Source: Rhodococcus phenolicus (GTDB taxonomy: Bacteria > Actinomycetota > Actinomycetes > Mycobacteriales > Mycobacteriaceae). From it: a DNA stretch of 57,632 nt. Positions 1 to 57,632 of the stretch are shown here, piece after piece. The notes below the pieces were generated by a model. The model was not told where the DNA came from, did not search any database, and was given only the letters and a program-made list of their open reading frames with translations. Where the stretch lies: the NCBI RefSeq assembly GCF_001646785.1, contig NZ_LRRH01000231.1:1-57632 (forward strand). The letters run 5' to 3'. Every line of letters starts with the position of its first letter. Positions within the stretch are counted from its first letter, which is position 1. Both the position numbers and the translations under genes were made by a program.

Positions 1-807
1 GCCGGGTGGGCCAGCAGCGCCGCACCTTCCGCCGCCACGAGTTCGGGCTGTGCGGGCACGATCACCGGAAGGTTGAGCCAGGATTCCATCACGGTGGTGA
101 CCAGCGGAATGTTCGCACCGCCGCCGATGAGCACCGCGGCGTCGGGGGTGCGCCCGGAGCGGCGGATGACCTCACAGGCCAGGCGGGCCGACGTCTTCAC
201 GGGACCGTCGATGAGCGAATCCAAGCTGTCCTGTGAGAGCAGCAGCAGACCGCCCTCACCCGGCATGCACACGGCGTAGGGCGAGCTGTGCTGCAGCGTC
301 GGCGGGCTGGGTGAAGCGGTGCAGTTCGAGGTGGTGGTCGTAGATCAGCCGGTCGACGAGGTCACCGCTGATCCGGTCCGAGCGGGCGCTGCTCAGGACG
401 ATTCCGGTGGTTCGGTCGACGACGGTGACGGTGAGGCCGGAGCTGCCGAGGTCGTAGAACACGAGCGTCTGCGTTTCGCCGAGACTCCCGGACGTTTCCA
501 GCATCCCGAGCGCGGCCGTCACTTCGGGGACCACGTGGAAGTTGTCGATGTCCAATCGGGTCATCGCGGCGTGGGCGGCACCGGCCTGCGCCTCGTTCCG
601 GTACGCAACGCCGATGGCGTGTACCTCGCCGATCTCGTCGGTTTCGGTGAGTGCCGTGGCAATGGATTCTGCGGCCGGTTCTTCCGGCCGTTCGAGAGTC
701 GCGGTCACCGGTCGCGATCGGAAGATCGGACCGTCGAGGCTCTCGGTGTCACGGCGCGCGACGCGCACAGCGCTGGCACCGACCGATACACCGAGAACTG
801 ACGTCAT
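1..807 (-). pseudogene. Hsp70/actin-like ATPase family protein, frameshifted and cut by the window edge
   Basis: The N-terminal part starts at the ATG at 807 (MTSVLGVSVGASAVRVARRD) and shows an actin-fold phosphate loop (YDLGSSGLTVTVVD). Its frame stops at 256. The homologous C-terminal half continues in another frame from about 300: SSPYAVCMPGEGGLLLLS, then a second nucleotide-binding segment VLIGGGANIPLVTTV, still open at base 1. The junction near 290-305 also seems to lack roughly a dozen residues that relatives carry between TQPADA and the AVCMPGEGG segment, so a small deletion with frameshift is the simplest reading. An assembly error is possible. Actinobacterial proteins of this type are Hsp70-like regulators or chaperones of unknown clients. 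Family call is confident; loss of function is inferred. Confidence 0.7.
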
Positions 808-862
808 GACGCTGACTATAACGGTTTGGTCACGGGCAGGCTCATGGAGCATGCGGGTTTGT

Positions 863-1777
863 TCAGCCTTCGTCGCCTGCGCCGGATGACGGCCGAGTCG
901 CGGCGGTGTCGGATTCGCGGACGCGGTGTTCTGCCGTCCAGGAGGCGAGCAGCCGGAGCCGCTCGGCCGACCGGGAACCGGGTTCGGCGGTGTAGATCAG
1001 CATTACGTGGCCGGGCTCGGCGGTGAGAGCGAGTTCCTCGTAGGCGAGTACGAGCTCGCCGACGATCGGGTGGCGGAATCGTTTCGTGCCGGCACCGTGT
1101 GTGCGGACGTTGTGCGCCGCCCACAGCGTGCGGAACGTTTCGCTACAGGTGGAGAGTTCACCGACGAGGTCCTGCATCGCCTTGTCGTGAGGGTCGCGGC
1201 CCGCTTCGGCGCGCATGACGGCCACGCACATTTCCGCGAAGCGATCCCAATCGGGATAGAAGTCGCGTGCGGCGGGGTCGAGGAACTGGAAGCGTGCGAG
1301 GTTGGGAGTGCGGCCGCTGTCGCCGATGACAGGGGAGTAGAACGCACGACCGAGATCGTTTGTGGCCAGCAGGTTCTGGCGTTGATCACGCACGAAGGCC
1401 ACGGCGTCGGTGATCGAGGCTAGCGCCCACTGCAGGCTCGGCCGGGGTGGTGCCGGTTTGGTTGCGCGCCGCCGGGAGCGACCGCTGGTGGGAATGCCGT
1501 CGGCGGCACGCGCCAGATCGAGCAGATGGGCGTGTTCGGTGTCGTCGAGCTGCAGTGCCCGGGCGATCGCGTCGAGTACGGATGCCGATGCACCCGCGAT
1601 GGCGCCACGTTCGAGTTTGGCGTAGTACTCGACGCTGACGTCGGCGAGAGCGGCGACTTCGCTGCGTCGTAAACCCGCGACGCGGCGGTTGGCGCCGGCA
1701 GTGATTCCCGCCGTCTCGGGGGTGATCCGGGCGCGGCGGGTCATCAGGAACTCGCGTACCTCGGCTCGATTGTCCAC
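863..1777 (-). CDS. XRE-family regulator with MmyB-like ligand-binding domain
   Basis: Cytosolic DNA-binding regulator of about 304 residues. I start it at GTG 1777 (VDNRAEVREFLMTRRARITPE), which fits this family; the open frame runs further upstream but would enter the MFS promoter. The N-terminal third is an XRE helix-turn-helix (RRSEVAALADVSVEYYAKLERG). The rest resembles the PAS-like MmyB domain, including the FYPDWDRFAEMCVAVMRAEAGRDPHD stretch around the middle and the terminal AEPGSRSAERLRLLASW. It is transcribed away from the MFS/alcohol dehydrogenase pair, as regulators of this family often are. The natural inference is that it controls that divergent pair in response to a small ligand. 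Confidence 0.85.
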   Translation of the reverse strand: MDNRAEVREFLMTRRARITPETAGITAGANRRVAGLRRSEVAALADVSVEYYAKLERGAIAGASASVLDAIARALQLDDTEHAHLLDLARAADGIPTSGRSRRRATKPAPPRPSLQWALASITDAVAFVRDQRQNLLATNDLGRAFYSPVIGDSGRTPNLARFQFLDPAARDFYPDWDRFAEMCVAVMRAEAGRDPHDKAMQDLVGELSTCSETFRTLWAAHNVRTHGAGTKRFRHPIVGELVLAYEELALTAEPGHVMLIYTAEPGSRSAERLRLLASWTAEHRVRESDTAATRPSSGAGDEG

Positions 1778-1880
1778 AGTCCCGAGGTTAGGCCGATCAC
1801 CGCTGGTGAGGGGTGCCCTGTCGGTACACCCCTTCTCAGGGCCTCCCACACCCGCGGGCACCGGGCCAGGCTTGTGTCCC

Positions 1881-3134
1881 ATGACCGCACCGAACGCTCC
1901 CGGCCGGGCCGTGATGAATCGCACGCTTCCGACCCTGCTGCTCGTGCTGACGGTGTTCGGTCCCATCTCGATGGACCTCTATCTGCCGGCCCTGCCGGCG
2001 CTGAGTGCCGATTTCGGTACGGCCACCTCCGTCGCGCAACTTACGGTCACCGCCTGCCTCGTGGGTCTCGCGGGCGGGCAGCTCGTCGCGGGGCCGGTCT
2101 CCGATCGATTCGGGCGGCGCGGTGTGCTTCTTGCCGGCACCGTTGCCTACGTCGTCACGTCGGCGCTGTGCGCGGTCAGCCCCACCATCGAACTTCTCGT
2201 CCTCGCGCGGCTCGTGCAGGGCATCGCGGGTGGGGTGGGCATCGTCATCGCGCAAGCGGCGGGCCGCGACATCTACGCCGGCGGCGCCCTGATCCGTTTC
2301 TACGGGAGGGTGACCGTGGTCGGCGGTTTCGCCGCCGTCGTCGGACCCCTCCTCGGTGGCCTGCTCGACACCGTCACCGACTGGCGTGGCCTGTTCGTGT
2401 TTCTCGCCGTGGTCGGCGCGGTCATCCTCGCCGCCGCGTGTGTGACGTTCCGCGAGACCCTTCCGGCCGGGCGGCGAACGCGCGGTGGAGTGACCGACGC
2501 CGCCCGGGACTTCGGGACGCTGCTCGCGGACCGCGTGTTCGTCGGCGCGGTCGTCGGCCAGGGTTTCCTGTATGCGGCGCTGTTCGCGTACCTGTCCGGA
2601 TCGACGTTCGTCCTGCAGGACATCTACGGTCTGTCCCCGCAGCAGTACGCGCTGGCATTCGGACTCAACTCGGCCGGATTCATGGTCTTCGGGTACCTCG
2701 CCGGACGGGCCTCGGAACGATGGAGCATCCGCGGCACCCTCGCCGTGGGTGTTCTGCTCGCGGGAGGCGGAGCACTCGGTCTTCTCGCCTCCGGGTCGGT
2801 GAGGATGCCCCTGTGGGTGGTGATCGTTTCGTTGTTCCTGCTCGCCGCCGGTGTCGCGAGTTCCTCGCCTCCCGCCACCACACTCGCGCTCGCCGGGTAC
2901 CCGCAGCTGGCCGGAACCGCCTCGTCGCTGCTCGGCGCGGTGCGATTCGGCTTCGGTGGTGTCGCGGCGCCGCTGGTCGGTGTCGCCGGAGCCACCAGCA
3001 TCCTGCCCCTCGGTCTCGTCACGACCGGTGCCGTCCTGTTCGCCGCCGTCACCGCACGAGCCCTCGTCAACCGACCCACAACAGCGACACCGACGGAAGC
3101 GGCGTCGACCATCCCCGCGAAAGTCACCCAGTGA
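1881..3134 (+). CDS. Bcr/CflA-type drug-resistance MFS transporter
   Basis: Inner-membrane proton-driven efflux carrier of about 417 residues with 12 predicted helices. The first helix carries the Bcr/CflA signature (FGPISMDLYLPALPAL), followed by the MFS motif A loop GPVSDRFGRRGVLL and a conserved RLVQGIAGG segment in helix 4. The start at ATG 1881 (MTAPNAPGRAVMNRTLPT) gives the usual short N-terminus; the open frame upstream overlaps the divergent regulator promoter. The alcohol dehydrogenase starts 15 bases after the stop, so the two are probably co-transcribed under the divergent XRE regulator. Substrate is unknown; small drugs or sulfonamide-like compounds are typical for the family. Confidence 0.88.
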   Translation: MTAPNAPGRAVMNRTLPTLLLVLTVFGPISMDLYLPALPALSADFGTATSVAQLTVTACLVGLAGGQLVAGPVSDRFGRRGVLLAGTVAYVVTSALCAVSPTIELLVLARLVQGIAGGVGIVIAQAAGRDIYAGGALIRFYGRVTVVGGFAAVVGPLLGGLLDTVTDWRGLFVFLAVVGAVILAAACVTFRETLPAGRRTRGGVTDAARDFGTLLADRVFVGAVVGQGFLYAALFAYLSGSTFVLQDIYGLSPQQYALAFGLNSAGFMVFGYLAGRASERWSIRGTLAVGVLLAGGGALGLLASGSVRMPLWVVIVSLFLLAAGVASSSPPATTLALAGYPQLAGTASSLLGAVRFGFGGVAAPLVGVAGATSILPLGLVTTGAVLFAAVTARALVNRPTTATPTEAASTIPAKVTQ

Positions 3135-3148
3135 AGGAGAGAACCACC

Positions 3149-4168
3149 ATGCGTGGAGTCGTCATGTATGCCCCCGGCGATGTCCGGGTCGAAGAGCGGG
3201 AACATCCGACGATCGTCGAACCCACCGACGCGATCATCCGTGTCGCGGCGTCGTGCATCTGCGGGTCCGACCTGTGGCCCTATCGGGGTGCAGAGGACGT
3301 CGACCACACCCCGATGGGCCACGAGTACGTCGGGGTGGTCACCGAGATCGGCGGCGAAGTGCGAAATGTGAAGGTCGGCGACTTCGTCGTCGGATCGTTC
3401 TTCGCCTCGGACAACACCTGTGAGATCTGCCGGGCCGGGTACCAGTCCCGGTGCGTGCACGCCCACCCCATGGGCGCGATCGGCACCCAGGCCGAGTACG
3501 CCCGCATCCCACTGGCCGACGGCACGCTCGTCGCGACCCCCGGCGAGCCAGACACCGATCTGATTCCGTCACTGCTCGCGGCATCGGATGTGCTCGGCAC
3601 CGGCTGGTTCGCCGCCGTGGCCGCCGAAGCCGGTCCCGGGAAAACCGTGGCAGTGGTCGGTGACGGTGCGGTCGGACTGCTCGGGATCCTGGCGGCCAGG
3701 GAACTCGGCGCGGAACGGATCATCGCGATGAGCCGACACGCCGACAGACAAGCCCTGGCCCGCGAATTCGGCGCCACCGACATCGTCGAGGAACGCGGCG
3801 ACGCCGGGGTGGCCAGGATCAACGAACTCACCGAAGGGCTCGGCGCGCACAGCGTGATCGAGGCGGTCGGTACCCAGGAGTCGATGATGCAGGCCATCGA
3901 CGCGACGCGCCCGGGCGGGCACGTCGGTTACGTCGGGGTCTCTCACGACGTGTCCCTCGACGGGCTCACGCTGTTCTTCTCGGGGGTGCACCTGCACGGT
4001 GGCCCGGCGCCGGTCCGTCGGTTCCTGCCCGACCTGATCCGATTGATCTGGGAGCGAAAGATCGATCCCGGCAAGGTGTTCGATCTGACCCTGCCTCTCG
4101 AGCAGGCGCCGGAGGGGTACCGGGCGATGGACGAGCGCCGCGCCACCAAGGTCCTGCTCACCGTCTGA
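3149..4168 (+). CDS. Zinc-dependent alcohol dehydrogenase (MDR superfamily)
   Basis: A 339-residue NAD(P)-dependent medium-chain dehydrogenase. Catalytic zinc ligands are visible as C38 (CICGSDLWPYRG) and H58-E59 (MGHEYVG). The structural-zinc lobe has C91, C94 and C102, but the first of the usual four cysteines is replaced by an aspartate (D88). The Rossmann motif VVGDGAVGLLGILAARELGAERI lies at mid-protein. A purine-rich ribosome site (GAAGGAGAG) sits just upstream of ATG 3149 and overlaps the stop region of the MFS gene, suggesting one operon. Relatives oxidise diverse alcohols or aldehydes; the substrate cannot be read from sequence. Confidence 0.88.
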   Translation: MRGVVMYAPGDVRVEEREHPTIVEPTDAIIRVAASCICGSDLWPYRGAEDVDHTPMGHEYVGVVTEIGGEVRNVKVGDFVVGSFFASDNTCEICRAGYQSRCVHAHPMGAIGTQAEYARIPLADGTLVATPGEPDTDLIPSLLAASDVLGTGWFAAVAAEAGPGKTVAVVGDGAVGLLGILAARELGAERIIAMSRHADRQALAREFGATDIVEERGDAGVARINELTEGLGAHSVIEAVGTQESMMQAIDATRPGGHVGYVGVSHDVSLDGLTLFFSGVHLHGGPAPVRRFLPDLIRLIWERKIDPGKVFDLTLPLEQAPEGYRAMDERRATKVLLTV

Positions 4169-4327
4169 TACCGGCCGGCGGCCCAATGCTCACGATATCC
4201 GGTCGCCGCCGACGGTTCTTACGGGTAGACCCTGACCTTCCGGCCTCCACCACCGGTGTCCGGACACATCCAGGGCTACTGGTTGCCGCCGACACACGTA
4301 AGGCGGGCTCGCACAGCGCGCGGCGAG

Positions 4328-5217
4328 TCAGTCTCGTCCGGGTAGGCCGACGTCGCCGACAAGGATCGGCTCGACCCAGTGAGCGCCGCGAGTTTCCCGT
4401 GCAGGTGGCGCGGGATCGAGGGGACTGGTGGCGAGTTCAGTGTTCAGAGCTGCGAACGCAATCGACGTCGCATCGCTGTGGTGAACCCGGTTCCGACGTT
4501 GCCGATGTAGACCAGGTTCCGGTCGTCGTCATGGGCGGCGAGGATCAGCGAGCCGATACCGCCGCTGGCGGAACCGGATCCGGGCAATCACCCGACGACG
4601 ATCGCTTCCGTGTCGGCGCGCAGGGGCGTTTTCGTCCAGGTGGGGGAACGTCTTCCGGGCAGATACACCGACGAAGTGCGTTTCGTTACGATCCCTTCCC
4701 ATCCATGGTTGCGGGCAATGCCGAGGAGTGTCCGTCCGTCGGTGTCGGTCCGGTACGGAGGCGCTTGTGCGTGAGAGTGATCGTGCACGAAAGTATCCAG
4801 GACGGATCTGCGCTCGAGGTGGGTCAGGGCGGTTGTGGGCTCGTCGTCCACGTCGAGCACATCGAACAGCTGGTAGACGACGGGCGCGTTGTCGCGCAGT
4901 TGCCGGGTGGGGCGCTGGACGTGCATCCGCTGTTGCAGTCGCGAGAACGACGGCCGGCCCTTCTCGTCGAGGGCGACGATCTCCCCGTCGACAATCGCGT
5001 TCCGTCCCCTGAGCGCGGCCATGACCGCGTCGGGGAGTTCGGGGAAGGTGCCGGTGATGTCGCGTCCGTTGCGGCTGAACAGGCGGCACCGCCCGCCGCG
5101 CGTCATCGCGATCGCGCGCTGTCCATCCCACTTCATCTCGAACGCCCACCCGCCGCCGACCGGGGGAATTCTCAAGGCGGCGAGCATCGGCGTCGGTGGC
5201 GACCAGGAGTCGAGCAC
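4328..5217 (-). pseudogene. Decayed ATP-dependent DNA ligase (LigD/LigC-type)
   Basis: The start (MLDSWSPPTPMLAALRIPP) and adenylation domain are intact, with motif I EMKWDGQRAI (nucleophilic lysine), an NGRD segment, IVDGEIVALDEKGRPSF and EGIVTKR. At 4588-4590 an in-frame TGA replaces a position where relatives carry tryptophan (AIVVG-stop-LPGSGSASGG). The same frame then continues the OB-fold (GSLILAAHDDDRNLVYIGNVG) to a stop at 4444-4446. Homology resumes in another frame (TELATSPLDP, then HWVEPILVGDV) and dies near 4328. One nonsense mutation and at least one frameshift therefore separate it from a full ligase of roughly 310 residues. The 209-residue product would lack the OB-fold needed for sealing. 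Intact relatives seal nicks in end joining or repair. Confidence 0.82.
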
Positions 5218-6186
5218 GCCCCTGATTCTGCGCGTGCCGCTCGCCTCGCAGCTCTCGAATCGACGAGGTCGTGAGGTGATGCAGTCGGATGCAGCAGACG
5301 CGGGTGTTGTGGGCGTGACCGGCGTTCTCGCCGGTGCCTCGGGTGGCGTCGAGTGCCGGCGACGCCGTGTAGGGATCCGCTCGGCCCGCAGTCGTGCGCT
5401 GTGACGATGACGTCAGCGGATAGCCGGTCGGCGAGCGGGTACGGAAGCGTGAGAGGCCGAGGAGAGGAGGCGGATGGGTGAGCGGTCGGATGTTCACCCA
5501 GGGGGCGAGTGCGCCGAGTCCGAGGTCACAAGGTCCAATCCGCCTGCCGTCCCGCACGAACCGCGCTGTCGGGGTCAACGCGCCGACGTGGTCGGACGGG
5601 ATGGTGCGCTCCCACCCCGAGCCGTCGAATCGTTCTCCTGCATGTTTCGTTCACCACGCAAACCGGATTCGTTTGCGATAAGTTCGGCAACGCGGACAGA
5701 CGATCGAGAGTAAATGCAGTCTCTGAATCAGGAGCCGTAGTTGTGACCACGACCGATCAGAACAGAGGAACGAGGATACTCGAGCAGGACATTCACTCGA
5801 TTCCATGCGTGCAATCGAGCCGGAACATGCTCGGGGCGGGTGAACGCCCCCACCTCCATCGGCTCAGTCCGTATATCCACGTCGAGCGCGAGCAAACCAT
5901 CGGCAGCATCGCACTCGTGGGGCGCGACGGCACGTTCCGGCAAGCTGCACCAACATGGTGCCGACCGAACGGCGTTGCCCTTCGGATGATTCGCCCTCGG
6001 AGTCTCCGGTGGAACGGTTGACGCTCATCGATGAGCGCAACGAACCCGAATCGTTCTGGCCTGCGCTCTACTCGGTACGCGACTTTCAGTTCCTACTCGT
6101 ATCAGCGCGCACAGCGTGTGCAGAGACTCTCCGATTACGCCGAGACCTTCTCTGAACGGCCCGGTCGACGACTCAGCAGGTGACCC
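5218..6186. other. 969-base stretch without a convincing gene
   Basis: It lies between the ligase remnant and sqdB. Open frames exist but none has a recognisable family or a good ribosome site. Two plus-strand fragments look faintly protein-like. One is a GTG-started frame at 5743-6021 with GC-rich third positions in its middle. The other, ending at the TGA at about 6178, reads QRAQRVQRLSDYAETFSERP. They may be debris of a gene once upstream of sqdB. AT content rises around 5640-5760, where a promoter for the sqdB operon could sit; no clear -35/-10 pair was found. Confidence 0.4.
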
Positions 6187-7386
6187 ATGCAGCTACTCAT
6201 TCTCGGTGGTGACGGATTCTGCGGCTGGCCAACCGCATTACACCTGTCCGCACACGGACACGATGTGACCATCGTCGACAGCTGTGTGCGGCGACGTATC
6301 GATGATGAGCTCGGTGTTCGGTCACTGACGCCGATACGACTGCTGCCCGAGCGTCTCGACGCCTGGAAGAGCGTGACCGGCAGGTCGATCGACTTCGTGG
6401 AAATGGATCTTGCCGAAGACTATTCGGCACTGACGGATCTCCTGGCAACGAAGCGGCCGGACGCGGTGGTGCACTTCGCCGAACAGCGTGCGGCACCGTA
6501 CTCGATGAAATCCTCAGCCCACAAGCGATATACGATCCAGAACAACGTGGCCGTCACCCACAATCTCCTCGCGGGCGTGGTGGAATCGGGTCTCGATTGC
6601 CATATCGTTCATCTGGGTACGATGGGGGTCTACGGTTACGAATCCGTGCCGATGGATCTCCCCGAGGGCTATCTCACCGTCGCGTATCCCGACAGGACGG
6701 GGCGGAATCACAGTCGGGAAATTCTCTATCCCACGCAGCCGGGCAGCGTGTACCACCTCAGCAAGTCGCTGGACCAGCTACTGTTCCAGTTCTACGCGAA
6801 CAACGACGGTGTACGCATCACCGATCTCCACCAAGGAATCGTCTGGGGTACGCAGACCGACGAAACCGAACTCGATCTACGGCTCGTCAACAGGTTCGAC
6901 TACGATGGAGACTACGGAACGGTTCTCAACCGGTTCCTGGTAGAAGCAGCGATCGGTCATCGATTGACAGTCCACGGCACCGGCGGACAGACCCGGGCCT
7001 TCATCAATATTCGCGACACAGTCCGTTGCATCCGGTTGGCGGTGGAATCCGGTGCAGAGGTATCAGGACGAGTACGCGTGATGAACCAGGTGACCGAAAC
7101 CCACCGGGTCATCGACCTGGCGCACCTTGTTGCCGACCTCGTCGGTGCCGAGGTCGAGTTGGTGCCCAACCCTCGCAAGGAAGCCGATGAGAACGAGCTT
7201 CGGGTACGGAACGACCGACTCGTGGGCCTCGGATTGGAACCGATCTACCTGGCGACCGGCCTGTTGACGGAGTCTGTGGAGATCGCGCAGAAGTACGCGG
7301 ATCGCATCGAACGGGATCGTATCGTGTCGACGTCGTACTGGAACCGGTCCCGCCGGGCAGCAGCGGAGGAACACGTCTATGGCTGA
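6187..7386 (+). CDS. sqdB: UDP-sulfoquinovose synthase (SQD1/SqdB-like)
   Basis: A 399-residue cytosolic short-chain dehydrogenase/epimerase fold that joins sulfite to UDP-glucose, making UDP-sulfoquinovose, the sulfolipid head-group donor. The N-terminal NAD motif GGDGFCGWPTALHLS (residues 7-21) is the SQD1-specific version of the Rossmann loop. The catalytic set is visible as T145 (HLGTMGVYGYE), Y189 and K193 (YHLSK). Length matches the family. The start ATG 6187 lies after a stop and a GCAGGTGACC leader. Its last 8 bases overlap the next gene, so it heads a translationally coupled operon with a BcsB-like protein and a polysaccharide synthase rather than with the usual SqdX/SqdD lipid transferase. 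It could act on a related nucleotide sugar. Confidence 0.82.
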   Translation: MQLLILGGDGFCGWPTALHLSAHGHDVTIVDSCVRRRIDDELGVRSLTPIRLLPERLDAWKSVTGRSIDFVEMDLAEDYSALTDLLATKRPDAVVHFAEQRAAPYSMKSSAHKRYTIQNNVAVTHNLLAGVVESGLDCHIVHLGTMGVYGYESVPMDLPEGYLTVAYPDRTGRNHSREILYPTQPGSVYHLSKSLDQLLFQFYANNDGVRITDLHQGIVWGTQTDETELDLRLVNRFDYDGDYGTVLNRFLVEAAIGHRLTVHGTGGQTRAFINIRDTVRCIRLAVESGAEVSGRVRVMNQVTETHRVIDLAHLVADLVGAEVELVPNPRKEADENELRVRNDRLVGLGLEPIYLATGLLTESVEIAQKYADRIERDRIVSTSYWNRSRRAAAEEHVYG

Positions 7387-9319
7387 CGAAACTGCACCTT
7401 CCGGTAGCACGAGCTCCGGCGACGACGAACCCACGAACGGCATTCTTCGAGAAGAAGATCCGCAGACCCCGGACTATTTTCCCGGCGAGAAGGACCGTCC
7501 GATTCCGCGGTCTGCCTGGTGGATCCTGGGCCTCGCGGCAGCCCTGCTGTTGGCCTTCGTCGTCGTGCGGCCGGTCTGGTTCAGGGCTTCCGGTGACAGT
7601 GACAGCATCGCCGACCTGGACGTTCCTGCCGATCGGCACTTCACGAAAACGCTGGCGGGACTGGGACGTATCGACGGCACGTGGCTGACGGATGACTCTT
7701 CATCCACCTCGTTCCTCGTGTCGCTTCCCGTGGACTCTGCCCGCGAGGACACCCGACTGCGTCTTACCGGAACCACTCAGGTCGCCGAGGACAGCACAGC
7801 GTTCATCACTGTCGCGATGGATGGCCAGCAAGTGTACGAAGCCCAGCTGCCGCACGGCAACAACCCACTCGACGCGGCGATCGCCATTCCTGCCTGGACG
7901 GCAGAGGACGGCCATGTGCGGGTCCGTGTCAGTACCCACGGAATACTGCACACGGCAGTGTGCACACCGGACCAGTCGCCGGGGACGGTCATCCACCTCG
8001 ATCCGGGGACGGTCGTCGAAGCTGCTCTGTCCGATCCCGTGCATACCGTCCGTGATGCCCTCGCAGCACTGAACCGCACCGTGACGGTCGTTCTGACAGA
8101 CCAGAGCGACGAATGGCGCTCGACCGCGGCGGATGTCGGAATCAGGCTGACGAGAGCGGGATACGATGTCGCGTTCTCCGAGACCGTCCCCGAATCGGGC
8201 CCGTCCGACACGATCTTGCTCGGTCCGGCGGTGCGGTTGTCCGATGTGGCCGGGTGGACCGGAACAGAGGCGAACGACGACGGTTCGAACAGTGGCGGCA
8301 TCTCGCTGGGAACGATCGACACCACACCCGTTCTCGGTATCGTCGAACCACAGGCCGATCTCACGGCCCTCTTCCTGTCGACGGCTGCCGCGACCACCGC
8401 CGATACCGCAATATCCGATCCGCAAGCACTCGTGACGGCGCCGGCCGCAGATCCCGCGAGCCTCGCAGCTCACGGGGCAGATCTCACTGAAGTCGAGATC
8501 ACCGATTCACATACCTGGACCGTCGGATACTCCATTGCCGATCTACCGGATGGTCGTCTCCCCGAAGCCGTGCGGGTGGATCTGCGACTACCTGCGTCGC
8601 CGGCCGATCTCACCTGGATTCTGAACGTCACTCTCAACGGTCAACTCGTCGACAGCCGACGACTCGATTCACCGGATCCAGTCGTCGTCCCACTACCGCC
8701 GGCAACTCAGCTGCTCGCCAACACCCTGAAACTCACCGTGCAGCGCGACCGCGACCTCGGCGGCTGCGACGTGCGCCCCACGAGCTATCCGATTCAACTG
8801 CTCGGCACCTCCGGGTTCGTCCTCGGCGACGAACCCGGAGCAGGGTTCACGGCGATGCCCCGCGACCTCGCCACCGGATACACCGTCTACTTTCCCGACA
8901 CCGAGAGTTCGACGGCGATCGAACTCCTCAACGCCTCCGTCCCCGTCATCGCCGAAATCGTTCCCTCGCAATCAAATCCTGGTTACCAGTGGAATACGCC
9001 ACCTGTTCCGGGGACCTCCTTCGTGGTGGTCGGATCCAGTTCGGAGGTGGCCACGGTCGCACACGTCGAGGACGGTCGTCTCACTGCCGGTAGCAGCGAC
9101 AATCCGGTTCTGGATCTTTCCTCGTTCGAAAACGGCGCCGTGATCCAGTGCGCGACAGGGCCGGGTGCGAGCCGAGGCCTGTCGATCCAGGCAGTGGGTG
9201 AGGCCGGACGTGCTCCACTTCCCTCGTTCGGCCGCGAGTGCGTCAACGTGGCCACCCCCGGAGGCACCTTCTCGCTCGACGCCGAAGGCGCACTGGTTTC
9301 CACGAATACACCACGATGA
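7379..9319 (+). CDS. BcsB-like cellulose-synthase accessory protein
   Basis: A 646-residue protein with a polar N-terminus, one clear membrane helix at about residues 46-68 (SAWWILGLAAALLLAFVVV), and a large extracytoplasmic domain. That domain resembles the carbohydrate-binding and ferredoxin-like repeats of BcsB: TFVSLPVD-like and LRLTGTTQV strands, then VLTDQSDEWRSTAADVGIRL, and a second half with NVTLNGQLVDSRRL and LKLTVQRDRDLGGCD. Unlike BcsB it shows no C-terminal membrane anchor and has only the N-terminal helix. It overlaps sqdB by 8 bases and shares an ATGA overlap with the synthase gene. In cellulose systems BcsB binds the emerging glucan beside BcsA; the same role for another polymer is inferred here. 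Confidence 0.7.
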   Translation: MADETAPSGSTSSGDDEPTNGILREEDPQTPDYFPGEKDRPIPRSAWWILGLAAALLLAFVVVRPVWFRASGDSDSIADLDVPADRHFTKTLAGLGRIDGTWLTDDSSSTSFLVSLPVDSAREDTRLRLTGTTQVAEDSTAFITVAMDGQQVYEAQLPHGNNPLDAAIAIPAWTAEDGHVRVRVSTHGILHTAVCTPDQSPGTVIHLDPGTVVEAALSDPVHTVRDALAALNRTVTVVLTDQSDEWRSTAADVGIRLTRAGYDVAFSETVPESGPSDTILLGPAVRLSDVAGWTGTEANDDGSNSGGISLGTIDTTPVLGIVEPQADLTALFLSTAAATTADTAISDPQALVTAPAADPASLAAHGADLTEVEITDSHTWTVGYSIADLPDGRLPEAVRVDLRLPASPADLTWILNVTLNGQLVDSRRLDSPDPVVVPLPPATQLLANTLKLTVQRDRDLGGCDVRPTSYPIQLLGTSGFVLGDEPGAGFTAMPRDLATGYTVYFPDTESSTAIELLNASVPVIAEIVPSQSNPGYQWNTPPVPGTSFVVVGSSSEVATVAHVEDGRLTAGSSDNPVLDLSSFENGAVIQCATGPGASRGLSIQAVGEAGRAPLPSFGRECVNVATPGGTFSLDAEGALVSTNTPR

Positions 9320-11178
9320 CCACTACACGACGCGACGCGTCGGCACCCAGCGCGATCACCGACCACTACCGGTCGGTCGACAGTGCGCCCGCAGGGTACG
9401 CGGTCGACCGACCGGCGAGTGCGAGCAACGGCTTCCTCATCACGTTCACCGGCGTCAGCATCGTCGCGCTGTGCATCCTGACCCTGCTGGTGCACACCGG
9501 AGTCGTGAGCAAGCACGATCCGGTGATTCTCGCCGCCGGTAGGGGAAACGTCGCGGTGCCGACACGGTTGTTCATCATCGTCTTCTTCATCACCTTCGCC
9601 GTCTACGCCTACTCGAACAGATGGCGCCGCCTGTGCATCGGCTTGTCGCTGCTCGGAAAGTTCGCAGCGACATGCGTCGTCGTCGACCTGCTCGGGTGGG
9701 TGCTCCACGAACTCGAACTGGTCTCATTGACGATATTCACACAACAGGTGATCTCTGCCCTGCTGGCGCTCGCGATCTTCCCGCACACGATCATGCGACA
9801 CGCCAAACTCCCGCCGGCAGGGCACGGGCCCATCTCCCCTCGGACACCGTCGAATGCATATCTCCGCTTGTTCCTCTGCCTGACTCTCGCCGTGGTCGTC
9901 GCCGCATTGATCGAACAGGTGTTCATCCGAGCGGTCGTCGACCTCAAGATGTTCGCGCTGCTGGGAGGTGTCGGCCCGGGCCTCTTCCTCGTACAGCAAC
10001 TGTTCGCCGCGTTCACCGCGTATTTCGGATGGCGGGCCCTCGGACGATCTCGCCGGCTCGAGTTCGCGCCACCGTTGGCCGTGCTGGTACCTGCACACGA
10101 CGAAGCCCACGACATCGCGGCGACGATCTTCGCGATCGACCGCGCAGCAGCCTCGTACCCTGAGCACATCCACGTCTACATCGTCGACAACGCCTCCACC
10201 GACTCGACAGTCGCCGTCGCCGAACAATCCATTTCCGAGTGTGCCGTTGTTACAGGGGAAGTCCTCGAATGCAGCATCCCCGGCAAGGCCATCGCCCTCA
10301 ATTTGGGGCTTGCCCATATCCGAGAACAGTTCGTGGTTCGGATCGATGCCGATACCGTAATCGCCCCGGGCTGCCTGCAGACTGCGTTACGGCATTTCGC
10401 CGACCCGAAGGTCGGCTCGGTGGGCGGACTGCCGCTACCCAGAAAGCTGGAGACGTGGATCGACAAGGTCCGTTTGGTGGAAGTCCTGCTCCGACACGGA
10501 TTCTTCCAGGTATCACTCGACGGATACCAGGGGGTTCTCGGCGTACCCGGGATGTTCTCCGTCTACCGGCGAAGTGCGCTCTTGCAGGTGGGTGGCATCG
10601 TCGAGGGAATGAACGGTGAGGACACCGACATCTGCCTCCGAATGGACTCGGCAGGCTACCACACCGTTGCGGACCCAAAAGCTCTCTACTACAGCGAAAC
10701 CCCTCGCTCTTATGCACACCTCCGCGAACAACGAATCCGATGGTTTCGAAGCATCTACCACATCACGGCGCACAATCGAGGAACCTTGCTCGATCGACGA
10801 TCCATGGCAGGCGCCTTCGTCCTTCCATTCCAACTCATCAACTCGGCCCGGCGAGCAATGCTCGTACCCATCCTCATCTATGCAGTCCTCGTCGAGGGAG
10901 TATTTCGTTCCACCTTCGACTATCTCCGCTGGCAACCGGTAGTCGCCACCATTTTGGGGATGCAGATGACCTTGGCATTGCTCGTCTGTTTCTTCTGGTG
11001 GCGCCGATCGGTCCGGCATGTTCCCGCGTATCTCTTGTTTCGCCTCCTCCGTAGCTACTTCACAATCGGTGCGGTGTTGAGCCTCGTCTTCCCTCCGCTG
11101 GAACCGCGATTACACCGTCCCCTGAATCGGCGACAATCCTCGTCCACGTCGGGCGTGTCGGGTCCGGCGGAAAAGTGA
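9316..11178 (+). CDS. Processive membrane glycosyltransferase family 2 (BcsA-like, no PilZ)
   Basis: A 620-residue polysaccharide synthase. Five or six N-terminal membrane helices (residues 40-240) precede a GT-A domain with the processive-synthase residues: D291 (DNAS), DAD at 344-346, ED at 435-436 (GEDTD) and QRIRW at 472-476. Three more helices follow (508-592). The C-terminus is a short polar tail, so the PilZ domain that lets BcsA sense c-di-GMP is absent. ATG 9316 overlaps the previous stop (ATGA). The order UDP-sugar synthase, BcsB-like protein, synthase suggests a secreted beta-glycan whose donor may be the sqdB product. Hyaluronan- or cellulose-like chemistry is equally possible. 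Confidence 0.83.
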   Translation: MTTTRRDASAPSAITDHYRSVDSAPAGYAVDRPASASNGFLITFTGVSIVALCILTLLVHTGVVSKHDPVILAAGRGNVAVPTRLFIIVFFITFAVYAYSNRWRRLCIGLSLLGKFAATCVVVDLLGWVLHELELVSLTIFTQQVISALLALAIFPHTIMRHAKLPPAGHGPISPRTPSNAYLRLFLCLTLAVVVAALIEQVFIRAVVDLKMFALLGGVGPGLFLVQQLFAAFTAYFGWRALGRSRRLEFAPPLAVLVPAHDEAHDIAATIFAIDRAAASYPEHIHVYIVDNASTDSTVAVAEQSISECAVVTGEVLECSIPGKAIALNLGLAHIREQFVVRIDADTVIAPGCLQTALRHFADPKVGSVGGLPLPRKLETWIDKVRLVEVLLRHGFFQVSLDGYQGVLGVPGMFSVYRRSALLQVGGIVEGMNGEDTDICLRMDSAGYHTVADPKALYYSETPRSYAHLREQRIRWFRSIYHITAHNRGTLLDRRSMAGAFVLPFQLINSARRAMLVPILIYAVLVEGVFRSTFDYLRWQPVVATILGMQMTLALLVCFFWWRRSVRHVPAYLLFRLLRSYFTIGAVLSLVFPPLEPRLHRPLNRRQSSSTSGVSGPAEK

Positions 11179-11344
11179 GCTGTTCGTCCGGTCGCAAGGT
11201 CCAACCCTGCTGCAGGCCAACATGAACCGCCACAGGTGAACGTCTCCCGCACCGCCCTCCGCGAGGCTGTTCCCAACTGCCTGGCGGCATCCCTGCGGAA
11301 CTGGATCAAGCGTCGGTTCACGTCGACCAGACCTACGTCGGATC

Positions 11345-11971
11345 TCACGACTTGTCGGTCGAATCGGCCGGAATCGGGACAACACCTCGCAGGTAGGCGG
11401 CGAGGATGGATTCCAGAGGAATGGTCGCGCGGATGACCGTTCTCGTGAAGACCAGGGAATCCGTGAGCGAGATCAGCTCCTCGATCCGTTCGTCGGAATT
11501 GATGAGACCCGCGCTGGCGAGGAGGGACGAGGTCACCTCTCGGGTGATCGCGTGGACTGTGGACCGGGTCGTCAGTTTCCGCTGCAGCGAGGGGGAGTCA
11601 TCGAGTTCGAGGATGAGTGCGTAGCGGGCTTTCATGTCGTCCCGGCGTTCCGCGAGTCTGTCGACGAGCGCGGCGATGATGCCGGCAAGCTCGGCGACGC
11701 TCAGGCGGCGTTCGCCTCGAGACGATGTGTTCAGCGCGCGTGCGGCATGTTCGGCGTCCGCTATCGCCCGTTCGGCGAGCGTTTCGACTACGAGTTCGAG
11801 TAGTGAGAGTCGGGTTCGCGCGTGGTGGGAGGTCGAGCCCTGCGGGATTCCGGCCTCCTGATCGACTGCCCGATGGGTGAGCGCGCGCAGGCCATCGCGG
11901 GAAATAATGCGAATGGCGCTGTTCGCGATCAGTTCTCGGCGTTCATCGGCGCCGGACACTCGTGTGGACAC
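11345..11971 (-). CDS. TetR-family transcriptional regulator
   Basis: A 208-residue repressor starting at GTG 11971. The N-terminal helix-turn-helix is typical (IANSAIRIISRDGLRALTHRAVDQEAGIPQGSTSHH), followed by an all-helical ligand domain with LILELDDSPSLQRKL in the middle. It is divergent from the dehalogenase-like hydrolase at 12115, and the gap holds two copies of a perfect short inverted repeat that are good operator candidates. Autoregulation plus control of the hydrolase is the likely scheme. The ligand is not predictable. Confidence 0.87.
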   Translation of the reverse strand: MSTRVSGADERRELIANSAIRIISRDGLRALTHRAVDQEAGIPQGSTSHHARTRLSLLELVVETLAERAIADAEHAARALNTSSRGERRLSVAELAGIIAALVDRLAERRDDMKARYALILELDDSPSLQRKLTTRSTVHAITREVTSSLLASAGLINSDERIEELISLTDSLVFTRTVIRATIPLESILAAYLRGVVPIPADSTDKS

Positions 11972-11979
11972 ATTCTCAT

Positions 11980-12023
11980 GCTACAGGTGTAGCCTGAGAT
12001 CCAGAGACGCTACAGATGTAGCG
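11980..12023. promoter_or_regulatory. Tandem TetR operator candidates
   Basis: Two inverted repeats, GCTACA-GG-TGTAGC at 11980-11993 and CGCTACA-GA-TGTAGCG at 12008-12023, have centres 29 bases apart (about three helical turns). They begin 9 bases upstream of the TetR start and lie about 90 bases before the hydrolase start. Matching arms and spacing on the same face of DNA are what a pair of TetR dimers would need. Confidence 0.75.
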
Positions 12024-12114
12024 GATCTGTGGTCGGGGACGGGCTGGAGGCGGTGGATCTGCTCCGTTCTCGCCGAACGGCACGAAGAGATGGTCCGGAA
12101 GGGGAGGGCGCCAG

Positions 12115-12975
12115 ATGATGATCGATTTCGTTCCCGACGAGACCCTGTATCCGTTCGAGTCGCGATGGTTCGACTCTTCTGCGGGTCGGGTTCACTACCT
12201 CGATGAGGGATTCGGACCGCCGATCCTGTTCTGCCACGGTTCACCGACGTGGAGTTTCCTCTACCGCCACATCGTGGAGGGTCTGCGTGACCGGTATCGG
12301 TGCATCGCAGTGGACCATCTGGGCTTCGGGCTGTCCGAACGGCCGGAGGATTTCGACTACAGGATCGCCGAGCACTCGACGGTGCTCGGCGAACTGATCG
12401 ACCACCTGCAATTGGATGGCTTCGTGGTGATGGGGCATGACTGGGGCGGACCCATCGGACTGAGCGCGGCGACCGAACGGGCAGGAAGAGTCAGAGGGGT
12501 TGTGCTGGGCAACACGGTGTTCTGGCCGATCGAGCCGCTGGCCAATCGGGCGTTCAGCGCAATCATGAGCAGCGGTCCCATGCAAAGACGCATTCTCGGG
12601 AAGAACCTGCTGGTGGAGCGATTTCTGCTCGGCGAGCTGGGCGGCACGCTCACCGAGGCGGAGGCCGACCACTACCGCCAGGTGCAACCGACGGAGAGAT
12701 CGCGACGAGGGCTTGCGGTCATGCCCAGGGAAATTCGCGCCGCCCGCCCGCTGTTGGACCGTCTCGCCCGGGACGTACCCGCTCTGCTGGGGCACAAGCC
12801 GGCCCTGGCGGTGTGGGGGATGCGGGACATCGTTTTTCGTCCGGGAACGTGTATCCCGCGGATACGTGCGGCATTTGCCGATCTCGACGTCGTCGAACTG
12901 CCCCGTGCCGGGCACTTCGTCCAGGAGTACGCGCCGGACGAGATCATCTCGGCCATCACCCGTCGGTTTCCATGA
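12115..12975 (+). CDS. Haloalkane-dehalogenase-like alpha/beta hydrolase
   Basis: A 286-residue alpha/beta hydrolase. The nucleophile elbow is GHDWGG with D109 followed by W110, the arrangement of haloalkane and haloacetate dehalogenases rather than esterases (serine). The oxyanion segment HGSPTWSFLYR (41-51) has S43 where characterised haloalkane dehalogenases carry the halide-stabilising N or E. The catalytic His is in the C-terminal AGHFVQEYAPDE, and MRDIVF supplies an acid candidate. A strong GGGGAGG ribosome site precedes ATG 12115; a second in-frame ATG follows immediately. It is controlled, by inference, by the divergent TetR. An epoxide hydrolase-like role is the alternative. Confidence 0.78.
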   Translation: MMIDFVPDETLYPFESRWFDSSAGRVHYLDEGFGPPILFCHGSPTWSFLYRHIVEGLRDRYRCIAVDHLGFGLSERPEDFDYRIAEHSTVLGELIDHLQLDGFVVMGHDWGGPIGLSAATERAGRVRGVVLGNTVFWPIEPLANRAFSAIMSSGPMQRRILGKNLLVERFLLGELGGTLTEAEADHYRQVQPTERSRRGLAVMPREIRAARPLLDRLARDVPALLGHKPALAVWGMRDIVFRPGTCIPRIRAAFADLDVVELPRAGHFVQEYAPDEIISAITRRFP

Positions 12976-13260
12976 GAGGACGGACCGAGAGATCGAGGAT
13001 GGTGGAGGGATGGTCACCTGTGCCGTATCGCGCCGGGTAGCAGACCGGTTGACGGTTCTAACCGGGCGGTAGTCACACCGAACTGCGCACTCGGATCACA
13101 CTGATAGGGGACCGCTGGTGGTCGAGGTGCATCTCGATCCACCGGCTCCCGGGCCAGGTGGTCGACCTCCACGTAGGGCTGCGGTTCCGTCGTTGAGGGG
13201 ATGAACTCGAGCTGATGCGCACCAGGGCGTACTTGGACGGGCCGAAACTCCTCGGTCCGA
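12976..13260. other. 285-base non-coding or degraded stretch
   Basis: It lies between the hydrolase and a truncated ABC ATPase. No start codon linked to the ATPase frame is present and no known family is recognisable in any frame. It may be what remains of the missing permease/binding-protein end of the ABC operon, but nothing in the sequence proves this. Confidence 0.35.
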
Positions 13261-14025
13261 GGCCGTCGACCACTGCGCCGTGGGGACATCACGCAGATCG
13301 CCACCGGTCTCCACGCCGTCGCCCGGCGCGGAGAACTCGCTGCGCTCGTCGGACCGATCGGTGCCGGCAAGTCGACGCTGTTGCGCTTGTGCGGTCTGCA
13401 GCCGGCCCTGCGCGGGCGCGTCCTCATCGACGGCCAGGACATCGCGACGATCAAGCCTGCGGACCTCGCGACCCGCATCTCGGTGGTGCTCACCGAAAGT
13501 ATCGATCCGGGCCTGCTCACGGTGCGTGAACTGGTCGCGCTCGGCCGGACTCCGCATTTGCCCGCGAGTGCCCGGCTTTCTCCCGAGGACAGGGCCGCAG
13601 TGGATTGGGCACTCGACGCTGTCGGTGCCTCGGAACTGGCATCGCGGCAGTTCGGTGAACTGTCCGACGGTCAGCGCCAACGCGGTCTCACCGCGCGTGC
13701 CCTCGCCCAGGATCCGTCCCTACTGGTGCTCGACGAACCCACCTCGTTCCTGGATGTGCCGTCGCGGGTCGAGTTCGTCGATGTCCTGGGGCGCCTGGCC
13801 CGGGAACAGAATTTGGCGGTGGTGATGTCCACGCACGAGCTCGAGCTCGCGTTGCGGGTGTCGGATCGGATGTGGCTGCTCGCCGCCGATCGGACACTGA
13901 CGTGTGACAGTCCCTCGGCCCTGGCTGAATCCGGTCGTATCGGGGCGGCTTTCGATCGTGGGCGGATGAGGTTCGATCCCCGCACGGTGGTGTTCGATCT
14001 CGAGCCGGAGGATCGTCGTGTCTGA
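13261..14025 (+). pseudogene. FecE/BtuD-type ABC transporter ATPase, 5'-truncated
   Basis: The reading frame carries most of an iron-siderophore/B12 importer ATPase: Walker A GPIGAGKST, a signature region with the unusual form LSDGQRQRG, Walker B LLVLDEP, and the switch MSTHELELALRVSD. The frame is open upstream only to a TGA at 13213-13215, and no ATG, GTG or TTG exists between there and 13381. That TTG lies after the Walker A lysine, so translation from it would delete the P-loop. The normal 20-30 N-terminal residues and all partner genes (permease, binding protein) are missing. It overlaps the next gene by 8 bases. Probably a deletion remnant. Confidence 0.65.
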
Positions 14026-14230
14026 CGCGGTCGAGGTGCTCGAGCGGATCGCCGGGTGGAGTCCGTACTTCCGCGTGGGTACCGGTCCCGTCGACGACGC
14101 GTGGCGTGCGACCTTCGAACTGCGCGACCCCGCAACCCGCGACGCGGTGGTGTCGGACATGGCCGAGAGGGCGTGCGGCGATTGCGTCTTTCCCGCTCTG
14201 CCGGGCGCATACTCGAAGGAGATTCTGTGA
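14018..14230 (+). CDS. Small conserved protein of unknown function
   Basis: A 70-residue product from GTG 14018. The N-terminal part (VLERIAGWSPYFRVGTGPVDDAWR) resembles the start of ferric-reductase-like proteins that sit beside siderophore-type ABC ATPases. The CGDC pair near the end could bind metal. It then stops abruptly, overlapping the next gene by GTGA. It may be a genuine short protein or the head of a truncated reductase; I do not recognise a full family match. Confidence 0.5.
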   Translation: MSDAVEVLERIAGWSPYFRVGTGPVDDAWRATFELRDPATRDAVVSDMAERACGDCVFPALPGAYSKEIL

Positions 14231-14787
14231 CAGTCATTTTCGATCCCGAGGTCGCCGTCACCGAGGACGGCGGGCGGGAACAGTGTCGGCCGCTGCCCAC
14301 CGACCAGGACAGCCTGCTGAGTCTGGTGCGAGTGTTGTTCGAGGACTATTGGAACGAGATGTGGTTCCGTCTGCTCATCGAAGGTTCGGCGCTCGAAGTG
14401 GCAGCGCCGAACGCACCGAGGAAGATCGGAATGTACGACGGGTACGTCACCGTCGACTTCGGACGGTGGCACTTCCACGTGTGCATCGGTGAACACACCG
14501 CGAGCGGACCGGGACTCGGCCGGATCCGCCGCTGCGCCCGGGCGGAGATGTACCGCCGGATCGGCAAGGACGACACCGCCGTCTCGTGGGGTCTGCGATT
14601 GTTCAACGACCGCGACGAGCAGGTGCTGACGGTCATGTTGCCCACCCCGTTCCTCACCAACACCCAAGAGTTGACCGACGAGCCGATCTGGGCACATCTC
14701 GAGGCGTGGGACCGAATCCGCGCGGATTTCCCGGGGCTGGCACCGGACCCTCGGGATCGCGCCGGTCAGGGTTTCCGGCACTCGTGA
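14227..14787 (+). CDS. Conserved actinobacterial protein of unknown function
   Basis: A 186-residue soluble protein from GTG 14227, which overlaps the previous stop. It has no signal peptide or membrane helix. Notable features are an aromatic core (LFEDYWNEMWFRLLIEG), a YVTVDFGRWHFHVCIGEH segment with clustered His and Cys, and CARAEMYRR. These could form a metal site, but that is only suggestive. It is the last gene before the cobalamin riboswitch and follows an iron/B12-type ATPase, so a metal- or cofactor-related role is a reasonable guess. Third-position GC and the absence of lesions argue that it is expressed. Confidence 0.6.
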   Translation: MTVIFDPEVAVTEDGGREQCRPLPTDQDSLLSLVRVLFEDYWNEMWFRLLIEGSALEVAAPNAPRKIGMYDGYVTVDFGRWHFHVCIGEHTASGPGLGRIRRCARAEMYRRIGKDDTAVSWGLRLFNDRDEQVLTVMLPTPFLTNTQELTDEPIWAHLEAWDRIRADFPGLAPDPRDRAGQGFRHS

Positions 14788-14859
14788 AATGCCGTTGCCG
14801 GTCGACAACGGGCGGTGTCCGCTACGTGATCGGCAGGGTTATATAGTCGACGCTGCGAG

Positions 14860-15090
14860 CGGTTCGCCGTGCCTGTCGTGAGGAGCCCCGAAGACAACGC
14901 ACGCGCGTCGAAGCACCCTGCCGGGTGCGAGAGGGAACCCGGTGTGAATCCGGGACTGTCCCGCAGCGGTATGCAGGAACGAACGCCGTCATCAGCACTG
15001 GAGCCCAGCCGGTTCCGGGAAGCGACGGCCAGTAGGTTCCCGTCCGGACACGGATGTGGAGCGCCTGCGAGTCCGAAGACCTGCCGATCG
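14860..15090 (+). promoter_or_regulatory. Cobalamin riboswitch upstream of metE
   Basis: The 5' leader contains the B12 aptamer landmarks in order: GGGAACCCGGTGTGAATCC at about 14932, ACTGTCCCGCAGCGGT just after it, and the B12-box GAGTCCGAAGACCTGCC at about 15069-15085. An upstream P1 partner region lies around GCCTGTCGTGAGGAGCCC near 14871. The start codon of the B12-independent methionine synthase lies about 165 bases after the box. The expected logic is metE shut-off when cobalamin is plentiful. Outer limits are approximate. Confidence 0.93.
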
Positions 15091-15252
15091 TGTCGGACAC
15101 GCCGTGTCCGACGGTATGCCACCTCGTGGAATGGGTGCGCGACCCGATCGGCGAACACTTCGAACCGGGTTCGAAGCAGGGGCTCGTATCGGTGATTCGT
15201 GCGCTCGTCGGGTGGTATGCCATCAGCGACGAACACCGGAGAACCATCCCTG

Positions 15253-17532
15253 ATGTCTGTATCGACAGCACCTTTCACGGCCACCGTGCTCGGCTCGGCA
15301 CGTATCGGCCCCAACCGCGAACTGAAGAAGGCGATCGAGGCCTACTGGTCCGGTCGCCTGGAGCGGCCGGGTCTCGAAGCGGTCGCCGCGCAACTGCGCG
15401 CGGACACGTGGTCCAGGCAACGCGCCGCGGGCCTCGACTCGATCCCGGTCGGCACGTTCTCCCTCTACGATCACGTGCTCGACACGGCATTCATGCTCGG
15501 TGCTGTACCGGAGCGAGTCGCCGTTATCCGCAACGACCTCGACCGCTACTTCGCGGCCGCCCGAGGTACCGCGACGGTCGCCCCGCTCGAGATGACCAAG
15601 TGGTTCGACACCAACTACCACTATCTGGTGCCCGAGATCGGGCCGGACACCGTGTTCCGGCTCGACGCCACCCGTCTGCTCGCGGAGCTCGCCCACGCCC
15701 GCACGCTGGGAGTGCCGGCACGCCCGGTGGTGCTCGGGCCGATCACATTCCTGAAACTGAGCAAGCCCGTCGACGGTCAGGGTTCGTTGCTCGATCGGCT
15801 CGACGAACTGGTCCCGCTGTACGCGTCCCTGCTCGGCCGGCTGCGCGACGCCGGAGCGTCCTGGGTGCAGATCGACGAACCGGCCCTGGTCACCGACCTC
15901 GACGACACCGCCCTCGATGCCGTGACCGCCGTGTACCAGCGGCTCGGTGAGGTCCGGCATCGCCCGGCGATTCTCGTCGCCTCTTACTTCGGGCATCTCG
16001 GCGAGGCCCTTCCTCGACTCGCACGCACAGCCGTCGACGGAATCGCGGTCGACCTGGTCAGTGGTTCTGCGGATTCGCTCACCGATGTTCCGGAACTGGC
16101 CGGCAAGCTGGTGGTTGCCGGCGTCGTCGACGGCCGCAACATCTGGCGGAACGACCTCGAGCAGTCCCTCACGACCCTCATCGGGCTGCGCGATGTGGCA
16201 GCAACAGTGGCGGTTTCGACGTCGTGCTCCCTGCTGCACGTGCCGTACACCGTCGCTGCCGAGACCCGGCTGGACAAATCGTTGCGCTGCTGGCTGGCAT
16301 TCGGTGAAGAGAAGGAACGCGAAGTGGTCACACTCGCGACCGCACTGAGCGACGGGCGTGACGCCGTCTCCGACGCGTTGGCCTCCTCACGGACCGCCGC
16401 GGCGGTGCGCCGGAGCGACCCTCGTCTCCACAATGCCCAGGTCCGTGCGGATCTCGACGCGCTCGGCCCCGGCCGCTGCCGCACCACACCGGCGGCCGAG
16501 CGGCGTGGCGTCCAACAGGATCGTCTCGGGTTGCCCGCCCTGCCGACCACGACGATCGGCTCGTACCCGCAGACGTCCCGGATCCGAATCGCTCGCGCGG
16601 ACCTGCGGGCCGGCCGCATCGAACAGGGCGAGTACGTCCACCGCATGCGCGCCGAGATCGACGACGTCATCGCCCTTCAGGAAGAGCTGGGCCTCGACGT
16701 CCTCGTGCACGGTGAGCCGGAACGCAACGACATGGTGCAGTACTTCGCCGAACAGCTCGATGGCTTCTTCGCCACCGACAACGGCTGGGTGCAGTCCTAC
16801 GGAACCCGGTGCGTGCGACCGCCGATCCTGTACGGCGACGTCGCCCGCAACAGCCCGATGACCGTCGACTGGATCACGTACGCGCAGTCGCAGAGTGCCA
16901 AGCCGGTGAAGGGAATGCTCACCGGACCGGTGACGATCCTCGCCTGGTCGTTCGTGCGCGACGACCAACCGCTGGCCGACACCGCCGATCAGGTGGCTCT
17001 CGCCATCCGGCAGGAGACGATCGACCTCGAGACGGCAGGAGTCGGGATCATCCAGGTCGACGAGCCGGCGCTGCGTGAGCTGCTGCCGCTGCGCGCCGCG
17101 GACAAGGACGCGTACCTCGGCTGGTCGGTCGGCGCATTCCGGCTCGCGACATCGGGTGTCCGCGACGACACACAGATCCACACGCACCTGTGCTACTCGG
17201 AGTTCGGTGAAGTGATCGACGCGATCGCCCGGCTCGATGCCGACGTCACCTCCATCGAGGCGGCGCGCTCGCATATGGAGATCCTCACGGATCTGGACGG
17301 CGCCGGGTTCGAACTCGGGGTCGGCCCGGGTGTGTACGACATCCATTCACCGAGGGTTCCCGGTGTCGAGGAGATCGCCTCGTTGCTGCGCAAGGCGCTG
17401 GCCGCGGTGCCGGCAGAGCGCCTGTGGGTCAACCCGGACTGCGGACTCAAGACCCGCGGTCCGGCCGAGGTGAAGGAGTCGCTGGCGAACATGGTCGCTG
17501 CGACCAGGACCGTGCGCACCGAGATTCTGTGA
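15253..17532 (+). CDS. metE: Cobalamin-independent methionine synthase
   Basis: A 759-residue enzyme transferring a methyl group from 5-methyltetrahydropteroyltri-glutamate to homocysteine, the last step of methionine synthesis. Both halves of the duplicated (beta-alpha)8 fold are present. The N-terminal barrel begins [21 protein letters not shown]. The catalytic C-terminal barrel starts at [10 protein letters not shown] and has the zinc ligands in [10 protein letters not shown] (His, Cys) and NPDCGLKTR (Cys). ATG 15253 gives the expected N-terminus. The long leader carries a cobalamin riboswitch, so the cell probably also has a B12-dependent MetH. It is convergent with the CitE-like gene at 17607. 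Confidence 0.97.
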
Positions 17533-17548
17533 CGGACACGCGATGAAC

Positions 17549-17588
17549 CCGGTGGCCCGGACCGGCCGATGCCGATCCGGGCCACCGG
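17549..17588. terminator. Bidirectional hairpin between metE and the CitE-like gene
   Basis: A 13-bp perfect stem (CCGGTGGCCCGGA at 17549-17561 with its complement at 17576-17588) and a 14-base loop lie between two convergent stop codons. There is no U-tract, which is usual for high-GC actinobacterial terminators. Confidence 0.7.
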
Positions 17589-17606
17589 TGCCGTCGGTGA
17601 CGATCC

Positions 17607-18521
17607 TCAGCGCCGCACTCGCTGCGCCTGCTCGAGGACCGCAAGGGCGAGCTTGACGTGCGCGGCATCGACCAGCTGGCCGTCGACGCTGGTCGCGCCG
17701 AGTCCCTGGGCTTCCGCTTCGCGATAGGCTTCGAGATTCCTTTTCGCACGGCTGATCTCGTCCTCGGTGGGCGAGTACACGTCGTTGGCGATCTCGATCT
17801 GGGACGGATGGATCGCCCATTTCCCGCTGAATCCCAGCGCCGCAGCACGCCGGGCCTCCCGTTCGTATCCGGCGGCGTCCTTGAAGTCGGGGTACGGCGC
17901 GTCGATCGCGAGCAGGCCGCCGATGCGGGCGGCGGTGAGCACCTTCATCCGTGCGTAGTGCCAGAAATCGCCGGGATATTCGTCGCGGGGCCGGAAGTTG
18001 GTGTCGACCCGTGCGCCCTGCGAGACGGACAGGTCGCCGGCCCCGAAGATCAGCGCGTCCAGCCGCGGGCTCGATGTGGCGATGTCCTCGGCGTGTGCGA
18101 CACCGGCGACGTCCTCGATGAGTACCTCGAGGCGGATCCGTTTCGTCATTCCGAGGGTGTCCTCGACCTGGGTGAGCAGGGTGTCGACCCACCACACGTC
18201 GCGGGCCGCGGTCACCTTGGGCACGATGACGACGTCGAGGTTCTCGCGGGCGCCGGTGAGCACCTCGACGATGTCGCCGTACGCCCAGCGGGTGTCGATG
18301 CCGTTCATGCGCACGGCGCGGACGGTGTCGCCCCAGTCGTAGTCGTTGAGTGCGTGAACGGCCTTGCCTCGGGCCTGTTCCCGTTGTGCGGGGGCGACGG
18401 CGTCCTCGAGGTCGAGGAACACGAGGTCGGCGTTCGAAGCGGCGGCCTTGGCGAACATGTGCTCGTTGGACGCGGGTGTTGCCAGTTCCGAGCGTCGGAC
18501 GGGGTGCGACGGCGAAGTCAT
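17607..18521 (-). CDS. HpcH/HpaI-fold CoA ester lyase (CitE-like), copy 1
   Basis: A 304-residue TIM-barrel lyase starting at ATG 18521 (MTSPSHPVRRSELATPASNE). It has the CitE signatures: FLDLEDAVAPAQRE (Mg-binding acid after the second strand), IPKV-like VIVPKVT, LEVLIEDVAGV, and the ending SGKWAIHPSQIEIANDVYSP. Such enzymes cleave citryl-, malyl- or citramalyl-CoA type esters. It sits 17 bases downstream of a CaiB-type CoA-transferase and is probably the third gene of the monooxygenase-CoA transferase-lyase operon. The two enzymes together could activate and split a C5-C6 acid. Substrate is not determinable. Confidence 0.85.
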   Translation of the reverse strand: MTSPSHPVRRSELATPASNEHMFAKAAASNADLVFLDLEDAVAPAQREQARGKAVHALNDYDWGDTVRAVRMNGIDTRWAYGDIVEVLTGARENLDVVIVPKVTAARDVWWVDTLLTQVEDTLGMTKRIRLEVLIEDVAGVAHAEDIATSSPRLDALIFGAGDLSVSQGARVDTNFRPRDEYPGDFWHYARMKVLTAARIGGLLAIDAPYPDFKDAAGYEREARRAAALGFSGKWAIHPSQIEIANDVYSPTEDEISRAKRNLEAYREAEAQGLGATSVDGQLVDAAHVKLALAVLEQAQRVRR

Positions 18522-18538
18522 GGATGGGCTCCTGTTCG

Positions 18539-19756
18539 TTACCGGACGATGTTGCGGTCGCGGAGATGGGAGATCTCGGCGTCGGTGAGGTCGAGGATCT
18601 CGGACAGCACTTCGCTGGTGTGCTGCCCGATCGGTGGTCCGAGGGTGTCGACGACCCCTTCCTCTCCTGAGAATCGAGGTACGGGTGCCTGCACGAGCAG
18701 GTCGCCGAGTTCGTCGTCGTCGACCCGCACGAACACCTTCCGCGCCTGCATCTGTTCGTCGGCGACGAGTTGCGCCACGTCGTAGACCGGTGCGGCGGCG
18801 ATCTCCTCGGCTTCGAACACGGCCATCGCCTCGTCGAGGGTCCGGCGTGAAACCCATTCGGCTACTGCCTCGTCCACCTCGGCCGAGCGCTTCAGCCGAC
18901 GTTGCGGATCGGTGAAGTCGGGGTCGTCGAGAAGGTCGGACCGCCCGATGGCCTTGAACACCCGCAGCGCGACGGTGGGAGCGCTGCCGGACATCGCGAG
19001 CCACCGGTCGTCGCTCGTGCGATAGGTGTTGCGGGGAGCCGAGATCTCCCAGCGGTTCCCGCTGCGGCGGGGGACAGCACCGGTCCGGTCGTAGGCGAGG
19101 AGCGACTGTTCGAGCAACCGGGCGAGCGGATCGACGAGGTTGATGTCGATGAGCTGCCCGCCGCCGTCGTGGACGTCGCGGTGGTACAGCGCCATCAGGA
19201 CGGCGTATGCGGCGTTGAGTGATGCGATACCGTCGGCGAGCATGAACGACGGCAGGGTGGGCGGGCCGTCGGATTCACCGGTGGTGTGGGCAAATCCGCT
19301 CATGGCTTCGCCGAGCGTTCCGAATCCGGGACGGGTGGACTTCGGCCCCGCCAGTCCGAATCCGGTGATGTGCAGCATCACCAGACCGGGGTTGACCGCG
19401 CGCAGCGCCTCGTAGTCCAGGCCCCAGCGGGTGAGGGTGTGCGGTCGCGTGTTCGCCACCACGACATCGCATTCGGAGGCGAGGCGACGCACGAGATCCT
19501 GGCCGTCGGCGGTGCGCAGATCGACGGCGACGGATCGTTTGTTGCGGCCGATGCTCTTCCACATCAGCCCGACACCTCCGTCCTGCACGCCCCAGCCCCG
19601 GATCGGGTCGCCACCCTGCGGTTGCTCGATCTTGATGACGTCGGCACCGAACTCGCCGAGATAGGTTGCCGCGAGTGGACCGGCCGCCAGTGTGGCCATG
19701 TCCAGGACGCGGAGGCCGCGCAGCATCGTGCCGCGTGCCGACGCGCTCTCAGGCAT
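18539..19756 (-). CDS. CaiB/BaiF family CoA-transferase (class III)
   Basis: A 405-residue family III CoA-transferase. Signatures include the N-terminal LRGLRVLDMATLAAGPLAATYLGEFGADVIKIE, NKRSVAVDLRT, and FGTLGEAMSGFAHTTGESDGPP; the catalytic aspartate lies in the following MLADGIASLNAAY segment, as in formyl-CoA transferases. ATG 19756 overlaps the end of the monooxygenase gene by 8 bases, so the genes are translationally coupled. It would attach CoA to an organic acid released by the upstream oxygenase before cleavage by the CitE-like lyase. That pathway order is inferred from gene order only. Confidence 0.88.
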   Translation of the reverse strand: MPESASARGTMLRGLRVLDMATLAAGPLAATYLGEFGADVIKIEQPQGGDPIRGWGVQDGGVGLMWKSIGRNKRSVAVDLRTADGQDLVRRLASECDVVVANTRPHTLTRWGLDYEALRAVNPGLVMLHITGFGLAGPKSTRPGFGTLGEAMSGFAHTTGESDGPPTLPSFMLADGIASLNAAYAVLMALYHRDVHDGGGQLIDINLVDPLARLLEQSLLAYDRTGAVPRRSGNRWEISAPRNTYRTSDDRWLAMSGSAPTVALRVFKAIGRSDLLDDPDFTDPQRRLKRSAEVDEAVAEWVSRRTLDEAMAVFEAEEIAAAPVYDVAQLVADEQMQARKVFVRVDDDELGDLLVQAPVPRFSGEEGVVDTLGPPIGQHTSEVLSEILDLTDAEISHLRDRNIVR

Positions 19757-21155
19757 GCTGGGCCACCTTCTCGCCGGTCGCGACCGGTGCGTCGTGGCCG
19801 GCGCCGAAGATGTTCTCGGGCCGTTCCAGGCCGAGATTCTCCCGCAGTGTGGTGCCGGTGTAGTTCTCCCGCACGAGTCCGCGGGAGCGGAGCTCGGGGA
19901 CGACCAGGCGCACGAAGTCCTCGAAAGCGCCGGGGAAATGCGTTGCGGCGATGACGAATCCGTCGCACGAACGGGACCGGAACCACTGCTCCATCTGCTC
20001 GGCGATCTGCGGGCCGGTGCCTACGAAGCGGGGACCCTGGAGCAGGGTGGCGCGGTGGTTGGCGAGCACGCGCAGTGTCAGTTCCTGATCGCCGATGTGC
20101 CGCTTGACGCCCTGAACGAGGCCGCGGATGCCGGAAACCTGATCGATGAGTTCGTCGGTGACGACGTCGTCGAGGCTGTGTCCGGAGAAGTCGTAGTTGG
20201 TGACCTCCGACAGCAGCGTGAGCGACGCCTGCGGGTGGACGAGGTCGTGAAGGAAGATGTTCTCCTTCTCCCGTGCGATCTGCTCGGTCTCGCCGGGGAT
20301 GACGTAGACCATCGGGAGGATGCGCACCGAATCGGCATCGCGACCGTGCTCACCGATCAGGGCCTTCTGGTCGGCGTAGTGCTCGGCCGCGACGGACTGG
20401 CTCGGGTCGCCGGTGAAGATGAGGTCCGCCCACTTGGCGGCGAACTGCCGGCCGCGACCGGATTGGCCGGCCTGGATGAGGACTGGCCGGCCCTGCGGGG
20501 TGCGGGGCACTGTGAGCGGCCCCTGCACATCGAAGAACTCGCCGTGGTGGTCGAGTGTGTGCACCTTGGCCGGGTCGGCGAAGATGCCGGAGGCACGGTC
20601 GGCCACGACGGCGCCGTCCTCCCACGAATCCCACAGCTTGGCGACGACTTCCACGAATTCCTCGGCGCGGTCGTAACGCTTGTCGTGTTCGAAGTGCTGG
20701 TCGACTCCGAAGTTCCGCGCTTCGGCGTCGTTGACGGAGGTGACGACGTTCCAGGCGGCGCGTCCGCCGCTGAGGTGGTCCAGGCTCGCGAAGGTGCGTG
20801 CCACGTGGAACGGCTGGTGGTACGTGGTCGAATAGGTCGCACCGAGACCGAGGTGGCTGGTGGCGGCTGCTGCGGCGCCGAGGATCGCGGTGAGGTCGAG
20901 CTTGACGGGCCGCGCGCCGTATCGGACGGCGTCGTCGACGGAGTTGCCGTAGATGCCGGGCATCGCGAGGCGGTCGTCGAAGAACATCAGGTCGAAGCGG
21001 CCTTCTTCGAGGACGCGCGCGATGCGCTGGTAGTAGGCCAGGTCCAGGTAGTCCTGCGCGGAATGCGGGTAGCGCCACGACCCCGAGTAGACCGAGACGT
21101 TGCTCGCCTGCATGAACGCCACAAGCGTCATCTGATCGGTTCGGTTGTCCGACAT
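19749..21155 (-). CDS. Flavin-dependent monooxygenase, NtaA/SnaA/DszA group (LLM family)
   Basis: A 468-residue luciferase-like enzyme using reduced FMN and O2. The start at ATG 21155 gives MSDNRTDQMTLVAFMQASN, matching the NtaA/DszA N-terminus. Diagnostic stretches are FDDRLAMPGIYGN, GLGATYSTTYHQPFHVARTFASLDHLSGGRAAWNVVTS, and RPVLIQAGQSGRGRQFAAKWADLIF. Family members open nitrilotriacetate, sulfones or pristinamycin precursors. A separate flavin reductase (22497-21982) would supply FMNH2. It is first in the operon with a CoA-transferase and CitE-like lyase, and divergent from a GntR gene. The substrate is unknown. Confidence 0.88.
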   Translation of the reverse strand: MSDNRTDQMTLVAFMQASNVSVYSGSWRYPHSAQDYLDLAYYQRIARVLEEGRFDLMFFDDRLAMPGIYGNSVDDAVRYGARPVKLDLTAILGAAAAATSHLGLGATYSTTYHQPFHVARTFASLDHLSGGRAAWNVVTSVNDAEARNFGVDQHFEHDKRYDRAEEFVEVVAKLWDSWEDGAVVADRASGIFADPAKVHTLDHHGEFFDVQGPLTVPRTPQGRPVLIQAGQSGRGRQFAAKWADLIFTGDPSQSVAAEHYADQKALIGEHGRDADSVRILPMVYVIPGETEQIAREKENIFLHDLVHPQASLTLLSEVTNYDFSGHSLDDVVTDELIDQVSGIRGLVQGVKRHIGDQELTLRVLANHRATLLQGPRFVGTGPQIAEQMEQWFRSRSCDGFVIAATHFPGAFEDFVRLVVPELRSRGLVRENYTGTTLRENLGLERPENIFGAGHDAPVATGEKVAQHA

Positions 21156-21182
21156 GGTGGGGATCCCCTCGCTTGATGAGCA

Positions 21183-21197
21183 TATCTGTTGGTGACT
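21183..21197 (+). promoter_or_regulatory. Candidate GntR operator, copy 1
   Basis: TATCTGTTGGTGACT lies between the divergent monooxygenase and GntR genes. A near-identical copy (13 of 15 bases) sits on the opposite strand in the second divergent promoter at 22509-22523. The copy here is flanked by ATATC/GATAT arms (21182-21202) that could form a dyad. Assignment to the GntR protein encoded next door is inferred. Confidence 0.5.
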
Positions 21198-21260
21198 GAT
21201 ATATTTAATCGGCGGTGATAGATTGTCAAGGCCGAGAGGGGCTGTTTCGAGAGGGGCGCG

Positions 21261-21971
21261 ATGACCGACGTCGACAAGGGGCCGTGGACCGTCGGTGAGC
21301 CGCTCGAGGCGGTGCCCGAGAAGAAGACCGGCCGCGAGCGCGCTGCCGAGGTCCTGCGGCACCGCATCCTGTCGGGCGACCTGTCGCCCGGCGATCGCAT
21401 CGACCTCGACGCGGTCGCGGCCGAGTTCGGGACCAGCCGCACCCCCGTGCGGGAAGCGTGTCTGACGCTGGCCCAGGAAGGGCTCGTACGGGTCGCGCAG
21501 CGCAGCGGTGTCACGGTCATCGGCGTCTCGCCGGACACGATCGTCGAGAACTTCGCGCTGATGGCGGCGCTGTCGGGGGTCGCCGCGCAGTGGGCGGCGG
21601 GGAAGATCGACGAGCGGCAATTGCTCCGCGTGCGCGAACTGCACCGGGAGATCCGGGTGGCCGCAGCGGCGGGCGACGACATCGCCACCCTGAACTGGCT
21701 CTTCCATCGCGAGATCAACAAGTCGTGCGGATCGCTGCGCCTGCAATCGATGCTCGGCGACGCCGGCCGCATGATTCCCCAGCGCTATTTCGAGCTGTTC
21801 CCCGAGCGTGTCCCGTGCAGCCTCGACGAGCACGACGCGCTGATCGGTGCGCTCGCACGGGGTGACGGAGCCGAAGCACGGCGGATCACCGAGCAGCACT
21901 TCGCAGGCGCGTCCCAGATGCTCAGCACCTACATCGCGCAGGCCGCCCGCAACAGCGCTGCCACGGGGTGA
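21261..21971 (+). CDS. GntR-family regulator (FadR-type, FCD domain)
   Basis: A 236-residue regulator. The winged helix is typical (RAAEVLRHRILSGDLSPGDRIDLDAVAAEFGTSRTPVREACLTLAQEGLV), followed by an all-helical FCD domain that normally binds a carboxylic acid through a metal centre (FHREINKSCGS, DEHDALIGALARGD, ITEQHF). ATG 21261 follows a GAGAGGGG ribosome site. It lies between two divergent catabolic promoters that share an operator-like element, so it probably controls the whole 17.6-23.5 kb block. The inducer is probably the acid substrate or a CoA intermediate. Confidence 0.88.
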   Translation: MTDVDKGPWTVGEPLEAVPEKKTGRERAAEVLRHRILSGDLSPGDRIDLDAVAAEFGTSRTPVREACLTLAQEGLVRVAQRSGVTVIGVSPDTIVENFALMAALSGVAAQWAAGKIDERQLLRVRELHREIRVAAAAGDDIATLNWLFHREINKSCGSLRLQSMLGDAGRMIPQRYFELFPERVPCSLDEHDALIGALARGDGAEARRITEQHFAGASQMLSTYIAQAARNSAATG

Positions 21972-21981
21972 CCTCCCGGCT

Positions 21982-22497
21982 TCAGCCCAGTTTCGACCGG
22001 TCGTCCAGGCCGTGCCAGGTCCGGTCGTGATACACGAGCGGCGTCCGTGCGGGCTCGCCGTCGACGCCGGGACCTGCGGCTTCGAGTGCCTGTGCGATGA
22101 GCACGCACGAGGTTCCGGCCCGTACCCGCTGGGCGACGCGTGCCCGGATCCGGACGCGCGCCTGGGGGAAGTACGCCTCGCCTGTGGGTAGCCGGCGCCA
22201 CAACGCCGTGTCGGCGAAGCGGTCGATGCCACTGCTCGCCCCCAGTTTCGCCAGGTGGCGCTCGTCGGCCCCGAGCAGGTGAATCACCACCGTGTCGGCG
22301 CAGCGCAGTGTCGGCGCACTCGATGAGGCATCGGAGACGGAGAACATCAGCATCGGCGGGTCGACGCTCACCGACGACACCGAGGTGGCCGTCAGTGCGA
22401 CCGGCCCGGTCCCCGCATCGGCCGTGATGAGCGCGACTCCGGCGGGGTGCAAACGGAATGCGGCGGTGAAGCGGCCGGGGGTTGCAGTCGTGAACAC
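21982..22497 (-). CDS. Flavin reductase, HpaC/NtaB-like
   Basis: A 171-residue FMN-binding split-barrel protein from GTG 22497. Its pattern follows the flavin reductase domain: FRLHPAGVALITAD, then VALTATSVSSVSVDPPMLMFSVSDASSS, and a VIHLLGADERHLA segment. These proteins pass reduced flavin to LLM-type monooxygenases, and the candidate partner is encoded 830 bases away on the same strand. The gene ends just after the convergent GntR gene. The N-terminus abuts the AT-rich divergent promoter that holds operator copy 2. Confidence 0.85.
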   Translation of the reverse strand: MFTTATPGRFTAAFRLHPAGVALITADAGTGPVALTATSVSSVSVDPPMLMFSVSDASSSAPTLRCADTVVIHLLGADERHLAKLGASSGIDRFADTALWRRLPTGEAYFPQARVRIRARVAQRVRAGTSCVLIAQALEAAGPGVDGEPARTPLVYHDRTWHGLDDRSKLG

Positions 22498-22508
22498 ATC
22501 CGTATTTT

Positions 22509-22523
22509 AATCACAAACAGATA
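22509..22523 (-). promoter_or_regulatory. Candidate GntR operator, copy 2
   Basis: Read on the minus strand this is TATCTGTTTGTGATT, differing from copy 1 (21183-21197) at two bases. It sits in the 62-base AT-rich gap between the divergent flavin reductase and CitE-like copy 2 genes, where it could silence both. Confidence 0.5.
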
Positions 22524-22559
22524 CATCAGTACAGCGCAGGTATACGAAAGGGTCTCCCT

Positions 22560-23519
22560 ATGAGCACCAGAACGATCCGCCCACGGCGCAGCACCCTCGC
22601 GGTGCCCGGATCCAACCCGAAGATGATCGACAAGGCCCGCTCGCTCGACGTCGACGCCGTGTTCCTCGATCTCGAGGACGCATGTGCCCCGAACGCGAAG
22701 GCGGAAGGCCGCAAGATCATCGTCGAATCCCTCCGTGAGGGCGGGTTCGACGGCAAGATCCGCACGGTCCGCGTCAACGACTGGACCACGCCGTGGACCT
22801 ACCGTGACGTCGTCGACGTGGTCGAGGGGGCCGGCGACGCGCTCGACTGCATCATGCTCCCGAAAGTCCAGGACGCAGCACAGGTTCGGGCCCTCGACAT
22901 GCTGCTCACGCAGATCGAGAAGTCCACCGGACTCGACGTCGGTCGCATCGGCATCGAAGCGCAGATCGAAACCGCGGCAGGGCTGATCGCGTTGAACGAG
23001 ATCGCCCAGGCCAGCGACCGCATCGAGACCCTGATCTTCGGACCTGCGGACTTCATGGCCTCGATCCAGATGAAATCGCTCGTCGTCGGCGAACAACCGC
23101 CCGGATACGACGTCGGCGACGCCTACCACCACATCCTCATGACGATCCTCATGGCCGCGCGCGCCCACGGACTGCAGGCCATCGACGGCCCCTACCTGCA
23201 GATCCGGGACGTCGACGCGTTCCGCCGGTCCGCGCAACGCACCGCCGCGCTCGGCTTCGACGGTAAGTGGGTGCTGCATCCGACGCAGGTAGAGGTGATC
23301 AACGAGGTATTCAGCCCCGGGCAGGCGGATTTCGACCACGCCGAGAACATCCTCGACGCATACGAATGGTGCACCTCCGAGGCAGGCGGATCCCGGGGTG
23401 CGGCGATGCTCGGCGACGAGATGATCGACGAGGCGTCCCGCAAGATGGCACTCGTCATCTCCGGAAAGGGACGCGCCGCGGGCATGACCAGAACGTCGGG
23501 GTGGCAACCGCCGGAGTGA
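22560..23519 (+). CDS. HpcH/HpaI-fold CoA ester lyase (CitE-like), copy 2
   Basis: A 319-residue TIM-barrel lyase of the citryl/malyl-CoA lyase group: STLAVPGSNPKMIDKA, VFLDLEDACAPNAK, CIMLPKVQDAAQ, IEAQIETAAGL, and GKWVLHPTQVEVINEVFSP. It is clearly divergent from copy 1 and belongs to the branch with the RSTLAVPGSNP start, like CoA lyases with malyl- or citramalyl-CoA activity. ATG 22560 follows a GAAAGGG ribosome site. It is transcribed away from the flavin reductase from a shared promoter. Two lyases in one regulon suggest two cleavage steps or two substrates. Confidence 0.86.
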   Translation: MSTRTIRPRRSTLAVPGSNPKMIDKARSLDVDAVFLDLEDACAPNAKAEGRKIIVESLREGGFDGKIRTVRVNDWTTPWTYRDVVDVVEGAGDALDCIMLPKVQDAAQVRALDMLLTQIEKSTGLDVGRIGIEAQIETAAGLIALNEIAQASDRIETLIFGPADFMASIQMKSLVVGEQPPGYDVGDAYHHILMTILMAARAHGLQAIDGPYLQIRDVDAFRRSAQRTAALGFDGKWVLHPTQVEVINEVFSPGQADFDHAENILDAYEWCTSEAGGSRGAAMLGDEMIDEASRKMALVISGKGRAAGMTRTSGWQPPE

Positions 23520-23580
23520 CGCGATCGACCGATCCGTCGCGACCAGCACCGGATTCGCCGGAGCGGGCCGAAGGGGGACG

Positions 23581-23622
23581 CGCCCCGGGGTACGAGCGGT
23601 GAACGACGCTGCCCCCGGGGCG
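23581..23622. terminator. Hairpin between convergent CitE-like copy 2 and prpC
   Basis: CGCCCCGGGG at 23581-23590 pairs with CCCCGGGGCG at 23613-23622 around a 22-base loop. It lies in the 117-base gap between convergent stops, with no U-tract. Confidence 0.6.
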
Positions 23623-23636
23623 CTGCTCGGTGGGCG

Positions 23637-24788
23637 TCAGGCCACGACGGACCGTTGCGGGACGCCGGTGTATTCGCTGAGCGGGCGGATCAGGGCGTTG
23701 GATGCGCCCTGCTCGATGATGTGCGCCGTCCACCCGGTGATCCGGCTCATGACGAAGATCGGGGTGAACACTTCGATGTCGAAGCCCATCAGGTAATAGG
23801 CCGGCCCGGTGGGGAAGTCGAGGTTCGGCTCGATTCCGGTGGCATCACCCATGGTCTTCTCGAGGATGTCGTACATCCGCACCCACTTTTCGTCACCGGT
23901 GTGGGCGGCGACGTCGAGGAAGGCCTTCTTCATCGTCGGCACCCGGGAGTCGCCGTTCTTGTACACCCGGTGACCGAATCCCATCACCTTCTCCTTGCGG
24001 GAAAGTTTGCCGCGCATCCACTCCTCCGCGCATTCGGGTTCGCCGATCTCGAGCATGTCGTGCATCACGGCCTCGTTCGCGCCGCCGTGCAGGGGACCCT
24101 TGAGGGTGCCGATCGCGGCGGTGACGGCGCTGTAGATGTCCGAGAGGGTGGAGGTGACGACCCGAGCGGCGAACGTGGATGCATTGAAACTGTGCTCCGC
24201 ATACAGGATCAGCGAGACCTCGAACGCCTTCACGATCTGCGCATCCGGCACCTTCCCGAAGCACATGTTCAGGAAGTTCTCGGCGAACCCGAGCGAGTGG
24301 TGCGGAGCGATCGGGTCCTGGCCGTGACGCCGGCGATGGTCGGCCGCGACGATCGTCGGCAGCACGGCCATCATGCGAAGTGCCTTCTCGTGGTTGGCCT
24401 TCGGATCATTGTCCCATTCCTGCGGATCCTCGGCGCCGAGGTAGCTGATCGCGGTGCGCACCACGTCCATCGGATGGCAGTTCTCGGGCATCTTCGCCAC
24501 CAGCGCCAGCAGGGACCGGTCGGCACGCCGGTTCGCGCGCTCGCGCTGACAGAACAGTTCGAGCTGCGCAACGGTGGGTAGTTCGCCGTTCCACAGCAGG
24601 TAGGCGACCTGTTCGAAACTGCAGTGTTCGGCGAGATCCTGGACCGCGTAACCGCGGTAGGTCAGCGAATTCGTCTCGGGCACCACCTTCGAGATTGCGG
24701 TGGTGTCGACGACGACGCCGGCCAGGCCCTTGTAGATGGTGGGGACAGCGGTTTCGGTCATCCCCGAACGGTAGTGAGACTGTGTCAT
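23637..24788 (-). CDS. prpC: 2-methylcitrate synthase
   Basis: A 383-residue citrate-synthase-family enzyme condensing propionyl-CoA with oxaloacetate to 2-methylcitrate. The actinobacterial PrpC start is present (YKGLAGVVVDTTAISKV), as are the catalytic His regions LHGGANEAVMHDML and GFGHRVYKNGDSRVP and the conserved DFPTGPAYYLMG. I start it at ATG 24788, preceded by GAGGAG and overlapping the prpB stop. It is third in the prpD-prpB-prpC operon. Some citrate synthase side activity is common in these enzymes. Confidence 0.93.
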   Translation of the reverse strand: MTQSHYRSGMTETAVPTIYKGLAGVVVDTTAISKVVPETNSLTYRGYAVQDLAEHCSFEQVAYLLWNGELPTVAQLELFCQRERANRRADRSLLALVAKMPENCHPMDVVRTAISYLGAEDPQEWDNDPKANHEKALRMMAVLPTIVAADHRRRHGQDPIAPHHSLGFAENFLNMCFGKVPDAQIVKAFEVSLILYAEHSFNASTFAARVVTSTLSDIYSAVTAAIGTLKGPLHGGANEAVMHDMLEIGEPECAEEWMRGKLSRKEKVMGFGHRVYKNGDSRVPTMKKAFLDVAAHTGDEKWVRMYDILEKTMGDATGIEPNLDFPTGPAYYLMGFDIEVFTPIFVMSRITGWTAHIIEQGASNALIRPLSEYTGVPQRSVVA

Positions 24789-25726
24789 CACTGGCTCCTC
24801 GAGAGGGTGAAGTTGAAGACTCCGGAGTCGAACTCGTTGTAGCGCTCGTATTCGAGCAATTCGTACAGCCGTGACCGCGTCTGCATCTCGCCGAGGAGGG
24901 TCTCCTGGGTGCCTTCCTCGTGGATCACCCGCAGGCCGCGCTCGATCGCGCCCATCGCCAACCGCAGGGTCGTGACCGGGTAGATCACCGCGTTGTAGCC
25001 GATGCTCTCGAGCGCCTGTGCCGGGATGAGCTGGGACTTGCCGAACTCGGTCATGTTCGCCAGCAGTGGGATATCCACCGCCGCACGGAACTTCTCGAAA
25101 TCGGCACGGGTGTGCAGCGCCTCGGTGAAGATCAGGTCGGCTCCGGCGTCCGCGTAGGCCTTCGCCCGTTCGATCGCTGCATCGATGCCGCCATTGCCGG
25201 AGGCGGTCGTGTCACAGATGCCGGCCGCATCGGTGCGGGCACAGATCACGAAGTTCGGATCCCGCCGTGCGGAGACCGCGGCGCGCAGTCGGCGAACCAT
25301 TTCGTCGGTCGGAACGATGGACTTGCCGTCGAGGTGTCCGCAGCGCTTGGGATTGACCTGGTCCTCGAGGTGCAGGCCGGCGAGACCGGCGTCCTCGAAG
25401 ACCGTCACGGTGCGGGCCGCCGACATCGGCTCACCGAATCCGGTGTCCGCGTCCACCAGCACGGGAAGGTCCGTGGAACGAGCGATCTGGGCGCTGTGTG
25501 CGGCGACCTCGGTGAGTGTGGTCAGGCCGATGTCCGGCAGACCGAGAGCGGCCGAGAACGCGCCGCCCGAGACGTACACGCCTTCGAACCCGATCTCCTG
25601 GATGAGCTTGGCGGTCAGCGGATTGATGGCGCCCGGGAGCCGAGTGATCTTTCCCGAGGCCAGCGACGCACGGAATGCACTGCGCTTGTCGGCCGCGGAG
25701 GTCGTGGCGGAAATGAGACCGGACAT
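24788..25726 (-). CDS. prpB: 2-methylisocitrate lyase
   Basis: A 312-residue isocitrate-lyase-superfamily enzyme splitting 2-methylisocitrate into pyruvate and succinate. Hallmarks are YVSGGAFSAALGLPDIGL, the metal loop VDADTGFGEP, the catalytic KRCGHLDGK loop, and NMTEFGKS. Start at ATG 25726, one base after the prpD stop; its stop overlaps prpC. It completes the methylcitrate cycle that detoxifies propionyl-CoA from odd-chain fatty acids, cholesterol or branched amino acids. Confidence 0.95.
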   Translation of the reverse strand: MSGLISATTSAADKRSAFRASLASGKITRLPGAINPLTAKLIQEIGFEGVYVSGGAFSAALGLPDIGLTTLTEVAAHSAQIARSTDLPVLVDADTGFGEPMSAARTVTVFEDAGLAGLHLEDQVNPKRCGHLDGKSIVPTDEMVRRLRAAVSARRDPNFVICARTDAAGICDTTASGNGGIDAAIERAKAYADAGADLIFTEALHTRADFEKFRAAVDIPLLANMTEFGKSQLIPAQALESIGYNAVIYPVTTLRLAMGAIERGLRVIHEEGTQETLLGEMQTRSRLYELLEYERYNEFDSGVFNFTLSRSQ

Positions 25727-25727
25727 C

Positions 25728-27230
25728 TCAGAACAGTCCCTTCGGCGACTTCGGTGCGCGGGCGAGAATCTCGTCGGACACGGTGAACGTGAGCTGGTTC
25801 AGCTCCCCGGCCGCCAGTTCGGGAGTGCGCTGAGCGGCGTCGAGGAAACGGTCCTGCTCGGCCGGTGCGACGACACCCTCGGCGAGGGTGCGGAACTTGA
25901 CGATGTACTGGTCGCGGGCGAACGGCCGTGCACCCAGCGGATGCGCGTCGGCGATCGCGAGTTCGTCGACGATCACCTCACCGCTCTTCAACGTGACCTC
26001 GGCGCGGGCGCCGAAGGCCTTCTCGTCCGGGTCGGTGGAGTGGTAGCGGCGGGTCCACTCCGGATCCTCGGCGGTGGAGATCTTGCGCCACAGCTCGATC
26101 GTGTCCGGCCGCTGTGCCCGTTCGGGTGCGTAGGAACGCTCGTGGTGCCAGGTTCCGTCCTGCAGCGCGACGGCGAAGATGTACATCACCGAGTGGTCGA
26201 GGGTTTCGCGGCTGGCCTGCGGGTCGAACTTCTGCGGATCGTTCGATCCTGTGCCGATGACGACGTGCGTGTGGTGGCTGGTGTGCAGCACGATCGACGC
26301 GATCTGATCCAGGTCGCCGATGCGCTCGCGCATCCGGCGGGCAAGGTCGATCGGTGCCTGGCTCTGGTACTCGGCCGAATGCTCCTTGGTGTAGGTGTCG
26401 AGGATGGCCCGTTTGGCCTCACCCGGACCGGGCAGCGGCACATGGTATTCGGCGTTCGGTCCGCCGAGCAGCCACGCGATGACACCGTCCTCGCCTTCCC
26501 AGATCGGCGACGGCGCGCTCTCGCCGCGCAATGCCCGGTCGACGGCCTCGACGGCCATCTTCCCGGCGAAGGCCGGTGCGTACGCCTTCCAGCTCGAGAT
26601 CTCGCCCTTGCGGGACTGGCGGGTCGCGGTCGTGGTGTGCAGTGCCTGTCCGATCGCCTGGTAGACGGTGCCGGTGTCGAGGCCGAGGAGCGTGCCGATG
26701 CCGGCTGCGGCGGAGGGCCCGAGGTGGGCGACATGGTCGATCTTGTGTTCGTGCAGGCAGATCGCACGCACCAAATCGACCTGGATCTCGTAACCGGTGG
26801 CCAGGCCGCGGATCAGCTCCGCACCGCTGCGGCCGGTGTGCTGGGCGACAGCAAGGATCGACGGGATGTTGTCGCCGGGGTGCGAGTACTCCGCCGCGAG
26901 GAACGTGTCGTGGAAGTCGAGCTCGCGTACCGCGACCCCGTTCGCCCATGCTGCCCACTCGGGCGAGAATGTACCGCCGACGCCGAACACCGTGGAGCCG
27001 GGGGAGTAGGGATGGGCCAGTGCCTGAGCGCGAGCGTTGGAGACCGGACGCCGGGTGACCGACGCTGCGGCGACAGCCGCGTTGTCGATGATCCGGTTGA
27101 CGATCATCTCCTCGGTGTCCTTCGGCACCTCGACCGCATCGGTGGCGACCTCGGCGATCTTCCACGCGAGATGTTCGTGCTCGGGGAAATCTTCGGTGGA
27201 GCGATGAGTGCGGACGAGATGGGTTTTCAC
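25728..27230 (-). CDS. prpD: 2-methylcitrate dehydratase
   Basis: A 500-residue MmgE/PrpD enzyme converting 2-methylcitrate to 2-methyl-cis-aconitate. I start it at GTG 27230 ([16 protein letters not shown]) because a GGAGG site lies just upstream; the longer open frame would run through the promoter. Family stretches include [43 protein letters not shown], and [17 protein letters not shown]. It is the first gene of prpDBC, divergent from prpR, which presumably activates it when propionyl-CoA accumulates. Confidence 0.94.
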
Positions 27231-27331
27231 GGCGAACCTCCAACTGACAACTGGGTTGCTTAGCAGGTTATGCAGGCCATGTGAACTGGGAAATGCCTTG
27301 CAGATGAGGATTTCTGCGGATCCGATCCGGT

Positions 27332-27352
27332 GAATCTGCAAATATTGCGAAA
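27332..27352. promoter_or_regulatory. Candidate PrpR binding site
   Basis: Between prpD and prpR, the minus strand reads TTTCGCAATATTTGCAGA, two TTTnGCA-like half-sites reminiscent of the RamB/PrpR (TTTGCAAA-type) motifs known in corynebacteria and mycobacteria. It ends 23 bases before the prpR start, consistent with autoregulation, and is about 100 bases from prpD. Confidence 0.5.
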
Positions 27353-27375
27353 GTCGGAATTGCTAGATTCAGCGC

Positions 27376-28803
27376 ATGCAGAAGATGTACGCCGGCGGGC
27401 GGCTTCGCCGCTTGCGCGAGGAACAGGGACTGACCCAGGTTGCCCTGGCGCAGACCCTCGGGCTATCCACCAGCTACGTCAACCAGCTCGAACACGACCA
27501 ACGCCCGCTGACCGTTCCGGTCCTGCTGCGCCTCAACGCGGCGTTCGATCTCGATATGGGGTTCTTCGCGGTCGACACCGATGCCCGCTTGCTCGCCGAC
27601 CTGCAGGACGTGTTCGCGGACAACACGGACAGCGCAGATGTCACAGCCGCCGAGATCGACGAGTTCGTGACGCGGTTTCCCGCCGCGGCCAGGACTCTGG
27701 TCGGCATGCACCGACGGCTGCGCGGAGCCACCGCACAAGTCGAGCGGCTGTCTCCGGCCCACGAGAACAGCATGGCCGGTGCTGCCACCTCGATGCCGTA
27801 CGAGGACGTGCGCGATTTCTTCTACGACCGGCGCAATCACATCCGTGAACTCGACGACGCCGCAGAGCAGCTGTTCGTGTCCCGAAACCTCACGCTCGGG
27901 GGCCTCGATCTGCAGCTCGCACGCCTGCTCCGCGACGAACATGACATCACTGTGCGGATCCGCACCGACGAACCGGATGCGCCCGGTCCCAAACGCACCT
28001 ACGATCCGGCCACCGGCACCATCAGTCTCGCTCGTCGACTCACCCACGGGCAGCGTGCCTTTCAGCTCGCCACCCAATTGGCGTTTCTCACCCAGAAGCA
28101 CACCATCGACGCACTCGTCGACGCCGCAAGCGATCTGCCGCCGCAGTCACGGTCGCTGGCCAGTATCGGCCTGGCGAACTATTTCGCCGGAGCGCTGGTC
28201 CTGCCTTACACTCCGTTTCTCCGAGCGGCCGAAGCGTTGAGCTACGACATCGACCTTCTGAGCGCGAAATTCGAGGTCGGCTTCGAAACCGTCTGCCATC
28301 GCCTCTCCACGCTGCAACGGCCTGGCCGGAGGGGAGTGCCGTTCTTCTTCGTCCGTACCGACAAGGCCGGCAACATATCGAAACGGCAGTCCGCCACGGC
28401 ATTCCACTTCTCGAGAGTCGGAGGAAGCTGTCCCCTGTGGGTCGTGCACGACACGTTCGCCACGCCGGGGCGCATCCGAACACAGATCGCGCAGATGCCC
28501 GACGGACGTAGCTATCTGTGGATCGCCCGCACCACCGACGAACCGCCGATCGGCGGGTTTCGATCGCAACCGCGCGGGTTCGCCGTCGGGCTCGGCTGCG
28601 ACCTCGCCCATGCCCACAAGCTCGTCTACGCCCGCGGCCTGGATCTCGAGGATCCGGGTACCGCTGTCCCCATCGGTGCGGGATGCCGTGTCTGTGACCG
28701 CGCCGATTGTGCCCAGCGCGCCTTTCCCCAGATCGGCAGACCGCTTGCCGCGGACGAGAACCGTGCCTCGGCGATCCCCTACGTTCCGGACCGGCCATGC
28801 TGA
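27376..28803 (+). CDS. prpR: Methylcitrate-cycle regulator, PrpR/RamB type
   Basis: A 475-residue regulator. The N-terminal XRE helix-turn-helix (GGRLRRLREEQGLTQVALAQTLGLSTSYVNQLEHDQRPL) is followed by a helical stretch, an IrrE-like metalloprotease-derived domain (residues about 160-320), and a C-terminal short-chain-acyl-CoA regulatory domain with a Cys cluster (GAGCRVCDRADCAQRAFPQ). The mycobacterial homologue carries a [4Fe-4S] cluster and binds propionyl-CoA; the three clustered Cys fit that. Divergent from prpDBC, it overlaps the following whiB gene by 7 bases. Confidence 0.88.
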   Translation: MQKMYAGGRLRRLREEQGLTQVALAQTLGLSTSYVNQLEHDQRPLTVPVLLRLNAAFDLDMGFFAVDTDARLLADLQDVFADNTDSADVTAAEIDEFVTRFPAAARTLVGMHRRLRGATAQVERLSPAHENSMAGAATSMPYEDVRDFFYDRRNHIRELDDAAEQLFVSRNLTLGGLDLQLARLLRDEHDITVRIRTDEPDAPGPKRTYDPATGTISLARRLTHGQRAFQLATQLAFLTQKHTIDALVDAASDLPPQSRSLASIGLANYFAGALVLPYTPFLRAAEALSYDIDLLSAKFEVGFETVCHRLSTLQRPGRRGVPFFFVRTDKAGNISKRQSATAFHFSRVGGSCPLWVVHDTFATPGRIRTQIAQMPDGRSYLWIARTTDEPPIGGFRSQPRGFAVGLGCDLAHAHKLVYARGLDLEDPGTAVPIGAGCRVCDRADCAQRAFPQIGRPLAADENRASAIPYVPDRPC

Positions 28804-29174
28804 CCGCATCACGTGGCGCCGCCTCACTCTCGAACGAGACCATGCCTCTCGAACATCGAATTGCTCACCACCAGGACTCGCAATGGTGGAATTACGCAGC
28901 CTGCCTGTTCTACGGTCCGGCCCTGTTCTTCGGCCCCGACAACGAATCCAGAGGGGAGCGGCAGCGCCGCGAACGCGAAGCCAAACGCATCTGCGCAACC
29001 TGTATCGTCCATGACCGCTGCAAGCAGTTCGCGCTCACCACCCGGCAGCAGCACGGAGTGTGGGGCGGAACCTCGGAATGCGAACGGGCTGAATCTCGTC
29101 AGCCGGTCGGCATCCAACCCGAGGCGCAGCCGAGAAGCTGCAAACTCGGAGGAGAAAGGGAAAATGGCAGGTGA
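28797..29174 (+). CDS. WhiB-family iron-sulfur regulator
   Basis: A 125-residue protein from ATG 28797, which overlaps the prpR stop; ATG 28842 (110 residues) is an alternative start. The four cluster cysteines are present as one in NYAACLF and three in ICATCIVHDRC (C-x2-C-x5-C). They are followed by the WhiB turn GVWGG and a basic tail. WhiB proteins bind a redox-sensitive [4Fe-4S] cluster and usually act with the principal sigma factor. Coupling to another probable iron-sulfur regulator, prpR, suggests joint sensing of redox state and propionate load. I cannot assign it to a numbered WhiB class. Confidence 0.85.
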   Translation: MLTASRGAASLSNETMPLEHRIAHHQDSQWWNYAACLFYGPALFFGPDNESRGERQRREREAKRICATCIVHDRCKQFALTTRQQHGVWGGTSECERAESRQPVGIQPEAQPRSCKLGGERENGR

Positions 29175-29204
29175 AGGGTTCTCACCGACACCGCATGACA
29201 TTTC

Positions 29205-30058
29205 CTCGGAGTGGCGGCTGGCGACTATTGGCTGGGTGATAACCGCGCCAACTCCTCGCAGACCGCGCTTACAACAACTTCACCAACAAGTACTTCGCGC
29301 TGCCGGTCTGGAAGCTCGGGTACACCACGATCTACGACCGGCACCCGCACCAACGTGGCATGCATCCCGGACCCGAAGGCGCACACACCTTCTGGATCGA
29401 CGGGCTGCTCTACTCGGACAGCCTCCCGGACGGCCTGTACGACCTCGACCCGATCGAGACCGACATGTCCGAGGACGAACGCGCCCGCGTCGAGCGCCGT
29501 CACCAGGCGCGCCAGGCGTATGCGTTCGTCCCGCACGATGCCCGTCACCCCGACGGGGCTCGGCGTTATCGCGGGCCGGCCGCCGCACCCGCACGGGTGC
29601 GGTGTCCGAACAACCCGAGGTCGATGCGGGCACCGCAGAACGTGCCCACAACCTCTTCACGCGCGGAACGGACTGCGGGTGCGGGCGCACCGTCACTCTG
29701 TACGACTCGGACTACCCGGATATGCGGATGCCGTTCCAGCACGGCACCCTCGCGTGGGAGGTGTCGTATCACCGCAGGATCGGGATCGAGAGTGTGTTCG
29801 ACGATGTGAAGCAAAACCGGCTGCATGTGCATCGTGGGTACTTCCGCGGTTTCGGGATCGGTCGGTACACGGTGCTCGTCGGCTTCGCACTTGCTGCGCT
29901 GAACGTGCTCGAGTTGCACGACTGGCTCTGCAAGCGTGCGCGTCTCGATCCGTGGGGTCGCTTCCTCGGTGAGCCGGAGCCGGAGCGCGCAATCGGTAGG
30001 GGTCATCTCGCAACGCGGTGCAGTGAAGAGTATTCGGTGAGTGTCCGATCCGGCAGAT
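29205..30058 (+). pseudogene. Decayed transposase-like gene
   Basis: Three reading-frame pieces make one broken protein. One frame has GDYWLGD near 29220. Another runs from about 29264 (DRAYNNFTNKYFALPVW) through WIDGLLYSDSLPDGLYDLDP to about 29620. The third, from about 29600 to the stop at 30058, carries a transposase-like end with YHRRIGIESVFDDVKQNR and FRGFGIGRYTVLVGFALAALN. The YHRR...E spacing resembles the C-terminal part of DDE transposases (IS4/IS1182-like). There is no intact start and no terminal inverted repeats were found. The element is dead, and may be an old IS inserted beside whiB and the tRNA. Confidence 0.55.
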
Positions 30059-30304
30059 AGCGTCCCCGCCCCGACAACGAGATCCACGGGTTTCGTGGCT
30101 CGACTTCGACCACAGTGCGGAATCACCGGTCCGCAGCCGCCGGGAGAGCACGACTCGGCTCGATCGGTATGGGAATTGCGCCGCGATCAAGCCGACGATC
30201 TGCCGAATCTGACCTGCTCGGCGGAGTTGCGATGGAAATCGGGGCCCGATTGCGTCCGCAGATTCAATAGTGAACGCAACGGGCCCTGATGGGTGAACAC
30301 CCTG

Positions 30305-30378
30305 TGGAGCCGATGACGGGAATCGAACCCGCGTATTCAGCTTGGGAAGCTGATGTTCTACCATTGAACTACATCGGC
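30305..30378 (-). tRNA. tRNA-Gly (CCC anticodon)
   Basis: On the minus strand the acceptor arm GCCGATG (30378-30372) pairs with CATCGGC, with discriminator T and an encoded CCA (30307-30305). The D arm is GTTCAATGGTAGAAC. The anticodon stem TCAGC/GCTGA closes the loop TTCCCAA, giving anticodon CCC for codon GGG. The T arm is CGGGTTCGATTCCCG. It is 74 bases including CCA and folds as a complete cloverleaf. Confidence 0.95.
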
Positions 30379-30486
30379 ACGCTGGGCTTTTACCGATTTT
30401 CACCGGCTCGTCCCTGGCTCGTCGCACACTGTATCAGACTCTTCGCGACCTCTGTCACTTCGGCTGCGGCGTGTGCTGTCGGGGTC

Positions 30487-31308
30487 TCAGACGAGGGCGC
30501 GTCCGGTCCGGATCCGCCACCGCATGTCCGTGAGGAGCAGGCGGTAGGGGGCTTCGCGGACGGGTACGGGGACGTGTTTGTTGACCTTGCCGATGGTTCG
30601 CAGGATCCGGTCGAAGCGGCGTTGGTCGCGTGGGCTCCACGCCAGCCGCATCTGGTCGCGGAACAGTGGCGGCAGGAAGCCGGCGGTGAAGAACAGGTTG
30701 ATCCGGCCGAACAGCAGTGCTGTCGGCCCGGGCATGAATTCGAGTTTCGTGATGGACAGCAGATGTTCGCGGATGCGGTCGTCGATGTGGACCTTCTTCA
30801 GGCTCTCGACCCAGTATTCCTCGAACGCTTCGCGATCGGCGGGCCACATGTCCGGCTCGACCTGCAGTGTGGTGCCGAACCTGGCGCCGTTCCGGTAGAA
30901 GTAGTCGATGTATTCGTCGGGGATGGGCCCGTACAGCGCGCGGTGCACGTCCTCGAATCCGCGGTAGATGCACGACGCGACCCACAGTTGCAGTTCCGGG
31001 TCGAATGCGTTGTATTCGACCGGGCTGTCCTCGGTGGAGCGGACTTGCCGATGCGAGCGGTTCACGGCCTGGCGGAAGAGTTTTCGTTCGTCGTCGGTGC
31101 CGCGCGCGGCGACGGCGAGGTACCCGAGGGTCGTGCGGGTACGTTTGAACGGGTGGTCGAAGAGGCGTCCGGATTCGACGCGGCTCTCGAACACGCCGTA
31201 GCCGACGCCGGGCCATGACAGCTGCATGATGATGTTCGCGGCTCCGGCGACGAGTCCGAGGCCGTCCATCGTGTCGTCGAGTCCCGCGGGTTTCTCCGTC
31301 GTCGTCAT
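30487..31308 (-). CDS. Oxygenase MpaB family protein (DUF2236)
   Basis: A 273-residue protein from ATG 31308 (MTTTEKPAGLDDTMDGLG). It follows the MpaB/latex-clearing-protein pattern: LVAGAANIIMQLSWPGVGYGVFES, RTRTTLGYLAVAARGT, and an NRSHRQVRS segment (the R-x-x-H-type haem-contact region), then LQLWVASCIYRG. Related proteins are haem-b oxygenases or have unknown function. It is divergent from a TetR gene, with a dyad in between. No signal peptide is visible. Confidence 0.82.
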   Translation of the reverse strand: MTTTEKPAGLDDTMDGLGLVAGAANIIMQLSWPGVGYGVFESRVESGRLFDHPFKRTRTTLGYLAVAARGTDDERKLFRQAVNRSHRQVRSTEDSPVEYNAFDPELQLWVASCIYRGFEDVHRALYGPIPDEYIDYFYRNGARFGTTLQVEPDMWPADREAFEEYWVESLKKVHIDDRIREHLLSITKLEFMPGPTALLFGRINLFFTAGFLPPLFRDQMRLAWSPRDQRRFDRILRTIGKVNKHVPVPVREAPYRLLLTDMRWRIRTGRALV

Positions 31309-31332
31309 GCGTCGCCCCTCCGTCCGGCCGAG

Positions 31333-31358
31333 TATCTGTGCACGAATGTACGCAGATA
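31333..31358. promoter_or_regulatory. TetR operator candidate
   Basis: An imperfect dyad with outer arms TATCTG (31333-31338) and CAGATA (31353-31358) and inner GTGCAC/GTACGC blocks lies midway between the divergent MpaB-like and TetR genes. Arms match at most positions. Confidence 0.6.
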
Positions 31359-31398
31359 TATGACGCTCGTAAAGCATCGGTGCTGACAAGATGGCCGC

Positions 31399-32016
31399 AT
31401 GGCAACAGGACGGCTCTACGGGGGACGCGCGGGCGAGGAACGTCAGGCGGATCGTCGCGCCCAGCTCATCGAGGCGGGCCTCGACCTGCTCGGCGCCCCC
31501 GACGGGGAACCCACACTGTCGGTGCGCGGAGTGTGCAAACGTTCCGGCCTGGCCTCGCGGTACTTCTACGAGAGTTTCGCCGACCGTGACGCGTTGACCG
31601 GTGCGGTGTACGACCACGTCGTGCAGCAGATCGCGCAGAGCACCCTCGCGGCCGTTGCCGCCGCGCCCCGCGACGAACGCGGCATCGTGCACGCGGCGGT
31701 CGCCAACATCGTCCGCGAGATCGCCGAGGATCCGCGCCTGGGTCGCGTGCTGTTCTCGGTCAGCCAGGCCGATCCGCAGCTCGCGCGGCGCCGGCTCGAA
31801 TCCGCGCGCATGTTCGCCGGGCTCGTGACCATGCAGGCCGAGGACTTCTACCAGGCGAAGCTCAGTCCCGCCCTCGATCTCGCGGCGCACTTCGTCGTCG
31901 GCGGTCTGGCGCAGGCCCTCACGTCGTGGCTCGACGGCACGGTTCCACTCGAGGAGGACGAGGTCGTCGAGGCCTGCACCGACCTGCTGCTCACCGCATC
32001 GACGACGATGCGGTGA
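31399..32016 (+). CDS. TetR-family transcriptional regulator
   Basis: A 205-residue regulator. The helix-turn-helix is PTLSVRGVCKRSGLASRYFYESFADRDAL, and the ligand domain contains DPRLGRVLFSVSQADPQLARRR. It is divergent from the MpaB-like gene and probably represses it. The last 26 bases overlap, on the opposite strand, the end of the MFS gene; this overlap is a perfect inverted repeat, so both proteins end in nearly the same residues (TASTTMR and TASSSMR). Confidence 0.88.
   Translation: MATGRLYGGRAGEERQADRRAQLIEAGLDLLGAPDGEPTLSVRGVCKRSGLASRYFYESFADRDALTGAVYDHVVQQIAQSTLAAVAAAPRDERGIVHAAVANIVREIAEDPRLGRVLFSVSQADPQLARRRLESARMFAGLVTMQAEDFYQAKLSPALDLAAHFVVGGLAQALTSWLDGTVPLEEDEVVEACTDLLLTASTTMR
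31991..32016. terminator. 26-bp inverted repeat shared by two convergent stop codons
   Basis: TCACCGCATCG (31991-32001), loop ACGA, CGATGCGGTGA (32006-32016). The left end is the MFS stop codon and the right end is the TetR stop codon. An 11-bp perfect stem with a tetraloop could terminate transcription from both sides while lying wholly inside coding sequence. Confidence 0.65.
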
Positions 32017-33340
32017 TCCGGGCGGCGGCCGCGTACGCCCCGGCCGCGACGACCGCCGCACCCGCGAACATCGCCGCGAATCCCCATGCCGCCGCGGCGG
32101 ACGCTGCGAAGAGCGTGCCCCCGGCGCAGAGCCAGACCGATTGTGCCACAGCGTCGTTCACCTGCATCGCGGCCGAGTTCGCACCGGTCTGTTCCGGCGG
32201 CGAGTAGTCGAGCAACAGCACCGACGCCGACGAGAACACGATCCCGATGCCGAGGCTCGCCACCGACCAGCCGATCAGCGGGACCGCAGGCCACACCTCC
32301 GGCCGGAGCACGGTCGCCGACGCGCCGATCCCCACCGCGACCGCCGCCGTGCCCCACCGCACGCGGAGCACCGCGTCGGACAACACCGGCACATGCGCCG
32401 CGATCCACGACCCGGCGAACCACGCGAGCGCCGACACGGTCAGGAACATCCCGGCGTGCGCGGGCGTGAACCCGTGGAACTGCACCAGAGCCAACGGCAC
32501 GTACACCTCGGCGCCGAAGAACGCCGCGCCCGTCAGCGACCGTGCCGACAGCACCGCGGGCAGCCCCGCCGCGAAACGCCACGTGCCCGCCGGCACCAGG
32601 CGCGGCACCGACCGGAACACCGCCGCGACCGCGACGGCCGCCGCCAGCGGCCACCCCGCGATCTCCTGTCGACCGGCGACCCCGACGACGAGCACCGCCA
32701 CCGCCGCGACGCCCGCCCACCACAACGACGGCGCGGTCCGCCCCGGGGTGTCCGGCGGCCGGGCCTGTCGCACCGCGGGGATCAGTGCGACCGCCGCGAC
32801 CGTCGCGGGGAGCGGCGCGACCGCGAACACCCATCGCCACCCGGCCGCGTCGGCCAGCCCACCGGCGACAGGCGGTCCGATCAGTGCCGGAAGCACCCAG
32901 CCGCTGGTGAGAACGGTGAACACCCGCGCCCGCAGTTCCTCGGGGTAGGCGACGGCAACCAGGACGTACAGCGCGACGCCGGCCAGACCGGACCCGAATC
33001 CCTGCACGGCGCGGCCCGCGAGGAACACGGGCATGCCCGGGGCGAGCGCAGCGCAGATCAGTCCGGCCGCGAACACCGCCACCCCGACGTACAGGGCAGC
33101 TCCGGGACCTGCCCGGTCGATCCACACCCCGGCGAGACAGATGGCGAACACCGACACCGCGATCGGTGCGGCGAACGCCAGCGGGTACGAGGAGAGCGCG
33201 TCGAACTCGCGGCCGACGACGGGCATCACCGTCGCGATCGCGAACGATTCGAACGCGAACAGCACCGACAGGAGGAACAGCCCGGCCGTGGTGGCACGGA
33301 ACCGCGGCGACCACAGCAGGGGAGCGCCGACGACCGTCAT
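31991..33340 (-). CDS. MFS transporter
   Basis: A 449-residue membrane carrier from ATG 33340 with 12-14 predicted helices. The MFS motif is degenerate (FAICLAGVWIDRAGPGAALYVGV), followed by AVQGFGSGLAGVALYVLVAVAYPEELRARVFTVLTSGWVLPALIGPPVAGGLAD, which contains the antiporter motif C-like GWVLPALIGPPVAG. It probably exports a small molecule. The start overlaps the stop of the upstream quinone oxidoreductase gene (ATGA), so the two form an operon. Third positions are extremely GC-rich. Confidence 0.85.
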   Translation of the reverse strand: MTVVGAPLLWSPRFRATTAGLFLLSVLFAFESFAIATVMPVVGREFDALSSYPLAFAAPIAVSVFAICLAGVWIDRAGPGAALYVGVAVFAAGLICAALAPGMPVFLAGRAVQGFGSGLAGVALYVLVAVAYPEELRARVFTVLTSGWVLPALIGPPVAGGLADAAGWRWVFAVAPLPATVAAVALIPAVRQARPPDTPGRTAPSLWWAGVAAVAVLVVGVAGRQEIAGWPLAAAVAVAAVFRSVPRLVPAGTWRFAAGLPAVLSARSLTGAAFFGAEVYVPLALVQFHGFTPAHAGMFLTVSALAWFAGSWIAAHVPVLSDAVLRVRWGTAAVAVGIGASATVLRPEVWPAVPLIGWSVASLGIGIVFSSASVLLLDYSPPEQTGANSAAMQVNDAVAQSVWLCAGGTLFAASAAAAWGFAAMFAGAAVVAAGAYAAAARITASSSMR

Positions 33341-34299
33341 CGCGCGACCTCGAGCACCACCTTGCCGACGGCCGCCCCCGACTCCAGCGCGCGGTGCGCG
33401 CCGGCCGCCTCGGCGAGGGAGAACCGCCCGCCGACGACCGGCCGCCACGACCCGTCCGCGACGAGTGCGAGTGCCTCGGTCTCCAGGGACCGCAACCCAC
33501 CGGGTCGCGCGGTCAGCCGAGGTCCGAGGACCGTGACGGCCGATTTGGCGTCGGATTCGTAGGTGTTCGGTTCGCCCGAGGACCAGCCGAACACGAGCTG
33601 GACGCCGCCGGGAGCCAACGCGGCGAACGCGGCGCGCCCGACCGCGCCGCCGACACCGTCGAACACCACGGTGGGCCTGGTCGCCGCGATCTGTTCCCGC
33701 CAGCGCGGGTCGTGCCGGTCGACGACGACGTCGGCACCCAGTTCGCGGACCAGCGCCACCTTGCCGGCGCCGCCGGCCACACCGATCACGAAGGCACCGG
33801 CCCGCCTGCCCGCCTGGACGAGCAGGGTGCCGATGCCCCCGGCCGCGGACGTCACCAGCGCCGTGTCGGCTGCGGTGAGCGGATGCCGGTCGAGGATGCC
33901 CAGCGTCGTGCGGCCGGTGCCGATCGCCGCGACCGCCGCCTCGAGCGGCACCCGGTCCGGGACGAGGTGCAGCGAGGCCGCCGCGGCGACGGCCAGTTCG
34001 GCGTACCCGCCGCTCGCCGTGCCCAGATGCGCGACCACCCGCGCGCCGAGAAGGGCGGTGCCGACGCCGTCTCCGAGCAGGTCCACGACCCCCGCGACCT
34101 CTCGTCCGGGCGTCATCGGCAGGCTCGGCACGGGCATGGCCCCGTTGTCGCGACCGGCGCGGATCGTGGTGTCGACGAGATGCACCCCGATCGCGGACAC
34201 CCGGATGCGAACCTGTCCCGGTCCCGGCACCGGATCGGCGGTTTCCTCGAGGACCAATGTGTCGGCGGAGCCGAACTCGCGCTGGACGATTGCGTGCAC
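33337..34299 (-). CDS. Zinc-free quinone oxidoreductase-like MDR enzyme
   Basis: About 320 residues from GTG 34299 (VHAIVQREFGSADTLVLEE); an in-frame start at 34368 is possible, but GGAG precedes the GTG. It has the QOR pattern: GVHLVDTTIRAG, PGREVAGVVDLLGDGV, and the NADPH site TSAAGGIGTLLVQAG, with no catalytic or structural zinc cysteines. It reduces quinones or enones with NADPH. It heads the operon with the MFS transporter and is divergent from dcd. Confidence 0.86.
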   Translation of the reverse strand: MHAIVQREFGSADTLVLEETADPVPGPGQVRIRVSAIGVHLVDTTIRAGRDNGAMPVPSLPMTPGREVAGVVDLLGDGVGTALLGARVVAHLGTASGGYAELAVAAAASLHLVPDRVPLEAAVAAIGTGRTTLGILDRHPLTAADTALVTSAAGGIGTLLVQAGRRAGAFVIGVAGGAGKVALVRELGADVVVDRHDPRWREQIAATRPTVVFDGVGGAVGRAAFAALAPGGVQLVFGWSSGEPNTYESDAKSAVTVLGPRLTARPGGLRSLETEALALVADGSWRPVVGGRFSLAEAAGAHRALESGAAVGKVVLEVAR

Positions 34300-34383
34300 G
34301 ACCGTCTCCGTTCGTCGGGTGTGATCCCAGCGAACAACCTCCAGCCGACTCGAGGTCAAGTGGTGCATTGTTAACCTCTATCC

Positions 34384-34974
34384 GTGCTGCTCTCCGATCG
34401 CGACATCCGCGCCCAGCTCGCCTCCGGCCATCTGGGCATCGACCCCTTCGACCCGGAGATGGTGCAACCGTCGAGTGTGGACGTCCGCCTCGACAGCCTG
34501 TTCCGAGTTTTCAACAACACCCGCTACACGCACATCGACCCCGCTCAGCGGCAGGACGAACTGACCTCTCTCGTGCAGGTCCCGGACGGTGAATCGTTCG
34601 TGCTGCACCCCGGCGAGTTCGTGCTCGGCTCGACGATGGAACGCTGCACCCTGCCCGACGATCTCGCCGGCCGGCTCGAGGGCAAGTCGTCGCTCGGTCG
34701 CCTCGGTCTGCTCACCCACTCGACCGCCGGGTTCATCGATCCCGGTTTCGACGGGCACATCACGCTGGAACTGTCGAACGTCGCGAACCTGCCGATCACG
34801 CTGTGGCCGGGTATGAAGATCGGCCAGTTGTGCCTGTTCCGCCTGACCAGTCCTGCCGAGCATCCGTACGGCAGCGCGAAGGTCGGGTCCAAGTACCAGG
34901 GGCAGCGCGGACCGACCCCGTCGAAGGCATACCTGAACTTCGTGCACGAGCACCCGGACGCGCGTCCGAGCTGA
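34384..34974 (+). CDS. dcd: dCTP deaminase, probably bifunctional with dUTPase
   Basis: A 196-residue homotrimeric enzyme from GTG 34384 ([24 protein letters not shown]). Conserved segments are [56 protein letters not shown] (active-site R, S and catalytic E), and the C-terminal [14 protein letters not shown] that closes over the nucleotide. Actinobacterial Dcd often converts dCTP straight to dUMP. It feeds dTMP synthesis. It is a stand-alone gene, divergent from the oxidoreductase. Confidence 0.95.
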
Positions 34975-34985
34975 CCGTTCCCCGA

Positions 34986-35007
34986 ATCGGGTAGCCCACT
35001 ACTCGCG
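34986..35007 (+). promoter_or_regulatory. Shared 22-bp motif, copy 1
   Basis: ATCGG-GTAG-CCCA-CTAC-TCGCG lies 58 bases before the DUF5995 start. The GTAG-N4-CTAC dyad and flanks recur at 35826-35847 and 37554-37575 in the same orientation, each upstream of the next transcription unit. Confidence 0.6.
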
Positions 35008-35065
35008 CCCGGCGGCGCGGTGTGCTCGACGATGAGATCACATTCTCTTCGTCGAGGAGCACACC

Positions 35066-35815
35066 ATGCACGCGGACGACATCGACGACGTTCTCGACAT
35101 CCTCACCGCTGTCGTGGCCGACACCACCGCGGTGGCGAACCCGCGCGGATTCTTCGCGGCGTTGTACCGGCAGGTGACTCTGGAGGTGCGCCGCGGCATC
35201 GTCTCCGGCGACTTCGACGACGGCGCGCGAATGAGGGTCTTCGATGCCGCGTTCGCGAACCGCTACTTCTCCGCCTACGAATCGTCGCCGCCTCCGACCC
35301 GGTCGTGGCGGGTGACGTTCGACGCGATCGCGTCGTCCCCGCTGATCGTGATGCAGAACCTGCTGCTCGGCATCAACGCACACATCAATCTCGACCTCGC
35401 GGTCGTCACCGGGACCTCGTTCCACGGGCGTGAACTCGACGACTTCCGTGCCGACTACGACCGCATCAACGGCATTCTCGCCGAACTGGTTCCGCGGATC
35501 CGAGGGGCGATCGTCCGGTTCTCGCCTCTGTTCGGCCTGCTCGGGCCGTTCGACGACGGTCTCGAGCCGATTCTCGACTTCAGTTTCGAGCGGGCACGCG
35601 ACAGTGCGTGGGCGGCGGCGACGCTGATCTCGGCGCAGAACCCGCAGACGGTGCCGCTGCTCGTCGCCCAGATAGATGCCGCGACGTCCCGCCTCGGACA
35701 GCTCATCGCCCGTCCGGACGAACCGGCCGCGACCCTGTTGCGGTTGATCCGCCGCACCGAGAGCAGCGACGTGCCGGCGATCATCACGGCGCTCGACACG
35801 ATCGCGGTGCCCTGA
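35066..35815 (+). CDS. DUF5995 family protein
   Basis: A 249-residue soluble protein, mostly helical, from ATG 35066 after a GAGGAG site. Typical DUF5995 stretches are RGFFAALYRQVTLEVRRGI, RMRVFDAAFANRYFSAYE, and the core VMQNLLLGINAHINLDLAVV, a His-containing segment that may bind metal. No function is known for the family. It is preceded by the first copy of the 22-bp motif found before the next two units, which suggests co-regulation with the MNIO and protease-nuclease genes. Confidence 0.82.
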   Translation: MHADDIDDVLDILTAVVADTTAVANPRGFFAALYRQVTLEVRRGIVSGDFDDGARMRVFDAAFANRYFSAYESSPPPTRSWRVTFDAIASSPLIVMQNLLLGINAHINLDLAVVTGTSFHGRELDDFRADYDRINGILAELVPRIRGAIVRFSPLFGLLGPFDDGLEPILDFSFERARDSAWAAATLISAQNPQTVPLLVAQIDAATSRLGQLIARPDEPAATLLRLIRRTESSDVPAIITALDTIAVP

Positions 35816-35825
35816 CCCCGGTGCA

Positions 35826-35847
35826 TTCGGGTAGTCCGCTACGCGTG
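35826..35847 (+). promoter_or_regulatory. Shared 22-bp motif, copy 2
   Basis: TTCGG-GTAG-TCCG-CTAC-GCGTG lies 64 bases before the small CxxC protein gene. It matches copy 1 at the dyad and most flanking positions. Confidence 0.6.
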
Positions 35848-35911
35848 TGAACCACGTTGTCGGCTCGTACTTTCGAAGACACCGCAGATCCGATCAGGAG
35901 GGGAGCACACC

Positions 35912-36148
35912 ATGGCAGAGTTCGAATCACGTGGTCCGCGTTCGCCGGACACGGTGCGGGTTTATCTGCCGCATCACACCGCACACGATCTCGACGCGGT
36001 CGCGAGGATCTCCCGGCAGGTGCTCGAACGGCTCGGTTGCCCCGGCTGCACATCCGGGTTCGACATCCGATTCGTCGAGTTGAGGGACTTCGTGGTGGAT
36101 CCCGACGGGCTCGACATCCGGGAGATCCCCGGTGTTCCGGGCTACTGA
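35912..36148 (+). CDS. Small CxxC protein, candidate MNIO partner or substrate
   Basis: A 78-residue soluble protein from ATG 35912 after a strong GGAGGGGAG site. It has no signal peptide. The only cysteines form a single CPGC pair at residues 43-46 (LERLGCPGCTSGFDIRF). The C-terminus is acidic and ends IPGVPGY. It overlaps the DUF692/MNIO gene by 17 bases. MNIO enzymes modify Cys- or Asp-containing peptides, so this could be the substrate; alternatively it is a carrier or structural partner. I do not recognise it as a named family. Confidence 0.7.
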   Translation: MAEFESRGPRSPDTVRVYLPHHTAHDLDAVARISRQVLERLGCPGCTSGFDIRFVELRDFVVDPDGLDIREIPGVPGY

Positions 36149-37538
36149 CGGTTCCGTCCTCGGTGTCGGCATGGTCTATGCCCCGGCGCTCGGGCCGGTT
36201 TTCGAAGCGGGTGCGAGCGTCGTGGCGGTCGCCGAACTGGAGCCACAAACACTGTGGCGCCCGGTCTGTTCCGAAGGAGGCTGGCGGTATCGGGTCGACG
36301 AGTGGGCGCTGAACGCGGTGGCTGCACTGCCGCAACGCAAGCTCGTTCACGGGGTGGGCCAGCCGCTCGCCGGGACTGTCGACGATCCGCTGGACTACCG
36401 AACCCCGTTGCGAGGCAGCGTCGATCTGCTGGACCCGCCGTGGGTCAGCGAGCACCTCGGTTTCGTGCGCACCGAGGGCGCCTCGGGGATCGAGCACGCC
36501 GGATTCCTGTTGCCGCCCGACCGGACGCGGGAGCAGATCGCGGTGGCCGCGGAGAACATCGACCGCTACCGGCGCGTGGTGAGCAGGCCGGTCGCGTTCG
36601 AAACCGGAGTCGACTACCGGACCGCACGCGACGATGAACTCGGCGACGGCGTCTTCTTCCGGGGCGTCGCCGAGCGCTCAGGCAGCGGAATCGTGCTGGA
36701 CCTGCACAATCTGTGGTGCAACGAGATCAACGGCCGCGACACGGTCCGCGATGTCCTGGCCGACCTCCCGCTGGACCGCGTATGGGAGGTGCATGTCGCC
36801 GGCGGTGACGAAATGGACGGATACCGGCTCGACGCCCACAGTGGCGCGGTACCGGGCGAACTGCTCGATCTCTCTGCCGAGGTGGTGCCGGATCTGCCGA
36901 ACCTGCGGGCGCTGACCTTCGAGATCATGCCGTCCAACGTCGCCCGCCTCGGGCTCGACGGCGTGCACACCCAGCTCGAACGGTTGTGGCAGATCTGGGA
37001 CCTGAGACCGGCGGCCCCGCCGGAGCCGTTCCCTGCGGCCGTCGCGACCCACGCGACCGCCGCGGACCGCGCGTTCGTGCACCGTGCGGAGCGGGATCTG
37101 GTTGCGGCCCTGCGTGGTCCGGGACGGCCCGAGGCCGGCGTGCGTCTGTACGGCAGGCTCGTCGAGGAACAGCGGCGGGCTCAGCTCGCGCAGGTGATGC
37201 GGTACACGACGACGGCGTTGCTGACCACGCTCGGCGCGACGGCCACGGAAGCGGTGATCGCCGCGTACACGGCAGCGCACCCGCCGGAGACGGCACCCGG
37301 GCTCGAGGGATACACGTTCTCGGGTTTCCTGGCGGCGCGCCCGGATCTCGTCGCAGCGGTGCCGCATCTGCGGCAGGTTCTCGCGTTCGAGACCGCGCTG
37401 CTGCGGGCGGCGCTGTTCGGGGCGTCGACGGTGGTCGAGTGGGACGTCGACCCGGCGCGGGTCCTCGATGCCCTCGACGGTGGGCACGCCCCGGGCGTTC
37501 TCGAGCCGGCGTCGTACTCGATGTCGGTGGAGATCTGA
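36132..37538 (+). CDS. DUF692/MNIO-family enzyme with fused C-terminal domain
   Basis: 468 residues from GTG 36132. The first 290 residues form a TIM barrel of the multinuclear non-haem iron oxidative enzyme family. Candidate iron ligands are H108 (VSEHLGF), E157 (FETG), D190/H192/N193 (LDLHNLWCNE), H221 (EVHVAGG), H236 (DAHSG) and E264 (FEIMP). A proline-rich linker (292-303) leads to a helical C-terminal domain of about 160 residues, which resembles in position the separate partner protein that presents substrate to other MNIOs. Known members make RiPP modifications on Cys or Asp. Coupling to a small CxxC protein supports a RiPP-like or protein-modification role, but the product is unknown. 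Confidence 0.8.
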   Translation: MFRATDGSVLGVGMVYAPALGPVFEAGASVVAVAELEPQTLWRPVCSEGGWRYRVDEWALNAVAALPQRKLVHGVGQPLAGTVDDPLDYRTPLRGSVDLLDPPWVSEHLGFVRTEGASGIEHAGFLLPPDRTREQIAVAAENIDRYRRVVSRPVAFETGVDYRTARDDELGDGVFFRGVAERSGSGIVLDLHNLWCNEINGRDTVRDVLADLPLDRVWEVHVAGGDEMDGYRLDAHSGAVPGELLDLSAEVVPDLPNLRALTFEIMPSNVARLGLDGVHTQLERLWQIWDLRPAAPPEPFPAAVATHATAADRAFVHRAERDLVAALRGPGRPEAGVRLYGRLVEEQRRAQLAQVMRYTTTALLTTLGATATEAVIAAYTAAHPPETAPGLEGYTFSGFLAARPDLVAAVPHLRQVLAFETALLRAALFGASTVVEWDVDPARVLDALDGGHAPGVLEPASYSMSVEI

Positions 37539-37553
37539 TCCGGCACGCCGCAA

Positions 37554-37575
37554 TCCGCGTAGTGCACCACTCGTG
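37554..37575 (+). promoter_or_regulatory. Shared 22-bp motif, copy 3
   Basis: TCCGC-GTAG-TGCA-CCAC-TCGTG lies 115 bases before the protease-nuclease gene. One dyad position differs (CCAC for CTAC), while the flanks keep the pattern of copies 1 and 2. Confidence 0.5.
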
Positions 37576-37690
37576 ACCGGACCCTCACGCTGCGCGAGGC
37601 TGAACACGAGCCCACGGCGAACACGAACAGAGGCAGTGTGTTCCCGAACCGCGCTCTCCGCACACCACTTTCCGCTCGAAAGACGATGTC

Positions 37691-39760
37691 ATGACGATCA
37701 TCTCCAACACCAGGATCACCGGGTCCGGCGACAACGCCGCGGCCTACCTGACCGAACGCGAACACCAGCGACGCGCTGCGGCGCGGCGCATAGTCGACCG
37801 GACGGAGGTGCGGACCGGCAACGAGCAGGTGCTCGACGAGCCCGGCGGGATCGCTCGTGCCGACGATCCGGAACGGATCGCCAGACGTCTCGACCGGGTC
37901 AGCCGGTACTACCTCGGTGGCGACACCGCGCACGCGCCCACGGGTGCGGATCCTGCCGCGCTGATCGAATCGGCGCTCGAACGTGCCCCGTCGATCCTGG
38001 GATCTGCGACCGAGGATGCGGATTCGATGCTCGAAAAGATCATCAACACTGCCGATTTCGTCGGAGTGCGCTACCTCGACGAGGGTGTGGCGGCCGCGCG
38101 GGCGATCGGCCGGGTCCACATCCTCGGTGCCGGCGGTTCGCGGCTCGGGTACGGCACCGGCTTCCTGGTCTCGCCGCACCTGTTGCTCACCAATCATCAT
38201 GTGCTTCCCGACGCCGCGACCGCGTCGGCGAGCGCCGTCGAGTTCGACTACCAGGACGGAATCGACGGGCACCCCCTGCATCCGAGGTCGGTGTCACTGG
38301 ATCCGAGTCGCTTCTTCGTCGCCGACCGGGAACGGGATTTCACGCTCGTCGCGGTCGATGCACCGCCGGAGGTTCTGGCACAGTACGGGTTCAATCGCCT
38401 GACCACTGCCCAGGGCACGATCGTCATCGGTGAGTTCGTGACCATCGTGCAGCATCCGCGTGGCGAGAAGAAGCAGATCGCGCTGCGGGAGAACAAGATC
38501 GTCGATATCCCCGAGATGTTCGTGCACTACTCGGCGGATACCGAGCCCGGTTCGTCCGGCTCCCCGGTCTTCAACGATCAATGGGAGGTCGTCGCACTCC
38601 ATCACGCGAGCGTGCGAGCCCCACAGCAGACCGAGTACGGCGGATTCCTCAACGAGGGCGTACGGATCAGCCGGATTCTGCAGTTCCTCGACGACCGGGA
38701 TCTGCCGTCCGCACAACGGGCCCTGGTTGCGGAGTTGACCACCGCCGACCGCCCGGAGCTGCTGACGGATCGGCCGGTCCCACAGGCACGCCCGGACCCC
38801 GCCGACGATCCCGGTGCGGCCGCTACGCCGGACGGTGCCGTGACGGTGCGGGTGCCCTGCGGCCGGACGGTGGAGCTCACCGTCCGCGTCGGCGAAACCG
38901 GTTCGGCAGCAGTGATTCCTCCGCCCGATATCGAGGCGATCTCCATCGACCCCGACTACAGCCGACGCGCCGGTTTCGATCCCGGCTTCCTCGGTTCGAT
39001 GCTTCCGCTCCCGGGCGTGACGGGCGACGCCGCGCGGGTGGCCTCCGGCGAATTGCGCTACCACCACTTCAGTGTCGTCATGCACCGGCGCCGCCGGTTG
39101 GCGTTGTTCACGGCGGTGAACATCGACGGCGGACTCGCGCAGAGGCTCCGGCGCGACGGCGACCGGTGGATCCGCGATCCGCGTCTGCCCGACGACGAGC
39201 AGACGGGGGAGGAGGTGTATCGCGACAATCCGCTCGACCGGGGGCATCTCGTGCGTCGCCTCGATCCGGCATGGGGTCCCGCCGCGACAGCGGCGAACGA
39301 CGACACCTTCCACTTCACGAACTGCACTCCGCAGCACCATGATTTCAATGCCGGCAGCACCCTGTGGCTCGGCCTCGAGGACTACGTGCTCGGCAACGCC
39401 GACACGCGGGATCTGAAGGTGAGCGTGGTGACCGGCCCGATCCTGTCGGCCGAGGATCCGCTGTACCGGGGTGTCGCCCTGCCGCGCCAGTACTGGAAGG
39501 TGGTGGCGATGAGGAAGTCCGACGGCACGCTGTCCGCCACCGGATATCTGCTGAGTCAGGCTGCGTTGCTCGACGAGTTCCTGGCAGGTCCGGAGGAGTT
39601 CTCGTTCGGGGCCTATCGCACCTACCAGGTCCCGGTGCGGCGGATCGCCTCGATGACCGGTCTGGGGTTCGATGCCTATGTGGCCGCGGATCCGCTCGAC
39701 CGCATCGAGGCGAGCACCGTCGCCCGCGAGTTGCTGCGTCCGCAGGATCCGATCCTGTGA
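37691..39760 (+). CDS. Trypsin-like serine protease fused to DNA/RNA non-specific endonuclease
   Basis: 689 residues from ATG 37691. A charged helical lead (1-135) precedes a trypsin-like domain with H170 (LLTNHHVLPD), D216 (ERDFTLVAVD) and S289 (EPGSSGSPVFND). A proline-rich linker (360-385) and a short beta region lead to a NUC1 (DRGH) nuclease domain with D516-H519 (LDRGHLVRRLDPAWG) and the metal-binding N in FHFTNCTPQHHDFN. No signal peptide is visible, so it is probably cytosolic or released by another route. A nuclease held in check and freed or activated by its own protease would suit an abortive or contact-killing role; this is inference. Both active sites look intact. Confidence 0.87.
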   Translation: MTIISNTRITGSGDNAAAYLTEREHQRRAAARRIVDRTEVRTGNEQVLDEPGGIARADDPERIARRLDRVSRYYLGGDTAHAPTGADPAALIESALERAPSILGSATEDADSMLEKIINTADFVGVRYLDEGVAAARAIGRVHILGAGGSRLGYGTGFLVSPHLLLTNHHVLPDAATASASAVEFDYQDGIDGHPLHPRSVSLDPSRFFVADRERDFTLVAVDAPPEVLAQYGFNRLTTAQGTIVIGEFVTIVQHPRGEKKQIALRENKIVDIPEMFVHYSADTEPGSSGSPVFNDQWEVVALHHASVRAPQQTEYGGFLNEGVRISRILQFLDDRDLPSAQRALVAELTTADRPELLTDRPVPQARPDPADDPGAAATPDGAVTVRVPCGRTVELTVRVGETGSAAVIPPPDIEAISIDPDYSRRAGFDPGFLGSMLPLPGVTGDAARVASGELRYHHFSVVMHRRRRLALFTAVNIDGGLAQRLRRDGDRWIRDPRLPDDEQTGEEVYRDNPLDRGHLVRRLDPAWGPAATAANDDTFHFTNCTPQHHDFNAGSTLWLGLEDYVLGNADTRDLKVSVVTGPILSAEDPLYRGVALPRQYWKVVAMRKSDGTLSATGYLLSQAALLDEFLAGPEEFSFGAYRTYQVPVRRIASMTGLGFDAYVAADPLDRIEASTVARELLRPQDPIL

Positions 39761-39860
39761 TTCCGCCCGCCGGATTCTGCGACGGACCCGGCCGATCGGC
39801 GGTCCGCCGCACCGGCCGGGTGGAGGGCGGCAGTTGGCTCGTTCCCGGTTATCGGGGACA

Positions 39861-40028
39861 ATGTTCGTCATGTGGTGGTGGATCGCCATAGGCGGCGCGG
39901 CGTGGGTCATGGTGTCGGCGATTGCCGCCCTGGTCCTCGGGCGCATTCTTCGCCGCGCCGACACCGAGGAGCAGATCGTCGAGATCCAGCGCACGCACCG
40001 GGACGATTCCCGCACGGAGCTGAGCTGA
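39861..40028 (+). CDS. Small single-pass membrane protein
   Basis: 55 residues from ATG 39861 (or 52 from ATG 39870). One membrane helix follows a WWW start (MWWWIAIGGAAWVMVSAIAALVLGRIL), and a short charged cytoplasmic tail ends DDSRTELS. It is followed directly by the 6C RNA locus. No function can be assigned, but its composition and position look like a real gene. Confidence 0.6.
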   Translation: MFVMWWWIAIGGAAWVMVSAIAALVLGRILRRADTEEQIVEIQRTHRDDSRTELS

Positions 40029-40084
40029 CACGCGCGAGAACGTTTGTACTCGCGAGTAACGATCTTGGCGGACTAATCTGCAAT

Positions 40085-40201
40085 CCGTCGTCCTCCTACC
40101 CCCCTGCGAGGACGACGATGCAGGCTGGTCATCCCCCCATCTCCGGCCTGCGGAGACCCCGTCGGCCCACCACCACGGCCGGCGGGGTCTCGCCTTGTTT
40201 T
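40085..40201 (+). ncRNA. 6C: 6C small RNA
   Basis: Two consecutive hairpins each expose six or more cytosines in the loop: CGTCGTCCTC...GAGGACGACG (40086-40117) around a CCCCCC loop, and GCAGGCTGG...CCGGCCTGC (40120-40151) around a second CCCCCC. They are followed by a terminator hairpin. This is the defining structure of the actinobacterial 6C RNA. A TAATCT -10 box at 40074-40079 would place the 5' end near 40085. The 6C RNA acts through C-rich loops pairing with G-rich mRNA sites, such as ribosome sites. Confidence 0.9.
40152..40201 (+). terminator. Intrinsic terminator of the 6C RNA
   Basis: GAGACCCCG...CGGGGTCTC with an inner CGGCC/GGCCG pairing, followed by GCCTTGTTTT, ending just before the SelT/SelW-like gene. 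Confidence 0.85.
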
Positions 40202-40219
40202 CACCGTTAGCCTCGGTCC

Positions 40220-40513
40220 ATGGCCACGACACGATCCCGGATCACCATCACCTACTGCACGCAATGCCAATGGCTGCTGCGGGCCGGTTGGATGGCACAG
40301 GAGCTGCTCAACACATTCGGATGCGACCTCGGCGAAGTAGCGCTGATTCCGGGCACGGGCGGTGTCTTCCAGGTGACCGCGGGCGAGCACCTCGTATGGG
40401 ATCGCAAACGGGACGGAGGTTTTCCCGACATCGTCACTCTGAAGCAGCGAGTGCGAGATGTCGTCGATCCCGACCGTGATCTCGGGCACGGGGACCGGAC
40501 GACGCGCGCGTAG
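40220..40513 (+). CDS. SelT/SelW/SelH-like (Rdx) thioredoxin-fold protein
   Basis: A 97-residue protein from ATG 40220. The first strand leads into the CxxC motif (ITITYCTQCQWLLRAGWMAQELLNTF), then the typical EVALIPGTGGVFQV and a W-containing DGGFPD segment. In selenoprotein relatives the second Cys is selenocysteine; here both are Cys codons. Presumed role is thiol-disulfide redox in the cytosol. It follows the 6C RNA terminator, so it has its own promoter or depends on readthrough. Confidence 0.85.
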   Translation: MATTRSRITITYCTQCQWLLRAGWMAQELLNTFGCDLGEVALIPGTGGVFQVTAGEHLVWDRKRDGGFPDIVTLKQRVRDVVDPDRDLGHGDRTTRA

Positions 40514-40706
40514 GGCGTGTCGCGCAATCCTTCTCGCGAGCAGGAGCACGGAGCCGGGACCGGCGACATACCGGCGCTTCCCGCGCGGCCGTGCCACGAC
40601 AACGTTAGTGTGGGTACGAACTATCCATCAGGTGGCCGCAAAAGGGAGACCGCGATTCGCGGTGCGGCCACCGATCCGCAAAGGGAAGCCAGGGGAGGAC
40701 GTACCC

Positions 40707-41369
40707 ATGAACATCTCTGTGAAGAAGGCTGCCGTCACCGCGCTCGGAGCCGCAACGGTCGCAGTTCTCGCGCCCGCCACAGCATCCGCAGCAGGTTCGC
40801 CCGATGTCTCGGTGTCGGCGCAGCCGGGTTCGGTGCTCGTCGATTTCGACTTCCGTGGCGTCGATGTCGCGCTCGGCGTCACGTGCATCACCTATGTCGT
40901 CGCGCAGCAGGGCACCTTGGATGCGGCGGAGCCTTCCGCCCGCCTCGACGCGCAGCCGGCCGGCTCGAACTTCTCGATTTCGAACAACCGCACCTCGTCC
41001 GCCACGTACATCGGTGAGAACGGCCCGGTTTCGGCGGGTCCGCGTGCCATCACGGCCGGGACGTACGACGTCTTCTGGGCTTGCCAGGACGCCGACGGTC
41101 AGCAGTGGGAGAACATCTACGGCCCCTCCGGGCGACCGTTCGCGTCGCCGATCACCGTGACGGTGCCGGGCGAGAACGGCGAGGGCGTGGCCCCCGCGGC
41201 GCCGTCGGCGCCGCCGCAGGGCGGTACCGCGCAGGAAGGCGGAGCACCGTCCGTGTCGCCTGCACCGCCCGTGCCTCCGGCGCCGGCCGCACCGCCGGCA
41301 CCGCCCGCCCCGGCCGATGTCGTGACGCAGGGCCTGCAGACGCTGGCCACCCTGATCGGCATCGCCTGA
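40707..41369 (+). CDS. Secreted protein with proline/alanine-rich tail
   Basis: 220 residues from ATG 40707, after AGGGGAGG. A Sec signal peptide (MNISVKKAAVTALGAATVAVLAPATASAAG) has a probable cut after ATASA. The mature domain of about 120 residues has two Cys likely to form a disulfide (LGVTCITY and FWACQDAD). The tail is proline/alanine rich (about residues 170-205) and ends in a hydrophobic GLQTLATLIGIA. The layout resembles secreted surface proteins of mycolata; no specific family recognised. Confidence 0.78.
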   Translation: MNISVKKAAVTALGAATVAVLAPATASAAGSPDVSVSAQPGSVLVDFDFRGVDVALGVTCITYVVAQQGTLDAAEPSARLDAQPAGSNFSISNNRTSSATYIGENGPVSAGPRAITAGTYDVFWACQDADGQQWENIYGPSGRPFASPITVTVPGENGEGVAPAAPSAPPQGGTAQEGGAPSVSPAPPVPPAPAAPPAPPAPADVVTQGLQTLATLIGIA

Positions 41370-41763
41370 TCATCGGTCCGTTCTGATTCCGACGACCGCG
41401 TAGCGGCGTTCCACTCGGCGAGATCATGCAGTCTCGGCAGGAGTGTCGCGCATGAACTGTTTGTGGCAGAACATGTTCCGGCTGTGCATGTGAAATGTGT
41501 GATGCATCACGCCGAGTGATGTTCGTGCACCTCGAGGGCAGAAACATCGTGAGCGGATCCGGGAGTGCGCATTCACCCTGTCCGGACAGGGTGAATGCGC
41601 GCCGACGGTGTCGAGATCGTCCGGTCGGGGGAGCCGACGCTCACCCCGCAGGATTCCGATGCCCGTGGCGGACAAAAAATTCCGACCCGCCCTCGTCGGA
41701 CCGCCCCGGGCACGGCTCTTTCCACGTCCCGAACGGGTCGACGGATCTGATTCGGCCGGATCG
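41370..41763. other. 394-base convergent gap holding a large palindrome
   Basis: It lies between the secreted-protein gene and gblE, which converge. No protein-like frame was found. Besides the 34-bp palindrome at 41567-41600 it has AT-rich patches around 41460-41510 and 41675-41690. Confidence 0.6.
41567..41600. repeat. 34-bp perfect palindrome
   Basis: GCGCATTCACCCTGTCC followed directly by its exact complement, with no loop. As RNA it would form a 15-bp stem on either strand; as DNA it is a symmetric protein-binding or cruciform site. It sits between convergent genes, so a bidirectional terminator without U-tract is the simplest role. Confidence 0.85.
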
Positions 41764-42735
41764 TCAGAAGCTCAGACGTGGACGTTGGTCGGGTACGGGC
41801 AGTCCGGTCGTCCGCCAGATGAGCGTCGAGTCGTAGTGGTGGTCGTGCCCGGCCAGATCGATGTTGCGTTCGGACAGGCCGAGTTCAGGGGCGCGTGCGA
41901 CGGCTTCGTCGTACGTCAGGCCGGCCTCCGGCAGGGAGAACGCGCCGTCGGCGGCGAGTTCGGCGGCGATCTCCCGGACCGTCCGGGGCTCGGGGTACGC
42001 GGCGTGCAGCAGCGTCCCGCCGGTCCGGAGCGGCGGTGCCTGCTCGGCGAGCGTGGCGAGGAGACGACCGAGGTCACCGACGCCGATGAGCGACAACACC
42101 GACCGGCCTTCGTCCACCCACGCGCCCAGCCGGGCGAGGATGTACGCGAGCCCGGGCGCGAACCAGCGGTCGCCGGGGCCGTACACGAAACCGGCCCGGA
42201 CCACGGTACCGCCGTACTCGCGCACCGCTTCCTCGGCGGCGAGACGGCTGATGCTGAGAACGGACACCGGGTTCGGGTCCAGGCTTCCCTCGACGATCCC
42301 GCGATGTGGCCCCGAACCGTACACGCCGACCGTGCTGACGTAAATCAGCGGCACTCGGCGGTCGCGGGCCGCGGCGATCAGGTTCTCGGTTCCGACCCGG
42401 TTCACGGCGTCGGCTTCTTCGGGGTCGCCGCCGGTGTACGAGACCGCGTGAATGATCACATCGGCCCCGCTCAGCACGCCTTCGAGGCTCGTCGGATCGG
42501 TGAGATCGGCCCCGACGACACGCGGAGCCGACGGAGAAACGGCCTCCGGCCGCCGCGCGACTGCGGTACAGTCGGCTCCCGCGCTGGTCAGCGCCTCGAG
42601 TATTGCGCCACCGATGAAACCGGTGGCGCCGAAGAGTACGATTCGCGGCGCGGGCAGTGCGGATCCGTGGGGGACGGGTCCGGCTATGGTGTTCGGTGAG
42701 AGGTCGAAAGCGGGGCCATCAACGAATTCCGTCAC
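41764..42735 (-). CDS. gblE: NAD-dependent epimerase/reductase of the gamma-butyrolactone cluster
   Basis: 323 residues from GTG 42735. An extended SDR: a Rossmann start at about residue 32 (RIVLFGATGFIGGAILEAL) and STVGVYGSG in the active-site region. The usual YxxxK is replaced by a SISRLAAE segment (S-x3-R), so catalysis may differ from standard epimerases. It is divergent from gblR, in the same gblE-gblR-gblA grouping known in Rhodococcus. By analogy it would tailor or reduce the butenolide precursor of the signal molecule. Assignment rests on neighbours as much as sequence. Confidence 0.75.
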   Translation of the reverse strand: MTEFVDGPAFDLSPNTIAGPVPHGSALPAPRIVLFGATGFIGGAILEALTSAGADCTAVARRPEAVSPSAPRVVGADLTDPTSLEGVLSGADVIIHAVSYTGGDPEEADAVNRVGTENLIAAARDRRVPLIYVSTVGVYGSGPHRGIVEGSLDPNPVSVLSISRLAAEEAVREYGGTVVRAGFVYGPGDRWFAPGLAYILARLGAWVDEGRSVLSLIGVGDLGRLLATLAEQAPPLRTGGTLLHAAYPEPRTVREIAAELAADGAFSLPEAGLTYDEAVARAPELGLSERNIDLAGHDHHYDSTLIWRTTGLPVPDQRPRLSF

Positions 42736-42771
42736 AATTCATCTCACTTGTCGGTTAGGGGCAGAGCGAAC

Positions 42772-43413
42772 GTGGTCAGGCAGGCTCGAGCGGAAGCAAC
42801 CAGGCAGCAGATTCTGATCGGTGCGGCAAAGGCATTCGAGCAGAAAGGCTTCGAGGGCTCCACTCTGGGCACGATCGTCGAGATCGCCGGTACCACCAAG
42901 GGCGCCCTGTACTTCCATTTCAAGTCGAAAGAGGAATTGGCGCAGGCCATCATCGGTGAGCAGCACCTCATCTCCATCGCCGCTGTCGATGCGATCGCCG
43001 CGACCGGGAGTTCCGCTCTCGAACAGATGGTCATGCTCAGCTACGAGATCGGCGACCAGATGGTGCACGATCCCATCGTGCGGGCGGGTATCCGGCTGAC
43101 CTTGGAATTGAGTGCGGTCGCAGGCCCGGCCGAGCCGTACCTCGGCTGGATCGAGGCGTACGAGACGCTGTCCGAACGCGCCTCCGCCGAGGGCGATCTC
43201 CTCGACAGCATCGAGCCCAAGACTCTTGCCCGCTTCGGGATCGGGGCGTTCACCGGGGTGCAGCTGGTCTCGAACGTCCTGACCGGACGGGAGGACCTCG
43301 AGCAGCGCCTGGACGAGATGTGGCTTCTGCTGCTGCCCGGAATCATGCCCGCCGATCGGCACCTGAAGATCCCGGCGATCCGGCGCGCTCGGTGGTCCGC
43401 CGCCGCATCGTAA
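42772..43413 (+). CDS. gblR: Gamma-butyrolactone receptor, TetR family (ScbR/ArpA-like)
   Basis: 213 residues from GTG 42772 (VVRQARAEATRQQILIGAA); an in-frame TTG at 42748 is less likely. The DNA-binding domain is close to ScbR/ArpA receptors (AFEQKGFEGSTLGTIVEIAGTTKGALYFHFKSKEELAQAII). The ligand domain has the receptor-type RAGIRLTLELS and the conserved Trp in YLGWIEAYE. It represses until the lactone accumulates. It converges on gblA and is divergent from gblE. Confidence 0.85.
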   Translation: MVRQARAEATRQQILIGAAKAFEQKGFEGSTLGTIVEIAGTTKGALYFHFKSKEELAQAIIGEQHLISIAAVDAIAATGSSALEQMVMLSYEIGDQMVHDPIVRAGIRLTLELSAVAGPAEPYLGWIEAYETLSERASAEGDLLDSIEPKTLARFGIGAFTGVQLVSNVLTGREDLEQRLDEMWLLLLPGIMPADRHLKIPAIRRARWSAAAS

Positions 43414-43427
43414 GCCCACGCGCGTTC

Positions 43428-44363
43428 TCACGGCCGGAACCGGGCCGGTAGCAGGCGGACCCGCCCGCTGGCGATGTGCTGGCCCCATTGCTCCACGGAA
43501 ACCCGCACTGTGCATGGGGAATCCGGATCGGGCTCGACGGAGACCGTGGCATTCGCGTCGTTCTCGGCGAAGCGATGATAGGTGACCTCGATGGTCTCGA
43601 TGTCTCCGTGCGGCTGCGCGAGGGCAGCGCGTGCGCCCTGCCGGAATGCTTCGAGAACGAGCATGCCCGGAACGTGGTCACTGGGGTGGTCGAACAGGAC
43701 GGGGTGCGTATCGTCGACCCGCAGTGTCCACCGGTTCGGGGTATGTTCCTCTCCCAGGACCACGTCCTCGGGGCGGGACCGGCCGACATGTTCGGCGGCG
43801 ATCGGCTCTGGGCAGACCGGCGTGCCGATGATCCGGGGTCCCGAACCACCCCAGCGAAGTTGGGCGTACGCGGCGGGGGTGAACACACTCGCCGTACCGA
43901 CTCCGCGGCCGATCTCGGTGCCGTCGATGCTGCATACGTAGGTGACGGAGAACCGGGCGAGAATATTGCCGCGGTAGATCTGATCACCGACGTGCGCCTC
44001 GATGGTCACCTCGGCCGGGCGGTCGCCGATTGCCAGCGCGTGAGGTGTCGCGTCGACACGGAGAGTGTGCATCACGAACGGGTGACCCAGCGGCACTCGA
44101 TATCTCGTGTGTGCCAGGTATATCGTCGCCTGGCGGAGCGTCTCGACCAGCAGCATCGTGTCGTAGCGCCCGGTCTGCGACCGGTAGTAGCCGTGCAGTC
44201 GCGGCCACTGCGCGCCCAGCACGAAGTCGTCCGGTGCTTCCGAGGCCACGCAATCGGTGAGAAAGACCTCGGCGACCGCACGGCGGTGCACGAAACGGCG
44301 TGGCACTGTCGATTCGAATCCCAAGACGGGACGTGCCTCGTCTACGTGCAAACCCCCGGCCAT
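43428..44363 (-). CDS. gblA: Gamma-butyrolactone biosynthesis protein (AfsA/ScbA family)
   Basis: 311 residues. The start at ATG 44363 follows GGGAGG; the open frame upstream is not protein-like. It has two AfsA hot-dog repeats: VPRRFVHRRAVAEVFLTD with APDDFVLGAQWPRLHGYY, and SRPEDVVLGEEHTPNRWTLRVDDTHPVLFDHPSDHVPGMLVLEAFRQGARAAL. AfsA-type enzymes join a beta-ketoacyl chain to a glycerol derivative (DHAP), the committed step of A-factor-type signals. The palindrome at 44521-44540 lies 158 bases upstream. Confidence 0.92.
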   Translation of the reverse strand: MAGGLHVDEARPVLGFESTVPRRFVHRRAVAEVFLTDCVASEAPDDFVLGAQWPRLHGYYRSQTGRYDTMLLVETLRQATIYLAHTRYRVPLGHPFVMHTLRVDATPHALAIGDRPAEVTIEAHVGDQIYRGNILARFSVTYVCSIDGTEIGRGVGTASVFTPAAYAQLRWGGSGPRIIGTPVCPEPIAAEHVGRSRPEDVVLGEEHTPNRWTLRVDDTHPVLFDHPSDHVPGMLVLEAFRQGARAALAQPHGDIETIEVTYHRFAENDANATVSVEPDPDSPCTVRVSVEQWGQHIASGRVRLLPARFRP

Positions 44364-44520
44364 CTTCCGGCCTCCCTTGCTGTCGTGTGAACGTGTCTTC
44401 GAGCGGTGCTGGCGGCGACTATAGAACAGCCTGTCGAACAGCGGTGTGCACGACATCTGGACGTAGCTCCCGGGCCGAATTGCCCGAAAGATACCGTACC
44501 GAGATGTCACATATTGGTAA

Positions 44521-44540
44521 AAAACCGTTTGACCGGTTTT
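44521..44540. promoter_or_regulatory. Autoregulatory-element-like operator (GblR site candidate)
   Basis: AAAACCG-TTTGAC-CGGTTTT, a 7-bp-arm dyad in a local AT-rich patch between divergent gblA and the secreted-peptide gene. It resembles the ARE sites of ScbR/ArpA-type receptors, which have ACCG/CGGT cores with A/T flanks. It could control both neighbours. Confidence 0.65.
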
Positions 44541-44737
44541 ATGCTACAGTGGACTCCGTCGGGGAACGGGTGGCGGGACCGGATCGTTTCGGATCCGCTC
44601 GTCGGTTCGGACGAATCGGTCTCGCCGCCCCACGACTGTGCCGACCGGGATTGCGAGGGGTAACCCCGGTCGACGCAGGATGGGGCGTAACCCTCGGTCC
44701 CCGACGACAATTCGGAAGTCGATGCGCGGGAGGTCGA

Positions 44738-44929
44738 ATGACATCGGGTCGTGTGGGATCTGCGATGATCGGCGCGATCGTCGTTGCGAGTACCTTCCTG
44801 GCGTCGGCCCCGGCTCACGCGGCCGCGGAAGCGCCCCCGGTGGGCTCGGAGGGATCCAGTGCCATCGGACTCCAGGAGATCGTCGCCTGGGCATACGCGT
44901 TCATTTCGAGCGCGCTCGGGATCGTGTGA
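44738..44929 (+). CDS. Small secreted peptide
   Basis: 63 residues from ATG 44738, after CGGGAGG. A Sec signal (SAMIGAIVVASTFLASAPAHA) is likely cut after AHA. The mature part of about 34 residues has an acidic, glycine-rich head (EAPPVGSEGSS) and a hydrophobic, aromatic, cysteine-free C-terminus (EIVAWAYAFISSALGIV). A terminator hairpin follows 26 bases later. It is divergent from gblA, with the receptor-site-like palindrome between them, so it may be controlled by the signal. Membrane-active peptide or surface protein are both possible. Confidence 0.7.
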   Translation: MTSGRVGSAMIGAIVVASTFLASAPAHAAAEAPPVGSEGSSAIGLQEIVAWAYAFISSALGIV

Positions 44930-44954
44930 GCGCGGCTGTCACGGAAGACGGGAA

Positions 44955-44991
44955 AGCCCCGCCGGCAAAAGGGGAGGAGCCGGGCGGGGCT
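44955..44991 (+). terminator. Hairpin after the secreted-peptide gene
   Basis: AGCCCCGCC (44955-44963) pairs with GGCGGGGCT (44983-44991), with further GGC/GCC pairing inside across a one-base bulge. No U-tract. Nothing else is recognisable in 44992-45238 before the end of galU. Confidence 0.7.
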
Positions 44992-45238
44992 GTGCAGTAA
45001 CTCCAGTTTGTCAGGGAGGACATATCGGAGACGCACCCGTCACCTTCCGGCGACGTCCGACAGCTTAGCGGACGAGGACCCGCTGTGCCCGTCCGCGTGA
45101 CGAAACAGTTACGTGAATCATGACTGCGGATGTACTCGTCCGGGTCTCGCGCGGCTCGCAAGGCCGGATACCGGCCCGGATGCCCACCACCGAATGTCGC
45201 GGTGATGCGCATCCGGACCCGTTGTCCGGCATCCAGGT

Positions 45239-46165
45239 TCAGCCGACCGAGTCCTCGAGCTCGAGTCGATCGGACAGCCACTGACGCAGCCCCGGACCGT
45301 AGTCGGGGCTGGCCAGTGCGGAATCGACCGCCGCGCGGAGGTAGCCACCCGGATTTCCCAGGTCGTGGCGAGTTCCGCGGTGAACGACCACGTGAACGGG
45401 GTGCCCTTCCTCGATGAGCAGGGCGATGGCGTCGGTGAGCTGGAGTTCCCCACCGGCGCCGGGTTCGATGCGGCGCAGGGCGTCGAAAACTACGCGGTCG
45501 AGCAGATACCGGCCGGCTGCGGCCAGAGTCGACGGTGCGTCCGCCAGCGTCGGCTTCTCCACCATTCCGAGGACCTTCAGCACACCGGGTTCGGCGACCC
45601 CCGGTACCTCCTCCACGTGGAAGATCCCGTAGGAACCGACCATGCTCTTCGGAACGTCGATCGCACACAGCACGCTGCCCCCGCGTTCGGCGCGCACGCG
45701 AGCCATGACATCGAGAATCCCGCAGGGCTGCACCAGATCATCCGGCAGGAGGACCGCGATGGCATCCTCGTCGTCGTCGAGCGCCTGTTCCGCACAACCG
45801 ACGGCATGGCCGAGCCCGAGCGGGCGCTCCTGGACGACCGACTCGACATCGAGCAGGTTCGGCGCCCGCCGGACCTTCTCGAGCAGATGCGACTTCCCGC
45901 TCTCCTCGAGCCTGCTCTCCAGGACGAGATCCTCGACGAAATGGGCCACCACTCCGTCCTTCCCCGGTGCCGTCACGATGACGAGCCGGCCGGCGCCGGA
46001 TCCCGCGGCCTCGGAGGCGACGAGCTCGATCCCCGGAGTATCGACCACGGGCAGAAGCTCTTTCGGCACCGTCTTGGTGGCGGGCAGGAACCGAGTCCCC
46101 ATTCCGGCCGCCGGAACGACCGCAGTCCTGAAGGTGTTGTGAACCTGACTGTCGATACTCCCCAT
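45239..46165 (-). CDS. galU: UTP-glucose-1-phosphate uridylyltransferase
   Basis: 308 residues from ATG 46165. The nucleotidyl-transferase signature is AVVPAAGMGTRFLPATKTVPKELLPVVD, with IVTAPGKDGVVAHF, VQERPLGLGHAVGCAE, VLLPDDLV and the C-terminal ELQLTDAI. It makes UDP-glucose, the precursor used by Ugd two genes into the divergent exopolysaccharide operon and by other glycan pathways. A second, housekeeping galU elsewhere would be expected, since this copy sits in a polysaccharide locus. Confidence 0.93.
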   Translation of the reverse strand: MGSIDSQVHNTFRTAVVPAAGMGTRFLPATKTVPKELLPVVDTPGIELVASEAAGSGAGRLVIVTAPGKDGVVAHFVEDLVLESRLEESGKSHLLEKVRRAPNLLDVESVVQERPLGLGHAVGCAEQALDDDEDAIAVLLPDDLVQPCGILDVMARVRAERGGSVLCAIDVPKSMVGSYGIFHVEEVPGVAEPGVLKVLGMVEKPTLADAPSTLAAAGRYLLDRVVFDALRRIEPGAGGELQLTDAIALLIEEGHPVHVVVHRGTRHDLGNPGGYLRAAVDSALASPDYGPGLRQWLSDRLELEDSVG

Positions 46166-47174
46166 GGCATTACCTCATATCTGAATTCGGATGGATGAGC
46201 CGAGGTCACCCGATGGGTTGCGTCCCACATCGAGCAACGAGCGCACGTCCTCGTGCGGTGAATTGGAAAACTCCCGGCAGAAGCGACGATCGAACCAGCG
46301 ATCGTGGGGAGGCGTGGAGTCGAATCGGAGTATAGAGAATTCGTTGCATCGGCGCGACCTTCCGACGTCGATCGCGCTGCCCGGCTTCGCTCGCAGCGAC
46401 AAGCACCGACATCCCGACGATCCGTGCAGGCGTGCCTCAAGGGTATTAATACCTTTGTGTAGTAGGGTATTTCGAATTCGGACGTGATCGTGAACGAGGA
46501 CGTCGCAACTCGCCCGTCGAGTCGTCGGTACGTGCAGTGCCGCCTCCGTGGGATGAGGAAAGTGGTTGGCGCCAGGCCCGGGGCGACATCGGAGTATTCC
46601 GAGAACGGTGTTCATCGGCGGGTCTCCGTGCAGGCCGGGGTGCCCGGCACGCCCGCGACCGGATCGGCCGCGGGCGTTCGATCGGGCGGCTCGGCGGTAT
46701 CCGTGCCGGGAGCGGTGGCGACCGTAGCGGGCCCCGAGTGCTCGTCGCTCCTACGGTGAAAGTTCCACTTGGTCAAGTGTCCAGGTGGGTGAATGTAGGG
46801 TGTATTGCCGCTGCAGCGCTGTGATCTTGACCACAAGCGTTTCGGCGTCGAAACGAGAACTACCGGTCGGTTATCGGGCTCGGCCCGGTTCCGGGACCGG
46901 CTGACCAGCGCCGACTGCCCGATATCGGTGGCTGTCGTGAATAGACACTTGTGGTGCACGAATAGGTAAGCCGCACTTCGCCTCACGGAAGGAGATGCAA
47001 TCGGCGGCCGGATGCCCGAGACTCTCTACTTACGTAAGGCAATTGGTATCGGCCGTCGATTCCCGTGCAATTTCCTGGGGAGGAAGAGTTGCGTGGGACC
47101 CGGCGATCGGACGAGTTGCACGGGCGCATGCCCAACCGGCAACGGCTTACCGGCTACGGGGAGGACATACATCG
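46166..47174. other. 1-kb regulatory gap before the exopolysaccharide operon
   Basis: It is divergent spacer between galU and the priming transferase. Around 46441-46473 three GGTAT half-sites occur: the perfect palindrome GGTATTAATACC (46442-46453) and a further GGGTAT at 46465-46470. This is in the most AT-rich patch of the gap and is a likely promoter/operator zone. The frames that cross the gap show no known family. The long leader before 47175 could be transcribed. Confidence 0.55.
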
Positions 47175-48719
47175 ATGACAGCGGTAGAACAACCGCCTGA
47201 AGGTCGAACCGCATTGGCGCTCAAAGCGGTTCGACCCAACACTCATGCCGCGGAGAGGCCGCCTGTTCACGCTTCCGGCGTGAGCACGCGGCGGGCGTGG
47301 CAACGGATCTACGTTCGAAGACTGATCGTGACCGACAGTCTCGTTGTGGTGCTCGCGGTCACGCTCGCCCACGTCGTCCGCTTCGGGCAGGGCGACATGC
47401 TCGTGAACGCGGTGGTCGCGGAATGGAACTATGTCGTCATCTCGATCTGTCTCGCAGCGATGTGGATCGCGTTCCTCGCTGCGTTCCGGACGCGGTCGCG
47501 GCGGGTGATCGGCTCCGGATACGACGAATACCAGAGAATCGTTTCGGCGACCTTCCGGATGTTCGGTCTAGTGGCCATTATTGCGCTCGTCTTCCGGCTC
47601 GAGATCGCGCGTGGCTACCTGGCGATCGCGTTTCCCGCCGGCCTTCTCGGGCTCCTGCTCGGACGGTGGGTGTGGCGAAAGGTGGTCGCTGCCGAACGTG
47701 GCCGGGGCGAGTTCCAGACATCGGTCCTCGTCGTCGGCGGGGCTCGCTCCGTGCGGTTGATGGTCGAGACGTTCGAACGCAACTCGACGGACGGATACCG
47801 GGTCGCGGGCGTCTGCGTGCCGCGATACGCAGGGATCCAGGGAGACCATCTGGAGATCGGCGGAAAGCGAATTCCCGTGTACGGGGACGAGCATTCGATC
47901 GTCGACGCCTTCGGGGCTTCCGGCGCCGACACGGTCGCGGTGGCAGCCACGGAGACACTCGGCCACGACGGTATTCGTGACCTGCTCTGGGAGATGGACC
48001 CCCACGACGCCGATCTCGTGGTGGCGACGGGTGTCGTCGACGTGTCGGCACCTCGACTGGACATGCGCCCGGTGGCGGGCCTGCCGTTGATTCACGTCGA
48101 GAAGCCCAGCTACCACGGGGCCAAGCGCAGCGGTAAGCGCGCTTTCGATCTGGTGTTCGCGTTGACGGCATTGCTTCTTCTCGCTCCGGTCTTCGCTCTC
48201 GTCGCGGTCGCGGTCAAGCTCGACAGCAGGGGCCCGGTCTTCTACCGCTCGGAGCGGATCGGACTCGACGGAAAACCGTTCGGCATGATCAAGTTCCGGT
48301 CGATGGTGACCGGCGCCGACCGGCAGGTTGCCTCGTTGATGAAGAGCAACGAGGGCGCGGGGCTGCTTTTCAAGATGCGCGAGGATCCGAGAGTCACCAA
48401 GGTCGGTAAAGTGCTGCGCCGCTTCAGTATCGATGAGCTTCCTCAGTTCCTCAACGTCGTCCGTGGGGAGATGAGTGTGGTGGGGTCGCGTCCGCCGCTC
48501 CGCCGGGAAGTCGAGAACTACGACGGGCGTGTCCAGCGCCGGCTTCTCGTCCGGCCGGGAGTCACGGGCCTCTGGCAGGTCAGCGGACGCTCCGATCTGT
48601 CGTGGGACGAGTCCGTCCGCCTGGATCTGTCCTATGTCGAGAACTGGTCGATGGTGAGCGACGTCCTGATCATTGCGCGGACCGTCAAAGCGGTCGTCGC
48701 CAGTGACGGCGCGTACTAG
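47175..48719 (+). CDS. Undecaprenyl-phosphate sugar phosphotransferase (WbaP/CpsE-like)
   Basis: 514 residues from ATG 47175, after GGGGAGGAC. Four N-terminal membrane helices (about 50-200) and a Rossmann-like middle (LVVGGARSVRLMVETF) lead to a fifth membrane segment and the catalytic domain: KRAFDLVFALTALLLLAP, GPVFYRSERIGLDGKPFGMIKFRSM, EDPRVTKVGKVLRRFSIDELPQFLNVVRGEMSVVGSRPPL, and RLLVRPGVTGLWQVSGRSDLSWDE. It transfers glucose- or galactose-1-phosphate to the lipid carrier to start each repeat unit. First gene of the operon. Confidence 0.93.
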   Translation: MTAVEQPPEGRTALALKAVRPNTHAAERPPVHASGVSTRRAWQRIYVRRLIVTDSLVVVLAVTLAHVVRFGQGDMLVNAVVAEWNYVVISICLAAMWIAFLAAFRTRSRRVIGSGYDEYQRIVSATFRMFGLVAIIALVFRLEIARGYLAIAFPAGLLGLLLGRWVWRKVVAAERGRGEFQTSVLVVGGARSVRLMVETFERNSTDGYRVAGVCVPRYAGIQGDHLEIGGKRIPVYGDEHSIVDAFGASGADTVAVAATETLGHDGIRDLLWEMDPHDADLVVATGVVDVSAPRLDMRPVAGLPLIHVEKPSYHGAKRSGKRAFDLVFALTALLLLAPVFALVAVAVKLDSRGPVFYRSERIGLDGKPFGMIKFRSMVTGADRQVASLMKSNEGAGLLFKMREDPRVTKVGKVLRRFSIDELPQFLNVVRGEMSVVGSRPPLRREVENYDGRVQRRLLVRPGVTGLWQVSGRSDLSWDESVRLDLSYVENWSMVSDVLIIARTVKAVVASDGAY

Positions 48720-48769
48720 CCACACCCGCATTCAATCGAGAACGAAGTAGAAAAGGTCGGGTCTCTGCC

Positions 48770-50119
48770 ATGACTTGTCGTATCGCCGTGTTCGGAACCG
48801 GATATCTGGGCGCCACGCACGCAGCGTGTATGGCCGAACTGGGTCACGAGGTGCTCGGCGTCGACGTCGACGCCGGTAAGCTCGCCAAGCTCGAGGCCGG
48901 CGAGGTGCCGTTCTACGAACCCGGCCTCACCGAGGTCCTCGAACGCAACCTCGCAGCCGGGCGCCTGCGGTTCACGTCGTCGTACGCCGAGGCCGCCGAA
49001 TTCGCCGACGTTCACTTCATCGGTGTCGGAACACCCCAGAAGAAGGGGGAATTCGCCGCGGATCTGACCTACGTCGATTCGGTGATCGAGCAGCTCGCGC
49101 CGCTGCTGACGGAGCCGGCCGTCATCTTCGGGAAGTCGACCGTCCCGGTCGGAACCGCGGAGAGGCTCCGTGCGCGAGCGCGGCAGCTGGCCCCGGCGGG
49201 AGAGGACGTCGATCTCGCGTGGAACCCGGAGTTCCTGCGGGAAGGCTATGCGGTGCAGGACACTCTGCACCCGGACCGCGTGGTTCTGGGTGTCGACCGA
49301 GCGCATCCGGGCCGGGCCGTCGAGGTTGCCCGGGAGGTGTACTCCCAGCTGCTCGACGAGAAGATCCCTTTCATCGTCACCGATCTGGCGACGGCGGAAC
49401 TCGTCAAGACATCCGCCAACGCGTTCCTCGCGACGAAGATCTCGTTCATCAATGCCATGGCCGAGGTCTGCGAGGCCTCCGGTGCCGATGTCACCGTCCT
49501 GGCCGACGCGATCGGGCACGACGCCCGGATTGGTCGCCGATTCCTCAATGCGGGAATCGGTTTCGGTGGTGGATGCCTGCCGAAGGACATCCGCGCGTTC
49601 ATGGCCCGAGCCGGTGAGCTCGGCGCCGACCAGGCGCTCACCTTCCTGCGCGAGGTCGACAACATCAACATGCGCCGACGCAGTCGCATGGTCGAGCTGA
49701 CGCGGGACGCGGCGGGCGGGTCGCTGCTCGGTGCGCGGGTTTCGGTTCTCGGTGCCGCGTTCAAACCCGACTCCGACGATGTGCGCGATTCACCCGCGCT
49801 GAACGTCGCGGGGCAGATCCAGTTGCAGGGAGCTGCGGTCACTGTGTACGACCCGCAGGCGATGGACAACTCTCGCCGTCTGTTCCCCACGTTGAACTAT
49901 GCGACGAGCACGTTGGAGGCCTGCGCGGGCGCGGACGTCGTGCTCGTTCTCACGGAGTGGAAGGAGTTCCGTGAGCTGAATCCCGACGTGCTCGCCACCG
50001 TTGTGCGCGGAAAGGTCGTGCTGGACGGGCGCAACTGCCTGGACGTGGACCGGTGGCGCAGTGCCGGCTGGCAGTACCGCGGCCTGGGACGCGCGGCCGC
50101 GGAAGCCGTGGCCGGCTGA
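48770..50119 (+). CDS. ugd: UDP-glucose 6-dehydrogenase
   Basis: 449 residues from ATG 48770. NAD-binding IAVFGTGYLGATHA at the N-terminus, then GVGTPQKKGEFAADLTYV, FGKSTVPVGTAE and WNPEFLREGYAVQD. The catalytic cysteine is in GIGFGGGCLPKDIRAF, and the C-terminal domain carries GAAFKPDSDDVRDSPALNVA. It oxidises UDP-glucose twice to UDP-glucuronate. Its presence predicts an acidic exopolysaccharide. It is paired with galU across the divergent promoter. Confidence 0.95.
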   Translation: MTCRIAVFGTGYLGATHAACMAELGHEVLGVDVDAGKLAKLEAGEVPFYEPGLTEVLERNLAAGRLRFTSSYAEAAEFADVHFIGVGTPQKKGEFAADLTYVDSVIEQLAPLLTEPAVIFGKSTVPVGTAERLRARARQLAPAGEDVDLAWNPEFLREGYAVQDTLHPDRVVLGVDRAHPGRAVEVAREVYSQLLDEKIPFIVTDLATAELVKTSANAFLATKISFINAMAEVCEASGADVTVLADAIGHDARIGRRFLNAGIGFGGGCLPKDIRAFMARAGELGADQALTFLREVDNINMRRRSRMVELTRDAAGGSLLGARVSVLGAAFKPDSDDVRDSPALNVAGQIQLQGAAVTVYDPQAMDNSRRLFPTLNYATSTLEACAGADVVLVLTEWKEFRELNPDVLATVVRGKVVLDGRNCLDVDRWRSAGWQYRGLGRAAAEAVAG

Positions 50120-50150
50120 TCAGCACCGCGATTCGCAGGAAGGACCCCTC

Positions 50151-51659
50151 GTGCGTATGAGCCGCCGGCAGGCCATCTCCGGCACCGCACTGACCGCGGC
50201 TGTCGCCGCGATCGCGACGGTTCCGACCTGCGCGCGCAAGGCCGAGGAGGATGCCGTCGAATCGGTGCCGCCGGCGCGGGTCAACGCGCAACCGGTGGCA
50301 CCGGACGACATCGCCGCACTGGGTATCGCCGGTGACGGGGAGACCGACGACACCGACGCGATCAATGCGGCACTCGTCGAACAGGATTCGCTCCTTCTCC
50401 CGTCGGGGCGGTACCGGGTGGAGGGGACGATCGTCGTGCCGCCGGGCCGTCGGCTGGCCGGACGATGGTCGTTCGCCTACACCGGTGTACCTCAGGAGGG
50501 AACGCGTCTGATCGCAACCGGTGACGGGCGGACCGATCCGGTGGTGAGACTCGGCGAAGGCGCGTGCCTGACGTCCCTGGCGGTGCGCGGCACCGAACAC
50601 GATCCGGCACACGACGGCGTCGTCCTGGACGGCCGCAACCTGCTCCGCGAGGTCAACATCCTGCACTGTCGCACCGGGATCGATTGCGGCTATTCGGGAG
50701 TCAACCGGATCGAGTGCTGCAACATCCACGACAATTCCGGATACGGGATCGCCAGGTGTGTCGACTCGATCGTCTCCCTCAACTACGTCAACGTGAACGG
50801 CGCCGGCGGAATCCACCTGCCGGCGGGGGCGAACGACAACATCATCACCCAGAACAAGCTGGAGTGGAACCACGGATACGGCATCAACGCAGAGGATGCC
50901 AAGCACAATGTGTTGTCCGGCAACAATATCGACAGGAACGGGCGATCCGGGATCCGGCTCTCGGGATGTGAGCGCACCGTCGTGACCGCGAACGTCCTGC
51001 GTCGCAACGGCGCGCGCTCGGAAGGTGTCGCGGATGACGACACCCACATCCTGTCGGCCGGTGGTGCCGGGACGCTGGTCCTGGGAAATCTGACGAACTC
51101 GGGACCGAACGACGACGGCGAAGGCTACGACTCTCCGAGCGCTTGTATCGTCGCGGACCCGGAATCCACGGGCATCGTCGTGGGCAACGACCTCACCGGC
51201 CACACGGGTTCCGGGGGAGCCGGTGCGCACGCGGTCGGTTCCGGTGTGCAGCTCGCGGCGAACCTCGGGAAGTCGACACGCGCAGGATTCGTGGGCGACG
51301 GCGGTACCGCCTCGCGCAAGGTGACACTCGCCGCGGGAGAGGAAGCCTCCGAGACGTTCTCGTACCTTCCTCTGGACCCGTTCGACATCGGCCGGGTGCA
51401 CTCGATCTCCCTGCTGGCGCGAAATCCGCAGGACGGGACGCGGGGTGCGGCGTCGGCTGTGGTGCTCGTGGCGCGGGAGAACGGCGATGCGGCCGTCACC
51501 ACGGAAGGCGTCTCGAACACGGTGGGGTCCACCTTCGGGGACGGTCCAGGAATGGTCGGTGTCGCGTTCCGGGTCGACGCCGGTGGTGGCGAGCTCACCG
51601 TCGTGCTCACGAACACCCGATCGGACGAGATGCAACTGCACGTCGGTGTCGGCTCGTGA
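50151..51659 (+). CDS. Tat-exported right-handed beta-helix protein
   Basis: 502 residues from GTG 50151 (or ATG 50157), after AGGAAGG. The N-terminus has a twin-arginine signal (MSRRQAISGTALTAAVAAIATVPT). A short pectate-lyase-3-like start (DDIAALGIAGDGETDDTDAINAAL) leads to a parallel beta-helix with many Asn/Asp turns (NIHDNSGYGIARCVDSIVSLNYVN, NVLSGNNIDRNGRSGIRL), then a C-terminal beta domain of about 120 residues. Such proteins are epimerases, lyases or polysaccharide-modifying enzymes. Its position between ugd and the polymerase suggests action on the exopolysaccharide outside the membrane, perhaps on glucuronate. Confidence 0.8.
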   Translation: MRMSRRQAISGTALTAAVAAIATVPTCARKAEEDAVESVPPARVNAQPVAPDDIAALGIAGDGETDDTDAINAALVEQDSLLLPSGRYRVEGTIVVPPGRRLAGRWSFAYTGVPQEGTRLIATGDGRTDPVVRLGEGACLTSLAVRGTEHDPAHDGVVLDGRNLLREVNILHCRTGIDCGYSGVNRIECCNIHDNSGYGIARCVDSIVSLNYVNVNGAGGIHLPAGANDNIITQNKLEWNHGYGINAEDAKHNVLSGNNIDRNGRSGIRLSGCERTVVTANVLRRNGARSEGVADDDTHILSAGGAGTLVLGNLTNSGPNDDGEGYDSPSACIVADPESTGIVVGNDLTGHTGSGGAGAHAVGSGVQLAANLGKSTRAGFVGDGGTASRKVTLAAGEEASETFSYLPLDPFDIGRVHSISLLARNPQDGTRGAASAVVLVARENGDAAVTTEGVSNTVGSTFGDGPGMVGVAFRVDAGGGELTVVLTNTRSDEMQLHVGVGS

Positions 51660-51716
51660 CGGCCGGAGGAAGGAATCGGAGCCGGAAATGACAGCGACCG
51701 ACGAAAGGCATCCGCA

Positions 51717-53285
51717 ATGACCACGACGATTCCCCGTCGGGACGACCTCTCGAGGGGTGAGGCCGATCCCGTTCGGGGCCGGACGCGGCGGTTCGCGTCA
51801 CTGCAGCGGGCACGGGCCGGGAGCGCCGGTACGCCGGTGAATCCCGTCCACCTGCTGTTCGTGACGTTGGCTGCGTTCGCGGTGTACGCGGTGCCGTTGT
51901 CGTTCGTCGGCCAGTTCCGGCCGACCGTGCTGATGGTGCTCTCCGTCGCGGCCGTCGTGGTGGCCACCGTGCTGACCATGGCGATCGGGGCGGAGCTGTT
52001 CGTCGTGTTCTGGCTGGCGCTCGCCTTCTTCCAGAACTTCGCGGTCGGCATGTTCGTGCCGGGACACGTCGACCTCGTGCCGGTGTACATCAGCGAGAGC
52101 AAGACGGTGGCGATCGTCACCGCCCTCGCCCTGATGTTCCCGACCGCGATGACGAACCTGAAAAGGTATCGGCGTCCGGTGATCTGGTACGGGCTGTTCG
52201 CAGTGGTGGTCGTCGGTCACGTCTCGTCGCTGGGCGGCGCGACCCTGCCGTACCTGAGGAACTTTCTCATTCCGCTGGCGACGGTGCTGCTGATCGTCGC
52301 GATCACCGCGCAGTGGAGCGAGGATCGCCGGTCCGACCTTCTCCGCGTCGTCGTCCGGTACAGCACGGCTGTTCTGACGATCGGAACGGTCGCGGAAGCT
52401 CTCGTGGGTTCGTCCGCGTGGCGGTCGATGGTCAACGTGGACAAGAACGCGGCGCTGAACTCGCTGTCGTCCGTGACGTCCTTCCTCGGCATACAGATCG
52501 ACCGGACCGGTGGATTCATCGTCGAACCGACGAACGCCGGGTACATCGCCGCCGCGGTCATCATCATCGCGACGCTGGTCTCGATCCAGGGACCGCGGTC
52601 CGTGCGCACCGGCATGTATGTGTGTATCGCCCTGTGCGGGTGGGTGCTGATCTCGAGTGGCGCCAAGAGCGGGTTGCTCATGTTGCTGGTCGCGTCGATC
52701 AGCGGCGTGACGTACGCGCGGTCCAAGCGGGTGTGGGGTGGGCTCCTCGGCGGATGGACGATCTCCCTGCTCGTGGTCCTCGCCTATGTCGCCGTGGCGA
52801 CAGGACCCGGAAAGGCGGTGTCGGTGTTCACCGATCCGCTCGGGATCGTCGGCGGCGACAGCACCACCTACCATCTCGCCGGGCTCGTCGCGGGCATGAA
52901 GCACGCGGTCACCGAATTCGTCGGTGCCGGAATCGGCAACGGCGGCAATTTCGCACGGATCGCCGGCGCACCGGTCTCCAGGTGGATTCTCACCGGCGGC
53001 GAGAGCAGCTGGGGCGTCCTCGCCTATCAGGCCGGAATCCTCGGCATCGTGCTCTTCGCTGCCACGGTGGCGAGCCTGTGCAAGCACCTGGGGAAGCGCT
53101 CGGCGGTACTGCTGTCTGCGTGGACGAGCGCGGCGATGTTCGCCGAGGCGCTCTTCGGCCCCCAGACCGCGGGTCTCATCGTCGTTGCGGCGGCGCTGTT
53201 CATGACTGCGGACACGGGCAACGTCACACAGCCGGCCGCCGGGACCGACCGCCGTCACACGATCGACAAGGGGGACGAACAATGA
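51717..53285 (+). CDS. O-antigen polymerase/ligase-like membrane protein (Wzy)
   Basis: 522 residues from ATG 51717. About 12 membrane helices with the long periplasmic loop of Wzy/WaaL proteins between the late helices (residues about 370-440, YHLAGLVAGMKHAVTEFVGAGIGNGGNF). It would join repeat units at the outer face of the membrane. The stop overlaps the start of the WecG-like gene (ATGA). Such proteins share topology rather than sequence, so the call depends on context. Confidence 0.8.
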   Translation: MTTTIPRRDDLSRGEADPVRGRTRRFASLQRARAGSAGTPVNPVHLLFVTLAAFAVYAVPLSFVGQFRPTVLMVLSVAAVVVATVLTMAIGAELFVVFWLALAFFQNFAVGMFVPGHVDLVPVYISESKTVAIVTALALMFPTAMTNLKRYRRPVIWYGLFAVVVVGHVSSLGGATLPYLRNFLIPLATVLLIVAITAQWSEDRRSDLLRVVVRYSTAVLTIGTVAEALVGSSAWRSMVNVDKNAALNSLSSVTSFLGIQIDRTGGFIVEPTNAGYIAAAVIIIATLVSIQGPRSVRTGMYVCIALCGWVLISSGAKSGLLMLLVASISGVTYARSKRVWGGLLGGWTISLLVVLAYVAVATGPGKAVSVFTDPLGIVGGDSTTYHLAGLVAGMKHAVTEFVGAGIGNGGNFARIAGAPVSRWILTGGESSWGVLAYQAGILGIVLFAATVASLCKHLGKRSAVLLSAWTSAAMFAEALFGPQTAGLIVVAAALFMTADTGNVTQPAAGTDRRHTIDKGDEQ

Positions 53286-54085
53286 TCGATACACCGGAAG
53301 TCAGCATCGATTCGCTGGGGATCACACTGCATCCGATGAACGCCGCCGAGGTCGTCGACCTGATCGGAGCGGCGAGCCGGACGAGCGAGCCACTGTGGAT
53401 CGCCAACTACAACCTGCACGCCCTGTACCTGTACCTCAAGGAACCGAGATTCCGTGAGGCATACCGGAAGGCAGGAGTCTTCCTGGTGGACGGCTGGCCG
53501 ATCCTGCAGCTGGCACGGATCGCCTCCCGCCGCAAGCTCGACGGTGATCGCCGCGTCGGAAGCTCGGATTGGCTGGACGTCCTGCTGGAGTCGGGTGAGC
53601 GCCGCACCGTGGTCTCGATCGGTGCGTCACCGGAATCGGCGAGGCTCGCCGCCGAACGGGTCGAACAGAACTGCCCCGACGTGGTGTGGATGGGATTCGA
53701 CGGATACCGGCTCGAACCGCAGAGTTCGATGGCTGCGGGACTGACCTGGCAGGACGCGGTCCGAAAGGCCGACGTCGTGCTCGTCGGCCGGGGAATGCCC
53801 ACCCAGGAGTACTGGATCGCGGAGAACATCGAAAGCGACGAGTTCGCCGGGAAGGTCGTCGCGAACGTCGGCGGGTGCATCGACTATCTGTCCGGCACGC
53901 AGGATCTCGCGCCGCGCTGGACAGGTCGCTTCGGCGTCGAGTGGCTCTACCGGCTCGCGCGATCACCGCGACGGCTCGCATTCCGTTACCTCGTCGAGCC
54001 GGCGCTGCTGATGGTCGTCGCCGCCAGGTGGATCGCGACGGGTGAGGGGCGTCGCGTTGCGGGAGAAGAGGAGAGGAAGTCGTGA
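53282..54085 (+). CDS. WecG/TagA/CpsF-family glycosyltransferase
   Basis: 267 residues from ATG 53282, overlapping the previous stop. Family pattern: WIANYNLHALYLYLKEPRFREAYRKAGVFLVDGWPILQLAR (with the conserved DGWP-type acid), SIGASPESARLAAERV, VLVGRGMPTQEYWIAEN, and the C-terminal PRWTGRFGVEWLYRLARSPRR. It adds a sugar such as ManNAc or glucuronate to a lipid-linked acceptor at the membrane face. Overlaps the next gene by GTGA. Confidence 0.9.
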   Translation: MIDTPEVSIDSLGITLHPMNAAEVVDLIGAASRTSEPLWIANYNLHALYLYLKEPRFREAYRKAGVFLVDGWPILQLARIASRRKLDGDRRVGSSDWLDVLLESGERRTVVSIGASPESARLAAERVEQNCPDVVWMGFDGYRLEPQSSMAAGLTWQDAVRKADVVLVGRGMPTQEYWIAENIESDEFAGKVVANVGGCIDYLSGTQDLAPRWTGRFGVEWLYRLARSPRRLAFRYLVEPALLMVVAARWIATGEGRRVAGEEERKS

Positions 54086-54948
54086 ACATGCCTGTCTCGG
54101 TGGTGATACCGACGATCGGCCGGGAGTCGGTCGTGCGTGCCGTGGAGAGCGCCCTCGCTCAGACCGTGCCGGTCACGGTCACGGTCGTCGTCGACGACCC
54201 CGCGGCACTCGGGACGGTCACGGAGTGGGTCGCAGCGCGGAACGTGACGGTGATCGGAACACCCGGGCGCATCGGCGGATCCGCCGCACGCAACCTCGGT
54301 GCCGACGCTTCCGACGGCGAGTACATCGCGTATCTGGACGACGACGACTGGTGGGAACCGGACAAGATCGAGAAGCAGCTGAACGCGGCCCGGGACAGGA
54401 CGGCCGGGAAGCGGGTGCTCGTGGCGAGCGGAATGTACTTCCACCGAGCGGATTCCGTCACTCGGATCCCGTCGCATCCGTACGACGGCCGGGGTGACGT
54501 CGCGTCCTACCTGGTGGCCAGGCCGCGGCTCCGGTTCGGAACCCACGCACTCCAGACGAGCGGACTGCTGATCGGCCGCGAACTGCACGAGGCGGTCCGG
54601 TGGGACGAGTCGCTGCCCAAGCATCAGGATTGGGATTACATCGCCCGCGCGATGCAGGTACCCGGCTCCGAGTTCGTGTGGGTACCCGAACCGCTCGTCC
54701 ACGTCCAGCAGGACAGCCACGGATCGATCTCGAAGAAGGCCGATCACCGCGCGTCACTGCGCTGGCTGGATGTGCACGGTGCGACCATGTCGGGCCGTGC
54801 GCGCGCGGACTTCGCCTGCACCCACGTGCTGCGTGCTGCGCTGGCCGAAAGATCCCTGCGTGGCGTGGGCAGGAGCCTGTCCGTGATCGCGCGATCCGGC
54901 GCACCCCACGGTGCGGCCGTGATCGTGGGTCTCTCGGGTGTGCGCTGA
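54082..54948 (+). CDS. Glycosyltransferase family 2
   Basis: 288 residues from GTG 54082 (ATG 54088 also possible), overlapping the previous stop. GT-A fold: VSVVIPTIGRESVVRAVESAL, GGSAARNLGADASDGEYIAYLDDDDWWEPDKIE (the metal-binding acidic motif), and a KHQDWDYIARA acceptor/base segment. Soluble, inverting, probably adds one sugar of the repeat unit. No membrane helix. Confidence 0.9.
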   Translation: MNMPVSVVIPTIGRESVVRAVESALAQTVPVTVTVVVDDPAALGTVTEWVAARNVTVIGTPGRIGGSAARNLGADASDGEYIAYLDDDDWWEPDKIEKQLNAARDRTAGKRVLVASGMYFHRADSVTRIPSHPYDGRGDVASYLVARPRLRFGTHALQTSGLLIGRELHEAVRWDESLPKHQDWDYIARAMQVPGSEFVWVPEPLVHVQQDSHGSISKKADHRASLRWLDVHGATMSGRARADFACTHVLRAALAERSLRGVGRSLSVIARSGAPHGAAVIVGLSGVR

Positions 54949-54963
54949 GCGGCGTCCGACGAG

Positions 54964-56346
54964 ATGAACACGATCAATCCGGAGGTTGCGCAACCGGTCA
55001 CGAAGATGCGCAGGCTTCGCGATCGGCTGCGGGACGGAGCCGCGTCGAACGGCATCTGGGCGTCGCTCCAGCAGATGTGCAACCTGCTGTTCGTCGGGCT
55101 CCTGAGCGTGATCCTCGCTCGGGCACTGTCCGTCGAGGACTTCGGTGTCTACAGCTACGCGATGTCGCTGGCCGGACTCGGTATCGCGATCGGACTGGCC
55201 GGTCTGTACGGGCTGGCCATCCAGAGGTACAGCGAGAGCCGCGATCCCGGAGCCGTCACCTGCTCGATCATCATCGTGCGCGAGATCACGGTGGCGTTCT
55301 ATTTCGTTGTGCTGCTGGGCTTCATGGGCAGCACCGCAACCGGCACCGAGGAATTCCTCCTGGTCGCCCTGGCCGGTGTGGCGGTGTTCGGTCGCGTCCT
55401 GGATGCACCCGAACTCTGGTACCAGGCCGAGTTGAACGCGCGGAAGCCGGCCATCGCGAAGATCGTCGTGGCCGCCGCGTTCTTCGCCTTGAAATGTGCG
55501 GCACTCTGGCTCGGATCCGGTGTCACCGTGATCGTGTTGCTCTACGTGGCCGAGTTGTTCACCGCCAGCATCGTCGTCCTGCTCTGCTATCGCCGGGACG
55601 TGACGACCGGGCGGGCGTTCGCCGTGCCCGCTGCCCGCGACGTGGTGGAACTGTGGAAGCGGTCCTTCCCGCTGTTGATCTCCGGGATCGCGCAGCAGGT
55701 GAACCTGAGGGCGTCGCTGATCGTCGTCCAGATCCTCGTCGGCGCGACCGGAGTCGCGATGTTCGCGGTGTCCCAGCGCGTGATGGACGTGTGCCTGGCG
55801 TTGCCCATGGCCTACATGACCGCGACCTTCCCGGCGTTGCTCGAAGCGCGCCGCAGGGACCGGGAACGAGGTGGGACCTCCGAGTACCGGCACAGACTGC
55901 AGCGGTCGTTCGACGGTGCGCTGTGGGCGGGAATCGCGATCGCCGCGATCCTGTACGTCCTGTCGGACGTCGTGGTGGTGACGGCGTTCGGCGCCGAGTA
56001 CGCGGATGCCGCCGAGCTGCTGAGGATCCAGTCGCTCGCCGTCCCGTTCATGTTCATGTCGTCGGTGCTGAGCAAATGGATCATCGCCGAGGGAAATCTG
56101 TGGATCTCGGTGGGCCGGCACTGGCTCGGCGCGGTGGCGACCGTCGCCCTGTGCCTTCTGCTCGTTCCCGAATGGGGCGCCGTCGGCGCCGCCTGGGCGA
56201 GCACCGCGTCCTACGTGATGTCGGTGTACCTGTTCACGTTCCTGTCCCGATCGACCTGGCCGGTGGCGGTCCAGATGTCCCGCGCCTGGCTGGCGCCGGT
56301 CCGCCGCGTTCTCGCCCGAGTCGGATCCCAGAGAGTGGAGCCCTGA
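54964..56346 (+). CDS. Oligosaccharide flippase (Wzx-like, MATE/MOP superfamily)
   Basis: 460 residues from ATG 54964. About 12-14 membrane helices. The N-terminus is typical (GIWASLQQMCNLLFVGLLSVILARALSVEDFGVYSYAMSLAG), as is the mid-protein FPLLISGIAQQVNLRASLIVVQILVGATGVAMFAVSQRVMD. It would move the lipid-linked repeat unit across the membrane for the Wzy polymerase. The next gene starts 1 base after its stop. Confidence 0.9.
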   Translation: MNTINPEVAQPVTKMRRLRDRLRDGAASNGIWASLQQMCNLLFVGLLSVILARALSVEDFGVYSYAMSLAGLGIAIGLAGLYGLAIQRYSESRDPGAVTCSIIIVREITVAFYFVVLLGFMGSTATGTEEFLLVALAGVAVFGRVLDAPELWYQAELNARKPAIAKIVVAAAFFALKCAALWLGSGVTVIVLLYVAELFTASIVVLLCYRRDVTTGRAFAVPAARDVVELWKRSFPLLISGIAQQVNLRASLIVVQILVGATGVAMFAVSQRVMDVCLALPMAYMTATFPALLEARRRDRERGGTSEYRHRLQRSFDGALWAGIAIAAILYVLSDVVVVTAFGAEYADAAELLRIQSLAVPFMFMSSVLSKWIIAEGNLWISVGRHWLGAVATVALCLLLVPEWGAVGAAWASTASYVMSVYLFTFLSRSTWPVAVQMSRAWLAPVRRVLARVGSQRVEP

Positions 56347-56347
56347 A

Positions 56348-57403
56348 ATGTTCGACCGATCGATGTCCGTGTTCCGCTCGATCCGGCGTACCGTCGCCCA
56401 GCGGTTCTTCCTCGCCGTTGCTCTCGCCGACTTCTTCGCACGCCGCGCGTTCCTGCGGGAGATCGTGGCGGTGTACTCCGGGATGCACAAGCACCACGAC
56501 GCCCGTCGCTCCGGACGCGAAGTCTTCTACGTGCGCAGGCACGTTCACATGCTGGAGAAGGGCATCTCGATGATCCCCCGGAGGGACACCTTCGCCGCCG
56601 GCTACATCGAAGATCTCGTCGCCGCCGTGGAAGCCTGCACCGCGGCCGACCTGCTCGACACGGTCACCTGCGGGTGGGTTGCGGACACTCTCGACGCGTA
56701 TTTCACTGCGACGGAGGCGAGTTCGTCACCCGAGATCCGCCGCGCCCGGGAAAGGTACAAGCAACTGGATGTCGGACCGCGGTCCCGGGACTTCCTCGGT
56801 CCGGTACCGGTCCGCGATCCCGCGCAGGTCACGGGTGAAGGACTGCCGAGCTACGACGCGTTGCTCTCGCTCGCCCACGCCCGCCAATCGGTTCGATGGT
56901 TCACCCCGGAGACCGTGGACCGCACGCTCGTCGACCGCGCGATCGCACTGGGCATGCAGGCACCGTCCGCGTGCAACCGCCTGCCCTACCGATTCGTGGT
57001 CGTGGACGACCGGGACACGATCCGCAGGATCGCCGACATCCCCGGCGGCACCGCCGGCTACGCGCAGAATCTCGTGGGCCTCGTCGTCGTGGTCGGCGAC
57101 CTGTCGGCATACGCCCACAGCAGGGACCGCCACCTCATCTACGTGGACTCCTCCCTGGCGTCCATGGGCTTCCTCATGGCGATGCAGGCGCAAGGACTGT
57201 CGACCTGCTGCATCAACTGGCCGGATTCGGCGGCAGCGGATTCGCGCATCGCGCAGATCCTCGGGCTGGAGCGATACGAACGGACCGTGATGCTGATCGC
57301 CTACGGTCGTGCGCTCCCGGACGCCATGGTTCCCGGCTCGGGAAAGCGGGACCTGGATTCGATCAGACAATTCGTCGGCAGCACCGAAGGAGATCCGCGA
57401 TGA
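56348..57403 (+). CDS. Nitroreductase-family protein in the polysaccharide operon
   Basis: 351 residues from ATG 56348. An N-terminal amphipathic/helical region (1-160, HKHHDARRSGREVFYVRRHVHMLEKG) precedes a nitroreductase FMN domain: HARQSVRWFTPETVDRTLVDRAI, MQAPSACNRLPYRFVVV, and DSSLASMGFLMAMQAQGLSTCCINW. It overlaps the next gene (ATGA). Similar proteins sit next to pyruvyl transferases in other actinobacterial glycan loci, but a reaction is not known; a redox modification of a sugar or of the carrier is a guess. Confidence 0.8.
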   Translation: MFDRSMSVFRSIRRTVAQRFFLAVALADFFARRAFLREIVAVYSGMHKHHDARRSGREVFYVRRHVHMLEKGISMIPRRDTFAAGYIEDLVAAVEACTAADLLDTVTCGWVADTLDAYFTATEASSSPEIRRARERYKQLDVGPRSRDFLGPVPVRDPAQVTGEGLPSYDALLSLAHARQSVRWFTPETVDRTLVDRAIALGMQAPSACNRLPYRFVVVDDRDTIRRIADIPGGTAGYAQNLVGLVVVVGDLSAYAHSRDRHLIYVDSSLASMGFLMAMQAQGLSTCCINWPDSAAADSRIAQILGLERYERTVMLIAYGRALPDAMVPGSGKRDLDSIRQFVGSTEGDPR

Positions 57404-57632
57404 GTACACGACGCAAGAACATTCTGATCACGGGTGGCAACTTCACCAACCAGGGCGCGTACCTGATGCTCTGCGCCGCAGCCGAGCAGATTCGGTCGAG
57501 ATGGGGTGCGCAGCCCGTCATCGCGATGCAGACCGGGACCGAGCGCGCCAAGCGGTGGGTCGGGCTCGATTCGCTGCTGGAGTTCCCCAGGTTCCGGATC
57601 AGCGTCTGGGGTGGATTTTTCGATCGACAGCG
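57400..57632 (+). CDS. Polysaccharide pyruvyl transferase family protein (partial, cut by window end)
   Basis: The first 77 residues only. The start (KNILITGGNFTNQGAYLMLCAAAEQIRSRWGAQPVIAMQ) matches the WcaK/CsaB family entry loop that usually reads GN-N-GD-A. The enzyme adds a pyruvate ketal to sugars using PEP, giving further negative charge to the polymer. ATG 57400 overlaps the nitroreductase-like stop. The catalytic part is outside the window. Confidence 0.75.
   Translation, partial: MSTRRKNILITGGNFTNQGAYLMLCAAAEQIRSRWGAQPVIAMQTGTERAKRWVGLDSLLEFPRFRISVWGGFFDRQ

Follow-up and report, generated by a model that had tools for sequence, protein, structure and literature searches.

The small CxxC gene and the fused MNIO gene described here from Rhodococcus phenolicus form a real cassette, and by analogy with characterized MNIO systems we think it probable that this cassette is a self-contained modification unit, in which the fused MNIO would oxidize the CxxC motif of the 78-residue protein encoded by the preceding gene.

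The gene pair in R. phenolicus

The two genes lie in the window analysed, a stretch of 57,632 nucleotides to which all positions refer, and the features discussed below are the following:

35896..35903, + strand: Shine-Dalgarno-like AGGAGGGG ahead of the small gene, read by eye
35912..36148, + strand: gene for the 78-residue soluble CxxC protein, a putative MNIO substrate (open reading frame, family alignment and linkage)
36038..36049, + strand: codons of C43-P-G-C46, the core of a G-C-x-[GA]-C-[HTC]-S-G motif (cysteines conserved in 118/119 and 119/119 rows, respectively)
36132..36148, + strand: 17-base overlap between the end of the small open reading frame and the MNIO start (sequence)
36132..36998, + strand: MNIO TIM barrel with candidate iron ligands (Pfam match and alignment)
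36999..37538, + strand: fused C-terminal domain, apparently DUF2063-like and partner-related, with a short beta-alpha-beta tail (sub-threshold Pfam match and hhalign)

An earlier note on this DNA had described a 78-residue protein with one CPGC pair overlapping the MNIO start by 17 bases, and the coordinates and lengths are as it claimed. The small protein has a single CPGC pair (C43 and C46), and by eye its N-terminus is not hydrophobic and no signal peptide was seen. The MNIO open reading frame (36132-37538, 468 residues) opens with a GTG codon at 36132, and the sequence shows the next start in frame to be an ATG at 36171. Among named relatives, those from Rhodococcus are closest at this locus, and a comparison of R. 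phenolicus with Rhodococcus sp. HM1 by the NG86 method gave a dN of 0.091 and a dS of 0.284 for the small gene, and a dN of 0.104 and a dS of 0.424 for the MNIO gene. Both open reading frames are genes rather than chance frames, as the small protein is kept across phyla and dN is well below dS.

The MNIO barrel and its C-terminal domain

The MNIO open reading frame scored strongly against the Pfam model PF05114, MbnB_TglH_ChrH (8.7e-33, 114.1 bits against a cut-off of 25), and by this score and its conserved His, Asp, Glu and Asn residues it belongs to that superfamily; it is the only PF05114 match in the 6.28-Mb genome. Nine candidate ligands (H73, H108, E157, D190, N193, H221, D234, H236 and E264) were identical in 10 of 10 homologs, as anticipated in the earlier note, and these positions were also aligned to those of TglH and MbnB, to which the aligned barrel has 17–18% identity. 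In HvfB, residues N175, D242 and H244 are reported to be essential, and the motifs suggest that the metal-site residues of the R. phenolicus enzyme are their equivalents.

The C-terminal domain of the MNIO (~170–180 residues, about 290–468) is separate from the barrel and, in a model of a homolog, consists largely of helices followed by a short beta-alpha-beta tail, apparently not long enough to be a full RRE. It scored below the Pfam cut-off for DUF2063 (14.2 bits against 27.2, E-value 0.056), and two of eight such C-terminal pieces gave sub-threshold DUF2063 matches (E-values of 0.056 and 0.068). A single hhalign comparison of nine C-terminal domains with 18 standalone DUF2063 proteins gave a Prob of 94.0 and an E-value of 1.5e-7 over 121 columns, against a Prob of 0.2 or less for the controls, i.e., five column-shuffled profiles and the small-protein profile. 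The partner profile was built from 18 of 30 Myxococcota DUF2063 ORFs; the six fusions were omitted, as were six more ORFs whose open frames are long. The domain thus shows the remote, below-signature relation to DUF2063 of PME-type 2, and by sequence comparison it appears to be DUF2063-like and related to the MNIO partner, which is usually a separate protein, in agreement with the earlier description of it as partner-like; the hhalign relation therefore suggests that the partner is present in cis.

Linkage, distribution and phylogeny

Genome searches with the small protein gave matches in 3 of 244, 3 of 345, 1 of 282, 5 of 346 and 3 of 101 genomes, in sets that overlap, and in 4 of 4 chosen genomes; with G387 and G007, which look like one genome, counted once, 13 distinct genomes had a match at an E-value of 0.001 or less. 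In ten of the 13, from three phyla, the small gene is directly 5' of a fused-type MNIO gene (G000, G007, G067, G388, G389, G390, G897, G727, G1335 and G1297, R. phenolicus included; the MNIO match in G390 falls short of the final part of the C-terminal domain). The earlier note's view of the two genes as a conserved pair holds in these ten genomes, and as for its concern that the small protein might lack the cysteines at homologous loci, a CxxC copy is kept in all ten linked loci. In the junctions examined by eye the two genes overlap or are at most 19 bases apart, the MNIO start of one (L044) being uncertain.

Several further matches covered the motif only. Those in G598 (31 residues, 3 stops) and in G1448 and G1449 (17–19 residues around the motif) were judged to be chance, and two in IMG/VR viral contigs (L047 and L048) were dropped; none of these matches had an MNIO in the stretch examined around it.

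When searched from the MNIO side, 32 of 101 relatives had an MNIO match, which was full length only in G000, G007 and G067. The small protein was found in all three of these full-length-fusion genomes, that of R. phenolicus included, and in none of the 29 with a barrel-only match, one of which extends to query residue 330; these events are not fully independent, since two of the three genomes belong to one genus. A class-wide MNIO search of 296 genomes at an E-value of 1e-30 or less identified only the fusion of R. phenolicus itself, and MNIO searches centred on G1335 and G1297 added no full-length fusion from the 35 and 75 other genomes of those sets, respectively; these two genomes lend no independent support, since the pair was already known in both centres.

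In a midpoint-rooted tree of 56 barrels, with a comparison set of 17 actinobacterial barrel-only MNIOs and 29 Myxococcota MNIOs found via DUF2063, the ten fused MNIOs are on one branch of 1.63 with 100/100 support and form a separate clade. One-ORF MNIO-DUF2063 fusions, with open frames of 549–706 codons, are also present in 6 of the 30 Myxococcota DUF2063 loci (L056, L059, L064, L068, L069 and L072). These group by themselves among the Myxococcota MNIOs, and the fusion of MNIO and partner therefore seems to have occurred at least twice. The Myxococcota fusions appear to be nature's equivalents of the engineered HvfBC fusion, and the profile of the small CxxC protein had no match in any of the 30 loci. 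Divergence of the small protein and the MNIO was correlated over the ten loci (Mantel r 0.70, p 0.003) owing to one near-identical Rhodococcus pair, and without that pair the correlation was not significant (r 0.20, p 0.15, nine loci). MAFFT misaligned mixed rows of small protein and MNIO; local alignments were used, and the alignments A8 and A11 were discarded.

The family of small CxxC proteins

We conducted three protein searches with the small protein, the last of which identified 571 relatives at an E-value of 1 or less among 2182 candidates, and the best 120 were taken. The resulting alignment (A14) has 119 rows, comprising 111 of these 120 relatives, the R. phenolicus protein and seven loci; the nine omitted are one near-identical protein (P0001), six long ones and two fragments (P0041 and P0112). 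The earlier note had proposed that conservation of the CPGC pair be assessed among homologs. Both cysteines are kept, C43 in 118 and C46 in 119 of the 119 rows, figures that are upper bounds and biased upward because the search, by shared 5-residue words, and the profile both favor motif-bearing members. S48 is invariant as well and G49 nearly so (119/119 and 118/119, respectively), while Pro44 is present in just 59 of the 119 rows. Most members share the motif G-C-x-[GA]-C-[HTC]-S-G-x-D-I-R, represented in R. phenolicus by GCPGCTSG. Conservation outside the cysteines includes D51 and R53 (120/124 each) and F60 (121/124). The motif is internal, with 23–39 residues after C46 across the 119 rows. 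The same note had also asked about conservation of the C-terminal residues, and here the outcome was negative: of the 119 rows, 44 end in R, 22 in G, 20 in F and the rest in other residues, a variability that makes the C-terminus an unlikely target of modification. Family members listed among the best 120 of the 571 include proteins of Rhodococcus, Kribbella, Thermomonas sp. HDW16 and Fulvivirga ligni, as well as of a Dormibacteraeota MAG and a Fimbriimonadaceae MAG.

A structural model based on the 119 rows (mean pLDDT 78, pTM 0.56; block pLDDT of 82–92 for residues 11–70) predicts the small protein to be a small folded beta-alpha-beta-beta domain, with strands at residues 14–20, 51–57, 59–62 and 69–72 and a helix at 27–41. 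These predicted elements would therefore place the CxxC motif in the loop from helix to strand.

Some copies have unusual arrangements. In genome G727, a Cys-less paralog (L042:3842-4174, - strand; LGYPDGYAGF), recognized by eye, lies immediately 5' of the CxxC copy with its MNIO, and in G1297 a tandem two-domain small protein (L044:3658-4647, - strand) has a first domain without the first Cys. Two other relatives, P0011 and P0037, are tandem duplications of the small domain, and in P0056 (121 residues) the small domain runs into the start of an MNIO in one reading frame; this could be a natural fusion or a sequencing frameshift, the longest contig being 636 bases.

A folded domain with this pLDDT and with conservation at D51, R53 and F60 could also belong to a second accessory subunit, i.e., a scaffold, a redox or metal donor or a recognition factor, assisting the MNIO on another protein or peptide encoded elsewhere, and the Cys-less paralog and the tandem copy lacking its first Cys suggest that the fold can occur without the pair. 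We nevertheless consider a subunit of this kind unlikely, as the Cys motif has the strongest conservation in the family, the partner role would already be held by the fused DUF2063-like domain, and no third gene recurs beside the pair in most of the loci examined.

Gene neighborhoods

In R. phenolicus the pair is flanked upstream by a DUF5995 gene and downstream by a gene for a trypsin-nuclease fusion, and the other neighbors are common to Rhodococcus sp. HM1 only. Elsewhere a tblastn search gave one weak dehydrogenase match (L043, 23% identity), and a zinc-type dehydrogenase gene, of a very common family, is near the pair in L044. The DUF5995 gene (35066-35815, + strand) has a counterpart in Rhodococcus sp. 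HM1 that matches in pieces, some of them on the opposite strand. The downstream gene (37691-39760, + strand) encodes a 689-residue protein that joins a trypsin-like protease (PF13365) to a DNA/RNA non-specific endonuclease (PF01223) and is 86.5% identical to its Rhodococcus sp. HM1 counterpart; its PADLOC matches, to RT-Protease_XI and LmuA, are confined to the protease part.

ABC transporter genes are near the pair in three loci, namely an ABC exporter directly upstream in G067 (L004/L046), a MacB/FtsX permease just downstream in L024, and an ABC ATPase ~2.5 kb upstream in L041. Peptidase genes are likewise near it in three loci (S66 in L023, M19 in L025 and DPPIV-type in L042), and in L023, from a Chitinophagaceae MAG, S66 LD-carboxypeptidase genes are on either side of the pair (L023:4735-5643 and L023:7708-8907, both - strand). 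No single transport or peptidase family was found beside most copies, the neighbors having been annotated in part, but with such genes nearby export or cleavage keeps some likelihood.

The ABC genes in G067, L024 and L041 and the S66 peptidases in L023 would be of use to a classical RiPP pathway, in which a leader-core precursor is modified and cut to release a short cysteine-derived metallophore or signal; known MNIO substrates are mostly RiPP precursors (PMC12452194; this and the other papers cited by PMC number are drawn on from partial texts), and the two conserved cysteines resemble the ChrA-like CPxCGxG core (PMC12636315). However, these transport and peptidase genes come from different families and other copies of the pair lack them, the trypsin-like domain downstream in R. 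phenolicus is fused to a nuclease, no signal peptide was seen by eye, and the residues that follow the internal motif include a conserved beta-hairpin; we regard a released peptide product as improbable. That the adjacency is incidental, or the small open reading frame not a gene at all, has nothing but the size of that frame in its favor and deserves practically no credence, being refuted by the linkage of the pair in ten genomes of three phyla, with genes that overlap or nearly touch in the junctions examined and with dN well below dS.

Relationship to known MNIO systems

The closest functional analogs are in the ChrH/DybH subfamily, described as minimal precursor and MNIO pairs in which the enzyme has a fused C-terminal helical domain; there DybH oxidizes a CPxC motif without a separate partner, with a loss of 4 Da, and the subfamily accepts protein substrates, a congener with CPGCGLG and a CPACGMMM motif that is embedded (PMC12636315). 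The R. phenolicus pair resembles these systems in being a two-gene unit, in having, as ChrH is described to have, a helical C-terminal domain in the same chain, and in having a Gly three residues past the second Cys. In contrast, the core of ChrA-like precursors is CPxCGxG and usually C-terminal (PMC12636315), whereas in the family studied here the motif, C-x-[GA]-C-[HTC]-S-G, is internal in a predicted folded domain and has Pro in only about half of the members; that of R. phenolicus, GCPGCTSG, thus departs from the ChrH-type motif in both sequence and position. The R. phenolicus MNIO also scored far below the NCBIfam MNIO_ChrH cut-off (54.9 bits against 600), the best E-value among the ten members being 6.6e-16.

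The best NCBIfam match of the R. phenolicus MNIO, though a weak one, is to BufB, a model matched by all 10 members; its 92.6 bits miss the equivalog cut-off of 310, and it is far below the ApyH and HvfB equivalog cut-offs too. The pair has in common with HvfB-HvfC and BufB-BufC an MNIO and a DUF2063-type partner that would act on Cys, but here the partner appears to be in cis and without a full-length RRE. HvfB and HvfC bind only weakly, hence the engineered fusion of the two, which is active, and the partner is required for the mixed-valent diiron state (PMC13419390, a 2026 preprint); the domain order of that HvfBC fusion is the same as that of the fused MNIO described here. Natural fused MNIOs of other types are on record, i.e., ChrH, which carries a helical bundle, and MovX, which carries an RRE (PMC13419390). 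A natural one-chain MNIO with a C-terminal helper domain is, by its description, similarly active without a separate partner, but has a reported RRE and acts on Asp/Asn (PMC12636315). TglH-TglI and MbnB-MbnC differ in having a separate partner, and their substrates are a C-terminal Cys and methanobactin, respectively.

The small protein may itself have been recorded, as adjamnio-7, a group of signal-less CxxC putative precursors beside MNIO cluster #7, e.g., in Novilysobacter spongiicola (PMC12452194). As in that group, the protein described here has a CxxC, lacks a signal peptide by eye and adjoins an MNIO, and the adjamnio-7 example is from the Lysobacteraceae, a family represented among our relatives by Thermomonas sp. 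HDW16. Judging from the description, adjamnio-7 (example WP_078758616) and the family studied here are probably one and the same, so this kind of precursor may have been reported before; the available part of PMC12452194 does not mention an MNIO-DUF2063 fusion for adjamnio-7 or cluster #7, and in the literature searched, itself seen as partial texts, we found no published account of this fusion. The earlier note had proposed that a soluble substrate of this size would be unlike bufferins and many known RiPPs. The candidate differs from bufferins in having two cysteines only and, as read by eye, probably no signal peptide, but the contrast with known RiPPs is weaker than was claimed, given the precedents of adjamnio-7 (PMC12452194) and of the CPxC protein substrates of the ChrH subfamily (PMC12636315), at least as their partial texts describe them. 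The combination of a fused partner and a CxxC protein is thus partly foreshadowed by adjamnio-7, by ChrH/DybH as a close functional analog and by the other fused MNIOs.

Proposed function and mechanism

From these comparisons we infer a scheme for complex formation, modification, chemistry and cellular role of the cassette. The MNIO would bring its partner domain in cis, which would make it a self-sufficient enzyme in the manner of the engineered HvfBC fusion, and its substrate would be the 78-residue protein. The CxxC loop of the small protein may enter the MNIO barrel, where a mixed-valent diiron site would bind one Cys thiolate through its ferric iron and a four-electron oxidation driven by O2 would convert the CxxC; oxidation of this kind is expected because DybH sets a precedent on CPxC, with its loss of 4 Da and no separate partner. 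Likely products would be a ChrH/DybH-like macrocycle with a hydantoin or one or more 5-thiooxazoles, with a change of about -4 Da per event. In our judgement a ChrH-like cross-link is a good candidate, albeit short of an even chance, a thiooxazole is slightly less favored, and some other product is the least expected of the three while still a serious prospect; ChrH-like products are described as having no absorbance feature (PMC12636315). The modified protein would most likely stay intracellular, because no one protease or exporter family was found to recur among the neighbors annotated and no signal peptide was seen by eye. More tentatively, and with less than even confidence, we speculate that the cassette makes a protein-derived cofactor, the CxxC being converted to a permanent heterocycle or macrocycle within an intact metal-binding, redox or sensing protein.

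Significance

MNIOs usually require a separate partner, and the R. phenolicus locus offers a natural fusion together with a 78-residue, two-Cys substrate candidate, so that two genes suffice for experiments on the enzyme, its partner and its putative substrate. Should the modified small protein remain intact, the reach of MNIO chemistry would widen beyond peptide natural products to cofactors built into proteins, and if the cofactor reading is true, the cassette would be a protein modification system present in several phyla and not a pathway to a natural product.
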